The notes under the pieces: generated by a model
Databases searched by the model: none
What the model was told of the DNA's origin: nothing
The model's input: the letters and a program-made list of their open reading frames with translations, nothing else
Position numbers and translations under genes: made by a program
In this document: positions 1 through 38,226 of the stretch, one piece after another
Layout of the letters: each line of letters begins with the position of its first letter
How positions within the stretch are numbered: position 1 is the first letter of the stretch
Assembly (NCBI GenBank): GCA_012959435.1
Contig: DUDF01000015.1
Coordinates: 1-38,226 of the forward strand
DNA from: Candidatus Poseidoniales archaeon
GTDB taxonomy: Archaea; Thermoplasmatota; Poseidoniia; Poseidoniales; Thalassarchaeaceae
DNA: 38,226 bases
Direction of reading: 5' to 3'

Positions 1-1166
1 TGGCCCTTTGCCCTGTAAAGAGCATAACCAACACCCATCGTCATAAATCCGTATGCCATATCTCCAAGCATTAACCCGAAGAAAAGAGGGTAGGTGAAGA
101 ACATGAATAATGTCGGGTCAACTTTACCATACGAGGGGCGGCCCATCAGATCAGTAATCAATTCCATTGGTTTACTTGTATGTCGGTCTGCAAACTTAAT
201 TGGAGGCATCTCTAATTCTGGACCATGATGACCATGGCCACCACCACCTGGTGTTATTTTGAATGCCTCGGTTTCTACATAGAGGCAGGTTCCTGAAAGG
301 GCTGCTTTCACTTCATCACTTCGAGAGGTTTCAACCCACCCATCAAGCATGAAAGTGTGCTCACTAGTTGCGACCTTAACTGGGCCAAGGGCAATTGCCA
401 TATCTCTCTCAAGAAGTTCAACGCCACCTTGCAAAGATGCGCCATTATTATCCCCCCAACTATCTAACTCTGATTGGAGGCCATCCATCTCATTTGATAG
501 GATTTTACTTTGTGCTGCTAAATTAGAAAGTCGTGCACCAATGCCACCTTCTCCTGCTGGAACAGTAACTGAAGAGAAGTCTGCATCATCAAGTGCTGAT
601 TGGACGGTGGATGCATTCTCATTTCTGCAGAATACAGCGGCAACTTTTTTCTTGTCGCCGCCAATGATTGCAATACCATCACCTGCTGCTTTCTTAGTTG
701 CAGGTGCACTACTAACGTTGCCAACAAATACTGTCACGCCTTCGTATCCCGAAAGCAAATCAAGATCAATTCCTAGTGGCTTAAGTATTTCAAGAGCCGC
801 AGACTCTTCTGCGATTACACCTTGCTCGCCCTCAATTGCATCTATTCGGTCAGAGGAAGTTAACATCTCATCAACTAGAGATGGCAAATCAGCAGCCATC
901 TTCAAGCGAATTGGTTTGGCTTCAAGGGGGACTTTGACGTCATTTGTATTGATTTGTGAGATTACGCTCCGGTATCGGTTTAAGTTGCGCCCAATTCCTT
1001 CGGAAGATGGATTGGGCTTGCCCAACTTAAGACCCTCTTCATCACCTGAATAATCAATGATGTGAATCGCTTTCAGAGTGGAAAGTGCTTCAATGGCGTT
1101 ATCGAGCTCAGGTAGTGTGCCAGCGGCAGTTAGCCGAGACATACCTTGAGTCGTTAATTTACCCAT
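1..1166 (-). CDS. atpI: A/V-type ATP synthase subunit I (partial, C-terminus off the left edge)
   Basis: Membrane stator subunit of the archaeal A/V-type ATP synthase. It carries the proton or sodium half-channels and links the peripheral stalk to the rotor ring. About 388 residues are visible of a protein that is usually 600-700 long. The soluble N-terminal region starts MGKLTTQGMSRLTAAG and includes the typical segments HIIDYSGDEEGLKLG and VTVFVGNV. It is followed by a Gly/His-rich stretch and then the family's first membrane helix, with the diagnostic run YPLFFGLMLGDMAYG near the window edge. The start ATG has a GGGAG element about 9 nt upstream and lies 27 nt after the stop of the subunit H gene, so the two are cotranscribed. 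The long open frame on the opposite strand here (349-1053) is a shadow. The remaining ATP synthase subunits are expected to the left. Confidence 0.93.
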   Translation of the reverse strand, partial: MGKLTTQGMSRLTAAGTLPELDNAIEALSTLKAIHIIDYSGDEEGLKLGKPNPSSEGIGRNLNRYRSVISQINTNDVKVPLEAKPIRLKMAADLPSLVDEMLTSSDRIDAIEGEQGVIAEESAALEILKPLGIDLDLLSGYEGVTVFVGNVSSAPATKKAAGDGIAIIGGDKKKVAAVFCRNENASTVQSALDDADFSSVTVPAGEGGIGARLSNLAAQSKILSNEMDGLQSELDSWGDNNGASLQGGVELLERDMAIALGPVKVATSEHTFMLDGWVETSRSDEVKAALSGTCLYVETEAFKITPGGGGHGHHGPELEMPPIKFADRHTSKPMELITDLMGRPSYGKVDPTLFMFFTYPLFFGLMLGDMAYGFMTMGVGYALYRAKG

Positions 1167-1193
1167 ATCTACAACTCCCAAAACTCACATTAG

Positions 1194-1511
1194 TTACTCG
1201 GTGGTAAAATTGTCCAGAACCGCTTCAATTGCTGCTGAACGATTCTTCTCACTTTGGCTTCGAATTGAATCAAGGTCTTTCTCTCCTTTTGCACGAACTT
1301 TGTCAGCCTCTTTGTTAGCTGCTGCGCGTGCACCATCGAGAACCTCTTGTGCGGCAACCTCTGCATCCTTCTTCCCATTTGCGATTACTTCAGATGCATC
1401 AGTACGAGACTTACTAACAATGCCACTAGCATCATTTTGAGCCTTGACAAGCTTTTGATTAGCCTTTTTCTCAGCATCCTTTATTGAACGAAGAACTTCC
1501 TCACGAGACAT
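1194..1511 (-). CDS. ahaH: A/V-type ATP synthase subunit H (peripheral stalk)
   Basis: Small coiled-coil protein, about 105 residues, of the kind that pairs with subunit E to form the peripheral stalk of archaeal ATP synthases. It begins MSREEVLRSIKDAEKKANQ and is almost entirely charged heptad-like sequence rich in Ala, Lys, Glu and Asp, with no membrane segment, as expected for AhaH. An in-frame GTG at 1520 would add three residues. The ATG at 1511 is preferred because it has a GGTGG element upstream and lies just after the predicted transcription start. It is the first gene of the operon, directly before subunit I, which is the usual archaeal order. Similarity is mostly compositional, so the call leans on the neighbour. 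Confidence 0.85.
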   Translation of the reverse strand: MSREEVLRSIKDAEKKANQKLVKAQNDASGIVSKSRTDASEVIANGKKDAEVAAQEVLDGARAAANKEADKVRAKGEKDLDSIRSQSEKNRSAAIEAVLDNFTTE

Positions 1512-1541
1512 CAGAACCACCCCTTGGGTGAATGGGCGACA

Positions 1542-1553
1542 GATAAACGGTTT
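1542..1553 (-). promoter_or_regulatory. Core promoter of the ATP synthase operon
   Basis: Read on the minus strand this is AAACCGTTTATC, a purine-rich BRE-like stretch running into a TATA-like TTTATC. Its centre is about 27 nt upstream of position 1517, which would place transcription start just before the subunit H ATG at 1511. The core is palindromic (ATAAAC-G-GTTTAT, 1543-1555). The identical 12-mer occurs before aIF1A at 20997-21008. Confidence 0.5.
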
Positions 1554-1749
1554 ATGAGTGTAACCGACCCATAAATAAAACGATTCATGCAGGTTCCTGA
1601 ACTACACCGAATATCAGTTGGTAAATCAATGAGTAATTTGAGTACTGAAATAGGCACATATTCACTCTTCTTGACAAGTGGTTTAGCCAAGTACCAGCCA
1701 TCCGACGCGTTGAAACACAAAACCCCTGACCCAAGGTATGGGGAGAGTC

Positions 1750-2463
1750 ATGGACAGCGAGCATATCGGCGACTCCGACTGGTCTGAATTGCAAGCCAAT
1801 TTAGAAGCAACTATTCCTGTTTATGACCGCATCAATCGCTTTGCTACACTCGGCCAAGACCAACGCTGGCGCAAAGGCGTGAGGGCACAAATTCCAGCCG
1901 GGAGTACTGTCTTAGAAGTTGGTTGCGGGCCGGGAACTTTCGCTGAGCGAATTGTCGCTTGCGAAGTCACCTGTTTAGACCCGATTCCAGCGATGTTAGA
2001 TGTGGCACGTACTCGTGTCAATGCTGCCCGTGCCGAGCGCCAAGAAACAGCGGCAACATTTGTGGCTGGCACAGCAGAAAAAATACCACTTCCCGACAAC
2101 TCATTTGATGTCGTCTGTTGTATCTTTTCATTCAGGGATTTTCAAGATAAGCGGAAAGGATTGGAGGAAATTCTAAGGGTCTTGAAACCAGGTGGGAAAC
2201 TGGTAATCTGTGATGCTGGGAAAGCAAATTTCCTACACGGATGGCTTGGTTGGTTGTGGATGAAACTGTGGGTTGGAACCTACGCTCGTCTAGTCTGTAA
2301 ACAAGATGAGCACCCGTGGAAATGGCTGACTAAGACCTACGTTCACTTTGGCACAACACGTCAATACAAACGAATGATGCGAGAAGTTGGTTTTGCGCCG
2401 GTGAAGGGGAGACTATTGTTCCCTGGAATGGCAGTGCGTTTCATCGCTGAAAAACCAGAGTAA
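1750..2463 (+). CDS. UbiE/MenG-like class I SAM-dependent methyltransferase
   Basis: Class I methyltransferase of about 237 residues, close in layout to UbiE/MenG, which C-methylates the ring of demethylmenaquinone or ubiquinone precursors. Visible landmarks are the N-terminal VYDRINRFATLGQDQRWRK (compare the UbiE pattern YDxxNxxxSLGxxxxWR), the SAM-binding motif VLEVGCGPGTF, the acidic CLDPIPAML, the FDVVCCIFSFRDF region and the post-motif RVLKPGGKLVICD. An in-frame ATG at 1738 also exists, but GGGGAG sits 5 nt before the ATG at 1750, which is therefore preferred. It converges on a geranylgeranyl reductase gene and is near a polyprenyl synthase, which supports a quinone role. The substrate cannot be fixed from sequence, and another small-molecule methyltransferase is possible. 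Confidence 0.8.
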   Translation: MDSEHIGDSDWSELQANLEATIPVYDRINRFATLGQDQRWRKGVRAQIPAGSTVLEVGCGPGTFAERIVACEVTCLDPIPAMLDVARTRVNAARAERQETAATFVAGTAEKIPLPDNSFDVVCCIFSFRDFQDKRKGLEEILRVLKPGGKLVICDAGKANFLHGWLGWLWMKLWVGTYARLVCKQDEHPWKWLTKTYVHFGTTRQYKRMMREVGFAPVKGRLLFPGMAVRFIAEKPE

Positions 2464-2492
2464 TTCGGTGGCTGCAAGCCATTCTTATTACA

Positions 2493-3626
2493 TCAGATAA
2501 TAATCAACGGGCGCCGGCAATCAACAGCACGACGCAACCCATTTGTTCCAAGCAACCTCATTGCAACTTCGGTTGAAAAATCGTTGCGGCAGAATGTCCA
2601 GAATAGATTTTTTGAGCGCCGAGAAATGCGCAACTGCTTTGCCATCGTCTTCTTCAAAATATTATCATAATCAGATAATGAGGTGTCACCCATTTTGTTG
2701 GCAATAATTGCTTCTGCAGCATATTTCCCAGAAATTATTGCTTGCCCGATACCACCACCATTTGATGGCATAACCAAACTAGCCGCATCACCGACTGACA
2801 AGACATTATCATTCACAGCTGATTTCACCATCCCACCGAGTGGGATCCAGCCACCTCCATAAGAGTGGATTGTCAACCCAAGGCCATCACAGAATTTGTC
2901 CAATCGCTGTTTCAGTGGTACGTCAAGGTGATTATATCGCACACCAATCCCAACATTTGCAATGTCTCCTTTAGGGATTATCCACGCATATCCACCGGGC
3001 GCTACACTACCCATGAAAATATCAAATGAATCTGAATCGTGACCTGACACTTGACCATAGATAGTTGGCAACTTCCCGCCGGGCCTATATTTACTACCTC
3101 GTAACCGCCCAACATGAGCCAAAGCGCCTGAAGCATCTATCACATAATCAGCGGTAAATGAACCGTTGTTTGTACGATACACTTCTCGATTCAACTTTCT
3201 CTGGTTTTGCACCTTTCTCAACTCTGTACCAGTCCTGATTTCTGCACCCATAGAAACCGCTCTGTCAGCGAGGTGCCCATCGAATTGAAGGCGGTGAGCC
3301 CCATAACAATCAATCTCGAACCCGTATTCCTTCATCGATGGTGTGTAAAGCCTCATCCACTCAAGGTACTGCCCCAACACATGGTCAGGGAAATCCCAAT
3401 ATTCCTCAAGCCAAGGATCTTTTTTGATTGCTGGAAATGCATCGCTCATTTCACCCCATGCCGGGATACATTCCCCACATTGAGCAGGGTTTCCTACAGT
3501 CTGTCTCCGCTCTATGACAACGACATCCATGCCTGCTTCTGCTAAACGATTTGCTGCTGTTGAGCCACCTGGACCTGCCCCCACTACTAGCACTTCTCGA
3601 TGTTCTGGTTCCGACCCTTTACTCAT
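2493..3626 (-). CDS. Geranylgeranyl reductase family flavoprotein
   Basis: FAD-dependent oxidoreductase of 377 residues that saturates isoprenoid double bonds. Family members reduce archaeal membrane lipid chains (digeranylgeranylglycerophospholipid reductase), chlorophyll side chains or menaquinone tails. The N-terminal Rossmann motif is VVGAGPGGSTAANRLAEAG (residues ~14-32), followed by IERRQTVGNPAQCGE. The second FAD motif is LSVGDAASLVMPSNGGGIG in the C-terminal third. Its ATG overlaps the end of the polyprenyl synthase gene by 8 nt, so the two are translationally coupled. Archaeal lipid reduction is the default expectation. The coupling to a synthase with long-chain-type features leaves quinone tail reduction open. 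Confidence 0.88.
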   Translation of the reverse strand: MSKGSEPEHREVLVVGAGPGGSTAANRLAEAGMDVVVIERRQTVGNPAQCGECIPAWGEMSDAFPAIKKDPWLEEYWDFPDHVLGQYLEWMRLYTPSMKEYGFEIDCYGAHRLQFDGHLADRAVSMGAEIRTGTELRKVQNQRKLNREVYRTNNGSFTADYVIDASGALAHVGRLRGSKYRPGGKLPTIYGQVSGHDSDSFDIFMGSVAPGGYAWIIPKGDIANVGIGVRYNHLDVPLKQRLDKFCDGLGLTIHSYGGGWIPLGGMVKSAVNDNVLSVGDAASLVMPSNGGGIGQAIISGKYAAEAIIANKMGDTSLSDYDNILKKTMAKQLRISRRSKNLFWTFCRNDFSTEVAMRLLGTNGLRRAVDCRRPLIII

Positions 3627-4608
3627 GTCGGTCCATCACCTGTCTCGTGAGCCACTCTAGGGCATCCCTTGCTTCACATTTTGGAAATTGGAGTAGAGCA
3701 TCAATAGCCCGTTCAAGATGGTTATTCGTAAGAGTCTGTGCATAACCAAAACTCCCTGCACGATTAAGCAGTTCAGTTAGTTCATCCCACAAACCATCAT
3801 GAAAGCCGGCGATGATGTCGGCTAACCTTCGGCGATCATCGCCGTGTGAAAGGGTCAATGAATGGATTAATGGCAGTGTCATTTTCCCCTCAATTACATC
3901 AGTACCACGTGGTTTCCCCATACGTTCATCACCTTCAAGGTCAAGCAAATCATCAACGATTTGGAAGGCCAGCCCCAATTCTAGCCCAAATTGTCCTAGG
4001 ATATCTGCTAACGCTGAACTGGCACCAGCAACTAAAGCGGCTGCTGTACATCCGGCAGCAAATGGGCCTGCAGTTTTCCCAGATATAATCTCATAGTAAT
4101 CTTCAGGAGTTGTTGCTAAATTTCCCACATGACGAAGTTGCATCAATTCCGCAGAGGCTATTTGTGCACAGTAACTTGCTATTAGCAGAACTATCTGTTC
4201 CTCATATCTGCCTCCAAGTCCAAAACCTTCAACGAAAAGGTAGTCTCCGGCTATTAGCGCTCTAGCAGAATCATATCGCTCATGTAATGTTGGTACATTG
4301 CGCCGAAACTTTGCCCCGTCATTGATATCATCATGTACAAGAGTGGCAGTATGAATCATCTCAAATGCAAGGGCTAATGGCATTACTTCACTTTCATCCT
4401 CTCCCCCAGCCAATTGATAGGAAAGCAAGAGCAAAATTGGTCGCCAGCGTTTCCCACCAGCCATCAGAACTTCGCTTGCAAGAGCCATTGTTTCGGCATT
4501 TTCACCTTTACTAGCCGCCTCAACATGAGTAAGAAGAGCAGATTCAAACTTATCTCGAATATTCTCAATAAATGCAATGTGATTCTCTGCTGATTGCATC
4601 CGACTCAT
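3619..4608 (-). CDS. Polyprenyl diphosphate synthase (trans-isoprenyl transferase)
   Basis: All-trans prenyltransferase of about 329 residues that adds isopentenyl diphosphate units to an allylic primer. It has GGKRWRP (residues 51-57), the first aspartate-rich motif DDIND (93-97) followed by GAKFRR, and the second motif DDLLD (219-223) within FQIVDDLLDLEGD. The residues just before the first motif are small (HTATLVH), a pattern seen in longer-chain synthases such as IspB/HepT, whereas short-chain GGPP synthases usually have a bulky aromatic there. The frame is open 55 codons further upstream, but that would overlap the divergent gene. The ATG at 4608 (or 4599) fits a TATA box at 4625-4633 with a leaderless transcript. 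Product length is inferred, not shown. Confidence 0.9.
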   Translation of the reverse strand: MSRMQSAENHIAFIENIRDKFESALLTHVEAASKGENAETMALASEVLMAGGKRWRPILLLLSYQLAGGEDESEVMPLALAFEMIHTATLVHDDINDGAKFRRNVPTLHERYDSARALIAGDYLFVEGFGLGGRYEEQIVLLIASYCAQIASAELMQLRHVGNLATTPEDYYEIISGKTAGPFAAGCTAAALVAGASSALADILGQFGLELGLAFQIVDDLLDLEGDERMGKPRGTDVIEGKMTLPLIHSLTLSHGDDRRRLADIIAGFHDGLWDELTELLNRAGSFGYAQTLTNNHLERAIDALLQFPKCEARDALEWLTRQVMDRHE

Positions 4609-4624
4609 CTGTTGCACAAGGGTC

Positions 4625-4633
4625 GGATATATC
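4625..4633 (-). promoter_or_regulatory. TATA box of the polyprenyl synthase/reductase operon
   Basis: The minus strand reads GATATATCC. Its centre lies about 21-27 nt before the alternative ATGs at 4608 and 4599, the spacing expected for an archaeal TATA box driving a leaderless or nearly leaderless mRNA. It lies in the 64-nt gap between divergent genes. Confidence 0.5.
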
Positions 4634-4672
4634 AACGGGTGGCTGTGGGGAACCGATACAGGAAGTGCAATA

Positions 4673-5704
4673 ATGAGCGAAGATGAGCCACTGTTGATTG
4701 CTCGCGCCCCTACTGATTCGGCTGACCTCCTCGGAACTTTTACTGGATTTGAGGATACTGAAATCGAATTCACAGAAGTATCAACTAACTCCCTTACTGA
4801 GGGATTTGAAAAATTACAAAATGGCGAGACAGACCTCTTACTAGCCGCGGCAATAGATATCTCTGAATTGGTCGAATTGGAACAAGGATTGATGGTAGTG
4901 GGTGCACTACCTCTACGTGACTGGAATTATGTCCTAGTAAGTGAGGACCGTCCAAATCACCTACCTAAAAGTGCAATCATCTTGAGTCAAAACCAACTGG
5001 TACGGCGGCAACTTCGTAGATTCCGCCCTGATGCAAGAGTGCGATCCCCAAAAGCACACCTTGGGATTACTGAAACTGAAAAACCTGAATCACTAGATTA
5101 CGAAGACATCTATTCATTCGTCAATTGGGCTGAAGAATTACGCCAATCACAAGAAATTGATGGTTATGCAATCCCACGCCACATCCATCGCCTAGCTGGT
5201 TTCAAAACCCGTCGCCACGCACTCACCCAAGATGTTGCCGAAGACGAACTTTTCCGATTCCTCCCCCCACCTCACGCAGGCACTATCATTGTCATCGGCA
5301 GAACTGGATTTCCTCGTAATAAAATATCTCCTATACTTGACCTAGAAGCAGAGACTTCATGGCAAGTAAATGAAGCACTTCTAAAAAATATGGATTCAGA
5401 TGTCAAGAGTAAAATCGGCATTCTAGCAAGGCACAGGCAACCTGGAACCCTGATTCGTGAAGCAGAACGAAAACGAGACCTATTAACTCGAAATGCACTT
5501 ATCAACCCTGAGGGAGAAATTACTACTGATGAAGTGAAGGTCGATATTCAAATTGAACTTGTAAGCCACCGAGGAAACTCTACCATCAGTATGCAAAGAA
5601 TAGCAGATTTGCAAGATACTGTGGTCGTAACAAATTTCCTCTATGATGAATGGGAAAAATTTGTAAAACTCGGAACTCGTGATGGTAAATTCCTTGACCT
5701 CTAA
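4673..5704 (+). CDS. Hydroxymethylbilane synthase (HemC)-like protein, no cysteine, probably non-catalytic
   Basis: 343-residue protein that can be laid along porphobilinogen deaminase by eye. DLLLAAAIDISELVELEQGL (55-73) matches the position of the family's HSMKDVP region, with D62 at the place of the catalytic aspartate. SQNQLVRRQLRRFRPD (105-120) matches the SSLRRQ-type arginine pair that grips the cofactor. IDGYAIPRHIHRLAGF matches the domain-3 approach, and LPPPHAGTIIVIGR matches LPAPGQGALxxE. The protein contains no cysteine, so the residue that holds the dipyrromethane cofactor is missing (expected around 240-248). The lysine and serine of the HSMKD motif are also replaced. It is therefore unlikely to be the haem pathway enzyme. 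It may be a paralogue with a binding or structural role. It is divergent from the polyprenyl synthase, with a 64-nt gap. The family assignment is by remote pattern only. Confidence 0.5.
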   Translation: MSEDEPLLIARAPTDSADLLGTFTGFEDTEIEFTEVSTNSLTEGFEKLQNGETDLLLAAAIDISELVELEQGLMVVGALPLRDWNYVLVSEDRPNHLPKSAIILSQNQLVRRQLRRFRPDARVRSPKAHLGITETEKPESLDYEDIYSFVNWAEELRQSQEIDGYAIPRHIHRLAGFKTRRHALTQDVAEDELFRFLPPPHAGTIIVIGRTGFPRNKISPILDLEAETSWQVNEALLKNMDSDVKSKIGILARHRQPGTLIREAERKRDLLTRNALINPEGEITTDEVKVDIQIELVSHRGNSTISMQRIADLQDTVVVTNFLYDEWEKFVKLGTRDGKFLDL

Positions 5705-5861
5705 AACTGTAATCCAAGGTACATGAGTGATTAAGTGGCAAATCACATTTGAAACCCATCTCGGTTTATCTCATAAGCCACCACAACTGCCACTTTCGCG
5801 TACTCATCAAGCGCAACATAGATGATTGGAACGTGAAGACTACACCATAGGTGAATGGGGT

Positions 5862-7481
5862 TTGGCCATCAACACAGAGTTGCTGAATTCGCTTTTTCAG
5901 GCGAAACTCGCAGAGTTAAGGGACCTTGCTGTTGAAAATAACCTCCCAAAAACCGGTAATGTTGAACAACTGCGGGCAAAATTGATTGCAACACTAGTTT
6001 TGAACCAATTTGACTTCACAGATTCGGGCATCCACAAGATGCAAAATAATGATTTGACAGAAGTTCTTGGACTCTTTGGAGTAAAGAAATCTGGCTCGAA
6101 AAAAGCAAAGATGCGTAGACTATGGCTTCACCTAAATGGCGACCCGAAAAAACTCAATGTTTCAACCATTGGCGATATGACTCGCGAAGATTTACATGCA
6201 CTTTGCATTACATTTGATTTACCACGTTCTGGCAACAAGAATGTCCTAATGGGAAGAGTTGCCGGAGTGCTATCATCAGAAGAGAACTCTTGGGGCAAGG
6301 TGAAGAAAAGTTTGCGGACTGGTCAGAAGACTCTTGGCGCAAATGTAGGTGTACCTACAGGTGACCCTGCACCAGTCACACCTGTGGAAGTAATTGTACC
6401 ACCAGTGATTGTGGAATCACCCCCGGAATTGGTTGAGGAAATATTAGACACCCCAACACAAACAACAACACCAGTCACATTAGATGAAGGGGCAGGTGAA
6501 GCATTAGTACGCCTTGAATCGCGTAAAGCAGAACTCACTAGCCATCTAAGAGAATTCTTGTTAATCGGGCGAGAACAAGATGAGGATGATGTTTCCGCAT
6601 TCATTGAAGATTTAGGCCGCTTAGGGTTTGGAATTGAGCACGAGGCTGTCCGTGGACAAATATTAGATGAATTACAACAGATGATTCAACTAAAGCAGCA
6701 AGAAGATTCAGCCCGCTCTGCATTACCAGGTTCTTGGCGTGAAAAGCAAGCATTACGCCAACTAGAAGATGCCCGCTCCAACTTACTTGACAGATTAGAT
6801 GAGATTCTTGAAAACCGAGGTGGTGAAATTGCGGCTGCTAGAGTTGATTTTGAAAATGCTGCACTAGATGCAGGCCTTGATTTAGAATTGGCTGCGATTA
6901 GTGGCCGAGTACATGGCTTGTTTGACCTGCAAGTATCACTACGTGCTAGTGAGACTGAACTTGACCCAGTTACTGCAAGACGGCATCGGGCAATGGAAAC
7001 TCTCTATCGCCGAAGCCACGAACTTAGTGATGAGGCAATGGCTCAACTTGGAAAGATTGAGACCCAGATGGAAGCGTTTGAACGAGTTGTTGAAACCATT
7101 GTACGACGTTCTGAAGGTGAATTTGGGCCAACTGAACATGCACTTCTTGTTCGATTCCTTGAACGTAGGGGATGGGATCCAAATCAGCCTGAAGTTCGAC
7201 CAAGATTACTAGCTGCTGCAGGTATTTTAGCCGCTGAAATGGGGTATGTTGACGCTGCCGACATCCCGTCTCTACCAACTTCAATCTCCCTAGATGCCGA
7301 AAAGGTATCCGATGTTGTTGATTCAATGCGGGAAATCCTCACAGAGATGGGAAGAGCCCCTCCAACAATTGAATCTGTAACTTCCGTTGAAGTAACTGGA
7401 CAACTAGAAACTGATAGAGTAAAGTCAAAACTTGACGCAGCGGATGCATTACTGCGTAAACTAAATCGCGGTGATAATTGA
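5862..7481 (+). CDS. SAP-like repeat and coiled-coil protein, function unknown
   Basis: About 539 residues with no recognised enzyme domain. The N-terminus carries three consecutive SAP-like helix-extended-helix motifs. The first is AKLAELRDLAVENNLPKTGN followed by VEQLRAKLI. The second is NNDLTEVLGLFGVKKSGSKK followed by AKMRRLWLHL. The third is MTREDLHALCITFDLPRSGN followed by KNVLMGRVAGVL. SAP motifs bind DNA or chromatin in many proteins. A Pro/Val/Thr-rich linker follows (about residues 165-215), then about 300 residues of charged, Glu/Leu-rich predicted coiled coil and a short C-terminal helix region. No ATG exists near the start. The TTG at 5862 is chosen because AGGTGA lies 7 nt upstream, and a TTG at 5826 would add 12 residues. 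No signal peptide or membrane helix is seen, so it is probably cytoplasmic. A nucleoid-associated or structural role is only a suggestion. Confidence 0.7.
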   Translation: MAINTELLNSLFQAKLAELRDLAVENNLPKTGNVEQLRAKLIATLVLNQFDFTDSGIHKMQNNDLTEVLGLFGVKKSGSKKAKMRRLWLHLNGDPKKLNVSTIGDMTREDLHALCITFDLPRSGNKNVLMGRVAGVLSSEENSWGKVKKSLRTGQKTLGANVGVPTGDPAPVTPVEVIVPPVIVESPPELVEEILDTPTQTTTPVTLDEGAGEALVRLESRKAELTSHLREFLLIGREQDEDDVSAFIEDLGRLGFGIEHEAVRGQILDELQQMIQLKQQEDSARSALPGSWREKQALRQLEDARSNLLDRLDEILENRGGEIAAARVDFENAALDAGLDLELAAISGRVHGLFDLQVSLRASETELDPVTARRHRAMETLYRRSHELSDEAMAQLGKIETQMEAFERVVETIVRRSEGEFGPTEHALLVRFLERRGWDPNQPEVRPRLLAAAGILAAEMGYVDAADIPSLPTSISLDAEKVSDVVDSMREILTEMGRAPPTIESVTSVEVTGQLETDRVKSKLDAADALLRKLNRGDN

Positions 7482-7489
7482 GTACTCAA

Positions 7490-7567
7490 TCATCGATGCC
7501 AATGAGGAGGAGACATAGCAGCTATTCCTGCTATCAATAAATTAAATAATTTTGTAAGGTATTTCAT
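7490..7567 (-). CDS. Candidate 25-residue hydrophobic peptide
   Basis: A tiny frame, MKYLTKLFNLLIAGIAAMSP plus five more residues (PHWHR), on the minus strand. Its ATG begins 1 nt after the TGA of the 43-residue frame upstream (TGAGATG), a layout typical of translational coupling. A short hydrophobic stretch could be a single membrane helix. There is no database support, and chance occurrence is quite possible at this length. Confidence 0.25.
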   Translation of the reverse strand: MKYLTKLFNLLIAGIAAMSPPHWHR

Positions 7568-7568
7568 C

Positions 7569-7700
7569 TCACTTCCATCCTTTCAAGAAGCGCATTCCTC
7601 TCCAATTTGCAATTGTACGCTGACGACGCGCTTCACGCGCTTCATTTTCCTTCAACCTTGCACTTTCACTATCCAACCATTCTTCAAACCAAATATCCAT
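7569..7700 (-). CDS. Candidate small basic protein, 43-45 residues
   Basis: Short frame starting MDIWFEEWLDSESARLKENE and ending NWRGMRFLKGWK. It is amphipathic, with an acidic, aromatic N-terminus, an Arg/Glu-rich middle (AREARRQR) and a basic C-terminus. A perfect GGAGG (7709-7713) sits 8 nt before the ATG at 7700, and another in-frame ATG at 7706 would add two residues. This is one of the strongest ribosome-binding sites seen in the window and argues for real translation. It occupies the gap between the SAP-like gene and the HxlR regulator and converges on the SAP-like gene. Its function is unknown. The composition would suit a small nucleic-acid or protein-binding factor, but nothing proves it. 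Confidence 0.5.
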   Translation of the reverse strand: MDIWFEEWLDSESARLKENEAREARRQRTIANWRGMRFLKGWK

Positions 7701-7748
7701 ACTCATAGCCTCCGTTTTTGCCTCTTGGGCAATTAATAGGTGTTGCCC

Positions 7749-7762
7749 GGTTTATATTAACC
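7749..7762. promoter_or_regulatory. Near-palindromic TATA region between the small gene and hxlR-like gene
   Basis: The sequence GGTTTATATTAACC is a dyad with one mismatched pair. On the plus strand its centre lies about 38 nt before the ATG at 7793, and it also contains TATAAA on the minus strand about 50 nt before the small gene at 7706. It could serve as a two-way promoter or as an operator for the regulator encoded next to it. This is inference from symmetry and position only. Confidence 0.35.
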
Positions 7763-7792
7763 ATGAAGTGAAATAGGATATATCTAAGTGCA

Positions 7793-8290
7793 ATGGCTAC
7801 ACCACATGAGTTTAGCAACACCGGAGTTGAAGCCATGCCAGAACCACCAATGATTCTCAATAATGACGAATATGATGAAATTGAAAACGCGATTATTTCA
7901 ACAGAAGAACTCGGTGCAAAAGTTCGCCAACTTTTCCGCAACAATTCTGATGATGATGTTTACGACATTTCGTGGGAAGTAGATGCCGCGGTAGAAGCGT
8001 TAGATGTCTTTGCATCACGTTGGACAATTGAGATTCTTGCCACACTGTACATTGCTGGTGAGCGCCGCTTCAATGAACTGCGCCGATTACTAGTAGGAAT
8101 TTCTAGCAGAACTTTGTCTGATAAGTTAACTACCCTGAGATTGTCTGGATTTGTTGATCGTATCGTGATTGATGGCCCACCTGTGAAAGTCACCTACAAA
8201 CTTACAGACCATGGTCGACGTTCAGGACGCCTTCTTAGTCCATTAGTTGCATATATGAAACTCAACAATGAAAGCGTCAAGAAAGCGTGA
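7793..8290 (+). CDS. HxlR-family winged-helix transcriptional regulator
   Basis: 165-residue DNA-binding protein. Residues ~65-160 form an HxlR/MarR-type winged helix: ALDVFASRWTIEILATLYIA (helix 1), GERRFNELRRLLVGISSRTL with SDKLTTLRLSGFVDR (helix-turn-helix), then IVIDGPPVKVTYKLTDHGRR (wing) and a C-terminal helix. The pattern RF-EL-R-L-GIS-RTLS-KL-L---G is diagnostic of HxlR. An unusual acidic N-terminal extension of ~60 residues has no cysteine, unlike the redox-sensing members of the family. It is followed after 13 nt by another regulator gene, so the two may form an operon. The target is unknown, and autoregulation through the palindrome at 7749-7762 is possible. Confidence 0.88.
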   Translation: MATPHEFSNTGVEAMPEPPMILNNDEYDEIENAIISTEELGAKVRQLFRNNSDDDVYDISWEVDAAVEALDVFASRWTIEILATLYIAGERRFNELRRLLVGISSRTLSDKLTTLRLSGFVDRIVIDGPPVKVTYKLTDHGRRSGRLLSPLVAYMKLNNESVKKA

Positions 8291-8303
8291 AATTTGGTGA
8301 AAA

Positions 8304-9005
8304 ATGCTGGTCACCGCACCAACACATACAATAGGGACCGGCAACAGAAGTAATCCTATGGCATTACTGAAGCAGTTAGGTGGCCGTCATGCTTTGTTTG
8401 GTGTCGCGGTTGCTGGATTAACTGGATTTGGTTCGTTAGCCGCAGGCATATTACCTTGGAATTGGTCAATTTCCGGTACTATTAGTTCATCTCACAATCG
8501 CAGTTGGGAGCACCCACTGCGAAGTAAAATCCTCGACACCCTCGGCTCAAACCCAGGGATTTGCTACCGCCAATTACAACGTAATCTCGATGTTGCAAAT
8601 GGGACTTTACGCCACCATCTTGATGTGTTGCAAACACAAAAAACTGTTACCACAATGCCAGTTAATGGTAGAACTTGCTACTACGCGGGGGCACCAAGTC
8701 AGATTGAGATTCTTCGAGACATGAATATCAAGGATGAGCAAGCAGCAGAGATGCTACCTGTTGGGCTATCACAAGTTCAGCGAGAAGTTGTCACACGCCT
8801 AGTTCAAGACCCCTTGCCAAAATCCCAAGCCTCACTGGCTCGCGACATCAGTCGCAGTCGTGCTTCTGTAAACAGCGCAATACTCGTGCTCCGCCGACGA
8901 GGTATTCTATCATGCCACGACCTAGATTTGGCTGAACACCTACATGGGCTACGTACTGGAACTCTTGATTACGAGTGGATTGATGAGCGACCTATTGCCG
9001 CATGA
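8304..9005 (+). CDS. Membrane-anchored tandem winged-helix regulator
   Basis: 233 residues. The N-terminus contains one likely membrane helix, ALFGVAVAGLTGFGSLAAGI (about residues 30-50). A first winged helix follows: HPLRSKILDTLGSNPGICYR, then LQRNLDVANGTLRHHLDVLQ and a wing containing GRTCYYAG. The second is LSQVQREVVTRLVQDP with SQASLARDISRSRASVNSAI and LVLRRRGILS. Two DNA-binding domains behind a membrane helix recur in archaeal one-component regulators. GGTGA lies 4 nt before the ATG at 8304, and an internal ATG at 8358 would keep both domains and the helix. It lies just downstream of the HxlR gene. The signal and targets are unknown. Confidence 0.78.
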   Translation: MLVTAPTHTIGTGNRSNPMALLKQLGGRHALFGVAVAGLTGFGSLAAGILPWNWSISGTISSSHNRSWEHPLRSKILDTLGSNPGICYRQLQRNLDVANGTLRHHLDVLQTQKTVTTMPVNGRTCYYAGAPSQIEILRDMNIKDEQAAEMLPVGLSQVQREVVTRLVQDPLPKSQASLARDISRSRASVNSAILVLRRRGILSCHDLDLAEHLHGLRTGTLDYEWIDERPIAA

Positions 9006-9132
9006 ACCACTAATTCGTGACTGAATTGACTTTGAAAAATCGCTTTGATGGAAGGCACTCCGCGTTAAGTAGTGCTGAATCAGCAAATAGTATCAATAGC
9101 ACTTAGAACCGACCCACTTCGCCAGTCACTAG

Positions 9133-10215
9133 ATGTTGAGACTTCGTCTTGAGCAACACCCAGCCCCTACAGGTAAGAAAGATGCTGACATGCTTCTAGC
9201 TTGGCTCCTTGATACACTTGGATTGGTGCGCCGACGCAATGATACTAATTCTACAGGCGCAACTCAACGACCACTTCACAGGTTAATGCGAGACCATTTG
9301 GTAAAAGAACCAATGAAAGGGGTTGATGCAAAGACATTAGCGGACCAACTAGGAATCAGTATGACCGCTCTTCACCATCATCTGAAAGGACTTCAATCTG
9401 TCAGAATTGTCGCCTCCAAAATTGGTGAAAATGGATGGCAGATGCACCACCTTCGTTGCGGTTCTCTTTCATCAGCCATCGACCTCCTACATTTGGAAGT
9501 CCGAGGAATACTCGCTCTACGCCTTGCCCCACTCAAAGAATGGCAAACAGGCTCAGTAACTCAGGAAGGTGACACTGACACAGATGTCCCAGACCTCAAA
9601 CTGCGAATCTGCGAACCTCGCCCTCTGCAAGGAAAAGAGGATGAAATAGATTCATTCCTGAATGATTTTGGTCTACGGGGAGAACGCCCTAAGCAAATAA
9701 GTGGCAACGATCTCACCCGCCTTATTTTTGAAAAAATGCTATCAGCAAATCACCCAATTTCACTGGACGAAGCGGTCGCTGAATGGGGGGCTACTCGCCC
9801 AAGACTGGCTAGAACTTTTGACCGCTTCAGGGCTGCTGGTTTGGCAGAACGAGTACTTCGCCATGACCGACTTTCAGTAATTCTCTGGGATGGACTCTCG
9901 ACCCAATATACTCGACGAGGGGAACAGTGGTTACTCACTAAAGGTGGATTAAGCAGATTAGACAAGAAAGTGGTTAAACAGATCACAAAATCTCTGCGAG
10001 AAAACAAATTTGATTCAGAACGATGTGCTGAACTTTTCTCTTCTGTAAGCATTGAGCAACAACGTTTGGCCATAAATCTCCTAGGGGGGCGCCTTCCTTA
10101 CGGATACAGACTCTCTGGCAGTTCAGGGGAAGATGTAGCCCGCCAAGTATCACAACGGGTTGAGAGCATATTCAGTCGATTAAAGCGAGTTGCTTCAACC
10201 ATTGATGACTTGTAA
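9133..10215 (+). CDS. Winged-helix protein with two predicted DNA-binding domains
   Basis: 360-residue probable transcription factor. An N-terminal ArsR-like winged helix covers about residues 55-110 (RLMRDHLVKEP, then DAKTLADQLGISMTALHHHL and KGLQSVRIVASK). A second, weaker one lies around 205-275 (LTRLIFEKMLSANHPISLDE, then RPRLARTFDRFRAAGLAERV, and a wing ending YTRRGEQWLLTKGG). The C-terminal 80 residues are basic and helical. There is no clear membrane helix, though residues 20-32 are hydrophobic. An alternative ATG at 9190 would remove the first 19 residues. It is the third regulator in a row on this strand, after a 127-nt gap in which no gene or clear promoter is visible. Regulon unknown. 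Confidence 0.72.
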   Translation: MLRLRLEQHPAPTGKKDADMLLAWLLDTLGLVRRRNDTNSTGATQRPLHRLMRDHLVKEPMKGVDAKTLADQLGISMTALHHHLKGLQSVRIVASKIGENGWQMHHLRCGSLSSAIDLLHLEVRGILALRLAPLKEWQTGSVTQEGDTDTDVPDLKLRICEPRPLQGKEDEIDSFLNDFGLRGERPKQISGNDLTRLIFEKMLSANHPISLDEAVAEWGATRPRLARTFDRFRAAGLAERVLRHDRLSVILWDGLSTQYTRRGEQWLLTKGGLSRLDKKVVKQITKSLRENKFDSERCAELFSSVSIEQQRLAINLLGGRLPYGYRLSGSSGEDVARQVSQRVESIFSRLKRVASTIDDL

Positions 10216-10219
10216 ATCA

Positions 10220-11227
10220 TCACTGATTTATTTGAATATCTCTAACTAAATTTGAGAGGAATTTTTCAACAGATTCTGACACCTGTTCTGCTTCTCTATT
10301 GACATGTAATTGAGTACGAAATGCCTTGCCTCCAGGCAATCCTTTAGTGAAAGCAAATGCATGACGTAGGCGATTTTTACTGCTATTTCCAATACTGACT
10401 TCCCTGTCAAGTTCAACATATCTCTTCCAAGCCCACAATCTCGCTGACATCGTTTCATGCATTTCGTCGCTGGATTCTGCCTCAGCCCATACCGGCTCAG
10501 AATTATCCCAACCAAGATCACTCTTGATTTGGTGGAAAATTGTTGGGCGACCAATTGCAGCCCTGCCAATCATCAATCCGGCCGCCCCAGTAATCGCTAA
10601 ACAATCGGATGCTGATTTAGCATCAACAACATCTCCATTTGCAATTACAGGAATATCTACTGACTGAACAATCTCAGCAATAGCCTGCCAATCAGCTTCC
10701 CCAGAATATCGCTGACGTAGTGTCCTACCATGTACACATATTCGCTCGGCCCCGACATCCTCGCAACGTTTGGCGAGTTCTAATGCGTTAGTCAATCCAT
10801 TACCAGTTCCAAGCCTCATCTTCACCGTGACGGGAACTCGTGAAGCCTCAACACATCTCTCGACCATGCCAACTAATTCATCCGGTTTGCCCATTAATGC
10901 GGCGCCGGCACAATGTCTAGTCACGATCGGTGCTGGACAACCAAAATTCAAATCGATAATGTCGGCCTTCTCTTGAAGAAGTTCACAACTTTTTACCATC
11001 TCATCGATATTACCGCCAAATATTTGCGGAATGAATGGTTTTTCTCGTTTATCGCTTTCAAGTTTCAACCAACTTTTGGCATCTTGGCGCGTCAAAGCAG
11101 CAGCAGCGGTGAATTCGGTAATAGTAAAATCAGCACCACATTCTCTTGTTAACAGGCGATATGCAAGTCCTGTGACGCCAGACATCGGGGCGAGAAACAA
11201 TGGAACTTGTTCAACCTCCACGACCAT
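10220..11227 (-). CDS. dus: tRNA-dihydrouridine synthase
   Basis: FMN-dependent TIM-barrel enzyme of 335 residues that reduces uridine to dihydrouridine in tRNA D-loops. Signatures in order are PLFLAPMSGVTGLAYRLLTR, the conserved ADFTITEF, PQIFGG, the catalytic-cysteine motif DLNFGCPAPIVTRHCAG, VTVKMRLG, ICVHGRTLRQRYSGEADW, IPVIANGDV and GLMIGRAAIGRP. The C-terminal helical domain follows. Length matches the Dus family. It is divergent from the S2 gene with a 77-nt spacer. The stop lies 4 nt from the convergent regulator gene's stop. Confidence 0.95.
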   Translation of the reverse strand: MVVEVEQVPLFLAPMSGVTGLAYRLLTRECGADFTITEFTAAAALTRQDAKSWLKLESDKREKPFIPQIFGGNIDEMVKSCELLQEKADIIDLNFGCPAPIVTRHCAGAALMGKPDELVGMVERCVEASRVPVTVKMRLGTGNGLTNALELAKRCEDVGAERICVHGRTLRQRYSGEADWQAIAEIVQSVDIPVIANGDVVDAKSASDCLAITGAAGLMIGRAAIGRPTIFHQIKSDLGWDNSEPVWAEAESSDEMHETMSARLWAWKRYVELDREVSIGNSSKNRLRHAFAFTKGLPGGKAFRTQLHVNREAEQVSESVEKFLSNLVRDIQINQ

Positions 11228-11304
11228 TAATCGGGGGGAGGGAGTGTTATGCTACTGAACTTACCCGCTCATTTACAAAAAAAGGATGATAGAAGCGGTT
11301 ATGA

Positions 11305-11943
11305 ATGGTTGTCCGGTCGCCGAGCCGAATGGCTGAACAGAGTGCTCCCCTGCTGGCGTACGAGGACTATGAAGCGAACGCTGTGCACATAGGTACTCAG
11401 ACTAAGAGTAAGGACATGCAGAACTTCATCTCCAAGACTGAAACCGACGGTGCAACAATCCACCTTATTGATGTCACTAAGACTGACGAAAGAATTGGGT
11501 TTGCTGCTAATTTCATCAACAATTACGACGGTCGAGACATACTTGTTGTAAGCGCTCGTCAGTATGGACAGCGCCCTGCTCGCATGTTTGCTCAAGCAAT
11601 CGGTGCTCGCCAAATAGTTGGCCGATTTATTCCTGGAACCCTTACCAATCCAAATCTGCGCACTTACATAGAGCCACGAGTTATCTTCGTGACCGACCCT
11701 CAAGCAGATGCACAGGCACTTTCAGAGGCTGTCAAGACTGGTTTACCTGTAATTGGCATCTGTGATACCAACAACCACCTTCGAAATGTTGACTTCTGCA
11801 TCCCTGCTAATAACAAGGGTCGCCGCAGCCTTGCACTAGTTTACTGGCTACTATCCCGTGAAGTGCTCAAAGCTCGTGAAGAAACTGATGATGCTACTTG
11901 GGCACATCACCAAAAAGTTGAGAGTTGGGAATCTTCCTTCTAG
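11305..11943 (+). CDS. rps2: 30S ribosomal protein S2 (archaeal/eukaryotic SA type)
   Basis: Small-subunit ribosomal protein of 204-212 residues with the archaeal/eukaryotic S2 pattern: YEDYEANAVHIGTQTKSKDM, IHLIDVTKTDERI, ILVVSARQYGQRPA, FIPGTLTNPNLRTYIEPRVI, GLPVIGICDTNN and NVDFCIPANNKGRRSLALVY. A second in-frame ATG at 11329 (MAEQSAPLLAYEDY) gives a start closer to most archaeal homologues. The ATG at 11305 lies about where transcription would begin if TTTACAAAA (about 11271-11279) is the TATA box. Neither start has a strong Shine-Dalgarno element. The usual ribosomal-protein neighbours are absent from this window. Confidence 0.95.
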   Translation: MVVRSPSRMAEQSAPLLAYEDYEANAVHIGTQTKSKDMQNFISKTETDGATIHLIDVTKTDERIGFAANFINNYDGRDILVVSARQYGQRPARMFAQAIGARQIVGRFIPGTLTNPNLRTYIEPRVIFVTDPQADAQALSEAVKTGLPVIGICDTNNHLRNVDFCIPANNKGRRSLALVYWLLSREVLKAREETDDATWAHHQKVESWESSF

Positions 11944-11947
11944 ATTT

Positions 11948-11990
11948 GAATCTAGATTCATACTATCAAGCGAACAATAGCGTACGCTAT
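11948..11990. repeat. Two perfect palindromes between rps2 and the nuclease-like gene
   Basis: GAATCTAGATTC (11948-11959, 12 bp) lies right after the S2 stop, and ATAGCGTACGCTAT (11977-11990, 14 bp) lies 52 bp before the next gene. Neither is followed by a T-run, so simple terminators are unlikely. Operator sites or a small RNA hairpin are possible. Confidence 0.45.
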
Positions 11991-12041
11991 CTGTAACATG
12001 CAGGCACAATGCTCTTGACTGAGCCCACTTAGTCTGTCGTA

Positions 12042-13277
12042 ATGGGTGACTCTTCATCAGCCAGTGCCGTCTCTTCAGACGGCTCAAACACAGGTCGAAA
12101 ATCTAAATTATTCGATGCATCACCGAGTGATGATGGAATTTGGCGAGACTCAGAAGGAGTCGCACTACCAGTTTCAGCAAGCGACTTAGAACGTCATGCT
12201 TATTGCCCGCTCTCATGGAAATTAGCTCGCTCGGGTGTAAAAGGTTCAGGCGATGCTATTGAACTCGGAAAACAGCGACACAAAGAAATCGAAATAGCGA
12301 TGACACATTACCAAAATCATGATTTGAAAGCAAGAAGAGAGATGGTTATCTGGACATGGTGGTTCGCAATTGTGGTTACTTTAACCATTGACACTACGGC
12401 ATTTTTCTTTGTGGAGGAGGGAATGATTACTGATATCAACTTTGGCCGCTTTGCTCGCTACCTTGCTCTTCTCGCCTTTGTTTGGTTAATCTTGGCAATA
12501 CTTCTATTGCTCATCCCATGGAGAAGATATCTTGGGACACCTTTTGGTTTGGCTCAGCCACCAACACCTTCTGAATTTAATATTGTTGACCTTGAACTAT
12601 ACTTATTTGAGAAACAAGACTCACATCCTGGTGGCTGGTGGGCTGGAGGAAAGGTTGAGTTCACAATCCTACTCGGGAGCATGACAATTGCTCTGCACGG
12701 ATTAGCACTGTTTGTGGCGCAACAGCGCTCAATAGCAACTTTTGTCCTATTGGTGGCTACACTAGGTTGGACTCTTATCGCATCTTGGCAACTTCACAAA
12801 GGATTGCTTGCAAATATTCGTGTTGAAGAAAAAGGCAAGGAACTTGGAATTGATAGTGGTTCTGTACTAGCATACAACGATGACTCAACTTCATCTGATC
12901 TTCTCAAAGACGACACTACAGGAATTAGAGGTCGGCCGGACCAAATCATCATCTTTGAAAATGATGTGGTACCAGTAGAACAAAAGACTGGAAAAATCCC
13001 TTCACAACCACACTTTAGTCATAAATTACAGGTATACGCTTATCTTCATCTTGTATCAAAAATAACCAATAATCAACTCAGGTATGGCATACTCCGTTAC
13101 GGAGATGATGCGATTCACAAAATTATTTGGGGAGATGGTGAAAGTAAAGTCCTGATGAAACACTTGAAAGAAATTCAAAGATTGATGGTAGAGGATGATG
13201 CTAAAAGAGACCACGATAGACCGGGGAAATGCCGAAATTGCTCTCGACGGCATCGCTGCCCAGAAGCACTTGACTAA
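12042..13277 (+). CDS. Cas4/RecB-like PD-(D/E)XK nuclease split by four transmembrane helices
   Basis: 411 residues. The outer parts match Cas4-type nucleases: SASDLERHAYCPLSWKLAR (Cys55), ELGKQRHKEIE (His80), RGRPDQIIIF (Asp300), VPVEQKTGK (Glu313, Lys315), LQVYAYLHL (Gln330, Tyr332) and a C-terminal cysteine cluster CRNCSRRHRC (397, 400, 406). With Cys55 this gives the four cysteines that hold an iron-sulfur cluster in Cas4 and AddB. Between His80 and Asp300 lie four hydrophobic segments (~102-124, 139-162, 207-226, 230-250). An even number of crossings would leave both halves in the cytoplasm, able to form one active site at the membrane. There is no cas1, cas2 or CRISPR array nearby, so a role in spacer acquisition is not supported. 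The substrate is unknown. It lies 98 nt after rps2 and overlaps the convergent lipoprotein gene by its stop codon. Confidence 0.75.
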   Translation: MGDSSSASAVSSDGSNTGRKSKLFDASPSDDGIWRDSEGVALPVSASDLERHAYCPLSWKLARSGVKGSGDAIELGKQRHKEIEIAMTHYQNHDLKARREMVIWTWWFAIVVTLTIDTTAFFFVEEGMITDINFGRFARYLALLAFVWLILAILLLLIPWRRYLGTPFGLAQPPTPSEFNIVDLELYLFEKQDSHPGGWWAGGKVEFTILLGSMTIALHGLALFVAQQRSIATFVLLVATLGWTLIASWQLHKGLLANIRVEEKGKELGIDSGSVLAYNDDSTSSDLLKDDTTGIRGRPDQIIIFENDVVPVEQKTGKIPSQPHFSHKLQVYAYLHLVSKITNNQLRYGILRYGDDAIHKIIWGDGESKVLMKHLKEIQRLMVEDDAKRDHDRPGKCRNCSRRHRCPEALD

Positions 13278-13900
13278 ACGGGGATGCATTCGTCAGGGTC
13301 TGCACGCTCAGGAAATTCAATACAAGGACGGATGATTGAAACCGATACTTCAAACTCATCGTGGAAGGAAATTTGGTCAATTGGAGTATCTAGTCCATAC
13401 CCTTGGGCATCAACTTCTAACTCCCATACCCCTAACTCAAACGGAGGGGAAAATCTCTGTAATGGTGGATAACGGTCTGTCGTGGCATTCTCTTCCCAAT
13501 ACGGTGTGTCTGTATTTTTATTAGCACCTGGCTCCCATAACATTGCGTGAACATATCGTACTGTACTAGTTAGATTACCAGTCTCAAAACCAGCGATTTC
13601 GCTGAAGTCCATCTGCACGCGGAAGAAAACCTGTATCTCTTTAACTTCAGTGTCAATACGAATTTGATGTGGTTGTGGATGGTAAATGATATCCTCAGGG
13701 TCTGTAGAATCAAAAACGCGGTCAAAACCGTACACATCAACAGCCTCATCGGTTTCTGGAACACCTCGCACCTTCTCCATCAATTCTCGGCTAACAACCA
13801 ATCCAATACAACCTGAAAAAGTACTCATAGAGAGTAAAATTACTGCGAGGAAGATGGGTTTGGCGGCTCTCATCGTATTGCGTTCAGCCACCCCTTTCAT
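13274..13900 (-). CDS. Predicted lipoprotein, function unknown
   Basis: 208-residue exported protein. A basic start (MRAAKPIFLAVILLSM) and hydrophobic stretch end in a lipobox-like STFSGC at about residues 26-31, suggesting lipid anchoring on the outer face of the membrane. The mature part has no recognised domain. It is acidic and aromatic, with several predicted beta strands and two cysteines near the C-terminus (RPCIEFPERADPDECIPV) that could form a disulfide. An internal ATG at 13873 gives a more typical signal peptide than the first ATG at 13900. Its stop codon overlaps that of the convergent nuclease-like gene. A GGGGTGG element lies between the two ATGs but is too far from the second to decide. 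Confidence 0.65.
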   Translation of the reverse strand: MKGVAERNTMRAAKPIFLAVILLSMSTFSGCIGLVVSRELMEKVRGVPETDEAVDVYGFDRVFDSTDPEDIIYHPQPHQIRIDTEVKEIQVFFRVQMDFSEIAGFETGNLTSTVRYVHAMLWEPGANKNTDTPYWEENATTDRYPPLQRFSPPFELGVWELEVDAQGYGLDTPIDQISFHDEFEVSVSIIRPCIEFPERADPDECIPV

Positions 13901-14029
13901 TTCAAGGCGATGGATGTAGGGGCGGTTGGGCGGCTAAGTTTGCCTGTCAGCACTCATAGGGGTCATCACGCTTGAAGCAGCTTTGACTCGTCATCATTCA
14001 GGCAATCCACCCTAGTAAGTGACTTGATT

Positions 14030-16717
14030 TCAATCTTCACTATCTTTGCGGCGGCGTTTTGGACGGCGGCGTTTATTGGTGCTTGCCGGTTCATCGGCAA
14101 TATCAGAGGTCTTTGCAGACGGCAGAGGGTCTGCATCTCCTACGGAGAAGTCTGTAACATCTTTTTTATCCTTCAACACATTACCGACTACAGTATTATC
14201 TGTAATAAATTCAACTTCAACCTCTTGACCAGGCAAAATTCCTTTCTCACCCGTGATCTCAAAGATATCAGCACGGATGTCTGCATCTGACGCGCTTAAC
14301 TCTACATCGGAATCTTGGATATGACGGCGGCCCTCTTTGTCACCAATGATATCGTCAAGGTCAACTCGGTCCTTTTCATGTGCCGTTCGCATTGATGTAA
14401 TCACCAATTCATCCTCTGCCTCTCCTTCAGTCAATTCAACTTCTTGGTCGCGGTCAGCTATTGCAGCATCAATTTCTTGCTCAGCCTCTGTAAGGTGATC
14501 ATCCCAATCGGACTCCAATTGATCCTCTGCATATCCCATTTCAGAAATTGCATTATCATAATCTTCAGCGCCTTGCACAATCTCATCATCATCTTCCTGA
14601 ATCTCATCCTCGGCATCCTCTTGAATGATTTCCTTCCGAGTACGGCGCTCGTAGAAGGATGATACATCCTGAACATCCCCACAGTATGGGCAGTACTCCA
14701 TTACATCTGGGATGTTAGAATTACAAGATTTGCAATCATGGAATTGTGATAAGCCTTCAACCAGATTAAACTCACAGTATGGACAAACCTCCTCATCCCC
14801 TTCAATCTCCCCATCGCACGATGGACAGTAATCGTAGGTTTCTCTCTCGTTTTCTTCAGAATTGACCCTTGTCAACTGAATTGCCGCCCCTAGAATAATG
14901 ATTAACAATAGACCAGCAAATACGAACATGAATGTTGCCGCTGTGAAATTTGATGATTCAGCCTGCGGACCATCGTTACCAGTGGCTGAAATTGACCATG
15001 CTGCAGTCCAAGTTGCTACAGAACTCCCTGCAGGAATAATATACAACTCAAAAGGACCTGTATTAACCGCTTTAAAACTACAAAGTACCGTATTATTACC
15101 ATTTGATGTAGTGAAATTGAGTGATGTTGTGCTCAGCACCTCCCCTTCCACATGGTCAAGGCAGGTGAATACCTCACTCCCCGTACCCTCATCAGAAACA
15201 ATATCAATTGTGTATGTGTATGTGTTCCCAACTACCAATGGCGTGTGAGCAGGAGTCCAGCTCTCACTTTCTTGGAGGAATCTCAATCGGAGATTACTGT
15301 GCAAGGATACTGAACCAAATGCAGTATTATCGTTAGTATTTGAATCGTAACTAATAGCATTCGCTTGCCAACTTGCACTAAATTGCAAAGACCCTGATTC
15401 CCCACTAGAACCTACTACTGTAAATGTGAAAGTACGCTCTTCTCCGCCTGGAATTCCCAACCCCAACAATGGCTGCAATGAGTTCCCATCAAATGAAGCT
15501 GATAAATCACCAATCACAGTGATTGAGCCGGTATTTGTTACTGTCACATCAAAATCAACCTGTTCACCTGATAGAATAGAATCACTCGATGCTGAGGCGT
15601 AAGGTGACACTACCACATTAGGTTCAGGATGGATTGTGAATTGAGCGTCAAGTTCGTCATTGAACTGTATTGATTGAGGAACTTGCCTACTTGGGTCAAT
15701 ACGCACTCTCAATGTGTGAATACCTGGCTCAAGTAATGGCATTTGAGACAAAGACAATTGTTGTTCCCATCCTTGAACTGTGGCACTATCACTAAAAGTC
15801 AAATCAAAGGTAATTACGCTAGTTTCGATTTCACCATCAATCAGATAGATTCCTACTGCGATGGTACTATCTCCACTTCCACCCATTCGAAGAATTTCAC
15901 CATTAATAGTCCAAGGCCCATTAAGCGTACCAAGATCTGAAACCACAGTAATCTCAGGATTTGGTTGCTGGTGGTGAAGATAATCAGGGCTAGATATGAC
16001 AGTGAATTGTGCAGGTGTTGCCGCATTATTACTGGTGTCTGATTCAGCAATTCCATCAGCCGCTGAATTTGCTATTGCACTAATCTGATGATTCCCAGCC
16101 GCGGGCGCATTGAATGTAGTTTGGATAGTTGTTGAGATACCAACAAGTAAAGGCGATATCTGAAGTTCTTGCAGAGGAGCCCCATCAAGTTGAATCAGTA
16201 GGTGCGATGATGGTGCACCAAGGTTTCCTTGATTAGTAACATCAATTGAAAGATTTACAATATCTCCTTGGTGTAAATCCGCTGATGGAGTGAGGATAAT
16301 ATTACTGGCAATTAAATCGGTTTTTCCTGAAACTTGGAACTCCTTAGATACTGAATTATTTAACCCGTTATGTGTGACAACAAGAACAACTGAATGAGTC
16401 CCAAACGGAACATTTGACCAAGTACCTGTGACTTGAACAAACCCATCGCCAGCGATACCCACTGTCTCAGTATGGAACGCAGTATTTGCTTGACTATCCG
16501 GGTGTAGGGAAACTTCAACGTTTATGATACTTGATGAAATATCATTTGTTAGTGTCGCTGTAACTTCAATATCATCGCCTTCGGCTGGAGATGATGGCGA
16601 TATTGCAAGACCATCAACGCTGAAATTGACATCCCCAGCACTAACAGCACCAATAACTGGAACCAACAATAGAAGTAGTAAAATCCCAGATGTGGTGATG
16701 GCTGAAGCCCGCCCCAT
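14030..16717 (-). CDS. Secreted CARDB-like repeat protein with membrane helix and cytoplasmic zinc ribbons
   Basis: About 895 residues. The signal peptide is ITTSGILLLLLLVPVIGAVS. It is followed by ~560 residues of repeated beta-sandwich units resembling CARDB domains (repeated patterns such as GDxVxxxVTVTNxG, for example HQGDIVNLSIDVTNQGNLG and SGEQVDFDVTVTNTGSI). One membrane helix sits at ~590-613 (FMFVFAGLLLIIILGAA). After it come two zinc ribbons, CPSC-x9-CPYC and CKSC-x10-CPYC (~628-680), then a very acidic, Glu-rich probable coiled coil and a basic tail KRRRPKRRRK. Topology is outside-domain, helix, inside zinc ribbons. The frame is open further upstream only with TTG, so the ATG at 16717 is used. 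It is divergent from another surface protein. A link between an external adhesive or binding part and an internal partner is plausible but unproven. Confidence 0.75.
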   Translation of the reverse strand: MGRASAITTSGILLLLLLVPVIGAVSAGDVNFSVDGLAISPSSPAEGDDIEVTATLTNDISSSIINVEVSLHPDSQANTAFHTETVGIAGDGFVQVTGTWSNVPFGTHSVVLVVTHNGLNNSVSKEFQVSGKTDLIASNIILTPSADLHQGDIVNLSIDVTNQGNLGAPSSHLLIQLDGAPLQELQISPLLVGISTTIQTTFNAPAAGNHQISAIANSAADGIAESDTSNNAATPAQFTVISSPDYLHHQQPNPEITVVSDLGTLNGPWTINGEILRMGGSGDSTIAVGIYLIDGEIETSVITFDLTFSDSATVQGWEQQLSLSQMPLLEPGIHTLRVRIDPSRQVPQSIQFNDELDAQFTIHPEPNVVVSPYASASSDSILSGEQVDFDVTVTNTGSITVIGDLSASFDGNSLQPLLGLGIPGGEERTFTFTVVGSSGESGSLQFSASWQANAISYDSNTNDNTAFGSVSLHSNLRLRFLQESESWTPAHTPLVVGNTYTYTIDIVSDEGTGSEVFTCLDHVEGEVLSTTSLNFTTSNGNNTVLCSFKAVNTGPFELYIIPAGSSVATWTAAWSISATGNDGPQAESSNFTAATFMFVFAGLLLIIILGAAIQLTRVNSEENERETYDYCPSCDGEIEGDEEVCPYCEFNLVEGLSQFHDCKSCNSNIPDVMEYCPYCGDVQDVSSFYERRTRKEIIQEDAEDEIQEDDDEIVQGAEDYDNAISEMGYAEDQLESDWDDHLTEAEQEIDAAIADRDQEVELTEGEAEDELVITSMRTAHEKDRVDLDDIIGDKEGRRHIQDSDVELSASDADIRADIFEITGEKGILPGQEVEVEFITDNTVVGNVLKDKKDVTDFSVGDADPLPSAKTSDIADEPASTNKRRRPKRRRKDSED

Positions 16718-16790
16718 ATACACACAAGACAACATACTGCACTTCAACCCTGCTGATTGATGCCGTAGGCCATCCGTCGTACACAACAAG

Positions 16791-16810
16791 GTATTCTACA
16801 AGTAGAATAC
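16791..16810. promoter_or_regulatory. 20-bp palindrome in the divergent promoter of two surface-protein genes
   Basis: GTATTCTACAAGTAGAATAC has two perfect 9-bp arms around AA. It lies 48 nt before the plus-strand ATG (16858) and 74 nt before the minus-strand ATG (16717). Its TAGAATAC-like halves could act as TATA elements in both directions, so a factor binding here could control both genes. AGGGTTGAAG also occurs downstream of it in each transcript direction (16817-16826 plus, 16742-16751 minus). Confidence 0.5.
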
Positions 16811-16857
16811 AAAGGAAGGGTTGAAGACAAAGGTGAGTTGTCCTCAAGTTGGTGACC

Positions 16858-18633
16858 ATGCGACGCACTGCCGTGATTGTTGCGATTAGTGCAACCTTGA
16901 TGCTCGCCTTACTTCCTATTGTTGAAGTCACTGCAAAGGGTGCCAAGGTAAATCCACCAACATTTGGAACTGGGCCCACTCAAGGTGAAATTATCAGTGG
17001 GAGCGTTACAATTTTGGTTTCTACTACCACCGGTCTAGATGCTGCTAGCCTCGAAATTTTTGATGGCTCAACGTGGTCAGATGTAACAAATATCACCTCT
17101 ACTACTTCTTGGCTGTACAACTGGGATTCATCTTCAGTTAGTGATAGCAGTTATCAATTTCGACTTGAAGGATGGGCTAGTGGCCTATCTACTGGTGTAA
17201 CAAATGGGGCAAATTTTGTAGTAGATAATACGGTACCAAGTAATCTTGCATTCGTAACTGAAAACCCAGATTATGGTACTGGCTTGGCTATTTCCACCAG
17301 AGCTTGGTACGCGACCCCTAGCACTGGGACCCTCTCTTTCGCATGGGATGCTGTGGATGCAAACCTTGACCATGCAACCCTCACAAATGTCCCTGGACCT
17401 GGCTCTCCATCTAACGATGGACCAGGTTTTCTAGCCCACCGATGGGACTGGGCGACTGGAAGTTTCCCTGTACAAGGAACTTGGGATCCTGTTTTGACGG
17501 TATACGATGGAGCGGGACTTACTTCAACTGAAACCCGATATATTGGCATTGACATGGTCGGGCCAACATTAGGAACGCCAACACTATCACTTTCTAGCGA
17601 TTGGAATAATGCACAAAATCTTGTGTTCTCAAATCTATTCAATGGCGCATCAGATAGTAGCGGTAGTGGAATCGCTGGATACGAGGTTAGAGATTCCGCT
17701 GATGCAACTTGGAACTCTATCGGTATCGGTGGCTCGGGAACATTAAGCCTACAAGAAGGGGTACGGACAATACAATTTCGAGCGGTTGATAATGTGGGTA
17801 ACCGTGGCACTAGTAGCGATTATACAGTTAGGATTGACCACGTGTCACCAGTTGCAGGAGGATGGCTCGTCCCCGAACTAACCACCGCCCTGTCAGGAAC
17901 AGTTGGCATTACAGTTCAAGCAAGTGATGCATTGTCTGGAATTGACTCTACTTTAACCAAAATTCAATACGGCTTTGACTCAGATGGAATCGGTCAAACA
18001 CCAGATATTACTGGCTCTTGGATAGATGTCGGATATGGATTATCAAGTAGCCTCTCATCATCGATTGACTGGTCAACTAAACAAGGACAATTCCTCTCCC
18101 TGCGCACAGTCCTAGTAGATAATGCCAGTAATTATGACAATTCTGCAACTCAACATTTCATGGTTTTCCCAAGCCTTGACTTGTCATGGAATAGTGCTTC
18201 CGTGGACCGTTTAGTTGTGCGCGCTGGTACTGAAGGGCGAGTAAATGTGACATCTATGCTTGTGAGTAACGAAGCCTATTCCGGTAGTATTGTCGTAAGA
18301 TTACAAACAGCCCCTGCAGACCGTAACAGCAATGTCGCTTGGACGACAATTGAGACTAGAACTTTACAACCGAATTCATTAGCAGATTTGCAAGAACAGA
18401 TGCTTTGGACAGTCACTATTTTGAACCCTGGAGAGATTGATATTCGCTTGACGGCCGACTCTTCTGATTCAATTTCAGAAAGGGATGAGGCGAACAATGA
18501 TGCCTATATGGTGGCTCAAGGCGCAAATCAAAAGATGGTGGGTTCGGTACCTTCATTTTCACCGACTTTAGTGATGACTATCCTTGCTGGATTATACTTT
18601 GGATTACATATTTCTAGGCCTAAGCCTGAATAG
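16858..18633 (+). CDS. Large secreted Ig-like surface protein with C-terminal membrane helix
   Basis: About 591 residues. The signal peptide is TAVIVAISATLMLALLPIVE. The ectodomain is rich in Ser, Thr, Asp and Gly, with repeated beta-sandwich features such as NFVVDNTVPSNL, YIGIDMVGPTLG and YTVRIDHVSPVAGGW. These D-x-V-x-P linkers are typical of Ig-like domain arrays on surface proteins. A CARDB-like unit near the end contains SISERDEANNDAY. The C-terminus has a short hydrophobic helix (LVMTILAGLYFGLHI) and a basic tail. The ATG at 16858 follows GGTGA closely. The upstream TTG at 16849 is less likely. It may be part of the cell envelope or an adhesin. It shares a divergent promoter with the CARDB/zinc-ribbon gene, so the two may be co-regulated. 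Confidence 0.75.
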   Translation: MRRTAVIVAISATLMLALLPIVEVTAKGAKVNPPTFGTGPTQGEIISGSVTILVSTTTGLDAASLEIFDGSTWSDVTNITSTTSWLYNWDSSSVSDSSYQFRLEGWASGLSTGVTNGANFVVDNTVPSNLAFVTENPDYGTGLAISTRAWYATPSTGTLSFAWDAVDANLDHATLTNVPGPGSPSNDGPGFLAHRWDWATGSFPVQGTWDPVLTVYDGAGLTSTETRYIGIDMVGPTLGTPTLSLSSDWNNAQNLVFSNLFNGASDSSGSGIAGYEVRDSADATWNSIGIGGSGTLSLQEGVRTIQFRAVDNVGNRGTSSDYTVRIDHVSPVAGGWLVPELTTALSGTVGITVQASDALSGIDSTLTKIQYGFDSDGIGQTPDITGSWIDVGYGLSSSLSSSIDWSTKQGQFLSLRTVLVDNASNYDNSATQHFMVFPSLDLSWNSASVDRLVVRAGTEGRVNVTSMLVSNEAYSGSIVVRLQTAPADRNSNVAWTTIETRTLQPNSLADLQEQMLWTVTILNPGEIDIRLTADSSDSISERDEANNDAYMVAQGANQKMVGSVPSFSPTLVMTILAGLYFGLHISRPKPE

Positions 18634-18673
18634 TGCTTGAGTTGAAGCAGTTCTAAATTTGCTATGAGAGTAA

Positions 18674-19402
18674 TCACTCTTCGGCATATTGAATCGTTTC
18701 ATCGTCTGCTAGTTCCATCATCTCATTGACTGCTTCTTCATCATCGGGATCAACTTGAGCATTCTTGTAACGACGCTCACGACTTCTTGCATCCGCTAAA
18801 CCAGGAACTAATTCATCGAATCCTGCGATTGCTGTATCACCCTTTTCTTGAATGTAATCAAGGCGGCGGGAAGCTAACTTTTGCTCTCTACGTTCCCGCT
18901 CTAGTGCTTTGATGACTGTTCCATGCTCAGAACCTTGTAAAATCCGCTCAACTGCATGACTGGCTAGAGGAAGGGCTTCCTCATCACCAATCAATACGAT
19001 GGTACTCCCATAAACAGCCATTTCACAACCTGAATTCTGTTCAATAAAACGGCGTATTTTGCCATCACTGCCAATCAATCTTCCTCGCATGCGCTTTTGT
19101 TGGAGGTATTGTTTACCAGTCCATTCGCGCATATCAATGAGTTTGAAAAAACAATCATCTTCTAACAACTTGATTGCTTTTTGAGGTGACATACCTCTGC
19201 CAACCGCTTTAACAAGTTCAGGGAATTTCATCATCTTTACTGGGTCAGTTGTTTCTGGATTCCAAATGATTGAAACATCACCGCTTTCAGAATCAATTTC
19301 AAGAGCGACATTTGCCGCCTTTTCAAGTGATTTACGGGTTGCCCCTCTCTTACCAATCAGCACCGCTACGCGGTCCATTGGAACCCGAATTGAAACCTCC
19401 AT
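18674..19402 (-). CDS. KH-domain ribosome assembly protein (Pno1/Dim2 type)
   Basis: 242 residues with two KH RNA-binding domains, the archaeal counterpart of eukaryotic Pno1/Dim2, which binds pre-18S rRNA near its 3' end during small-subunit assembly. KH1 has the loop VLIGKRGATRKSLE (about 14-27). The linker GRGMSPQKAIKLLEDD is highly typical. KH2 has GRLIGSDGKIRRFIEQNSGC (about 112-131) and SHAVERILQGSEHGTV. The C-terminal 60 residues are charged and acidic. It lies 79 nt downstream of the RIO1 gene on the same strand. aIF1A, RIO1 and Pno1 occur together in many archaea, which strengthens the call. Confidence 0.92.
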   Translation of the reverse strand: MEVSIRVPMDRVAVLIGKRGATRKSLEKAANVALEIDSESGDVSIIWNPETTDPVKMMKFPELVKAVGRGMSPQKAIKLLEDDCFFKLIDMREWTGKQYLQQKRMRGRLIGSDGKIRRFIEQNSGCEMAVYGSTIVLIGDEEALPLASHAVERILQGSEHGTVIKALERERREQKLASRRLDYIQEKGDTAIAGFDELVPGLADARSRERRYKNAQVDPDDEEAVNEMMELADDETIQYAEE

Positions 19403-19481
19403 GAAGCGAGCCGACCTGCCACCCCCCTTTCAATCCAACTATCTGCATCTAAGCAGAAAATATGCCCTGAAATGATGAAAG

Positions 19482-20258
19482 TCATTCTTCAATGACGAAT
19501 AAAGTCGCTTCAGCCAAATCAGCCTCAACTCCATTTCTCTGTGCCCACTGACAAAGCCTCGTCACATCTCTTACCAGAAATTCCTTGGCTTTTGGATGAT
19601 GATGAACCACTGATTGCCCCGCATCAATAATCCATGCCTCACCTTTGTGAATCATAATATTGTAATCTGAAAAATCTGCATGCGCTAACCCTGCATCCTG
19701 CCAAATCATTCGCAACTGTCTAAGTAATTCTTTGAACAACTTTTCTGGATCATCTACTTTCACATCTCGTAGTCTTGGGGAAGGGCCGTTTTCATCACCC
19801 AGATATTCCATGACAAGAACATTATTTCTCGTCACCAAAGACTCAGGAACTCGCACACCATTCTTCCTCATCCGCATCAAATTTCGATGCTCTTTATGCA
19901 CCCATACATTGACAAGTTCTCGATGCCTTCTACGCAATCCACCAAACCTTGGGTCACCCTCAATATACTGCATCAAGCCCTTGAAAACCGCATTTGAAGT
20001 GTGGAAAATTTTGACTGCAACCGGACCTGATTGTGATTTAGCAAAGAATACATGCGCTTCTTTCCCCCTCGCAATTGGCCACTCTATTGTGTCAATATGG
20101 CCTTGTTGCATCAACTTGAACACTGACATTAGAGTAGATTGGTCAAACACCTGGTCAAACACACGACGGTCAACCCAATCGTACTGACCGCGGCCAAGAA
20201 CGCCAGTCAATTTATGCTCAATTGCAGAAAACATCGAGGCATATTTCTTCTCTTTCAT
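19482..20258 (-). CDS. rio1: RIO1-type serine protein kinase/ATPase
   Basis: Atypical protein kinase acting in late small-subunit maturation. From the ATG at 20258 it has 258 residues, the same size class as other archaeal RIO1 proteins. Motifs are ARGKEAHVFFA (P-loop region), AVKIF (Lys83), GDPRFGGLRRRH, VHKEHRNLMRM, VLVMEYLGDENGPSPRL (hinge), HADFSDYN (catalytic Asp195, Asn200), IIDAGQSV (metal Asp212) and FLVRDV. The frame has no stop for 74 codons upstream, back to the aIF1A TGA, yet contains no ATG, GTG or TTG there. The ATG at 20258 has no visible ribosome-binding site. The upstream codons read as plausible protein (for example KWVDITEERAKANLEDFPEQ), so the true protein may be ~330 residues, using a non-standard start or with one base error. 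See the finding on this junction. Confidence 0.93.
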   Translation of the reverse strand: MKEKKYASMFSAIEHKLTGVLGRGQYDWVDRRVFDQVFDQSTLMSVFKLMQQGHIDTIEWPIARGKEAHVFFAKSQSGPVAVKIFHTSNAVFKGLMQYIEGDPRFGGLRRRHRELVNVWVHKEHRNLMRMRKNGVRVPESLVTRNNVLVMEYLGDENGPSPRLRDVKVDDPEKLFKELLRQLRMIWQDAGLAHADFSDYNIMIHKGEAWIIDAGQSVVHHHPKAKEFLVRDVTRLCQWAQRNGVEADLAEATLFVIEE

Positions 20259-20480
20259 CCAATGATATTTTGATGAGTCTTCATCAAATTTATCTAGAGA
20301 TTTGTTAATTAGTTTTTCATTCTTTTCAATTTCCGAGCGTTCATCATCAGCCTCAAATTCCGACCAATCTTGCTCTGGGAAATCTTCTAAATTTGCCTTG
20401 GCCCGTTCTTCTGTAATGTCAACCCATTTACGCTTCGAGGAGCCGCTTTTGACACCCTTTTTGCGAGATATGTCAATCCC
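20259..20480 (-). other. Open 74-codon extension between aIF1A stop and RIO1 start
   Basis: This stretch is in the same frame as both neighbours. It begins GGG ATT GAC ATA immediately after the aIF1A TGA and encodes a Lys/Glu/Asp-rich sequence. No standard start codon is present. If one G of the GGG run (20478-20480) were absent, the ATG overlapping the aIF1A stop (20482-20484, ATGA) would enter this frame and extend RIO1 by about 75 residues. It is either an N-terminal extension of RIO1 or non-coding. Confidence 0.55.
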
Positions 20481-20972
20481 TCATGCCTCATCGACAGTAT
20501 CGTCATCAGATTCTTCGTCGCTTTCTTCTTCGACTTCCGCGGCTGGCTCTGCTGTATCCTCTGCACCCATATCCCAAATACCGTCATCATCCCCACTATT
20601 ATCATCGGAACCCATTCCGAAGACGTCAACAATTTCTGGTAATACTCCCTTACGTGACAGATATAGAGCCTGAGTCTTTGTGTAACGCATTTTGACATCT
20701 GCCTTTGAAGGTTGGAAATCCCATGGCTGAATGATAATTAAATCACCTTCACGCACCCATTGACGGCGTCTCATCTTACCTGGGATTCTTGTAATTCTCT
20801 CTTCACCGTCTGCACAGATGGCTCGGATTCTACGACCACCCAGTATCTGGTCAGCGATTGCGAACATTTCATTCACTCGCTCGTTAGGGACTTTAACGCG
20901 AATTTTCTCGTCACCAGATTCCATCTTGGCAAGTAATTCCTTGTCTACAGTCTCCTCTCTTCTACGACCCAC
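20481..20972 (-). CDS. eif1a: Translation initiation factor aIF1A with acidic C-terminal tail
   Basis: 163 residues. The OB-fold core shows VKVPNERVNEMFAIADQILG, RIRAICADGEERITRIPGKM, RRRQWVREGDLIIIQPWDFQ and VKMRYTKTQALYLSRKG, all characteristic of a/eIF1A, which binds the ribosomal A site during start selection. Archaeal aIF1A proteins are usually ~100-115 residues. Here ~50 extra acidic residues follow (for example VEEESDEESDDDTVDEA), recalling the acidic tail of eukaryotic eIF1A. The start is GTG at 20972, about 27 nt after the centre of a TATA-like TTTATC, so the mRNA is probably leaderless. First gene of the aIF1A-RIO1-KH cluster. Confidence 0.95.
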   Translation of the reverse strand: MGRRREETVDKELLAKMESGDEKIRVKVPNERVNEMFAIADQILGGRRIRAICADGEERITRIPGKMRRRQWVREGDLIIIQPWDFQPSKADVKMRYTKTQALYLSRKGVLPEIVDVFGMGSDDNSGDDDGIWDMGAEDTAEPAAEVEEESDEESDDDTVDEA

Positions 20973-20996
20973 TATTTATCCGGTAAGCCCACCATT

Positions 20997-21008
20997 GATA
21001 AACGGTTT
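20997..21008 (-). promoter_or_regulatory. Core promoter of the aIF1A operon
   Basis: The minus strand reads AAACCGTTTATC, identical over 12 bases to the ATP synthase operon promoter at 1542-1553. The TTTATC centre is ~27 nt before the GTG start at 20972, the spacing expected for leaderless transcription. Confidence 0.6.
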
Positions 21009-21083
21009 GAGCAGGAAAATGGAGATACTCGCTTGCGCGGTGCTAAAATCAGTTGCCATCGTCTGGCATTTAGGGTGAGCGGG

Positions 21084-21527
21084 TTGAGCAGTGTCATACT
21101 TGAACGCGAACAAAGAATTGCTGCCAAAATGGGTTGGACCCATCTGAACGGTGCACATAAGCACGAAGGTTGGGATATGGTAACCCCAAATGGTGAAAAG
21201 ATTGCAATTCGATTTGACGAACTTTCCTTGGAGACTAACGCTCATTATTTAGAACTTGAACAGCGTCCTGACCGAGACTCAGGATGGAAAATTTCTGCCT
21301 TTGGGTTAGCAAGAAGAAATGCTGACTGGTGGGTAATGGTAAATTCTGAAAAAATCTACGTCGCTCCGACTAAAAAACTCTGGAAGATTGTCAAAAAGGC
21401 AAAGGGTTCTGATGAAAAACACTCACGACGAAACCTAGATGACCCTGACAAGCGGCTTTTCTCTCGAGCTTATATCCTGCCTCTAGATGAGTTTGCAAAT
21501 TGTTGCATCCTAATCGCCAACCAATAA
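21084..21527 (+). CDS. Hypothetical protein, possible nuclease-like fold
   Basis: About 148 residues with no firm family. The sequence is mixed alpha/beta, with GWDMVTPNGEKIAIRFDE, YLELEQRPDRDSGWKISAFG, ARRNADWWVMVNSEKIYVAP and a C-terminal YILPLDEFANCCILIANQ. The order of an Asp in a hairpin, an E-x-E strand, then an AD-WW-V strand and a substrate strand loosely recalls small restriction-endonuclease-like proteins. The key lysine is not clearly placed, so this stays a suggestion. The frame is open from a TTG at 21033. A GTG at 21075 and a TTG at 21084 are alternatives, and the last is used because AGGGTGA lies 5 nt upstream. It is divergent from aIF1A and convergent with the cupin gene (15 nt between stops). 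Confidence 0.6.
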   Translation: MSSVILEREQRIAAKMGWTHLNGAHKHEGWDMVTPNGEKIAIRFDELSLETNAHYLELEQRPDRDSGWKISAFGLARRNADWWVMVNSEKIYVAPTKKLWKIVKKAKGSDEKHSRRNLDDPDKRLFSRAYILPLDEFANCCILIANQ

Positions 21528-21542
21528 TACAGATTCAGTGTA

Positions 21543-21902
21543 TTATATCCAGACATCATTAGAGGCTGTTAATTCACCTTCTGTGTCTCCTGTATTTACA
21601 ACTCCACGAGGTTCAACGAGTAATACTTTGCACTCGTTTTCTGCAAATGGTTTGTGCTCAACACCTTTTGCAACCACATACATTTCGCCTTCATCCAACT
21701 CTACAACTCGATCTTCAAACTTGATTTTCATAGAACCTTCAATTACGATGAATACTTCGTCAGTATCTTCATGATTATGCCAAACAAAATCGCCCTTGAT
21801 TTTGACCAATTTGAACTGATAATCGTTCATCTCTGCAATCACCTTTGGTGACCAGTGGTCTGAAAATTTAGATAATTTATCCTTCAAATTAATTTTCTCC
21901 AT
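21543..21902 (-). CDS. Small single-domain cupin protein
   Basis: 119 residues forming one cupin beta-barrel. Motif 1 is [16 protein letters not shown] (two His, then Glu, with a conserved Gly). Motif 2 is [17 protein letters not shown]. These residues normally bind one metal ion. Many such small cupins act as sugar or metabolite isomerases, dioxygenases or binding proteins, and the substrate cannot be predicted here. A GGAGAGAGAAAGG stretch immediately precedes the ATG, giving a convincing ribosome-binding site. It lies between the Tad-like ATPase gene (96 nt downstream) and the hypothetical gene on the other strand. Confidence 0.85.
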
Positions 21903-21998
21903 CCTTTCTCTCTCCTTTGTATACAGATAGAGGGTTCTACTTCTGCTTATCTAACATAAATGAATGACTCATAGAAGCCCTGAGTAGCGAGTACCGTT

Positions 21999-23237
21999 TC
22001 ATTGGCGAGTATAGAAAGTTTGCAGAATCTGTGCAACACTTTCAATGTCACGAATACCTCTTGAAATCATATCCATCAAAATCTTCTCTCGTTGCCTGAC
22101 GTGAGCCTCAAAGTCTGCTGGACGGCACCCAACTGCACTGCAAATCAATTCTCTCAATTTACTTGGCACTCCTGTTTGAGTCGTTGTATCTGTAGCAGGA
22201 TCATACTTCCAAATAGGGTTCAAGCGAGGCCGGTCACCTTCCATCCCAGCGATTTCAGCGATTTCCATAATCCTGCGTATCTGCTTGCCACCCCTGTTAA
22301 TTCGGCTTTGTACAATAATCAAGTCAAGTCCACTCATCATGATTGAAGGCACATTCATCGGTGGACTAGTCATCCTCGTGACCGTTTCCATCGCTGTATT
22401 TGCGTGGAGGCTACCAAATGAACCATCGTGACCAGTATTCATTGCAGTCAGTAGAGTAGATGCCTCTGGACCTCTTACTTCACCGACAATGATTCGGTCA
22501 GGTCGCATTCTCAGGCTTGACCTCAAGCAATCATCCATATCGACTTCGCTAGTACCATCAGGCCGCTCGGAACGAGTCTCCATGCGCAGCCAATGGTCGT
22601 GGAATAATTGTAATTCTGCGGTATCCTCAACGGTCAACAATCTCTTATCCCAAGGAATGAACATCCCAAGGCAATTCAGAGTCGTTGTTTTTCCTGAACC
22701 AGTACCACCTGAAATAATGAAGTTCGCTGGTCGAGAACCAAGACCATCAACCCAGCACCACATAGTAGCAGCAAGGGATACGTCAATTGTACCAAATTCA
22801 ATCAAATCAATAATTGTAATAGGGTCTTCTCGGAATTTTCGAATGGTTAGCGTAGGTCCATCTGGGGAAACCGGTGGGATAACCCCGTTCACTCTACTCC
22901 CATCAGGTAATCTCCCGTCAAACAGAGGAACTTTCCCTGGCCCATCACCCAAAGGAACATTGGTAAATGCAGCGATATTTGCTGCAATCTTCAACCCTTC
23001 ATCATCTTCAATCCAAATATTAGTTCGGCACATGCCATGCTCACGGTGAGCTACTTTCACACATTGTTGCCCACCATTGTACATCACTTCCTCAAGTAAA
23101 TCATCATCTAAAAGTGGTTTCAAAGCACCATAGGGATTTGCAGGAGTATTTCCGTCAACATGATACATTGGGCTAGGATGATTACTCTCCATGTAAATCG
23201 TAACGCTGTCATATCTTGCCATGATGTCTTCACTCAT
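21999..23237 (-). CDS. Type II/IV secretion ATPase, TadA/CpaF-like
   Basis: 412-residue hexameric motor ATPase of the GspE/PilT/FlaI superfamily that drives assembly of type IV pilus-like filaments. Walker A is ISGGTGSGKTTTLN. The Asp box region contains LLTVEDTAELQL. The arginine-rich DDCLRSSLRMRPDRIIVGEV leads into Walker B (IIVGEVRG). TGHDGSFGSLHANTAMETVT is the His box. The N-terminal domain is short, with LFDGRLPDGSRVNGVIPP typical of TadA/CpaF. The open frame reaches 23324, but the ATG at 23237 with GGAAGTGA upstream is the likely start. It lies 16 nt after the second platform protein gene, completing a three-gene motor set. Confidence 0.92.
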   Translation of the reverse strand: MSEDIMARYDSVTIYMESNHPSPMYHVDGNTPANPYGALKPLLDDDLLEEVMYNGGQQCVKVAHREHGMCRTNIWIEDDEGLKIAANIAAFTNVPLGDGPGKVPLFDGRLPDGSRVNGVIPPVSPDGPTLTIRKFREDPITIIDLIEFGTIDVSLAATMWCWVDGLGSRPANFIISGGTGSGKTTTLNCLGMFIPWDKRLLTVEDTAELQLFHDHWLRMETRSERPDGTSEVDMDDCLRSSLRMRPDRIIVGEVRGPEASTLLTAMNTGHDGSFGSLHANTAMETVTRMTSPPMNVPSIMMSGLDLIIVQSRINRGGKQIRRIMEIAEIAGMEGDRPRLNPIWKYDPATDTTTQTGVPSKLRELICSAVGCRPADFEAHVRQREKILMDMISRGIRDIESVAQILQTFYTRQ

Positions 23238-23253
23238 TTTTTCACTTCCATTT

Positions 23254-24009
23254 TCAACCAAACAATGATGATACCAAATATGAACCCATGTAAATAATCT
23301 GTGAGAGTAATGCCCATGGTGCAATCCACCAAATAGATGAATTAAGAGATTTACCCAACATTACCCCTGATACCATTACTGAAAATGCTGAGCCCGCCGT
23401 AAAATAAAGTAACATTGAAGGATGGAATAGACCCATCGGAATCCCAGACTCTGGGCCTGCAAAAAGGCCAAACATGAATCCAATTGTTGATGGGAGCAAA
23501 GCGGCCATTAGAATCTGAAGAGTAAGTGCGTGACCTTTCAAATCTAGAGCCCTCTTGTTTCGTAAACGCATTAATCGGTCATACTCAAGGCTCATTGAGA
23601 AGGTTACATCTGCCAATGGGGCTTCATTTTCATCGGCCGTTTGTAGAAGATTGAAAGCCCTTTGAACTGTTGGTGAGCGGGTATCAAGTGCAAATTCCGA
23701 CATCGCAGCATCAAATGTAGTAACCCGACTACGAGCTAATGCTTTTCGCAACATGAGTCCTAGCAAGTCATCTCTCTGATTAGCCATTGTAGTAATCGCT
23801 TGTTGTAATCCAAGACCTGCTCCAATAGATGTGGATATTCCTTCAAGTAGTTCAGGTAAACTTGATTCTATTTTATTCAATCTCCTACTTTCCAACAAAA
23901 ATGGTAATCCACCACCCATTGAAATAATTGTAAGTGGCACAAATATGGATATAAGTAGTGAATCAGTTACCATATCAAAGAGACCAGGTATCCCAATTGC
24001 CATTTTCAC
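23254..24009 (-). CDS. Type II secretion F-domain membrane platform protein (TadC-like)
   Basis: 251 residues. It has an N-terminal membrane helix (LLISIFVPLTIISMGGGLPF) and a T2SSF helical domain beginning SLPELLEGISTSIGAGLGLQ. This is followed by two or three C-terminal membrane helices (ALTLQILMAALLPSTIGFMF, LLYFTAGSAFSVMVSGVMLG, WIAPWALLSQIIYMG). This is the layout of half-size TadB/TadC platform proteins that sit in the membrane and are turned by the ATPase. Its ATG overlaps the stop of the preceding platform gene by 4 nt (ATGA), so translation is coupled. Confidence 0.85.
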   Translation of the reverse strand: MKMAIGIPGLFDMVTDSLLISIFVPLTIISMGGGLPFLLESRRLNKIESSLPELLEGISTSIGAGLGLQQAITTMANQRDDLLGLMLRKALARSRVTTFDAAMSEFALDTRSPTVQRAFNLLQTADENEAPLADVTFSMSLEYDRLMRLRNKRALDLKGHALTLQILMAALLPSTIGFMFGLFAGPESGIPMGLFHPSMLLYFTAGSAFSVMVSGVMLGKSLNSSIWWIAPWALLSQIIYMGSYLVSSLFG

Positions 24010-24584
24010 ACCCCAGGATCCTTCGCTTTGGCACCAAGTAACATGAGTACAAGTAAGACAATCGTAACTAGTAGGCCGCCTTTGTAAGCAAACATCATCT
24101 TGTCAACAGGAGGAATGGTTACTCCTGGAACACCTTGTAAACCACCTAATAAGAAAGGTGAAATTGCTAACAGTCCGAGAATTAACGGAGCTAGAAATCC
24201 AAGAATAAGTGCTTTCTCTGGCAGACCTGACAAATCTTCGATGTAACGCTTCAATCGGTCTGTTCGGTTCTCTTCTGCTCTTGAGGCTTGTTGCTCAAGA
24301 GATGCTGCCAAATCGGTGTTTGAAACGACATTGTTTAGCATTGATGTGAGTAAACGTTGATAATCAGGGCTTTTTGATGATTTGATGAGACGGCGTAGTT
24401 CATCCTCTAATCGCTGCCCTGAATTAACACCTGATAGAGCCTTAGAAAAATCAGATGAGATGATTCCATAACCACCTTTTGCGATATGAGTCATTGATGA
24501 CTCAAGCCCAACCCCAGCACCAATTAGCACTTGTATACCTCTGAGTGCATAAATGAGGTTGATTTCCTCCTCTTGAGCACTCAT
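24006..24584 (-). CDS. Type II secretion F-domain membrane platform protein (TadB-like, short)
   Basis: 192 residues: a T2SSF helical domain (LIYALRGIQVLIGAGVGLES, LSGVNSGQRLEDELRRLI, SMLNNVVSNTDLAASLEQQA) followed by two membrane helices (LILGFLAPLILGLLAISPFL, GGLLVTIVLLVLMLLGA). It lacks the N-terminal membrane helix present in many TadB proteins, so it is on the short side. The pairing of two half-size F-domain proteins plus one ATPase is typical of Tad systems. It starts 16 nt after a small unknown gene that is probably in the same operon. Confidence 0.82.
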   Translation of the reverse strand: MSAQEEEINLIYALRGIQVLIGAGVGLESSMTHIAKGGYGIISSDFSKALSGVNSGQRLEDELRRLIKSSKSPDYQRLLTSMLNNVVSNTDLAASLEQQASRAEENRTDRLKRYIEDLSGLPEKALILGFLAPLILGLLAISPFLLGGLQGVPGVTIPPVDKMMFAYKGGLLVTIVLLVLMLLGAKAKDPGV

Positions 24585-24600
24585 ACAACCAATTACTCCT

Positions 24601-24945
24601 TCAGACTACATCCTCAATGAGTAAAAACTCAAATTCATTGCTGCCACTATTATAGCGAACACGTGCAAAGCAGACTTTAATCTCCTGTTCTTCGAATGGG
24701 TCGATAAACCAGCAGGTCCCAGAACGGAATATTGTCTGAGCCTTTAGATAAGTTGGCATATCAATCCGGCCACTCAATGAGAATTCCATACTCTCAGACC
24801 CTTGGTCGATTAAATCGTCACCTTCACCATCACGAGCGATTTCACGTTGAAATCTACGCCTAATTTCAATCTCCACGGTGCAACCATCTAATTGCAACCA
24901 ATCACCGTCTAAAGAGCGGATGAAACAGGAAAGACCGTCCGACAT
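24601..24945 (-). CDS. Small protein of unknown function at the head of the tad-like genes
   Basis: About 114 residues, no recognised family. It is predicted mostly beta and rather acidic, with segments GLSCFIRSLDGDWLQLDGCT, SMEFSLSGRIDMPTYLKAQT and GTCWFIDPFEEQEIKVCFAR. Four cysteines are present, with no C-x2-C pairing. There is no signal peptide or membrane helix, so it is probably cytoplasmic. The ATG at 24945 with GAGGG 7 nt upstream is preferred over an in-frame GTG at 24966. It is 59 nt after the RPA-partner gene and 16 nt before the first platform gene, so it could belong to either unit. It may be a Tad accessory or regulator, but this is guilt by association only. Confidence 0.6.
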   Translation of the reverse strand: MSDGLSCFIRSLDGDWLQLDGCTVEIEIRRRFQREIARDGEGDDLIDQGSESMEFSLSGRIDMPTYLKAQTIFRSGTCWFIDPFEEQEIKVCFARVRYNSGSNEFEFLLIEDVV

Positions 24946-25004
24946 TTGAGTTCCCTCGGTGGGCACACGTACCGGACTCTAATTGAAGGTAGCGCGTAAC
25001 TACC

Positions 25005-25931
25005 TCAATTTGAGTCAATGTGGCCAAGGAATCCGAATGATTGCTCAAATACCAAGCCGTCCTCCATTAGTAGGTCAACTGTTACTTCCCCAACACTTCT
25101 CGATATCCCTTTTGATGCTAAATCATTCATGATTGCGTCGTAAGGTACCCCATCCCCAGGGTTATTGGCTAGCAAGTATTCAGAAATCCATTCTTTCACC
25201 TGCTCAGTAGAGGTTTCTGAATCGTCCGTTGATTCATCCGCTGAAGACTCTGTCTGCAACGAAATCGTGGAAAGATTACCTTCTGAGTAATCAAGAGCTC
25301 TCAATACACCAACCATGTATACATCTGGATCAATGCTAGAGTAATGGCCTCTACCAGTAATTAATCCCGAAATAAGGTCATCTGGGATTCCTACCTTGCG
25401 GTATACATCAGCAGATGGTTCTAAGTCACTGCTCTTTTGGAAGAAATCAATGCGACGAAGAGTTGCATCTGCTGTTTCAACTAGCCAATTAGCATACCCC
25501 TCGCCATTAATCATGGTAAACTCCTCTAACCTCATGCCGGTGAACACACCGCCATCGTCGGTTTGATATGGACTAGCCTTACCTATTGCGAGAAGTAAAA
25601 TTGGTTCTTCATTCTGGTCAAATTTTGCAACTAATTCCTCTACTTGTGCATGGATTTCTGGTTGAAAGGATCCTACATTGAACATGTGAAGCCCCGTTGG
25701 GTCTCGAATTGAGCCACGATAATTTGCTCCACTATCACCATCTCTACGTTCCATACGCTCAAGTAATCCACCCACCATCATTCGGTTCACTTTAGCACCC
25801 AGTTTGGTGATTACAAAGGTGGGGTCATATTCCCCAGAACCTTGTTCTATGAGGTCTGATTCAAAGTATTCTCTAGCAAATAACCGAATTGCTGGTTGAC
25901 GTGTGAAACGGCTCAAATTGCCACCCCCCAC
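25005..25931 (-). CDS. RPA-associated OB-fold protein (COG3390 type)
   Basis: 308 residues. The N-terminal half shows the features of the archaeal RPA-operon partner: RQPAIRLFAREYFESDLIEQ, FVITKLGAKVNRMMVGGLLE, YRGSIRDPTGLHMFNVGSFQ and LLAIGKASPY, which together make an OB-fold. A Ser/Thr/Glu-rich linker (SSADESTDDSETSTEQ) leads to a C-terminal winged-helix-like domain (SEYLLANNPGDGVPYDAIMN, then SVGEVTVDLLMEDGLVFEQ). OB plus winged helix recalls eukaryotic RPA32. The frame starts at GTG 25931, overlapping RPA by 19 nt. A TTG at 25916, preceded by GGTGG and overlapping the RPA stop (TTGA), is an equally good start. It is likely to act with RPA on single-stranded DNA. Confidence 0.85.
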   Translation of the reverse strand: MGGGNLSRFTRQPAIRLFAREYFESDLIEQGSGEYDPTFVITKLGAKVNRMMVGGLLERMERRDGDSGANYRGSIRDPTGLHMFNVGSFQPEIHAQVEELVAKFDQNEEPILLLAIGKASPYQTDDGGVFTGMRLEEFTMINGEGYANWLVETADATLRRIDFFQKSSDLEPSADVYRKVGIPDDLISGLITGRGHYSSIDPDVYMVGVLRALDYSEGNLSTISLQTESSADESTDDSETSTEQVKEWISEYLLANNPGDGVPYDAIMNDLASKGISRSVGEVTVDLLMEDGLVFEQSFGFLGHIDSN

Positions 25932-27607
25932 TTTGCTCTAACCGCTTTAGATTTATCCGCGGGAGCAGTGCTTGACACCTCTATTTCAGAAGCAAGGAAC
26001 ATCGCCCCCTGCTCATCAACTAAGCAACGGCCTCGTGCAATCACAGACCTACCAAGAAGGTCTGCACGCAAACCTTCTACGAAGGTTTCTGCACCAAAAT
26101 CATCAATTTGAGAAGTTACTTGGTCAATGTCTTTGCCAAGATATCCCTCTGTTGATATGCCATTCAAAAGTATCGAGGCACTCTGAGCACCATCATCAAT
26201 CACCATCCTTAGACGCATATCTTTGACACCTTCAACTGTCCCATGGTCATTACAAGCATGATCCCTGAGTACTCGGCGACACTCTGGGCAACGGTGAATA
26301 ATACCACTATCTGGCCGTACAGATACGATACAACCTGTAGTTTCAACTCCATTCACAGAGCTACCGTTTACAAGTCCCCCTAAGTCGTGCTGCACCCAAT
26401 GGTTGGAAGCATCTATCTCATCCCAAGGTGGGCTCCCCAATATTTCTACTTGATCTGCTCGGTCAATGGTGATGTCAGGTGTCCCTTGCCAAGACCGGAC
26501 CCTCGCACCACTAACAGATACAAATACTGGTAATTTTTCGGCATTAATTGGTAATTTGTCCCAAGCAGTCATTCGGCATCTGCCGGTTGGGTCAATTATT
26601 TCCCCACCCCAAAGTGTCTTCTCTTCACCATCTGAATTGGTGAAATTTCTTTCAGTCCATTCAATCACTTGAGCGACTACTGAAACATCCCGTGAACCAT
26701 CTGTAAGTTTTGAGATATCTAATCTTGATGCACCTTCCAATTCATTCGTCTCAGCGAAGTTGCTATCATGGAATACCTCAACTTTTGTTTGGTCGCCAAT
26801 ATTCAACTCTGGAGTATCTCGGAAACGTCTGATTGAAGCCCCTTCAATGCGAATTAGAGACCCCACTTCGTGGTCAAAATCTGACCAACTAACAAATCCA
26901 ATTGCACCAGAAGAATCAGCTACTTTGCCCTTGATAATATCTAAATCTCCACTACCATCTTTTTTACTAATTGTCTGTGCATTGACTGCCATCAAACGAC
27001 CAACGATAGTCACAAACCCATCACGTTTCCCGGCTTCCTCAATTGTGATTGGGTCGCTAGTTGCTAACGAAACTGCAGGGCCGCCCTCTTCAAGAACAAC
27101 TATTCTACTACTACGATTGATATTGATTGACTTCTTTCCTTTCCATTCATTCACGCTGACACCTTCCATCCGTACCACTGAACCCGGAGCCATGTTTTCA
27201 GCATGCTCACCCCAATCTTTGAAATCCCAACGCTCAGATTTCCCAGATTCCCCGTAAGGGACATCCTCAATCCAGCCGAATGCAATTTGTTTTTCTTCCC
27301 CACGAACGGTTTGTATTCTAGAAACATAAGTAACTACTTTTACATCAATGGTAACATTACTATCTTCGTTACCTAACTCAGCAAAGCGGTCAACCTTTTT
27401 CGTCTCTTTGTAAGCAGTTCTAGCTGCACTTTGCACCTTCTCTTCACTGACTTCAAAGCGCCGCAAAACTGAACGGAACGAATCCTTGGGTGGTAGTAAA
27501 AATTCTTTGAGATATTTCTCAAACTCTTCTCGCACTTTTTCTGGATCGGCATCCTTTGCCTGCTCCAGTACTCTCTTAACATAATCATCTATTTCATCTG
27601 TCGCCAT
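25913..27607 (-). CDS. rpa: Replication protein A, multi-OB single-stranded DNA-binding protein
   Basis: About 564 residues. A helical N-terminal region (MATDEIDDYVKRVLEQAKDA) is followed by four OB-fold-like units. These are approximately KVVTYVSRIQTVRGEEKQIA onward, VTIVGRLMAVNAQTISKKDG onward, VSVVAQVIEWTERNFTNSDG onward, and a last one with a zinc finger CPEC-x8-CNDH inside. The repeated strand WKGKKSININ / FRDTPELNIG / WQGTPDITID near the end of each unit is the classic RPA signature. Multi-OB RPA with a zinc finger is usual in euryarchaea. The ATG at 27607 with AGAGGAA upstream is preferred to a further upstream start at 27637. Cotranscribed with its COG3390-type partner. Confidence 0.93.
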   Translation of the reverse strand: MATDEIDDYVKRVLEQAKDADPEKVREEFEKYLKEFLLPPKDSFRSVLRRFEVSEEKVQSAARTAYKETKKVDRFAELGNEDSNVTIDVKVVTYVSRIQTVRGEEKQIAFGWIEDVPYGESGKSERWDFKDWGEHAENMAPGSVVRMEGVSVNEWKGKKSININRSSRIVVLEEGGPAVSLATSDPITIEEAGKRDGFVTIVGRLMAVNAQTISKKDGSGDLDIIKGKVADSSGAIGFVSWSDFDHEVGSLIRIEGASIRRFRDTPELNIGDQTKVEVFHDSNFAETNELEGASRLDISKLTDGSRDVSVVAQVIEWTERNFTNSDGEEKTLWGGEIIDPTGRCRMTAWDKLPINAEKLPVFVSVSGARVRSWQGTPDITIDRADQVEILGSPPWDEIDASNHWVQHDLGGLVNGSSVNGVETTGCIVSVRPDSGIIHRCPECRRVLRDHACNDHGTVEGVKDMRLRMVIDDGAQSASILLNGISTEGYLGKDIDQVTSQIDDFGAETFVEGLRADLLGRSVIARGRCLVDEQGAMFLASEIEVSSTAPADKSKAVRAKWGVAI

Positions 27608-27781
27608 ACGCAATTCCTCTTGCAATTGGAAGTTCAAAAGTACTCGACTAACCCAACCGCTTCAGACAACTCCGAACGCGCACGTCTCCGTGTATATGCA
27701 TCCGAGGCAACAGTCTGGCGTGCGGGTTGGGTAAGACTCTGCACTCCATCACCTCCGGGAGTCAACACCGATACCCGACAG
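27608..27781. other. Intergenic region between divergent rpa and M14-type gene
   Basis: About 170 nt of GC-richer sequence without a convincing gene. Open frames pass through it but match nothing and have poor starts. No tRNA T-loop or other structured RNA motif could be recognised by eye. It probably holds the rpa promoter, though no clear TATA box was found on the minus strand. Confidence 0.4.
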
Positions 27782-27790
27782 TTCATAATA
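27782..27790 (+). promoter_or_regulatory. TATA-like element before the M14-type gene
   Basis: TTCATAATA is centred about 35 nt before the ATG at 27821, predicting a leader of roughly 9 nt. It is followed by a small interrupted dyad CCTG-TAAAT-CAGG (27796-27808). Confidence 0.4.
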
Positions 27791-27820
27791 GATTGCCTGT
27801 AAATCAGGTAATGGTAGTGC

Positions 27821-28978
27821 ATGAACTTAGAAGCAGACACTGGTTGCCTCAAGCCAATGGGTGAATGGGGCGAATTCGTTTTTAACGGCCAAAAAGTAGC
27901 CCCGGGTAACCGTTTAGAGACCGCCTTATCTGTTGGAAAAGACCCTCTGGGACAAAGTGCGGACATCCCTGTACAAATTCTTCACGGGGCTAAAAAAGGA
28001 CCAACAATCGCAGTAACCGCTGCAATCCATGGTGACGAACTAAACGGCACCGGAATTATCCATCACCTAGTGTATGGTGTAGACCATATCCCTGGCACTC
28101 CCGATGACCACATCGACCCAACTCAATTATCAGGCACATTGATTCTTGTTCCTGTTGTAAATGTTGAAGGTATGATGATGGGAACGCGCACAACACCTGA
28201 TGGCCGTGACCTAAACCGCCTATTCCCCGGCTCAGAATCGGGTAACCAATCTCGCCGCCTTGCTCACGCACTTTTCACCAAGATTGTCAAACGTTCTGAC
28301 TACCTGATAGATTTGCATACAGCACCAATCACGCGCATGAATGTACCACAAATCAGAGCTGACTTAGATAAAGCAAAATGCAAAAAAATTGCTCGTGCCT
28401 TCGGAACTAAAGTTATCATGAATTCGAAAGGCCCTAAAGGCAGCATTCGTCATGAAGCCACCAAGGCTGGAACTCCTACAATTCTGCTGGAAAGTGGTAC
28501 ATCTCACCGATTTGAACCCGATGCCTTGGAAAGTGGAGTATTGGGGATTCTCAATGTCCTAGCCCACCTTGGCATGCTAAAACGAGATGTCGTTCAGCCA
28601 GATTGGAGAATAATAGTCCGCAAATTCCGCTGGGTTCGCGCCCCAGTAGGTGGTATATTACACACCCTAATTGTTGGAGGAGCAACTGTCAAGGAAGGTG
28701 AAACCATTGCCTATGTTACTGACCCATTTGGTGCCCGCGTTGATGATGTAACCAGCCCTGTCAATGGTTATGTGGTGGGCCTTGCGACTACACCTTTAGT
28801 CCGTCCCGGAGACCCCATTGCAAACATCGTATTTGTCAGAGAAAAAAAGATTCAGGAAATTCTTGAAAAAGAGGGGGATGAGAAAGTATCTCAAACTACT
28901 CGTGGTGAAGATATAGCAGAACAAGATATCGATGATGAAGATGGGTCTACGCTTGATGAAACTGAAGTATCCGGGTAA
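27821..28978 (+). CDS. Succinylglutamate desuccinylase/aspartoacylase family zinc hydrolase (M14-like)
   Basis: 385-residue zinc-dependent deacylase or peptidase. The zinc site is AAIHGDELNGTG (His and Glu), with the third ligand in YLIDLHTAP. NVEGMMMGTRTTPDGRDLNR and FPGSES follow the AstE/AspA pattern, and TPTILLESGTSHRF contains the likely catalytic Glu. The C-terminal ~100 residues form a lipoyl/biotinyl-like beta domain (VRAPVGGILHTLIVGGATVK, VTSPVNGYVVG), seen in many archaeal members. The tail is acidic. Family members cleave N-acyl amino acids, and the substrate here is unknown. Divergent from rpa, upstream of tRNA-Phe. An ATG within the window MGEWGEF (residue 19) is a possible later start. 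Confidence 0.88.
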   Translation: MNLEADTGCLKPMGEWGEFVFNGQKVAPGNRLETALSVGKDPLGQSADIPVQILHGAKKGPTIAVTAAIHGDELNGTGIIHHLVYGVDHIPGTPDDHIDPTQLSGTLILVPVVNVEGMMMGTRTTPDGRDLNRLFPGSESGNQSRRLAHALFTKIVKRSDYLIDLHTAPITRMNVPQIRADLDKAKCKKIARAFGTKVIMNSKGPKGSIRHEATKAGTPTILLESGTSHRFEPDALESGVLGILNVLAHLGMLKRDVVQPDWRIIVRKFRWVRAPVGGILHTLIVGGATVKEGETIAYVTDPFGARVDDVTSPVNGYVVGLATTPLVRPGDPIANIVFVREKKIQEILEKEGDEKVSQTTRGEDIAEQDIDDEDGSTLDETEVSG

Positions 28979-28988
28979 TTTTAGACAA

Positions 28989-29016
28989 AAAGTGCGATAA
29001 GTCCGAAGAACCAGCA
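28989..29016 (-). repeat. Imperfect repeat of the tRNA-Phe 3' end
   Basis: Plus-strand AGTGCGATAAGTCCG here resembles AGTGCGATAGGCCGG at the tRNA-Phe 3' end (around 29060), with 12 of 15 bases identical and exactly 70 nt apart. GAACC and GCACTCT also recur nearby. It may be a decayed tRNA copy or an old integration footprint. Confidence 0.3.
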
Positions 29017-29060
29017 CTCTAATTTTTCGATAATCTAGATGTCAGGATGAATGAAAGAAG

Positions 29061-29133
29061 TGCGATAGGCCGGACTTGAACCGGCGGCTTCCAGATCTTC
29101 AGTCTGGCACTCTCCCAGCTGAGTTACTATCGC
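29061..29133 (-). tRNA. tRNA-Phe (anticodon GAA)
   Basis: 73-nt cloverleaf on the minus strand. The acceptor stem is GCGATAG/CTATCGC with discriminator A. The D-arm is ACTCAGCTGGGAGAGT. The anticodon arm is CCAGA-CTGAAGA-TCTGG with GAA at the anticodon. The T-arm is GCCGG-TTCAAGT-CCGGC. No intron is present and CCA is not encoded. It lies between the M14-type gene and the RNase PH gene. Confidence 0.97.
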
Positions 29134-29184
29134 TTGTGCTCCGGCGACTCGGCCTCGCTCTTCAAGCCTTTTGGCCTAGCCGAT

Positions 29185-30012
29185 TCATTCTACGCCGTCA
29201 AGAGTCGCCTTCTGGAAGTCATGTATCTGCTTCATTCCGATTTCAGCCAAGTCAACAAGCGCATTCAATTCTTCACGAGAATATGTTGATTCCTCGCCTG
29301 TAGATTGAACTTCAATGAAACGGCCATCAGCAGTCATTACAACATTCATGTCAACATCTGCATTGCTATCTAGAATATAATCCAAATCAAGATAGGTTTC
29401 GCCATCAACAAGCCCAACACTAACCGCTGCAATATCGTTAGCAAGAATAGATTGCTCGTGTGCTTTACGCGCATCTGAATCAAGTTCGGGCGCTTTCCAA
29501 CCAGATTTTTTCTCATCGTAAGTTGGACGTAAATCCTTTGGTAAGGAATCACCGCTTGCAATTAATCTACGAATCCCTAACCTTAGAGCAATATTCGCGG
29601 CAGTAATTGAAGCGCAGCGAGTCCCCCCGTCTGCATTGAGTACATCACAGTCCACTGTTAGAGCAACTGGGCCAAGTGCCTCTAGGTCAATCGCCCCACG
29701 TAGTGAGCGAGCGATGAGCCTCTCAATCTCGTAAGTACGGCCTTTAGCACCTCTCCTTTCCCTCTGAAACCTTGAGTCTGTTGAACCCGGTAGAAGAGAG
29801 TATTCTGAATGAATCCAGCCACGGTTTGCATCCCGCGGGAACCAACGTGGCAGTGCATTCTGCTTGGTACAGCAAGCTAGCACAACAGTGTCGCCTTGCT
29901 TGTAAAGAACCGATGCCAATGCATTCGGTGTAAAATCTAGTGTAACTGAGATTTCTCTCATCTCATCATTGTCTCTTGAGATTTCAAGGTCGGTCTTCTT
30001 CAATTTCGCCAT
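29185..30012 (-). CDS. rph: RNase PH (bacterial-type 3'-5' phosphorolytic exoribonuclease)
   Basis: 275 residues. It carries the strong bacterial RNase PH pattern: GDTVVLACCTKQNALPRWFP, WIHSEYSLLPGSTDSR, GRTYEIERLIARSLRGAIDL, LTVDCDVLNADGGTRCASIT, AAVSVGLVDGETYLDLDYI and MNVVMTADGRFIEVQSTGEE. In bacteria the enzyme trims tRNA 3' ends using phosphate. Archaea normally use the exosome subunits Rrp41/Rrp42, which share the fold but not these exact motifs. Compared with typical RNase PH (about 240 residues) there is an extra loop of about 30 residues (PTYDEKKSGWKAPELDSDAR) before AAVSVG. It is next to a tRNA gene and 58 nt downstream of mogA on the same strand. Confidence 0.92.
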   Translation of the reverse strand: MAKLKKTDLEISRDNDEMREISVTLDFTPNALASVLYKQGDTVVLACCTKQNALPRWFPRDANRGWIHSEYSLLPGSTDSRFQRERRGAKGRTYEIERLIARSLRGAIDLEALGPVALTVDCDVLNADGGTRCASITAANIALRLGIRRLIASGDSLPKDLRPTYDEKKSGWKAPELDSDARKAHEQSILANDIAAVSVGLVDGETYLDLDYILDSNADVDMNVVMTADGRFIEVQSTGEESTYSREELNALVDLAEIGMKQIHDFQKATLDGVE

Positions 30013-30070
30013 TGAGCCGCCGACCTACCCCTCCCTCTTAAGCGCGTTCGTAGCAGAATACCTGCCATTC

Positions 30071-30646
30071 TTAGCGGCGAGCGTGTTTTGGCCTGAATGC
30101 ATCTACAACTGTGGGGTCTGTCTCAATGTAAGGCCCGCCAATCAAGTCAATACAGTAAGGAACTGCAGCAAAGATTTCGTCAATCGTTTCACGGATTGCC
30201 TTTGGCGCACCTGGCAAATTGATGATTAGCGCTTGACCACGAATCCCAGCAGTTTGACGCGATAAAATCGCTGTAGGCACATAACGAAGTGAAACCGACC
30301 GCATTTGTTCACCAAATCCTGGTAACATCCTACTGCATACCGCTTCGGTCGCATCTGGCGTCACATCTCTTGGCGCTGGGCCTGTTCCACCAGTAGTAAC
30401 AACCAGATTACATCCTTGTACATCAATCAAATCAATGAGAGCCCCCTCAATAGCCTTCTGTTCATCTGCAACAACAACAGAAATCGCATCCCATTCAGAG
30501 AGTAAGGCCTCTTCAAAGAAACCACGAATTACTGGTCCACTTAGGTCCTCGTACTCACCACTACTAGCACGGTCTGAAGATGTGAGTATCCCTACTTGGA
30601 TGAACTCACCTACACCAGCCATACCAACTCCACCCATCACCTGCAT
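30071..30646 (-). CDS. mogA: Molybdopterin adenylyltransferase (MogA-type)
   Basis: 191 residues, near-canonical MogA. Motifs are VGILTSSDRASSGEYEDLSG, VVTTGGTGPAPRDVTPDATE, MLPGFGEQMRSVSLRYVPTA, ILSRQTAGIRGQALIINLPG and the C-terminal VPYCIDLIGGPYIET with FRPKHARR. The enzyme activates molybdopterin with ATP before metal insertion. The FRPKxARR ending and LPGFGEQMR segment match bacterial MogA closely, while many archaea have MoaB-like versions. The first ATG at 30646 fits a TATA box at 30673-30680. An ATG at 30622 after GGTGGAG is an alternative. No other molybdenum cofactor gene is in the window. Confidence 0.93.
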   Translation of the reverse strand: MQVMGGVGMAGVGEFIQVGILTSSDRASSGEYEDLSGPVIRGFFEEALLSEWDAISVVVADEQKAIEGALIDLIDVQGCNLVVTTGGTGPAPRDVTPDATEAVCSRMLPGFGEQMRSVSLRYVPTAILSRQTAGIRGQALIINLPGAPKAIRETIDEIFAAVPYCIDLIGGPYIETDPTVVDAFRPKHARR

Positions 30647-30672
30647 ATCAAGAACGCCCCGAAAGTAGACGC

Positions 30673-30680
30673 CATATTAA
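30673..30680 (-). promoter_or_regulatory. TATA box of the mogA-rph unit
   Basis: The minus strand reads TTAATATG, centred ~30 nt before the ATG at 30646. This places transcription start within a few bases of that ATG, so the mRNA would be almost leaderless. Confidence 0.45.
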
Positions 30681-30737
30681 TTGCGCTGAATAGATTATTT
30701 AACCCACCACACCATTGAGTGGATTGGATGGAAACAA

Positions 30738-31724
30738 CTATTTTTCTTTTTCTGCAATCTCACTGAAAAATTGTTTTGCTTCATCTAACCGCTCTTTTCG
30801 CTCGGAAATATCGATTGATTTTTTCCTTGCAATCATGCCGGTGGAAGCATCTAATTCTGACAACTCCTTTTCATCATCTTGACGAACTTCTGCAAGCCTT
30901 TTTTTGGCGCTCATAAATTGAGAATCCGAGAGGTCCCCTTTGTCATGAAGTTCTGTAAGGAGGTGAAGTTTGGCAATAAAATCTTCACGTTGTTTGTTTC
31001 TCCACATCTGATTGGAAAAGAATAGTTGAGATAGCGTAGCAGCTAATGTACCAAACATTCCAATTCCAACAAAGAGTAAGAATGTAGCAACCACTCTTGC
31101 ACCAACGGAATGTGGGAAATATTCCCCATATCCAACCGTAGTAATCGTCTCAACTGCATACCAAATAGAATTATCAAAAGTCAGTACTAGTGTGGCCTCA
31201 TTACAGGTGGGGTCAGCAATGCATTTGTCTTCATACTGAATCTCAAACATGAGAGTTAATACTGCACCTGCAAGGGTTAGTAGTAAAACGATAATGAATA
31301 AATGAGTTATGCGTTTTTGAACTGAAACTTCTCCGCCTTCAGCAATATTGAGCATTCTCAAAATTGCTTGTATTGCCGGAACTAAGAGAAGAAATCTGAG
31401 CACACCAGCGCCACCCAACCCAGGGATTGCAGTCCCTAACAAAGGGAACAGGGCAATCACCTGATAGAAATTCCATTTCCACCACTCTATGCGATTATCA
31501 GTTTCAGAGTGTGATTTTGCTAATACTGTGACAAAGTAACCTAGCAGAAGAATGTCAATGATCACTAAGATTGTCCATTCGGATTGGTTTGTATTGCGTA
31601 AATCGTTGATTGAATCATAAACTATGATGCCAATTGCTAGTAAAGATGATGTGAGAAAAATAATCTCTTGAGTATTGATGAGTGACTTCGTGAGTGGTGT
31701 ATACCACGCCTTCTTCTCACCCAT
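30738..31724 (-). CDS. Voltage-gated-like potassium channel with SHOCT-like tail
   Basis: 328-residue ion channel subunit. About six hydrophobic helices are visible, beginning IIFLTSSLLAIGIIVYDSI and ILVIIDILLLGYFVTVLA. A short S4-like segment carries few arginines (VLRFLLLVPAIQAILRMLNI). The pore helix and selectivity filter read WYAVETITTVGYGEYFP (about 186-202), where TVGYG is the K+ filter. A last helix is FLLFVGIGMFGTLAATLSQL. The cytoplasmic C-terminus has a SHOCT-like helical motif (LHLLTELHDKGDLSDSQFMS) and charged coiled coil. Two cysteines in the turret (CIADPTC) may form a disulfide. With so few S4 charges, voltage sensing is uncertain. It appears monocistronic. Confidence 0.9.
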   Translation of the reverse strand: MGEKKAWYTPLTKSLINTQEIIFLTSSLLAIGIIVYDSINDLRNTNQSEWTILVIIDILLLGYFVTVLAKSHSETDNRIEWWKWNFYQVIALFPLLGTAIPGLGGAGVLRFLLLVPAIQAILRMLNIAEGGEVSVQKRITHLFIIVLLLTLAGAVLTLMFEIQYEDKCIADPTCNEATLVLTFDNSIWYAVETITTVGYGEYFPHSVGARVVATFLLFVGIGMFGTLAATLSQLFFSNQMWRNKQREDFIAKLHLLTELHDKGDLSDSQFMSAKKRLAEVRQDDEKELSELDASTGMIARKKSIDISERKERLDEAKQFFSEIAEKEK

Positions 31725-31833
31725 ATAATAGCGGCCAAGTAAGAGGGAATATCACGGTTGCCTCGCTAATGACAACTGAGAACCGATTTGTTGGTGTTAA
31801 TTTATTTCTTGGAAGGGTGAACGATTCTTGATT

Positions 31834-33024
31834 TCAGAATATATCATCGTCATCGTCATTGTCATCAAACATGTCGTCATTTTTACCCTTGGATTTGCTC
31901 CCTTTAGCCTTAGATTTAGCAGGTTTCTCTTTTGATTTTTCTGCAGGTTTCTCAGCAGGTTTCTTAGCGGGTTTCTTAGCAGGTTTCTTACCTTTTGTAC
32001 CCTTGCCTTCCGCTTCCTCCGCTGCCAAACGCTTCTTCTTTTCTTCTGCTTCTCTAGCAGCCAATTCTTCTGGGTCAAGACCCTGTTGTAATGCCAACTT
32101 TATCCTACGTTCATCACGAGCTTGCTTCTCAAGCAATCTGTGTCTTGAACGGTCATATTGCTGTAACATGAACATTGCATCGTGCTCAAGCAATGGTGAA
32201 TCTGAAATCACAGTAACATCTAGCCAATCGCCATCTTCTGCCAAAAATTCTGCTAAAGGCTCAAACTTTAGATCAGACTTTTTGACTTGAGTATAATGTA
32301 GAGCATTACCCATGCGGTGTTCAACTCCAGAAAAGTGGCAGTAGAATTTTTTACCACCCAGTGTGTCACGCACCATATCAAATAATTCCCCATAATCTTC
32401 ACTGGTTCTTAGACGGCCGTGGCCGCGGGAATGGATATGTGCCATATTGAGCACAGGAACTGTTCCTTCAACGTGATTACTAACCTCCAAAACTTCCTCT
32501 AGAGTGCCCCATAATTCTTGACGTCCACTAGTCTCAATACCAACCAATGCTGGAGTATCATCGTTCAACCAAGGGAATGCAATATGCTGTTCTTCAAGTG
32601 ATTTGTCGCCCCACAATTCACCAACCCGCTCAACCACACCGGCCATTATGTTAGCAACTTGCTCGTTGGCTTCTTTGCCTCTGCTAAACTCCAAATAAGG
32701 ACCAACATGAAAGACAATATGCCTAGCATTTATGACCTTAGCTGCCTGAATTGATGCTTCCATTTTTGCTAAGGTTCTGCTTCGTTCTCGGCGATTACCG
32801 AGTAACTCTGCGTAGTAAGGACCATGCAAGTTCATCTCAAACTTGGTTTTATGAGAAAGTACACCTGCTTGCCAGTACTGGTCAAAGTGCTTTGGTTGGA
32901 CGGTTCTGACAGTTTGAATCTCCATGGTTTCAAGTCCAAGAGTGGTGATATCATCCATCCCTTCAACGATTGTTCTACCCTTACATGAAAGCGGAACACC
33001 CGCCGGACCTAGTTTTAGTGACAC
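31834..33024 (-). CDS. nfo: Endonuclease IV (AP endonuclease family 2) with histone-H1-like tail
   Basis: 396 residues. The first ~285 form a xylose-isomerase-like TIM barrel of the endonuclease IV type, which nicks DNA at abasic sites. Candidate metal-ligand motifs are MNLHGPYY, IVFHVGPYL, LVGIETSGR, VLNMAHIHSRGHG, FYCHFSGVEH and VTVISDSPL (where Nfo normally has ETP, here DSP). After a charged helix, the tail is KPAKK/KPAEK repeats, then KSKAKGSKSKGK, ending in an acidic NDDMFDDNDDDDDIF. The basic tail resembles histone H1 tails and could raise DNA affinity. The start is GTG at 33024 with GGAGG upstream. Bacterial Nfo is ~280 residues, so the tail is extra. The 12-bp DNA repeat at 31943-31990 encodes part of it. 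Confidence 0.82.
   Translation of the reverse strand: MSLKLGPAGVPLSCKGRTIVEGMDDITTLGLETMEIQTVRTVQPKHFDQYWQAGVLSHKTKFEMNLHGPYYAELLGNRRERSRTLAKMEASIQAAKVINARHIVFHVGPYLEFSRGKEANEQVANIMAGVVERVGELWGDKSLEEQHIAFPWLNDDTPALVGIETSGRQELWGTLEEVLEVSNHVEGTVPVLNMAHIHSRGHGRLRTSEDYGELFDMVRDTLGGKKFYCHFSGVEHRMGNALHYTQVKKSDLKFEPLAEFLAEDGDWLDVTVISDSPLLEHDAMFMLQQYDRSRHRLLEKQARDERRIKLALQQGLDPEELAAREAEEKKKRLAAEEAEGKGTKGKKPAKKPAKKPAEKPAEKSKEKPAKSKAKGSKSKGKNDDMFDDNDDDDDIF
31943..31990 (-). repeat. Four tandem 12-bp repeats inside the endonuclease IV tail
   Basis: Four consecutive 12-bp units of the form GCAGGTTTCTTA (variants differ by one base) encode KKPA/EKPA units on the minus strand. Such a repeat can change copy number by slippage in frame, altering tail length without breaking the gene. 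Confidence 0.8.
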
Positions 33025-33164
33025 CTCATCATCCCCTCCGACCTCCCGGCCGAATCGCTGTTCTTTGTTAATACTGTGTGCAGACAGGCTCTTTCAGGCT
33101 AATAATTTGCTAAAAAGTCCGCCGCCATTATCAGTTTGTGACCCGCCCTACTTGAACCAATTGA

Positions 33165-35147
33165 TTAATCTTTAGAGGAATTTGAATCAACTTCACTTAG
33201 GGCGGAATCGTTGCGAGTTCGAATTACGAAGATACCCCCTCCGAACCCAAGCACTAAAATCGCGATTGCTGTTAAAATAATCCACAAATCGCCTTCAACT
33301 GATGGGGGTGCCTCCTCTAACACCACTAATGTCTGGTCAATAGTTACATTATGAATCACTTGAACATGGCCTGTAGACCATTTTACACGCACTTCCTTGA
33401 CCTGTGTTTCACTACCCAATCCAACATGGACTACTGGATCCCCTGAGCCAAGATAACCTGAGCCAGCATAGGTTTGTTGTGAGATTACACTACCGTTGGG
33501 TAATTCAACCTCAACCAACATTCCAATACCATAACTGTTTGACTGATTTCCTTGTAATTCAATTTTGAGCCAGTGATTACCCGTGATTTGGGCAGCATTA
33601 TTCTCAAACAGTTGTAATGGCCCATCAGAGTTAGCGACTATTATGTCAATATCCCCATCACCATCGAAGTCAACCACTGAAGCCCCCATACTCTTTTTAT
33701 GGCCGCCTAGACCAACTTCGTCGGTGATATCAGTTAACCAGCCATTGCCATCATTACGGAACAGTGTGTTTTCCTGAGTCGGAACATATGTGTTGATTCG
33801 ACCAGCAGTTGTGAATAGGTCAAAATCGCCATCAAGGTCGTAATCAAAAAAGTGGCAATCCCAATTGACCGTGATTCTCTTATCGTCATCATTATGAAAA
33901 TCACTATCTAATTCTCTCTGAAATGATTGCCCATCTTGATTATACCAAATGAAATTAGGTCCGAAATTTGTCTGACAAAGGTCAAAATCCCCGTCACCAT
34001 CAATGTCAGCAGCATGAGCACCCATACCAGTTCCTTGTAGTAACAATCCCACTTCAATCGTTACCAAATCAAAAGTACCATCGCCATTATTTTCGTATAA
34101 GGGGGAAATACCAAAGTCACTGGCAATGAAGAGGTCTTCCCAACCATCTTGATTGTAATCAAACCATAATGCAGCCCAAGTAACTCCTGTGCCCGCAGGT
34201 GAAAGGACATTTCCATTTCCAAGTACTACATTTCCACCACCGACCCCAGATGGTGCTTCATCTTGTGATTCATTCGAAACTGCTGGGATGAAGTCCTCGC
34301 TAGGATTGAGTTCTTGACCAGACAGGCGGCCAGCCTCAATTGTCTGGTCACTAAATTCAGGAACCCCATCACCGTCGGAATCACCCTCATTCCGGTACAG
34401 GATGTTTGTCTCCGGCCACATCTCAAAATCTCTCTCATCAACAATACCCGAATTGATAGAATACAAATCAAGGTCGCCATCATGGTCATAATCGGCCCAC
34501 ACTCCACCAGTTGAATGGCCTGGGTTGCCAAGATTAGTAAGTTCTGTCACATCACTAAATGTGCCATCGCCATTGTTGGAAAACATGATATTTTCTTCAC
34601 CGCCGGAATGAATAGCAGATGCTGAAAAGTCTGCAGCCCCGAAGTTAGAGATGTAAAGATCCACATCACCATCCCCATCAAAATCTGCCCAACTTGCTCC
34701 AATTGCTGTTGAATTTGCTAATTTCACACCTGCTACTACTGAAACATCAACAAATTGGCCACCGTCATTCCGCATCAAAAATGTCTCACCAGAACGATTC
34801 TCAACTATTGCCCCATCAATTACTGACTGAGCAGTGCCTTCTGCAAAACTATCTTCAGTTTCCATCCCAAGTTGGTCAAAACGAGCAGTGACATAGAGAT
34901 CTAAATCGCCATCTCCATCATAATCACCCCATGATGTACCTGGGCCATAAGATGCCCAGTTAGAAAGCGGCCCAGAAGAGATATTGGAAAGCCCTGTGAT
35001 ATTACTAACATCAGTGAATTCAACCCCTAGTGGGTCAGACCCTGAACTCTGTACGGCCCCTCCAAGAGCCGGAGAAAATGCAGAAGCGAGCAAAACCAAC
35101 AATACTAGAGTTGGTAAACTGCGACGGCCACTTTGATTCATCGGCAT
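33165..35147 (-). CDS. Secreted FG-GAP/VCBS beta-propeller protein with ASPIC/UnbV domain
   Basis: 660 residues. The signal peptide is PTLVLLVLLASAFSPALGGA. A series of FG-GAP/VCBS blades follows, each with a calcium-loop-like DxDxDGxxDL motif: WGDYDGDGDLDLYVT, WADFDGDGDVDLYIS, WADYDHDGDLDLYS, FDYNQDGWEDLFIA, AADIDGDGDFDLCQT, FFDYDLDGDFDLFTT and VVDFDGDGDIDIIVA. The ASPIC/UnbV region at ~525-610 contains VEVELPNGSVISQQT and VRVKWSTGHVQVI. A C-terminal membrane helix (LWIILTAIAILVLGFGGGIF) anchors it with a short cytoplasmic tail. A role in surface adhesion or binding is likely from the family, but no ligand is known. It is divergent from the riboflavin operon (110-nt gap). Confidence 0.88.
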   Translation of the reverse strand: MPMNQSGRRSLPTLVLLVLLASAFSPALGGAVQSSGSDPLGVEFTDVSNITGLSNISSGPLSNWASYGPGTSWGDYDGDGDLDLYVTARFDQLGMETEDSFAEGTAQSVIDGAIVENRSGETFLMRNDGGQFVDVSVVAGVKLANSTAIGASWADFDGDGDVDLYISNFGAADFSASAIHSGGEENIMFSNNGDGTFSDVTELTNLGNPGHSTGGVWADYDHDGDLDLYSINSGIVDERDFEMWPETNILYRNEGDSDGDGVPEFSDQTIEAGRLSGQELNPSEDFIPAVSNESQDEAPSGVGGGNVVLGNGNVLSPAGTGVTWAALWFDYNQDGWEDLFIASDFGISPLYENNGDGTFDLVTIEVGLLLQGTGMGAHAADIDGDGDFDLCQTNFGPNFIWYNQDGQSFQRELDSDFHNDDDKRITVNWDCHFFDYDLDGDFDLFTTAGRINTYVPTQENTLFRNDGNGWLTDITDEVGLGGHKKSMGASVVDFDGDGDIDIIVANSDGPLQLFENNAAQITGNHWLKIELQGNQSNSYGIGMLVEVELPNGSVISQQTYAGSGYLGSGDPVVHVGLGSETQVKEVRVKWSTGHVQVIHNVTIDQTLVVLEEAPPSVEGDLWIILTAIAILVLGFGGGIFVIRTRNDSALSEVDSNSSKD

Positions 35148-35229
35148 TCAACCTCTTACAGGCCTCGGGAGAAGTTATTGCATGAATAATCTCCTCATAA
35201 AATAATGAAAAACTAACCGACCGAAAGTA

Positions 35230-35238
35230 ACGGGTATC
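35230..35238 (+). promoter_or_regulatory. Weak TATA-like element before the riboflavin operon
   Basis: GGTATCTAA is centred ~24 nt before the ribB ATG (35258), consistent with a leaderless transcript. An AT-rich stretch at 35197-35205 is an alternative. No FMN riboswitch fold was recognised, and the space is too short for one. Confidence 0.35.
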
Positions 35239-35257
35239 TAAGCCCCCTCCGCGATAC

Positions 35258-35971
35258 ATGAGCGAATCGGCGCTTGCTGATGCAATCTCTGCATTTCGTG
35301 ACGGAAATCCGGTTTTAGTCTTTGATTCTGACTTTAGAGAGAGAGAAACCGACCTACTTTGGCCAGCCACCGCCGCAACTCCTGAAGTAATGCGACAATT
35401 ACGCAAAGATTGCGGCGGCTTACTTTTCCTTGCAATTGGCCACGACGTGGGCGAACTTTTCGACCTTCCTTACCTCCAAGACCTACACACTAACACTACA
35501 CTTGTAGGAGAGCACCCCGTTTTGGATGTCTTAATCACCGACGATTTACGATACGACACACGTAGCGCTTTCACCTTGTCACTAAATCACCGAAAAACAT
35601 TCACGGGAATAACTGACCGCGACCGAGCCTTAACCACTCGCCGTTTTGGAGAATTGACTGGTGAACTAATCGAAAGTCAAGTAAAAGGGAAAGAGGCAAT
35701 TGCAGCACTTGGCTCAGAATTTCGTACACCAGGACACATCCCTCTATGTCGCGAATCACCTGGAGGACTTGCTACGCGGCAAGGCCACACAGAACTTGCA
35801 GTTACGATAGCGCGCTTGTCTGGAAACGTTGCTTGCACCATCGGCGCAGAAATGCTACAACCAAATGGCGATGGTGCCCTACCATTCGAAGAAGCAAAGA
35901 AATACGGCCAAGAACGAGGGATTCCAATCGTTAGTGGAGCTGACTTGTTAGCAGCAATGGACAATCAATGA
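35258..35971 (+). CDS. ribB: 3,4-dihydroxy-2-butanone 4-phosphate synthase
   Basis: 237 residues. It converts ribulose 5-phosphate into the four-carbon unit of riboflavin. Motifs are the N-terminal acidic metal-binding stretch FDSDFRERETDLLWPA, TLSLNHRKTFTGITDRDRAL, RTPGHIPLCRESPGGLATRQ and GHTELAVTIARLSG, with the final CTIGAEMLQPNGDGALP. All match RibB, with a typical single-domain length and no GTP cyclohydrolase II fusion. First gene of a four-gene riboflavin unit. The next gene follows after about 32 nt. Confidence 0.93.
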   Translation: MSESALADAISAFRDGNPVLVFDSDFRERETDLLWPATAATPEVMRQLRKDCGGLLFLAIGHDVGELFDLPYLQDLHTNTTLVGEHPVLDVLITDDLRYDTRSAFTLSLNHRKTFTGITDRDRALTTRRFGELTGELIESQVKGKEAIAALGSEFRTPGHIPLCRESPGGLATRQGHTELAVTIARLSGNVACTIGAEMLQPNGDGALPFEEAKKYGQERGIPIVSGADLLAAMDNQ

Positions 35972-36003
35972 GTTGAAGTGGGGCGACCAAGGAGTTGAAT
36001 TTG

Positions 36004-36471
36004 ATGTCACGGGTTATGGCAGTTGGAGTCTTTGACCTGCTACATGCAGGTCATCTTCACTATCTTGAGCAAGCAAAGGCTCTCGGTGAGCATTTGACGG
36101 TAGTAGTTGCTCATGATGAAACCGTCCGAAAAAGGAAGCATGAACCGGTTACTGGAATGGATTTGAGAAGGCGCATGGTTGAAGGATTGAAACCTGTAGA
36201 TGTGGCCATCATCGGACTTCCACCATCTGAATCAATGTTTGACATTCTTGATGATGTAAAACCAGATATCATCGCATTGGGGTATGACCAAGACCACGCG
36301 GAAGAGTGGATCAAAGGCGAGCTTTTGAAGAGAGAAAAAGACCACATCCAAGTATGTCGAGTTGAAGGGCTCTCAGACGACCTTGATGGTACCCGTAAAA
36401 TTATCTCTAGGATTCTTGAATTATCATCAGTTCAAAAGCAGATAGATGATACTGAAGGGAGTGAGGATTAA
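36004..36471 (+). CDS. ribL: Archaeal FAD synthetase (RibL-type nucleotidyltransferase)
   Basis: 155 residues of the cytidylyltransferase-like fold. The signature is GVFDLLHAGHLHYLEQAK, with the HxGH nucleotide-binding motif. HDETVRKRKHEPVTGMDLRR, VDVAIIGLPPSESMFDILDD, IIALGYDQDH and DGTRKIISRIL complete the pattern. Archaeal RibL adenylates FMN to FAD, and its position between ribB and ribE supports this over a glycerol-3-phosphate cytidylyltransferase. The ATG at 36004 with GGAG 9 nt upstream is chosen over a TTG at 35995. Its stop overlaps the next ATG (TAATG). Confidence 0.88.
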   Translation: MSRVMAVGVFDLLHAGHLHYLEQAKALGEHLTVVVAHDETVRKRKHEPVTGMDLRRRMVEGLKPVDVAIIGLPPSESMFDILDDVKPDIIALGYDQDHAEEWIKGELLKREKDHIQVCRVEGLSDDLDGTRKIISRILELSSVQKQIDDTEGSED

Positions 36472-37082
36472 TGTTCAGTGGAATCGTTCAGGGAACTGCT
36501 GAAATTACTTCAGCCACCCAACGTGATGACGTCTTAACTATCGAGGTGAAGTTGAGTGGTAATCTGATTAAAGAATTAGAAATTGGCGCCAGCGTTGCAG
36601 TAGATGGAGTCTGTTTAACAGCAGTTGAAATCACCGAATCAACAGCAAAATTTGATATTATCGAAGAAACCATTCGTTGCACTACCCTAGATATGGCGCG
36701 CAAGAACACAGAAGCAAATATTGAGCGCTCACTAAAATTTGGTGACGAAATAGGTGGCCACAATGTATCTGGCCATGTCACAGCCACCGCAACAATTAGT
36801 GAAGTCTCAGAAGGAGTAAATGGGCGCACATTGCTATTCACTTGTGGAGAGAACGAGACACCCTACCTAATGCCAAAAGGATTTGTTGCCATAGATGGAA
36901 TCAGCCTAACAGTTGGTGAAGTCAACCGTGGTGGCAACTCATTTGATGTCCACCTAATCCCAGAAACTCTTGCAGTCACCACAATTGGCAAAAAAGGAAT
37001 TGGAGACCAAGTTAATCTTGAACTTGATTCAACAACAGTTGCCGCTGTTGAAGCGGCAAAACAGATGCTAGCAAACCAGTAA
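36471..37082 (+). CDS. ribE: Riboflavin synthase, bacterial two-domain type
   Basis: 203 residues made of two lumazine-binding barrels. Barrel one begins MFSGIVQGTAEITSATQRD with IGASVAVDGVCLTAVEI. Barrel two begins GGHNVSGHVTATATISEV with GFVAIDGISLTVGEV. The last step takes two molecules of 6,7-dimethyl-8-ribityllumazine to riboflavin. Many archaea use an unrelated riboflavin synthase that resembles lumazine synthase. This is clearly the bacterial/eukaryotic form. The start overlaps the ribL stop, and ribH follows after 5 nt. Confidence 0.95.
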   Translation: MFSGIVQGTAEITSATQRDDVLTIEVKLSGNLIKELEIGASVAVDGVCLTAVEITESTAKFDIIEETIRCTTLDMARKNTEANIERSLKFGDEIGGHNVSGHVTATATISEVSEGVNGRTLLFTCGENETPYLMPKGFVAIDGISLTVGEVNRGGNSFDVHLIPETLAVTTIGKKGIGDQVNLELDSTTVAAVEAAKQMLANQ

Positions 37083-37087
37083 TAAGA

Positions 37088-37531
37088 ATGAAATCCAAGA
37101 AGCCAGCCGAAATAAATGGAAGTGAAGAGATGAGCAACAACATCGGCATCGTTTGTGGAGAATTCCACCGCGCTGAAGTTGAGCAGATGCTCGCTTTCGC
37201 AAACGATACTGCACAAGAACTCGGCCTATCAGTCACAGAAGTGGTCTGGGTGCCAGGCTCAATGGAAGCACCATTAGCAGCCACAAGACTGCTTGAACAA
37301 GATGACATCGTAGGCGTAGCCTGCCTTGGAATAATCGAAAAAGGGGAAACTCAACACGGTTTGGCAATGGGGCAAGCGGTCATCAAATCACTAATTGAAG
37401 CCCAACTCGCATTTGACAAACCAGTTGGTCTTGGAATCATTGGACCGGGCGCTGAACCTCAACACATTGCACCTCGACTAGAGCCACACGCTCGAGCCGC
37501 AGTAGCAGCAATCGCAAAGATGCTGAAATAA
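37088..37531 (+). CDS. ribH: 6,7-dimethyl-8-ribityllumazine synthase
   Basis: 133-147 residues. It condenses the four-carbon unit from RibB with the pyrimidine precursor to give lumazine. Landmarks are IGIVCGEFHRAEVEQML, VVWVPGSMEAPLAATRLL, GVACLGIIEKGETQHGLAM, DKPVGLGIIG and a C-terminal RAAVAAIAKML helix. The catalytic region ETQH carries the family histidine. The ATG at 37130 (MSNNIGIV) would match the usual length more closely than the ATG at 37088 and follows GGAAGTGAAGAG. Last gene of the rib unit. Confidence 0.92.
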   Translation: MKSKKPAEINGSEEMSNNIGIVCGEFHRAEVEQMLAFANDTAQELGLSVTEVVWVPGSMEAPLAATRLLEQDDIVGVACLGIIEKGETQHGLAMGQAVIKSLIEAQLAFDKPVGLGIIGPGAEPQHIAPRLEPHARAAVAAIAKMLK

Positions 37532-37540
37532 TTTTTATTC
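37532..37540 (+). promoter_or_regulatory. T-rich element between ribH and trxB
   Basis: TTTTTATTC directly after the ribH stop could act both as an oligo-T terminator for the rib unit and as a TATA-like box for trxB. Its centre is ~41 nt before the trxB ATG, which would leave a leader of roughly 14 nt. Confidence 0.35.
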
Positions 37541-37576
37541 TCAAGGTTGATGAGGGACTGTCTCCCCCGCCACCAC

Positions 37577-38226
37577 ATGACAGATGTTCACAACGTCATC
37601 ATCATCGGCTCGGGGCCGGCAGGATATACCGCAGGATTATACACGGCTAGAGCAATGCTTGAGCCGCTGATGTTCGGCGGCTACGCCGCTGGCGGCCAAC
37701 TAATGCTAACATCTGACATCGAAAATTTCCCAGGTTACCCCGAAGGAATCGCAGGCCCAGAAATGATGACTGAATTACGCCAACAAGCTGAAAAATTTGG
37801 TTTGAAAGTTGAAGACAAGAATGTTGAGAAAGTTGATTTTTCTTCACGCCCCTTCAAAGTGACTGTGGAAGGCGAAGAACACCTCGCTAAAGCCATCATC
37901 ATTACAACTGGAGCAGATGCAATTTGGCTAGGAGCAGAAGGTGAAGATGAACAGAAAGGAAAGGGTGTCAGCACCTGTGCAACCTGTGATGGATTCTTTT
38001 TCCGAGACCAAGAGGTGTTGGTTATTGGAGGAGGAGATTCAGCAATGGAAGAGGCGCATTTCCTTACAAGATTTGCTTCAAAAGTTACTGTCGTTCACCG
38101 AAGAGATTACTTCCGCGCCTCACAAACAATGTATGACCGTGTGGCTAATCACCCGAAAATTGAGATCGCACTACACCGACAAGTCAAGCGCTGGTTATCC
38201 GACGATTCAGGACTATCAGGGGCAAT
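37577..38226 (+). CDS. trxB: Thioredoxin reductase (partial, 3' end off the window)
   Basis: 216 residues visible of about 310-320. Low-molecular-weight flavoprotein disulfide reductase that uses NAD(P)H to reduce thioredoxin. FAD-binding motif VIIIGSGPAGYTAGLYTARA, then GGYAAGGQLMLTSDIENFPG, the redox-active CATC in GVSTCATCDGFFFRDQEV, and the NADPH motif VLVIGGGDSAMEEAHFL. VTVVHRRDYFRAS carries the His-Arg-Arg commonly linked to NADPH preference. The ATG at 37577 gives MTDVHNVIIIGSG, a normal N-terminus. It lies 45 nt after the riboflavin operon. Confidence 0.95.
   Translation, partial: MTDVHNVIIIGSGPAGYTAGLYTARAMLEPLMFGGYAAGGQLMLTSDIENFPGYPEGIAGPEMMTELRQQAEKFGLKVEDKNVEKVDFSSRPFKVTVEGEEHLAKAIIITTGADAIWLGAEGEDEQKGKGVSTCATCDGFFFRDQEVLVIGGGDSAMEEAHFLTRFASKVTVVHRRDYFRASQTMYDRVANHPKIEIALHRQVKRWLSDDSGLSGA

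What the first reader, a model, noticed from the sequence alone, without database searches (positions are those of the whole stretch)
12042..13277. Cas4/RecB-like nuclease whose catalytic domain is split by four membrane helices
The sequence shows Cas4 motifs in order (Cys55, His80, Asp300, Glu313-x-Lys315, Gln330-Tyr332, three C-terminal Cys), but about 150 residues with four hydrophobic segments sit between His80 and Asp300. An even number of crossings would bring both halves together on one side, placing an iron-sulfur nuclease on the inner membrane face. No CRISPR or cas genes are near, so the role is probably not spacer acquisition. DNA uptake, phage DNA degradation at entry, or chromosome handling at the membrane are open possibilities.
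Basis: partly seen in the sequence, partly recalled or inferred. Interest (0 to 1): 0.78.

Follow-up and report, generated by a model that had tools for sequence, protein, structure and literature searches.

The report
Membrane-embedded Cas4 nuclease, fold split
A DNA-cutting enzyme related to the CRISPR protein Cas4 has had its catalytic domain interrupted by membrane-spanning hairpins throughout an archaeal phylum (always two, four or eight spans, and in some lineages the protein is even broken into two genes in the outer loop), which pins it to the inner face of the cell membrane and points to an unstudied way of processing DNA there.

Summary
Window 12042-13277 (+) encodes a 411-aa protein with every Cas4/AddB-type catalytic residue and all four Fe-S cysteines, interrupted by four hydrophobic helices between His80 and Asp300; these residues are invariant in 27 Poseidoniales homologues. 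It is not a local oddity. Homologues across Thermoplasmatota carry 2, 4 or 8 membrane spans at the same place in the fold, built from repeated two-helix hairpins. Each family keeps one number, and the spacings from first Cys to membrane and from membrane to catalytic Asp stay constant. In families f16 and f27 (f6 partly) the gene is naturally split in two at the external loop: gene 1 = Cys1 + His + one span; gene 2 = one span + catalytic core + three Cys. Positive charges sit on the nuclease side. A 2-span homologue models as one confident fold (pLDDT 90.8, pTM 0.86). CRISPR and ComEC are absent from the host clade; no viral copies were found. In 10/10 f27 genomes the split genes sit in an SMC-ScpA operon; in five families next to a TPD/CDIN1-type gene. 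Best reading: a membrane-tethered solo-Cas4 processing chromosomal DNA at the inner membrane face. Function is inferred; entry-point defence remains a serious rival. New variant of a known kind.

The parts
12042..13277 (+). Membrane-embedded solo-Cas4 (PD-(D/E)XK, RecB/AddB type) gene, 411 aa
12171..12326 (+). N-terminal half of the nuclease (residues 44-95): S-A-S-D-L-E-R-H-x-Y-C55 motif and His80 helix
   Evidence: invariant residues in 27 Poseidoniales homologues; same segment of homologues aligns to type I-C Cas4 8d3l residues 12-57 and to the start of the PDDEXK_1 profile
12348..12413 (+). Membrane helix 1 (residues 103-124)
   Evidence: hydropathy; in the model one continuous helix 71-123 runs from the His80 region into the membrane
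12453..12515 (+). Membrane helix 2 (residues 138-158)
   Evidence: model helix 131-157
12651..12719 (+). Membrane helix 3 (residues 204-226), with invariant His219
12726..12794 (+). Membrane helix 4 (residues 229-251)
12909..13274 (+). C-terminal half of the nuclease (residues 290-411): Asp300, Glu313-x-Lys315, Gln330/Tyr334, Cys397-x2-Cys400-x5-Cys406
   Evidence: Pfam PDDEXK_1 and Cas_Cas4; invariant residues
12204..12206 (+). Cys55, first ligand of the predicted Fe-S staple
12279..12281 (+). His80, predicted active-site His
12939..12941 (+). Asp300, predicted metal ligand of the active site
12978..12986 (+). Glu313-x-Lys315, catalytic motif
13230..13259 (+). Cys397, Cys400, Cys406, remaining ligands of the predicted Fe-S staple

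Best explanation
This is a solo-Cas4-type nuclease (RecB/AddB/Dna2-like PD-(D/E)XK fold with a predicted four-Cys iron-sulfur staple). Its fold is interrupted, between the His helix and the catalytic Asp strand, by repeated transmembrane hairpins, so the assembled nuclease body sits on the cytoplasmic face of the cell membrane. Shown by sequence: catalytic and Cys residues, place of the insertion, even span number, fixed spacing, phylum-wide distribution. Strongly inferred: one fold, cytoplasmic side. Inferred from the family: metal-dependent exonuclease or flap-type cutting of single-stranded or branched DNA ends. Least certain: the purpose. I think it is a housekeeping enzyme that resects or trims DNA ends and branched intermediates of the chromosome where DNA is held at the membrane (replication, segregation, recombination). 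That rests on its operon with SMC-ScpA in one family, its adjacency to a TPD/CDIN1-type PD-(D/E)XK protein in five families, its mostly single-copy, lineage-stable inheritance and its absence from the virus collections and CRISPR loci searched.
For: Nuclease identity: Pfam/NCBIfam, invariant residues, Foldseek best hits type I-C Cas4, MGME1 and Dna2. One fold: PDDEXK_1 matches residues 12-273 of a 2-span homologue over profile 2-246; N and C halves align colinearly to 8d3l 12-57 and 102-202; AF2 pLDDT 90.8, pTM 0.86 for the 2-span form. Same side: 2, 4 or 8 spans, split forms with 1+1; K+R density 0.20-0.26 on the nuclease side against 0.06-0.10 outside, bias in 67 of 75 proteins. Fixed geometry: Cys1 to first span 43-56 residues and last span to G-x-P-D 39-53 residues whatever the span number. 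Chromosome link: SMC-ScpA-cas4N-cas4C-TyrRS in 10/10 f27 genomes, TPD-cas4 adjacent in 8/8 loci of five families, SMC and TPD identified by Pfam/NCBIfam, ScpA weakly. A C-terminal TRAM nucleic-acid-binding domain is fused in one homologue. Usually a single copy per genome; no viral or plasmid copies at the sensitivity used; Cas1 in 1/99 and ComEC in 0/99 genomes of the class.
Against: No activity, localisation or iron-sulfur cluster is measured. The SMC and TPD associations are each limited to particular lineages; in Poseidoniales the neighbours are ribosomal protein S2 and a dihydrouridine synthase, with divergent orientation in one relative. Seven Thalassarchaeaceae genera lack the gene, and those of them that were tested keep SMC and TPD, so it is dispensable and not obligately coupled to them. 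The window protein's own model is weaker (pLDDT 69.7, pTM 0.56). Spans were called by hydropathy, not a trained topology predictor. Non-conserved context is equally expected of a housekeeping enzyme with another role.
Confidence: 0.5

Rival explanations
1. Entry-point defence: the membrane nuclease degrades linear foreign DNA as it is injected or enters, like the membrane-anchored PD-(D/E)XK (RmuC-domain) protein ShdA of the Shield anti-phage system.
For: Membrane-tethered PD-(D/E)XK nucleases with a cytoplasmic nuclease domain do defend against phage (ShdA, PMC10270631). The Poseidoniales hosts lack CRISPR adaptation. Patchy loss in streamlined genera would suit a costly defence.
Against: No defence genes among the neighbours read; span class constant within each family and mostly single-copy, unlike typical defence genes. 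SMC-ScpA operon in one family.
Confidence: 0.25
2. The membrane domain is a sensor or carries its own activity (binding an ion, cofactor or lipid signal) and gates the nuclease; the hairpins are more than an anchor.
For: Membrane helices as conserved as the nuclease N-half, with an invariant His219 and a nearly invariant Asp117 inside them. The span number grew in hairpin units up to 8, more than an anchor needs.
Against: The minimal form has just two spans, or one per subunit when split, and the polar positions differ between lineages. The hairpins gave no above-cut-off match to a known transporter or sensor family.
Confidence: 0.13
3. DNA uptake: the enzyme degrades one strand, or processes the end, of DNA imported through a membrane channel during natural transformation.
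Against: The ComEC channel family is absent from all 99 genomes of the class. No pilus or uptake gene seen in the neighbourhoods read.
Confidence: 0.05
4. Artefact or decayed gene: the reading frame is an accidental fusion of a membrane protein and a nuclease, or an inactive remnant.
For: One split pair (L092) has lost the catalytic residues in both halves while keeping the four Cys, and one genome has a second, frame-broken copy.
Against: Intact, conserved architecture in about 30 families, invariant catalytic and Cys residues.
Confidence: 0.02

Closest known systems
Solo-Cas4 nucleases (COG1468 / Pfam PF01930; e.g. Sso0001, Pcal_0546)
   Same: Same catalytic motifs, Q-h-x-x-Y, four Cys (1 + 3), encoded away from CRISPR loci, mostly vertical inheritance in archaea (PMC5704561, PMC12538437, PMC3466216).
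   Different: Described Cas4 proteins are soluble as far as I know; in the full text of the family survey the word membrane occurs only in an unrelated gene name. Here the fold is interrupted by 2, 4 or 8 membrane spans, or split into two membrane proteins.
AddB / Dna2 / MGME1 nuclease domains
   Same: Same RecB-type nuclease fold; in AddB also the four-Cys Fe-S staple. Such a staple is what would hold the two halves together here.
   Different: They are soluble, and AddB and Dna2 are fused to or partnered with helicases; no helicase is fused or adjacent in the loci read here.
RmuC / ShdA (Shield) membrane-anchored PD-(D/E)XK proteins
   Same: Works alike in outline: a membrane-tethered, cytoplasm-facing nuclease of the same superfamily (PMC10270631).
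   Different: Single N-terminal anchor before an uninterrupted domain, a different family. Here the spans lie inside the catalytic domain.
CDIN1/C15orf41 (TPD domain, PF14811)
   Same: A neighbour, not a relative in the strict sense: an archaeal TPD gene lies directly upstream in five families; predicted PD-(D/E)XK protein resembling Hjc (PMC7261414).
   Different: Separate protein, no Cas4 match; its own nuclease activity has not been demonstrated.

Membership tests
Cas4 family (PF01930 / TIGR00372) | PD-(D/E)XK catalytic residues with RecB motif and Q-h-x-x-Y | tested here: met
   D300, E313-x-K315, Q330, Y334 invariant; PF01930 above cut-off
Cas4 family (PF01930 / TIGR00372) | Four conserved cysteines (one N-terminal, three C-terminal) | tested here: met
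   C55, C397, C400, C406 invariant; in split forms all 29 pairs keep 1 + 3
Cas4 family (PF01930 / TIGR00372) | Score above NCBI's cas4 equivalog cut-off (65 bits) | tested here: inconclusive
   Window protein 49 bits; homologues 82, 79 and 71 bits
Cas4 family (PF01930 / TIGR00372) | Fe-S cluster and exonuclease activity | not testable with these tools
   Needs purified protein
Cas4 family (PF01930 / TIGR00372) | Uninterrupted soluble domain (usual for known members, not a formal definition) | tested here: not met
   2, 4 or 8 spans inserted or gene split
CRISPR-associated Cas4 (CAS-Cas4) | Encoded beside cas1/cas2 | tested here: not met
   No Cas1 in the host genome or in any sampled Poseidoniales genome
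Solo-Cas4 | Cas4 outside CRISPR and mobile-element contexts, mainly vertical inheritance | tested here: met
   Housekeeping neighbours, no viral copy found, span class constant within families
RmuC/ShdA family | RmuC domain (Pfam) | tested here: not met
   No RmuC match among Pfam hits up to E = 1
ComEC-dependent DNA uptake | ComEC channel in the same genomes | tested here: not met
   PF03772 in 0 of 99 genomes of the class; controls positive in 10 of 14

The most novel reading that the evidence does not exclude
A phylum-wide membrane DNA-end-processing machine. The Cas4 fold is assembled at the membrane from two halves that, in some lineages, are separate membrane proteins joined by an iron-sulfur cluster ligated 1 + 3 across two chains, and it acts with condensin (SMC-ScpA) on DNA held at the membrane.
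Probability: 0.2. Interest if true: 0.92.

Novelty: new variant of a known kind. Interest (0 to 1): 0.74.

Why it matters
Solo-Cas4 is present in many archaea and its role is an open question. Here a whole phylum has fixed it to the membrane by inserting spans into the middle of the catalytic domain, which makes the question testable: where in the cell does a Cas4 work, and on which DNA? The split forms are a natural experiment suggesting that a PD-(D/E)XK fold can be assembled from two membrane proteins, possibly held by a shared Fe-S staple. The SMC-ScpA operon gives a concrete lead on archaeal chromosome handling at the membrane.

Tried and rejected
Phage and viral-contig searches with the protein and with two alignments found no relative; a plasmid search with a homologue gave only Bacillus Dna2/Cas4-domain proteins over the C-half. 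A single-sequence PDB search gave only spurious hits; the profile search worked. Foldseek of the window model aligned too few columns (148) to bridge the insertion, so it says nothing about packing of the N-half. That is why the 2-span homologue was modelled; its Foldseek hits to Cas4 are also only 120-160 columns, and the longer Dna2/AdnA alignments have large rmsd, so packing rests on pTM and the profile matches. Eighteen sequences scored 3 hydrophobic segments: they are relatives of 4-span forms with one helix just below the threshold and were not taken as odd counts. Programmed frameshifting as the explanation of the split genes was considered: in f27 the second gene usually starts at an ATG/GTG beside the stop in varying frames, which speaks for two genes; in f16 it is not excluded. 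A phyletic link of gene loss with SMC or TPD was tested and not found. The genome-wide PF01930 search of the own genome returned nothing at its threshold, so no additional Cas4 was detected. Occurrence outside Thermoplasmatota could not be tested with the scans left.

Full report
What is there. The window carries at 12042-13277 (+) a 411-residue ORF. Residues 293-407 match Pfam PDDEXK_1 and Cas_Cas4 above the curated cut-offs, and residues 43-110 match Exo5 weakly. Of 40 relative genomes 30 have a homologue. In an alignment of 27 sequences, C55, H80, D300, E313, K315, Q330, Y334, C397, C400 and C406 are all invariant. Four hydrophobic segments lie between H80 and D300. Their mean column identity (0.62-0.64) equals that of the nuclease N-half (0.65) and exceeds the loop between them (0.40), so the membrane part is under selection.

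It is phylum-wide. Profile searches of the class and of 293 genomes of the phylum found homologues in 186 of the latter. The matches to most families outside the order came in two pieces, because the insertion differs in length. Reading the proteins showed 2, 4 or 8 hydrophobic segments, always in the same place: 2 spans in eight families, 4 in about fifteen (including both Poseidoniales families), 8 in four. Family labels f1, f2 etc. are the tool's anonymous ones. One family, one number. Insert lengths fall in separate ranges (135-142, 191-249, 329-405 residues), while the distance from Cys1 to the first span (43-56) and from the last span to the G-x-P-D motif (39-53) does not depend on span number. 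Eighteen sequences scored three segments by the hydropathy threshold, but they are relatives of 4-span proteins with one borderline helix.

Built from hairpins. In many 4-span proteins the two hairpins resemble each other, with z-scores against shuffles up to 14, and a joint alignment shows a shared pattern ending in ...L-x-W-L-x-x-A-x-x-F-L-Y. The membrane part therefore appears to have grown by duplication of a two-helix unit. On a tree of the nuclease parts only, six changes of span class suffice; deep branches are weakly supported.

Naturally split genes. In f16 (18 loci) and f27 (10 genomes) the protein is encoded by two adjacent genes: gene 1 has Cys1, the His motif and one terminal span; gene 2 begins with one span and holds Asp, Glu-x-Lys, Gln-Tyr and three Cys. 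In f6 one pair was recognised, and other f6 genomes show at least the C-half with one span. The break falls in the outer loop. In f27 gene 2 usually starts at an ATG/GTG at or beside the stop of gene 1, in varying frames. In f16 a conserved GAGGTGAT precedes a stop-codon overlap where the possible start is often ATA; two loci have no ATG/GTG/TTG for 440 bases. Coupled initiation at a near-cognate codon or frameshifting could both explain that. Of 29 pairs, all keep the four Cys and 28 keep the catalytic residues; in the exception (L092) the His of half one and the Glu-x-Lys of half two are lost together, as expected if the two share one active site.

One fold, one side. The N-half aligns to residues 12-57 and the C-half to 102-202 of the solved type I-C Cas4 (8d3l), in order, the N-half match being weak. 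In a 2-span homologue PDDEXK_1 spans both halves in one match. That homologue models at pLDDT 90.8, pTM 0.86, with one 58-residue helix running from the His region through the membrane and a 39-residue helix returning. The window protein's model is weaker (69.7, 0.56), though its best solved relatives are again type I-C Cas4, MGME1 and Dna2. Lys+Arg density is 0.20-0.26 on the nuclease side and 0.06-0.10 on the other, with the bias in 67 of 75 proteins. Even counts, outer-loop fission and charge bias agree: both halves are cytoplasmic.

What it may do. The archaeal Cas4 Sso0001 is an Fe-S 5'-3' exonuclease on single-stranded DNA, proposed to resect ends (PMC3466216), and solo-Cas4 is expected to act mainly outside CRISPR (PMC5704561, PMC12538437). 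Here Cas1 is absent from the Poseidoniales sampled and present in 1 of 99 genomes of the class, and ComEC in none. No virus in the collections searched carries a detectable relative. Neighbourhoods are mostly unrelated housekeeping genes, with two exceptions. In all 10 f27 genomes the order is SMC - ScpA - cas4 N-half - cas4 C-half - TyrRS, on one strand. In all 8 loci from five families with 4 spans a TPD (CDIN1-like) gene lies directly upstream. SMC and TPD are clear by Pfam and NCBIfam; ScpA is supported by weak SMC_ScpA/Rad21 matches in two of the sequences scanned and by position. An 8-span homologue ends in a TRAM nucleic-acid-binding domain. These lean toward genome maintenance at the membrane. 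However, SMC and TPD are kept in genera that lost this gene, so the coupling is not obligate, and a membrane-bound PD-(D/E)XK nuclease with a defence role is known (ShdA, PMC10270631). I put genome maintenance near one half and entry-point defence near one quarter.

Novelty. No paper found in the library describes a membrane-embedded Cas4; the library is open-access only. NCBI's cas4 model already scores some of these proteins above its cut-off but does not cover the membrane part. It is a new variant of a known kind: the fold and motifs are Cas4's, while the interruption, the repeat growth and the split form are not features of described Cas4.

Limits.

Noticed in passing
L105-L109, L112, L115, L124 (f16 split loci), junction of the two genes: The second gene often lacks a standard start codon near its beginning; a conserved GAGGTGAT is followed by an ATAG overlap with the stop of gene 1, where a relative (L111) has ATGA. 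This suggests initiation at ATA coupled to termination, or a -1 frameshift.
   Followed up: partly
L092 (G259:C3, around 22964): A split pair in which both halves have lost catalytic residues (His; Glu-x-Lys; Gln) but all four cysteines remain; a relative in the same genus (L086) is intact. Possibly a structural pseudo-enzyme.
   Followed up: partly
G035:C6:85762-86948: A second, divergent copy of the gene broken over several frames with internal stops, in addition to the intact copy at C7.
   Followed up: no
Thalassarchaeaceae genera g4, g5, g6, g8, g9, g10, g11: Every genome sampled from these small-genome genera lacks the gene, while g1, g2, g3 and g7 keep it: a clean loss pattern usable for comparison.
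   Followed up: partly
L130, L131, L185-L192: SMC-ScpA-split cas4-TyrRS operon in all ten f27 genomes.
   Followed up: yes
L066:1465-3384: 8-span homologue with a C-terminal TRAM domain (PF01938, 1.3e-10).
   Followed up: partly
window 14030-16789 (-): 919-aa protein with a CARDB domain and zinc-ribbon-like matches near residues 655-704; its homologue lies beside the gene in the other Poseidoniales loci compared.
   Followed up: no
window 7793-10215 (+): Three consecutive helix-turn-helix proteins (HxlR type, HVO_0163 type, and a longer protein with weak HTH matches), with homologues in the other Poseidoniales loci compared.
   Followed up: no
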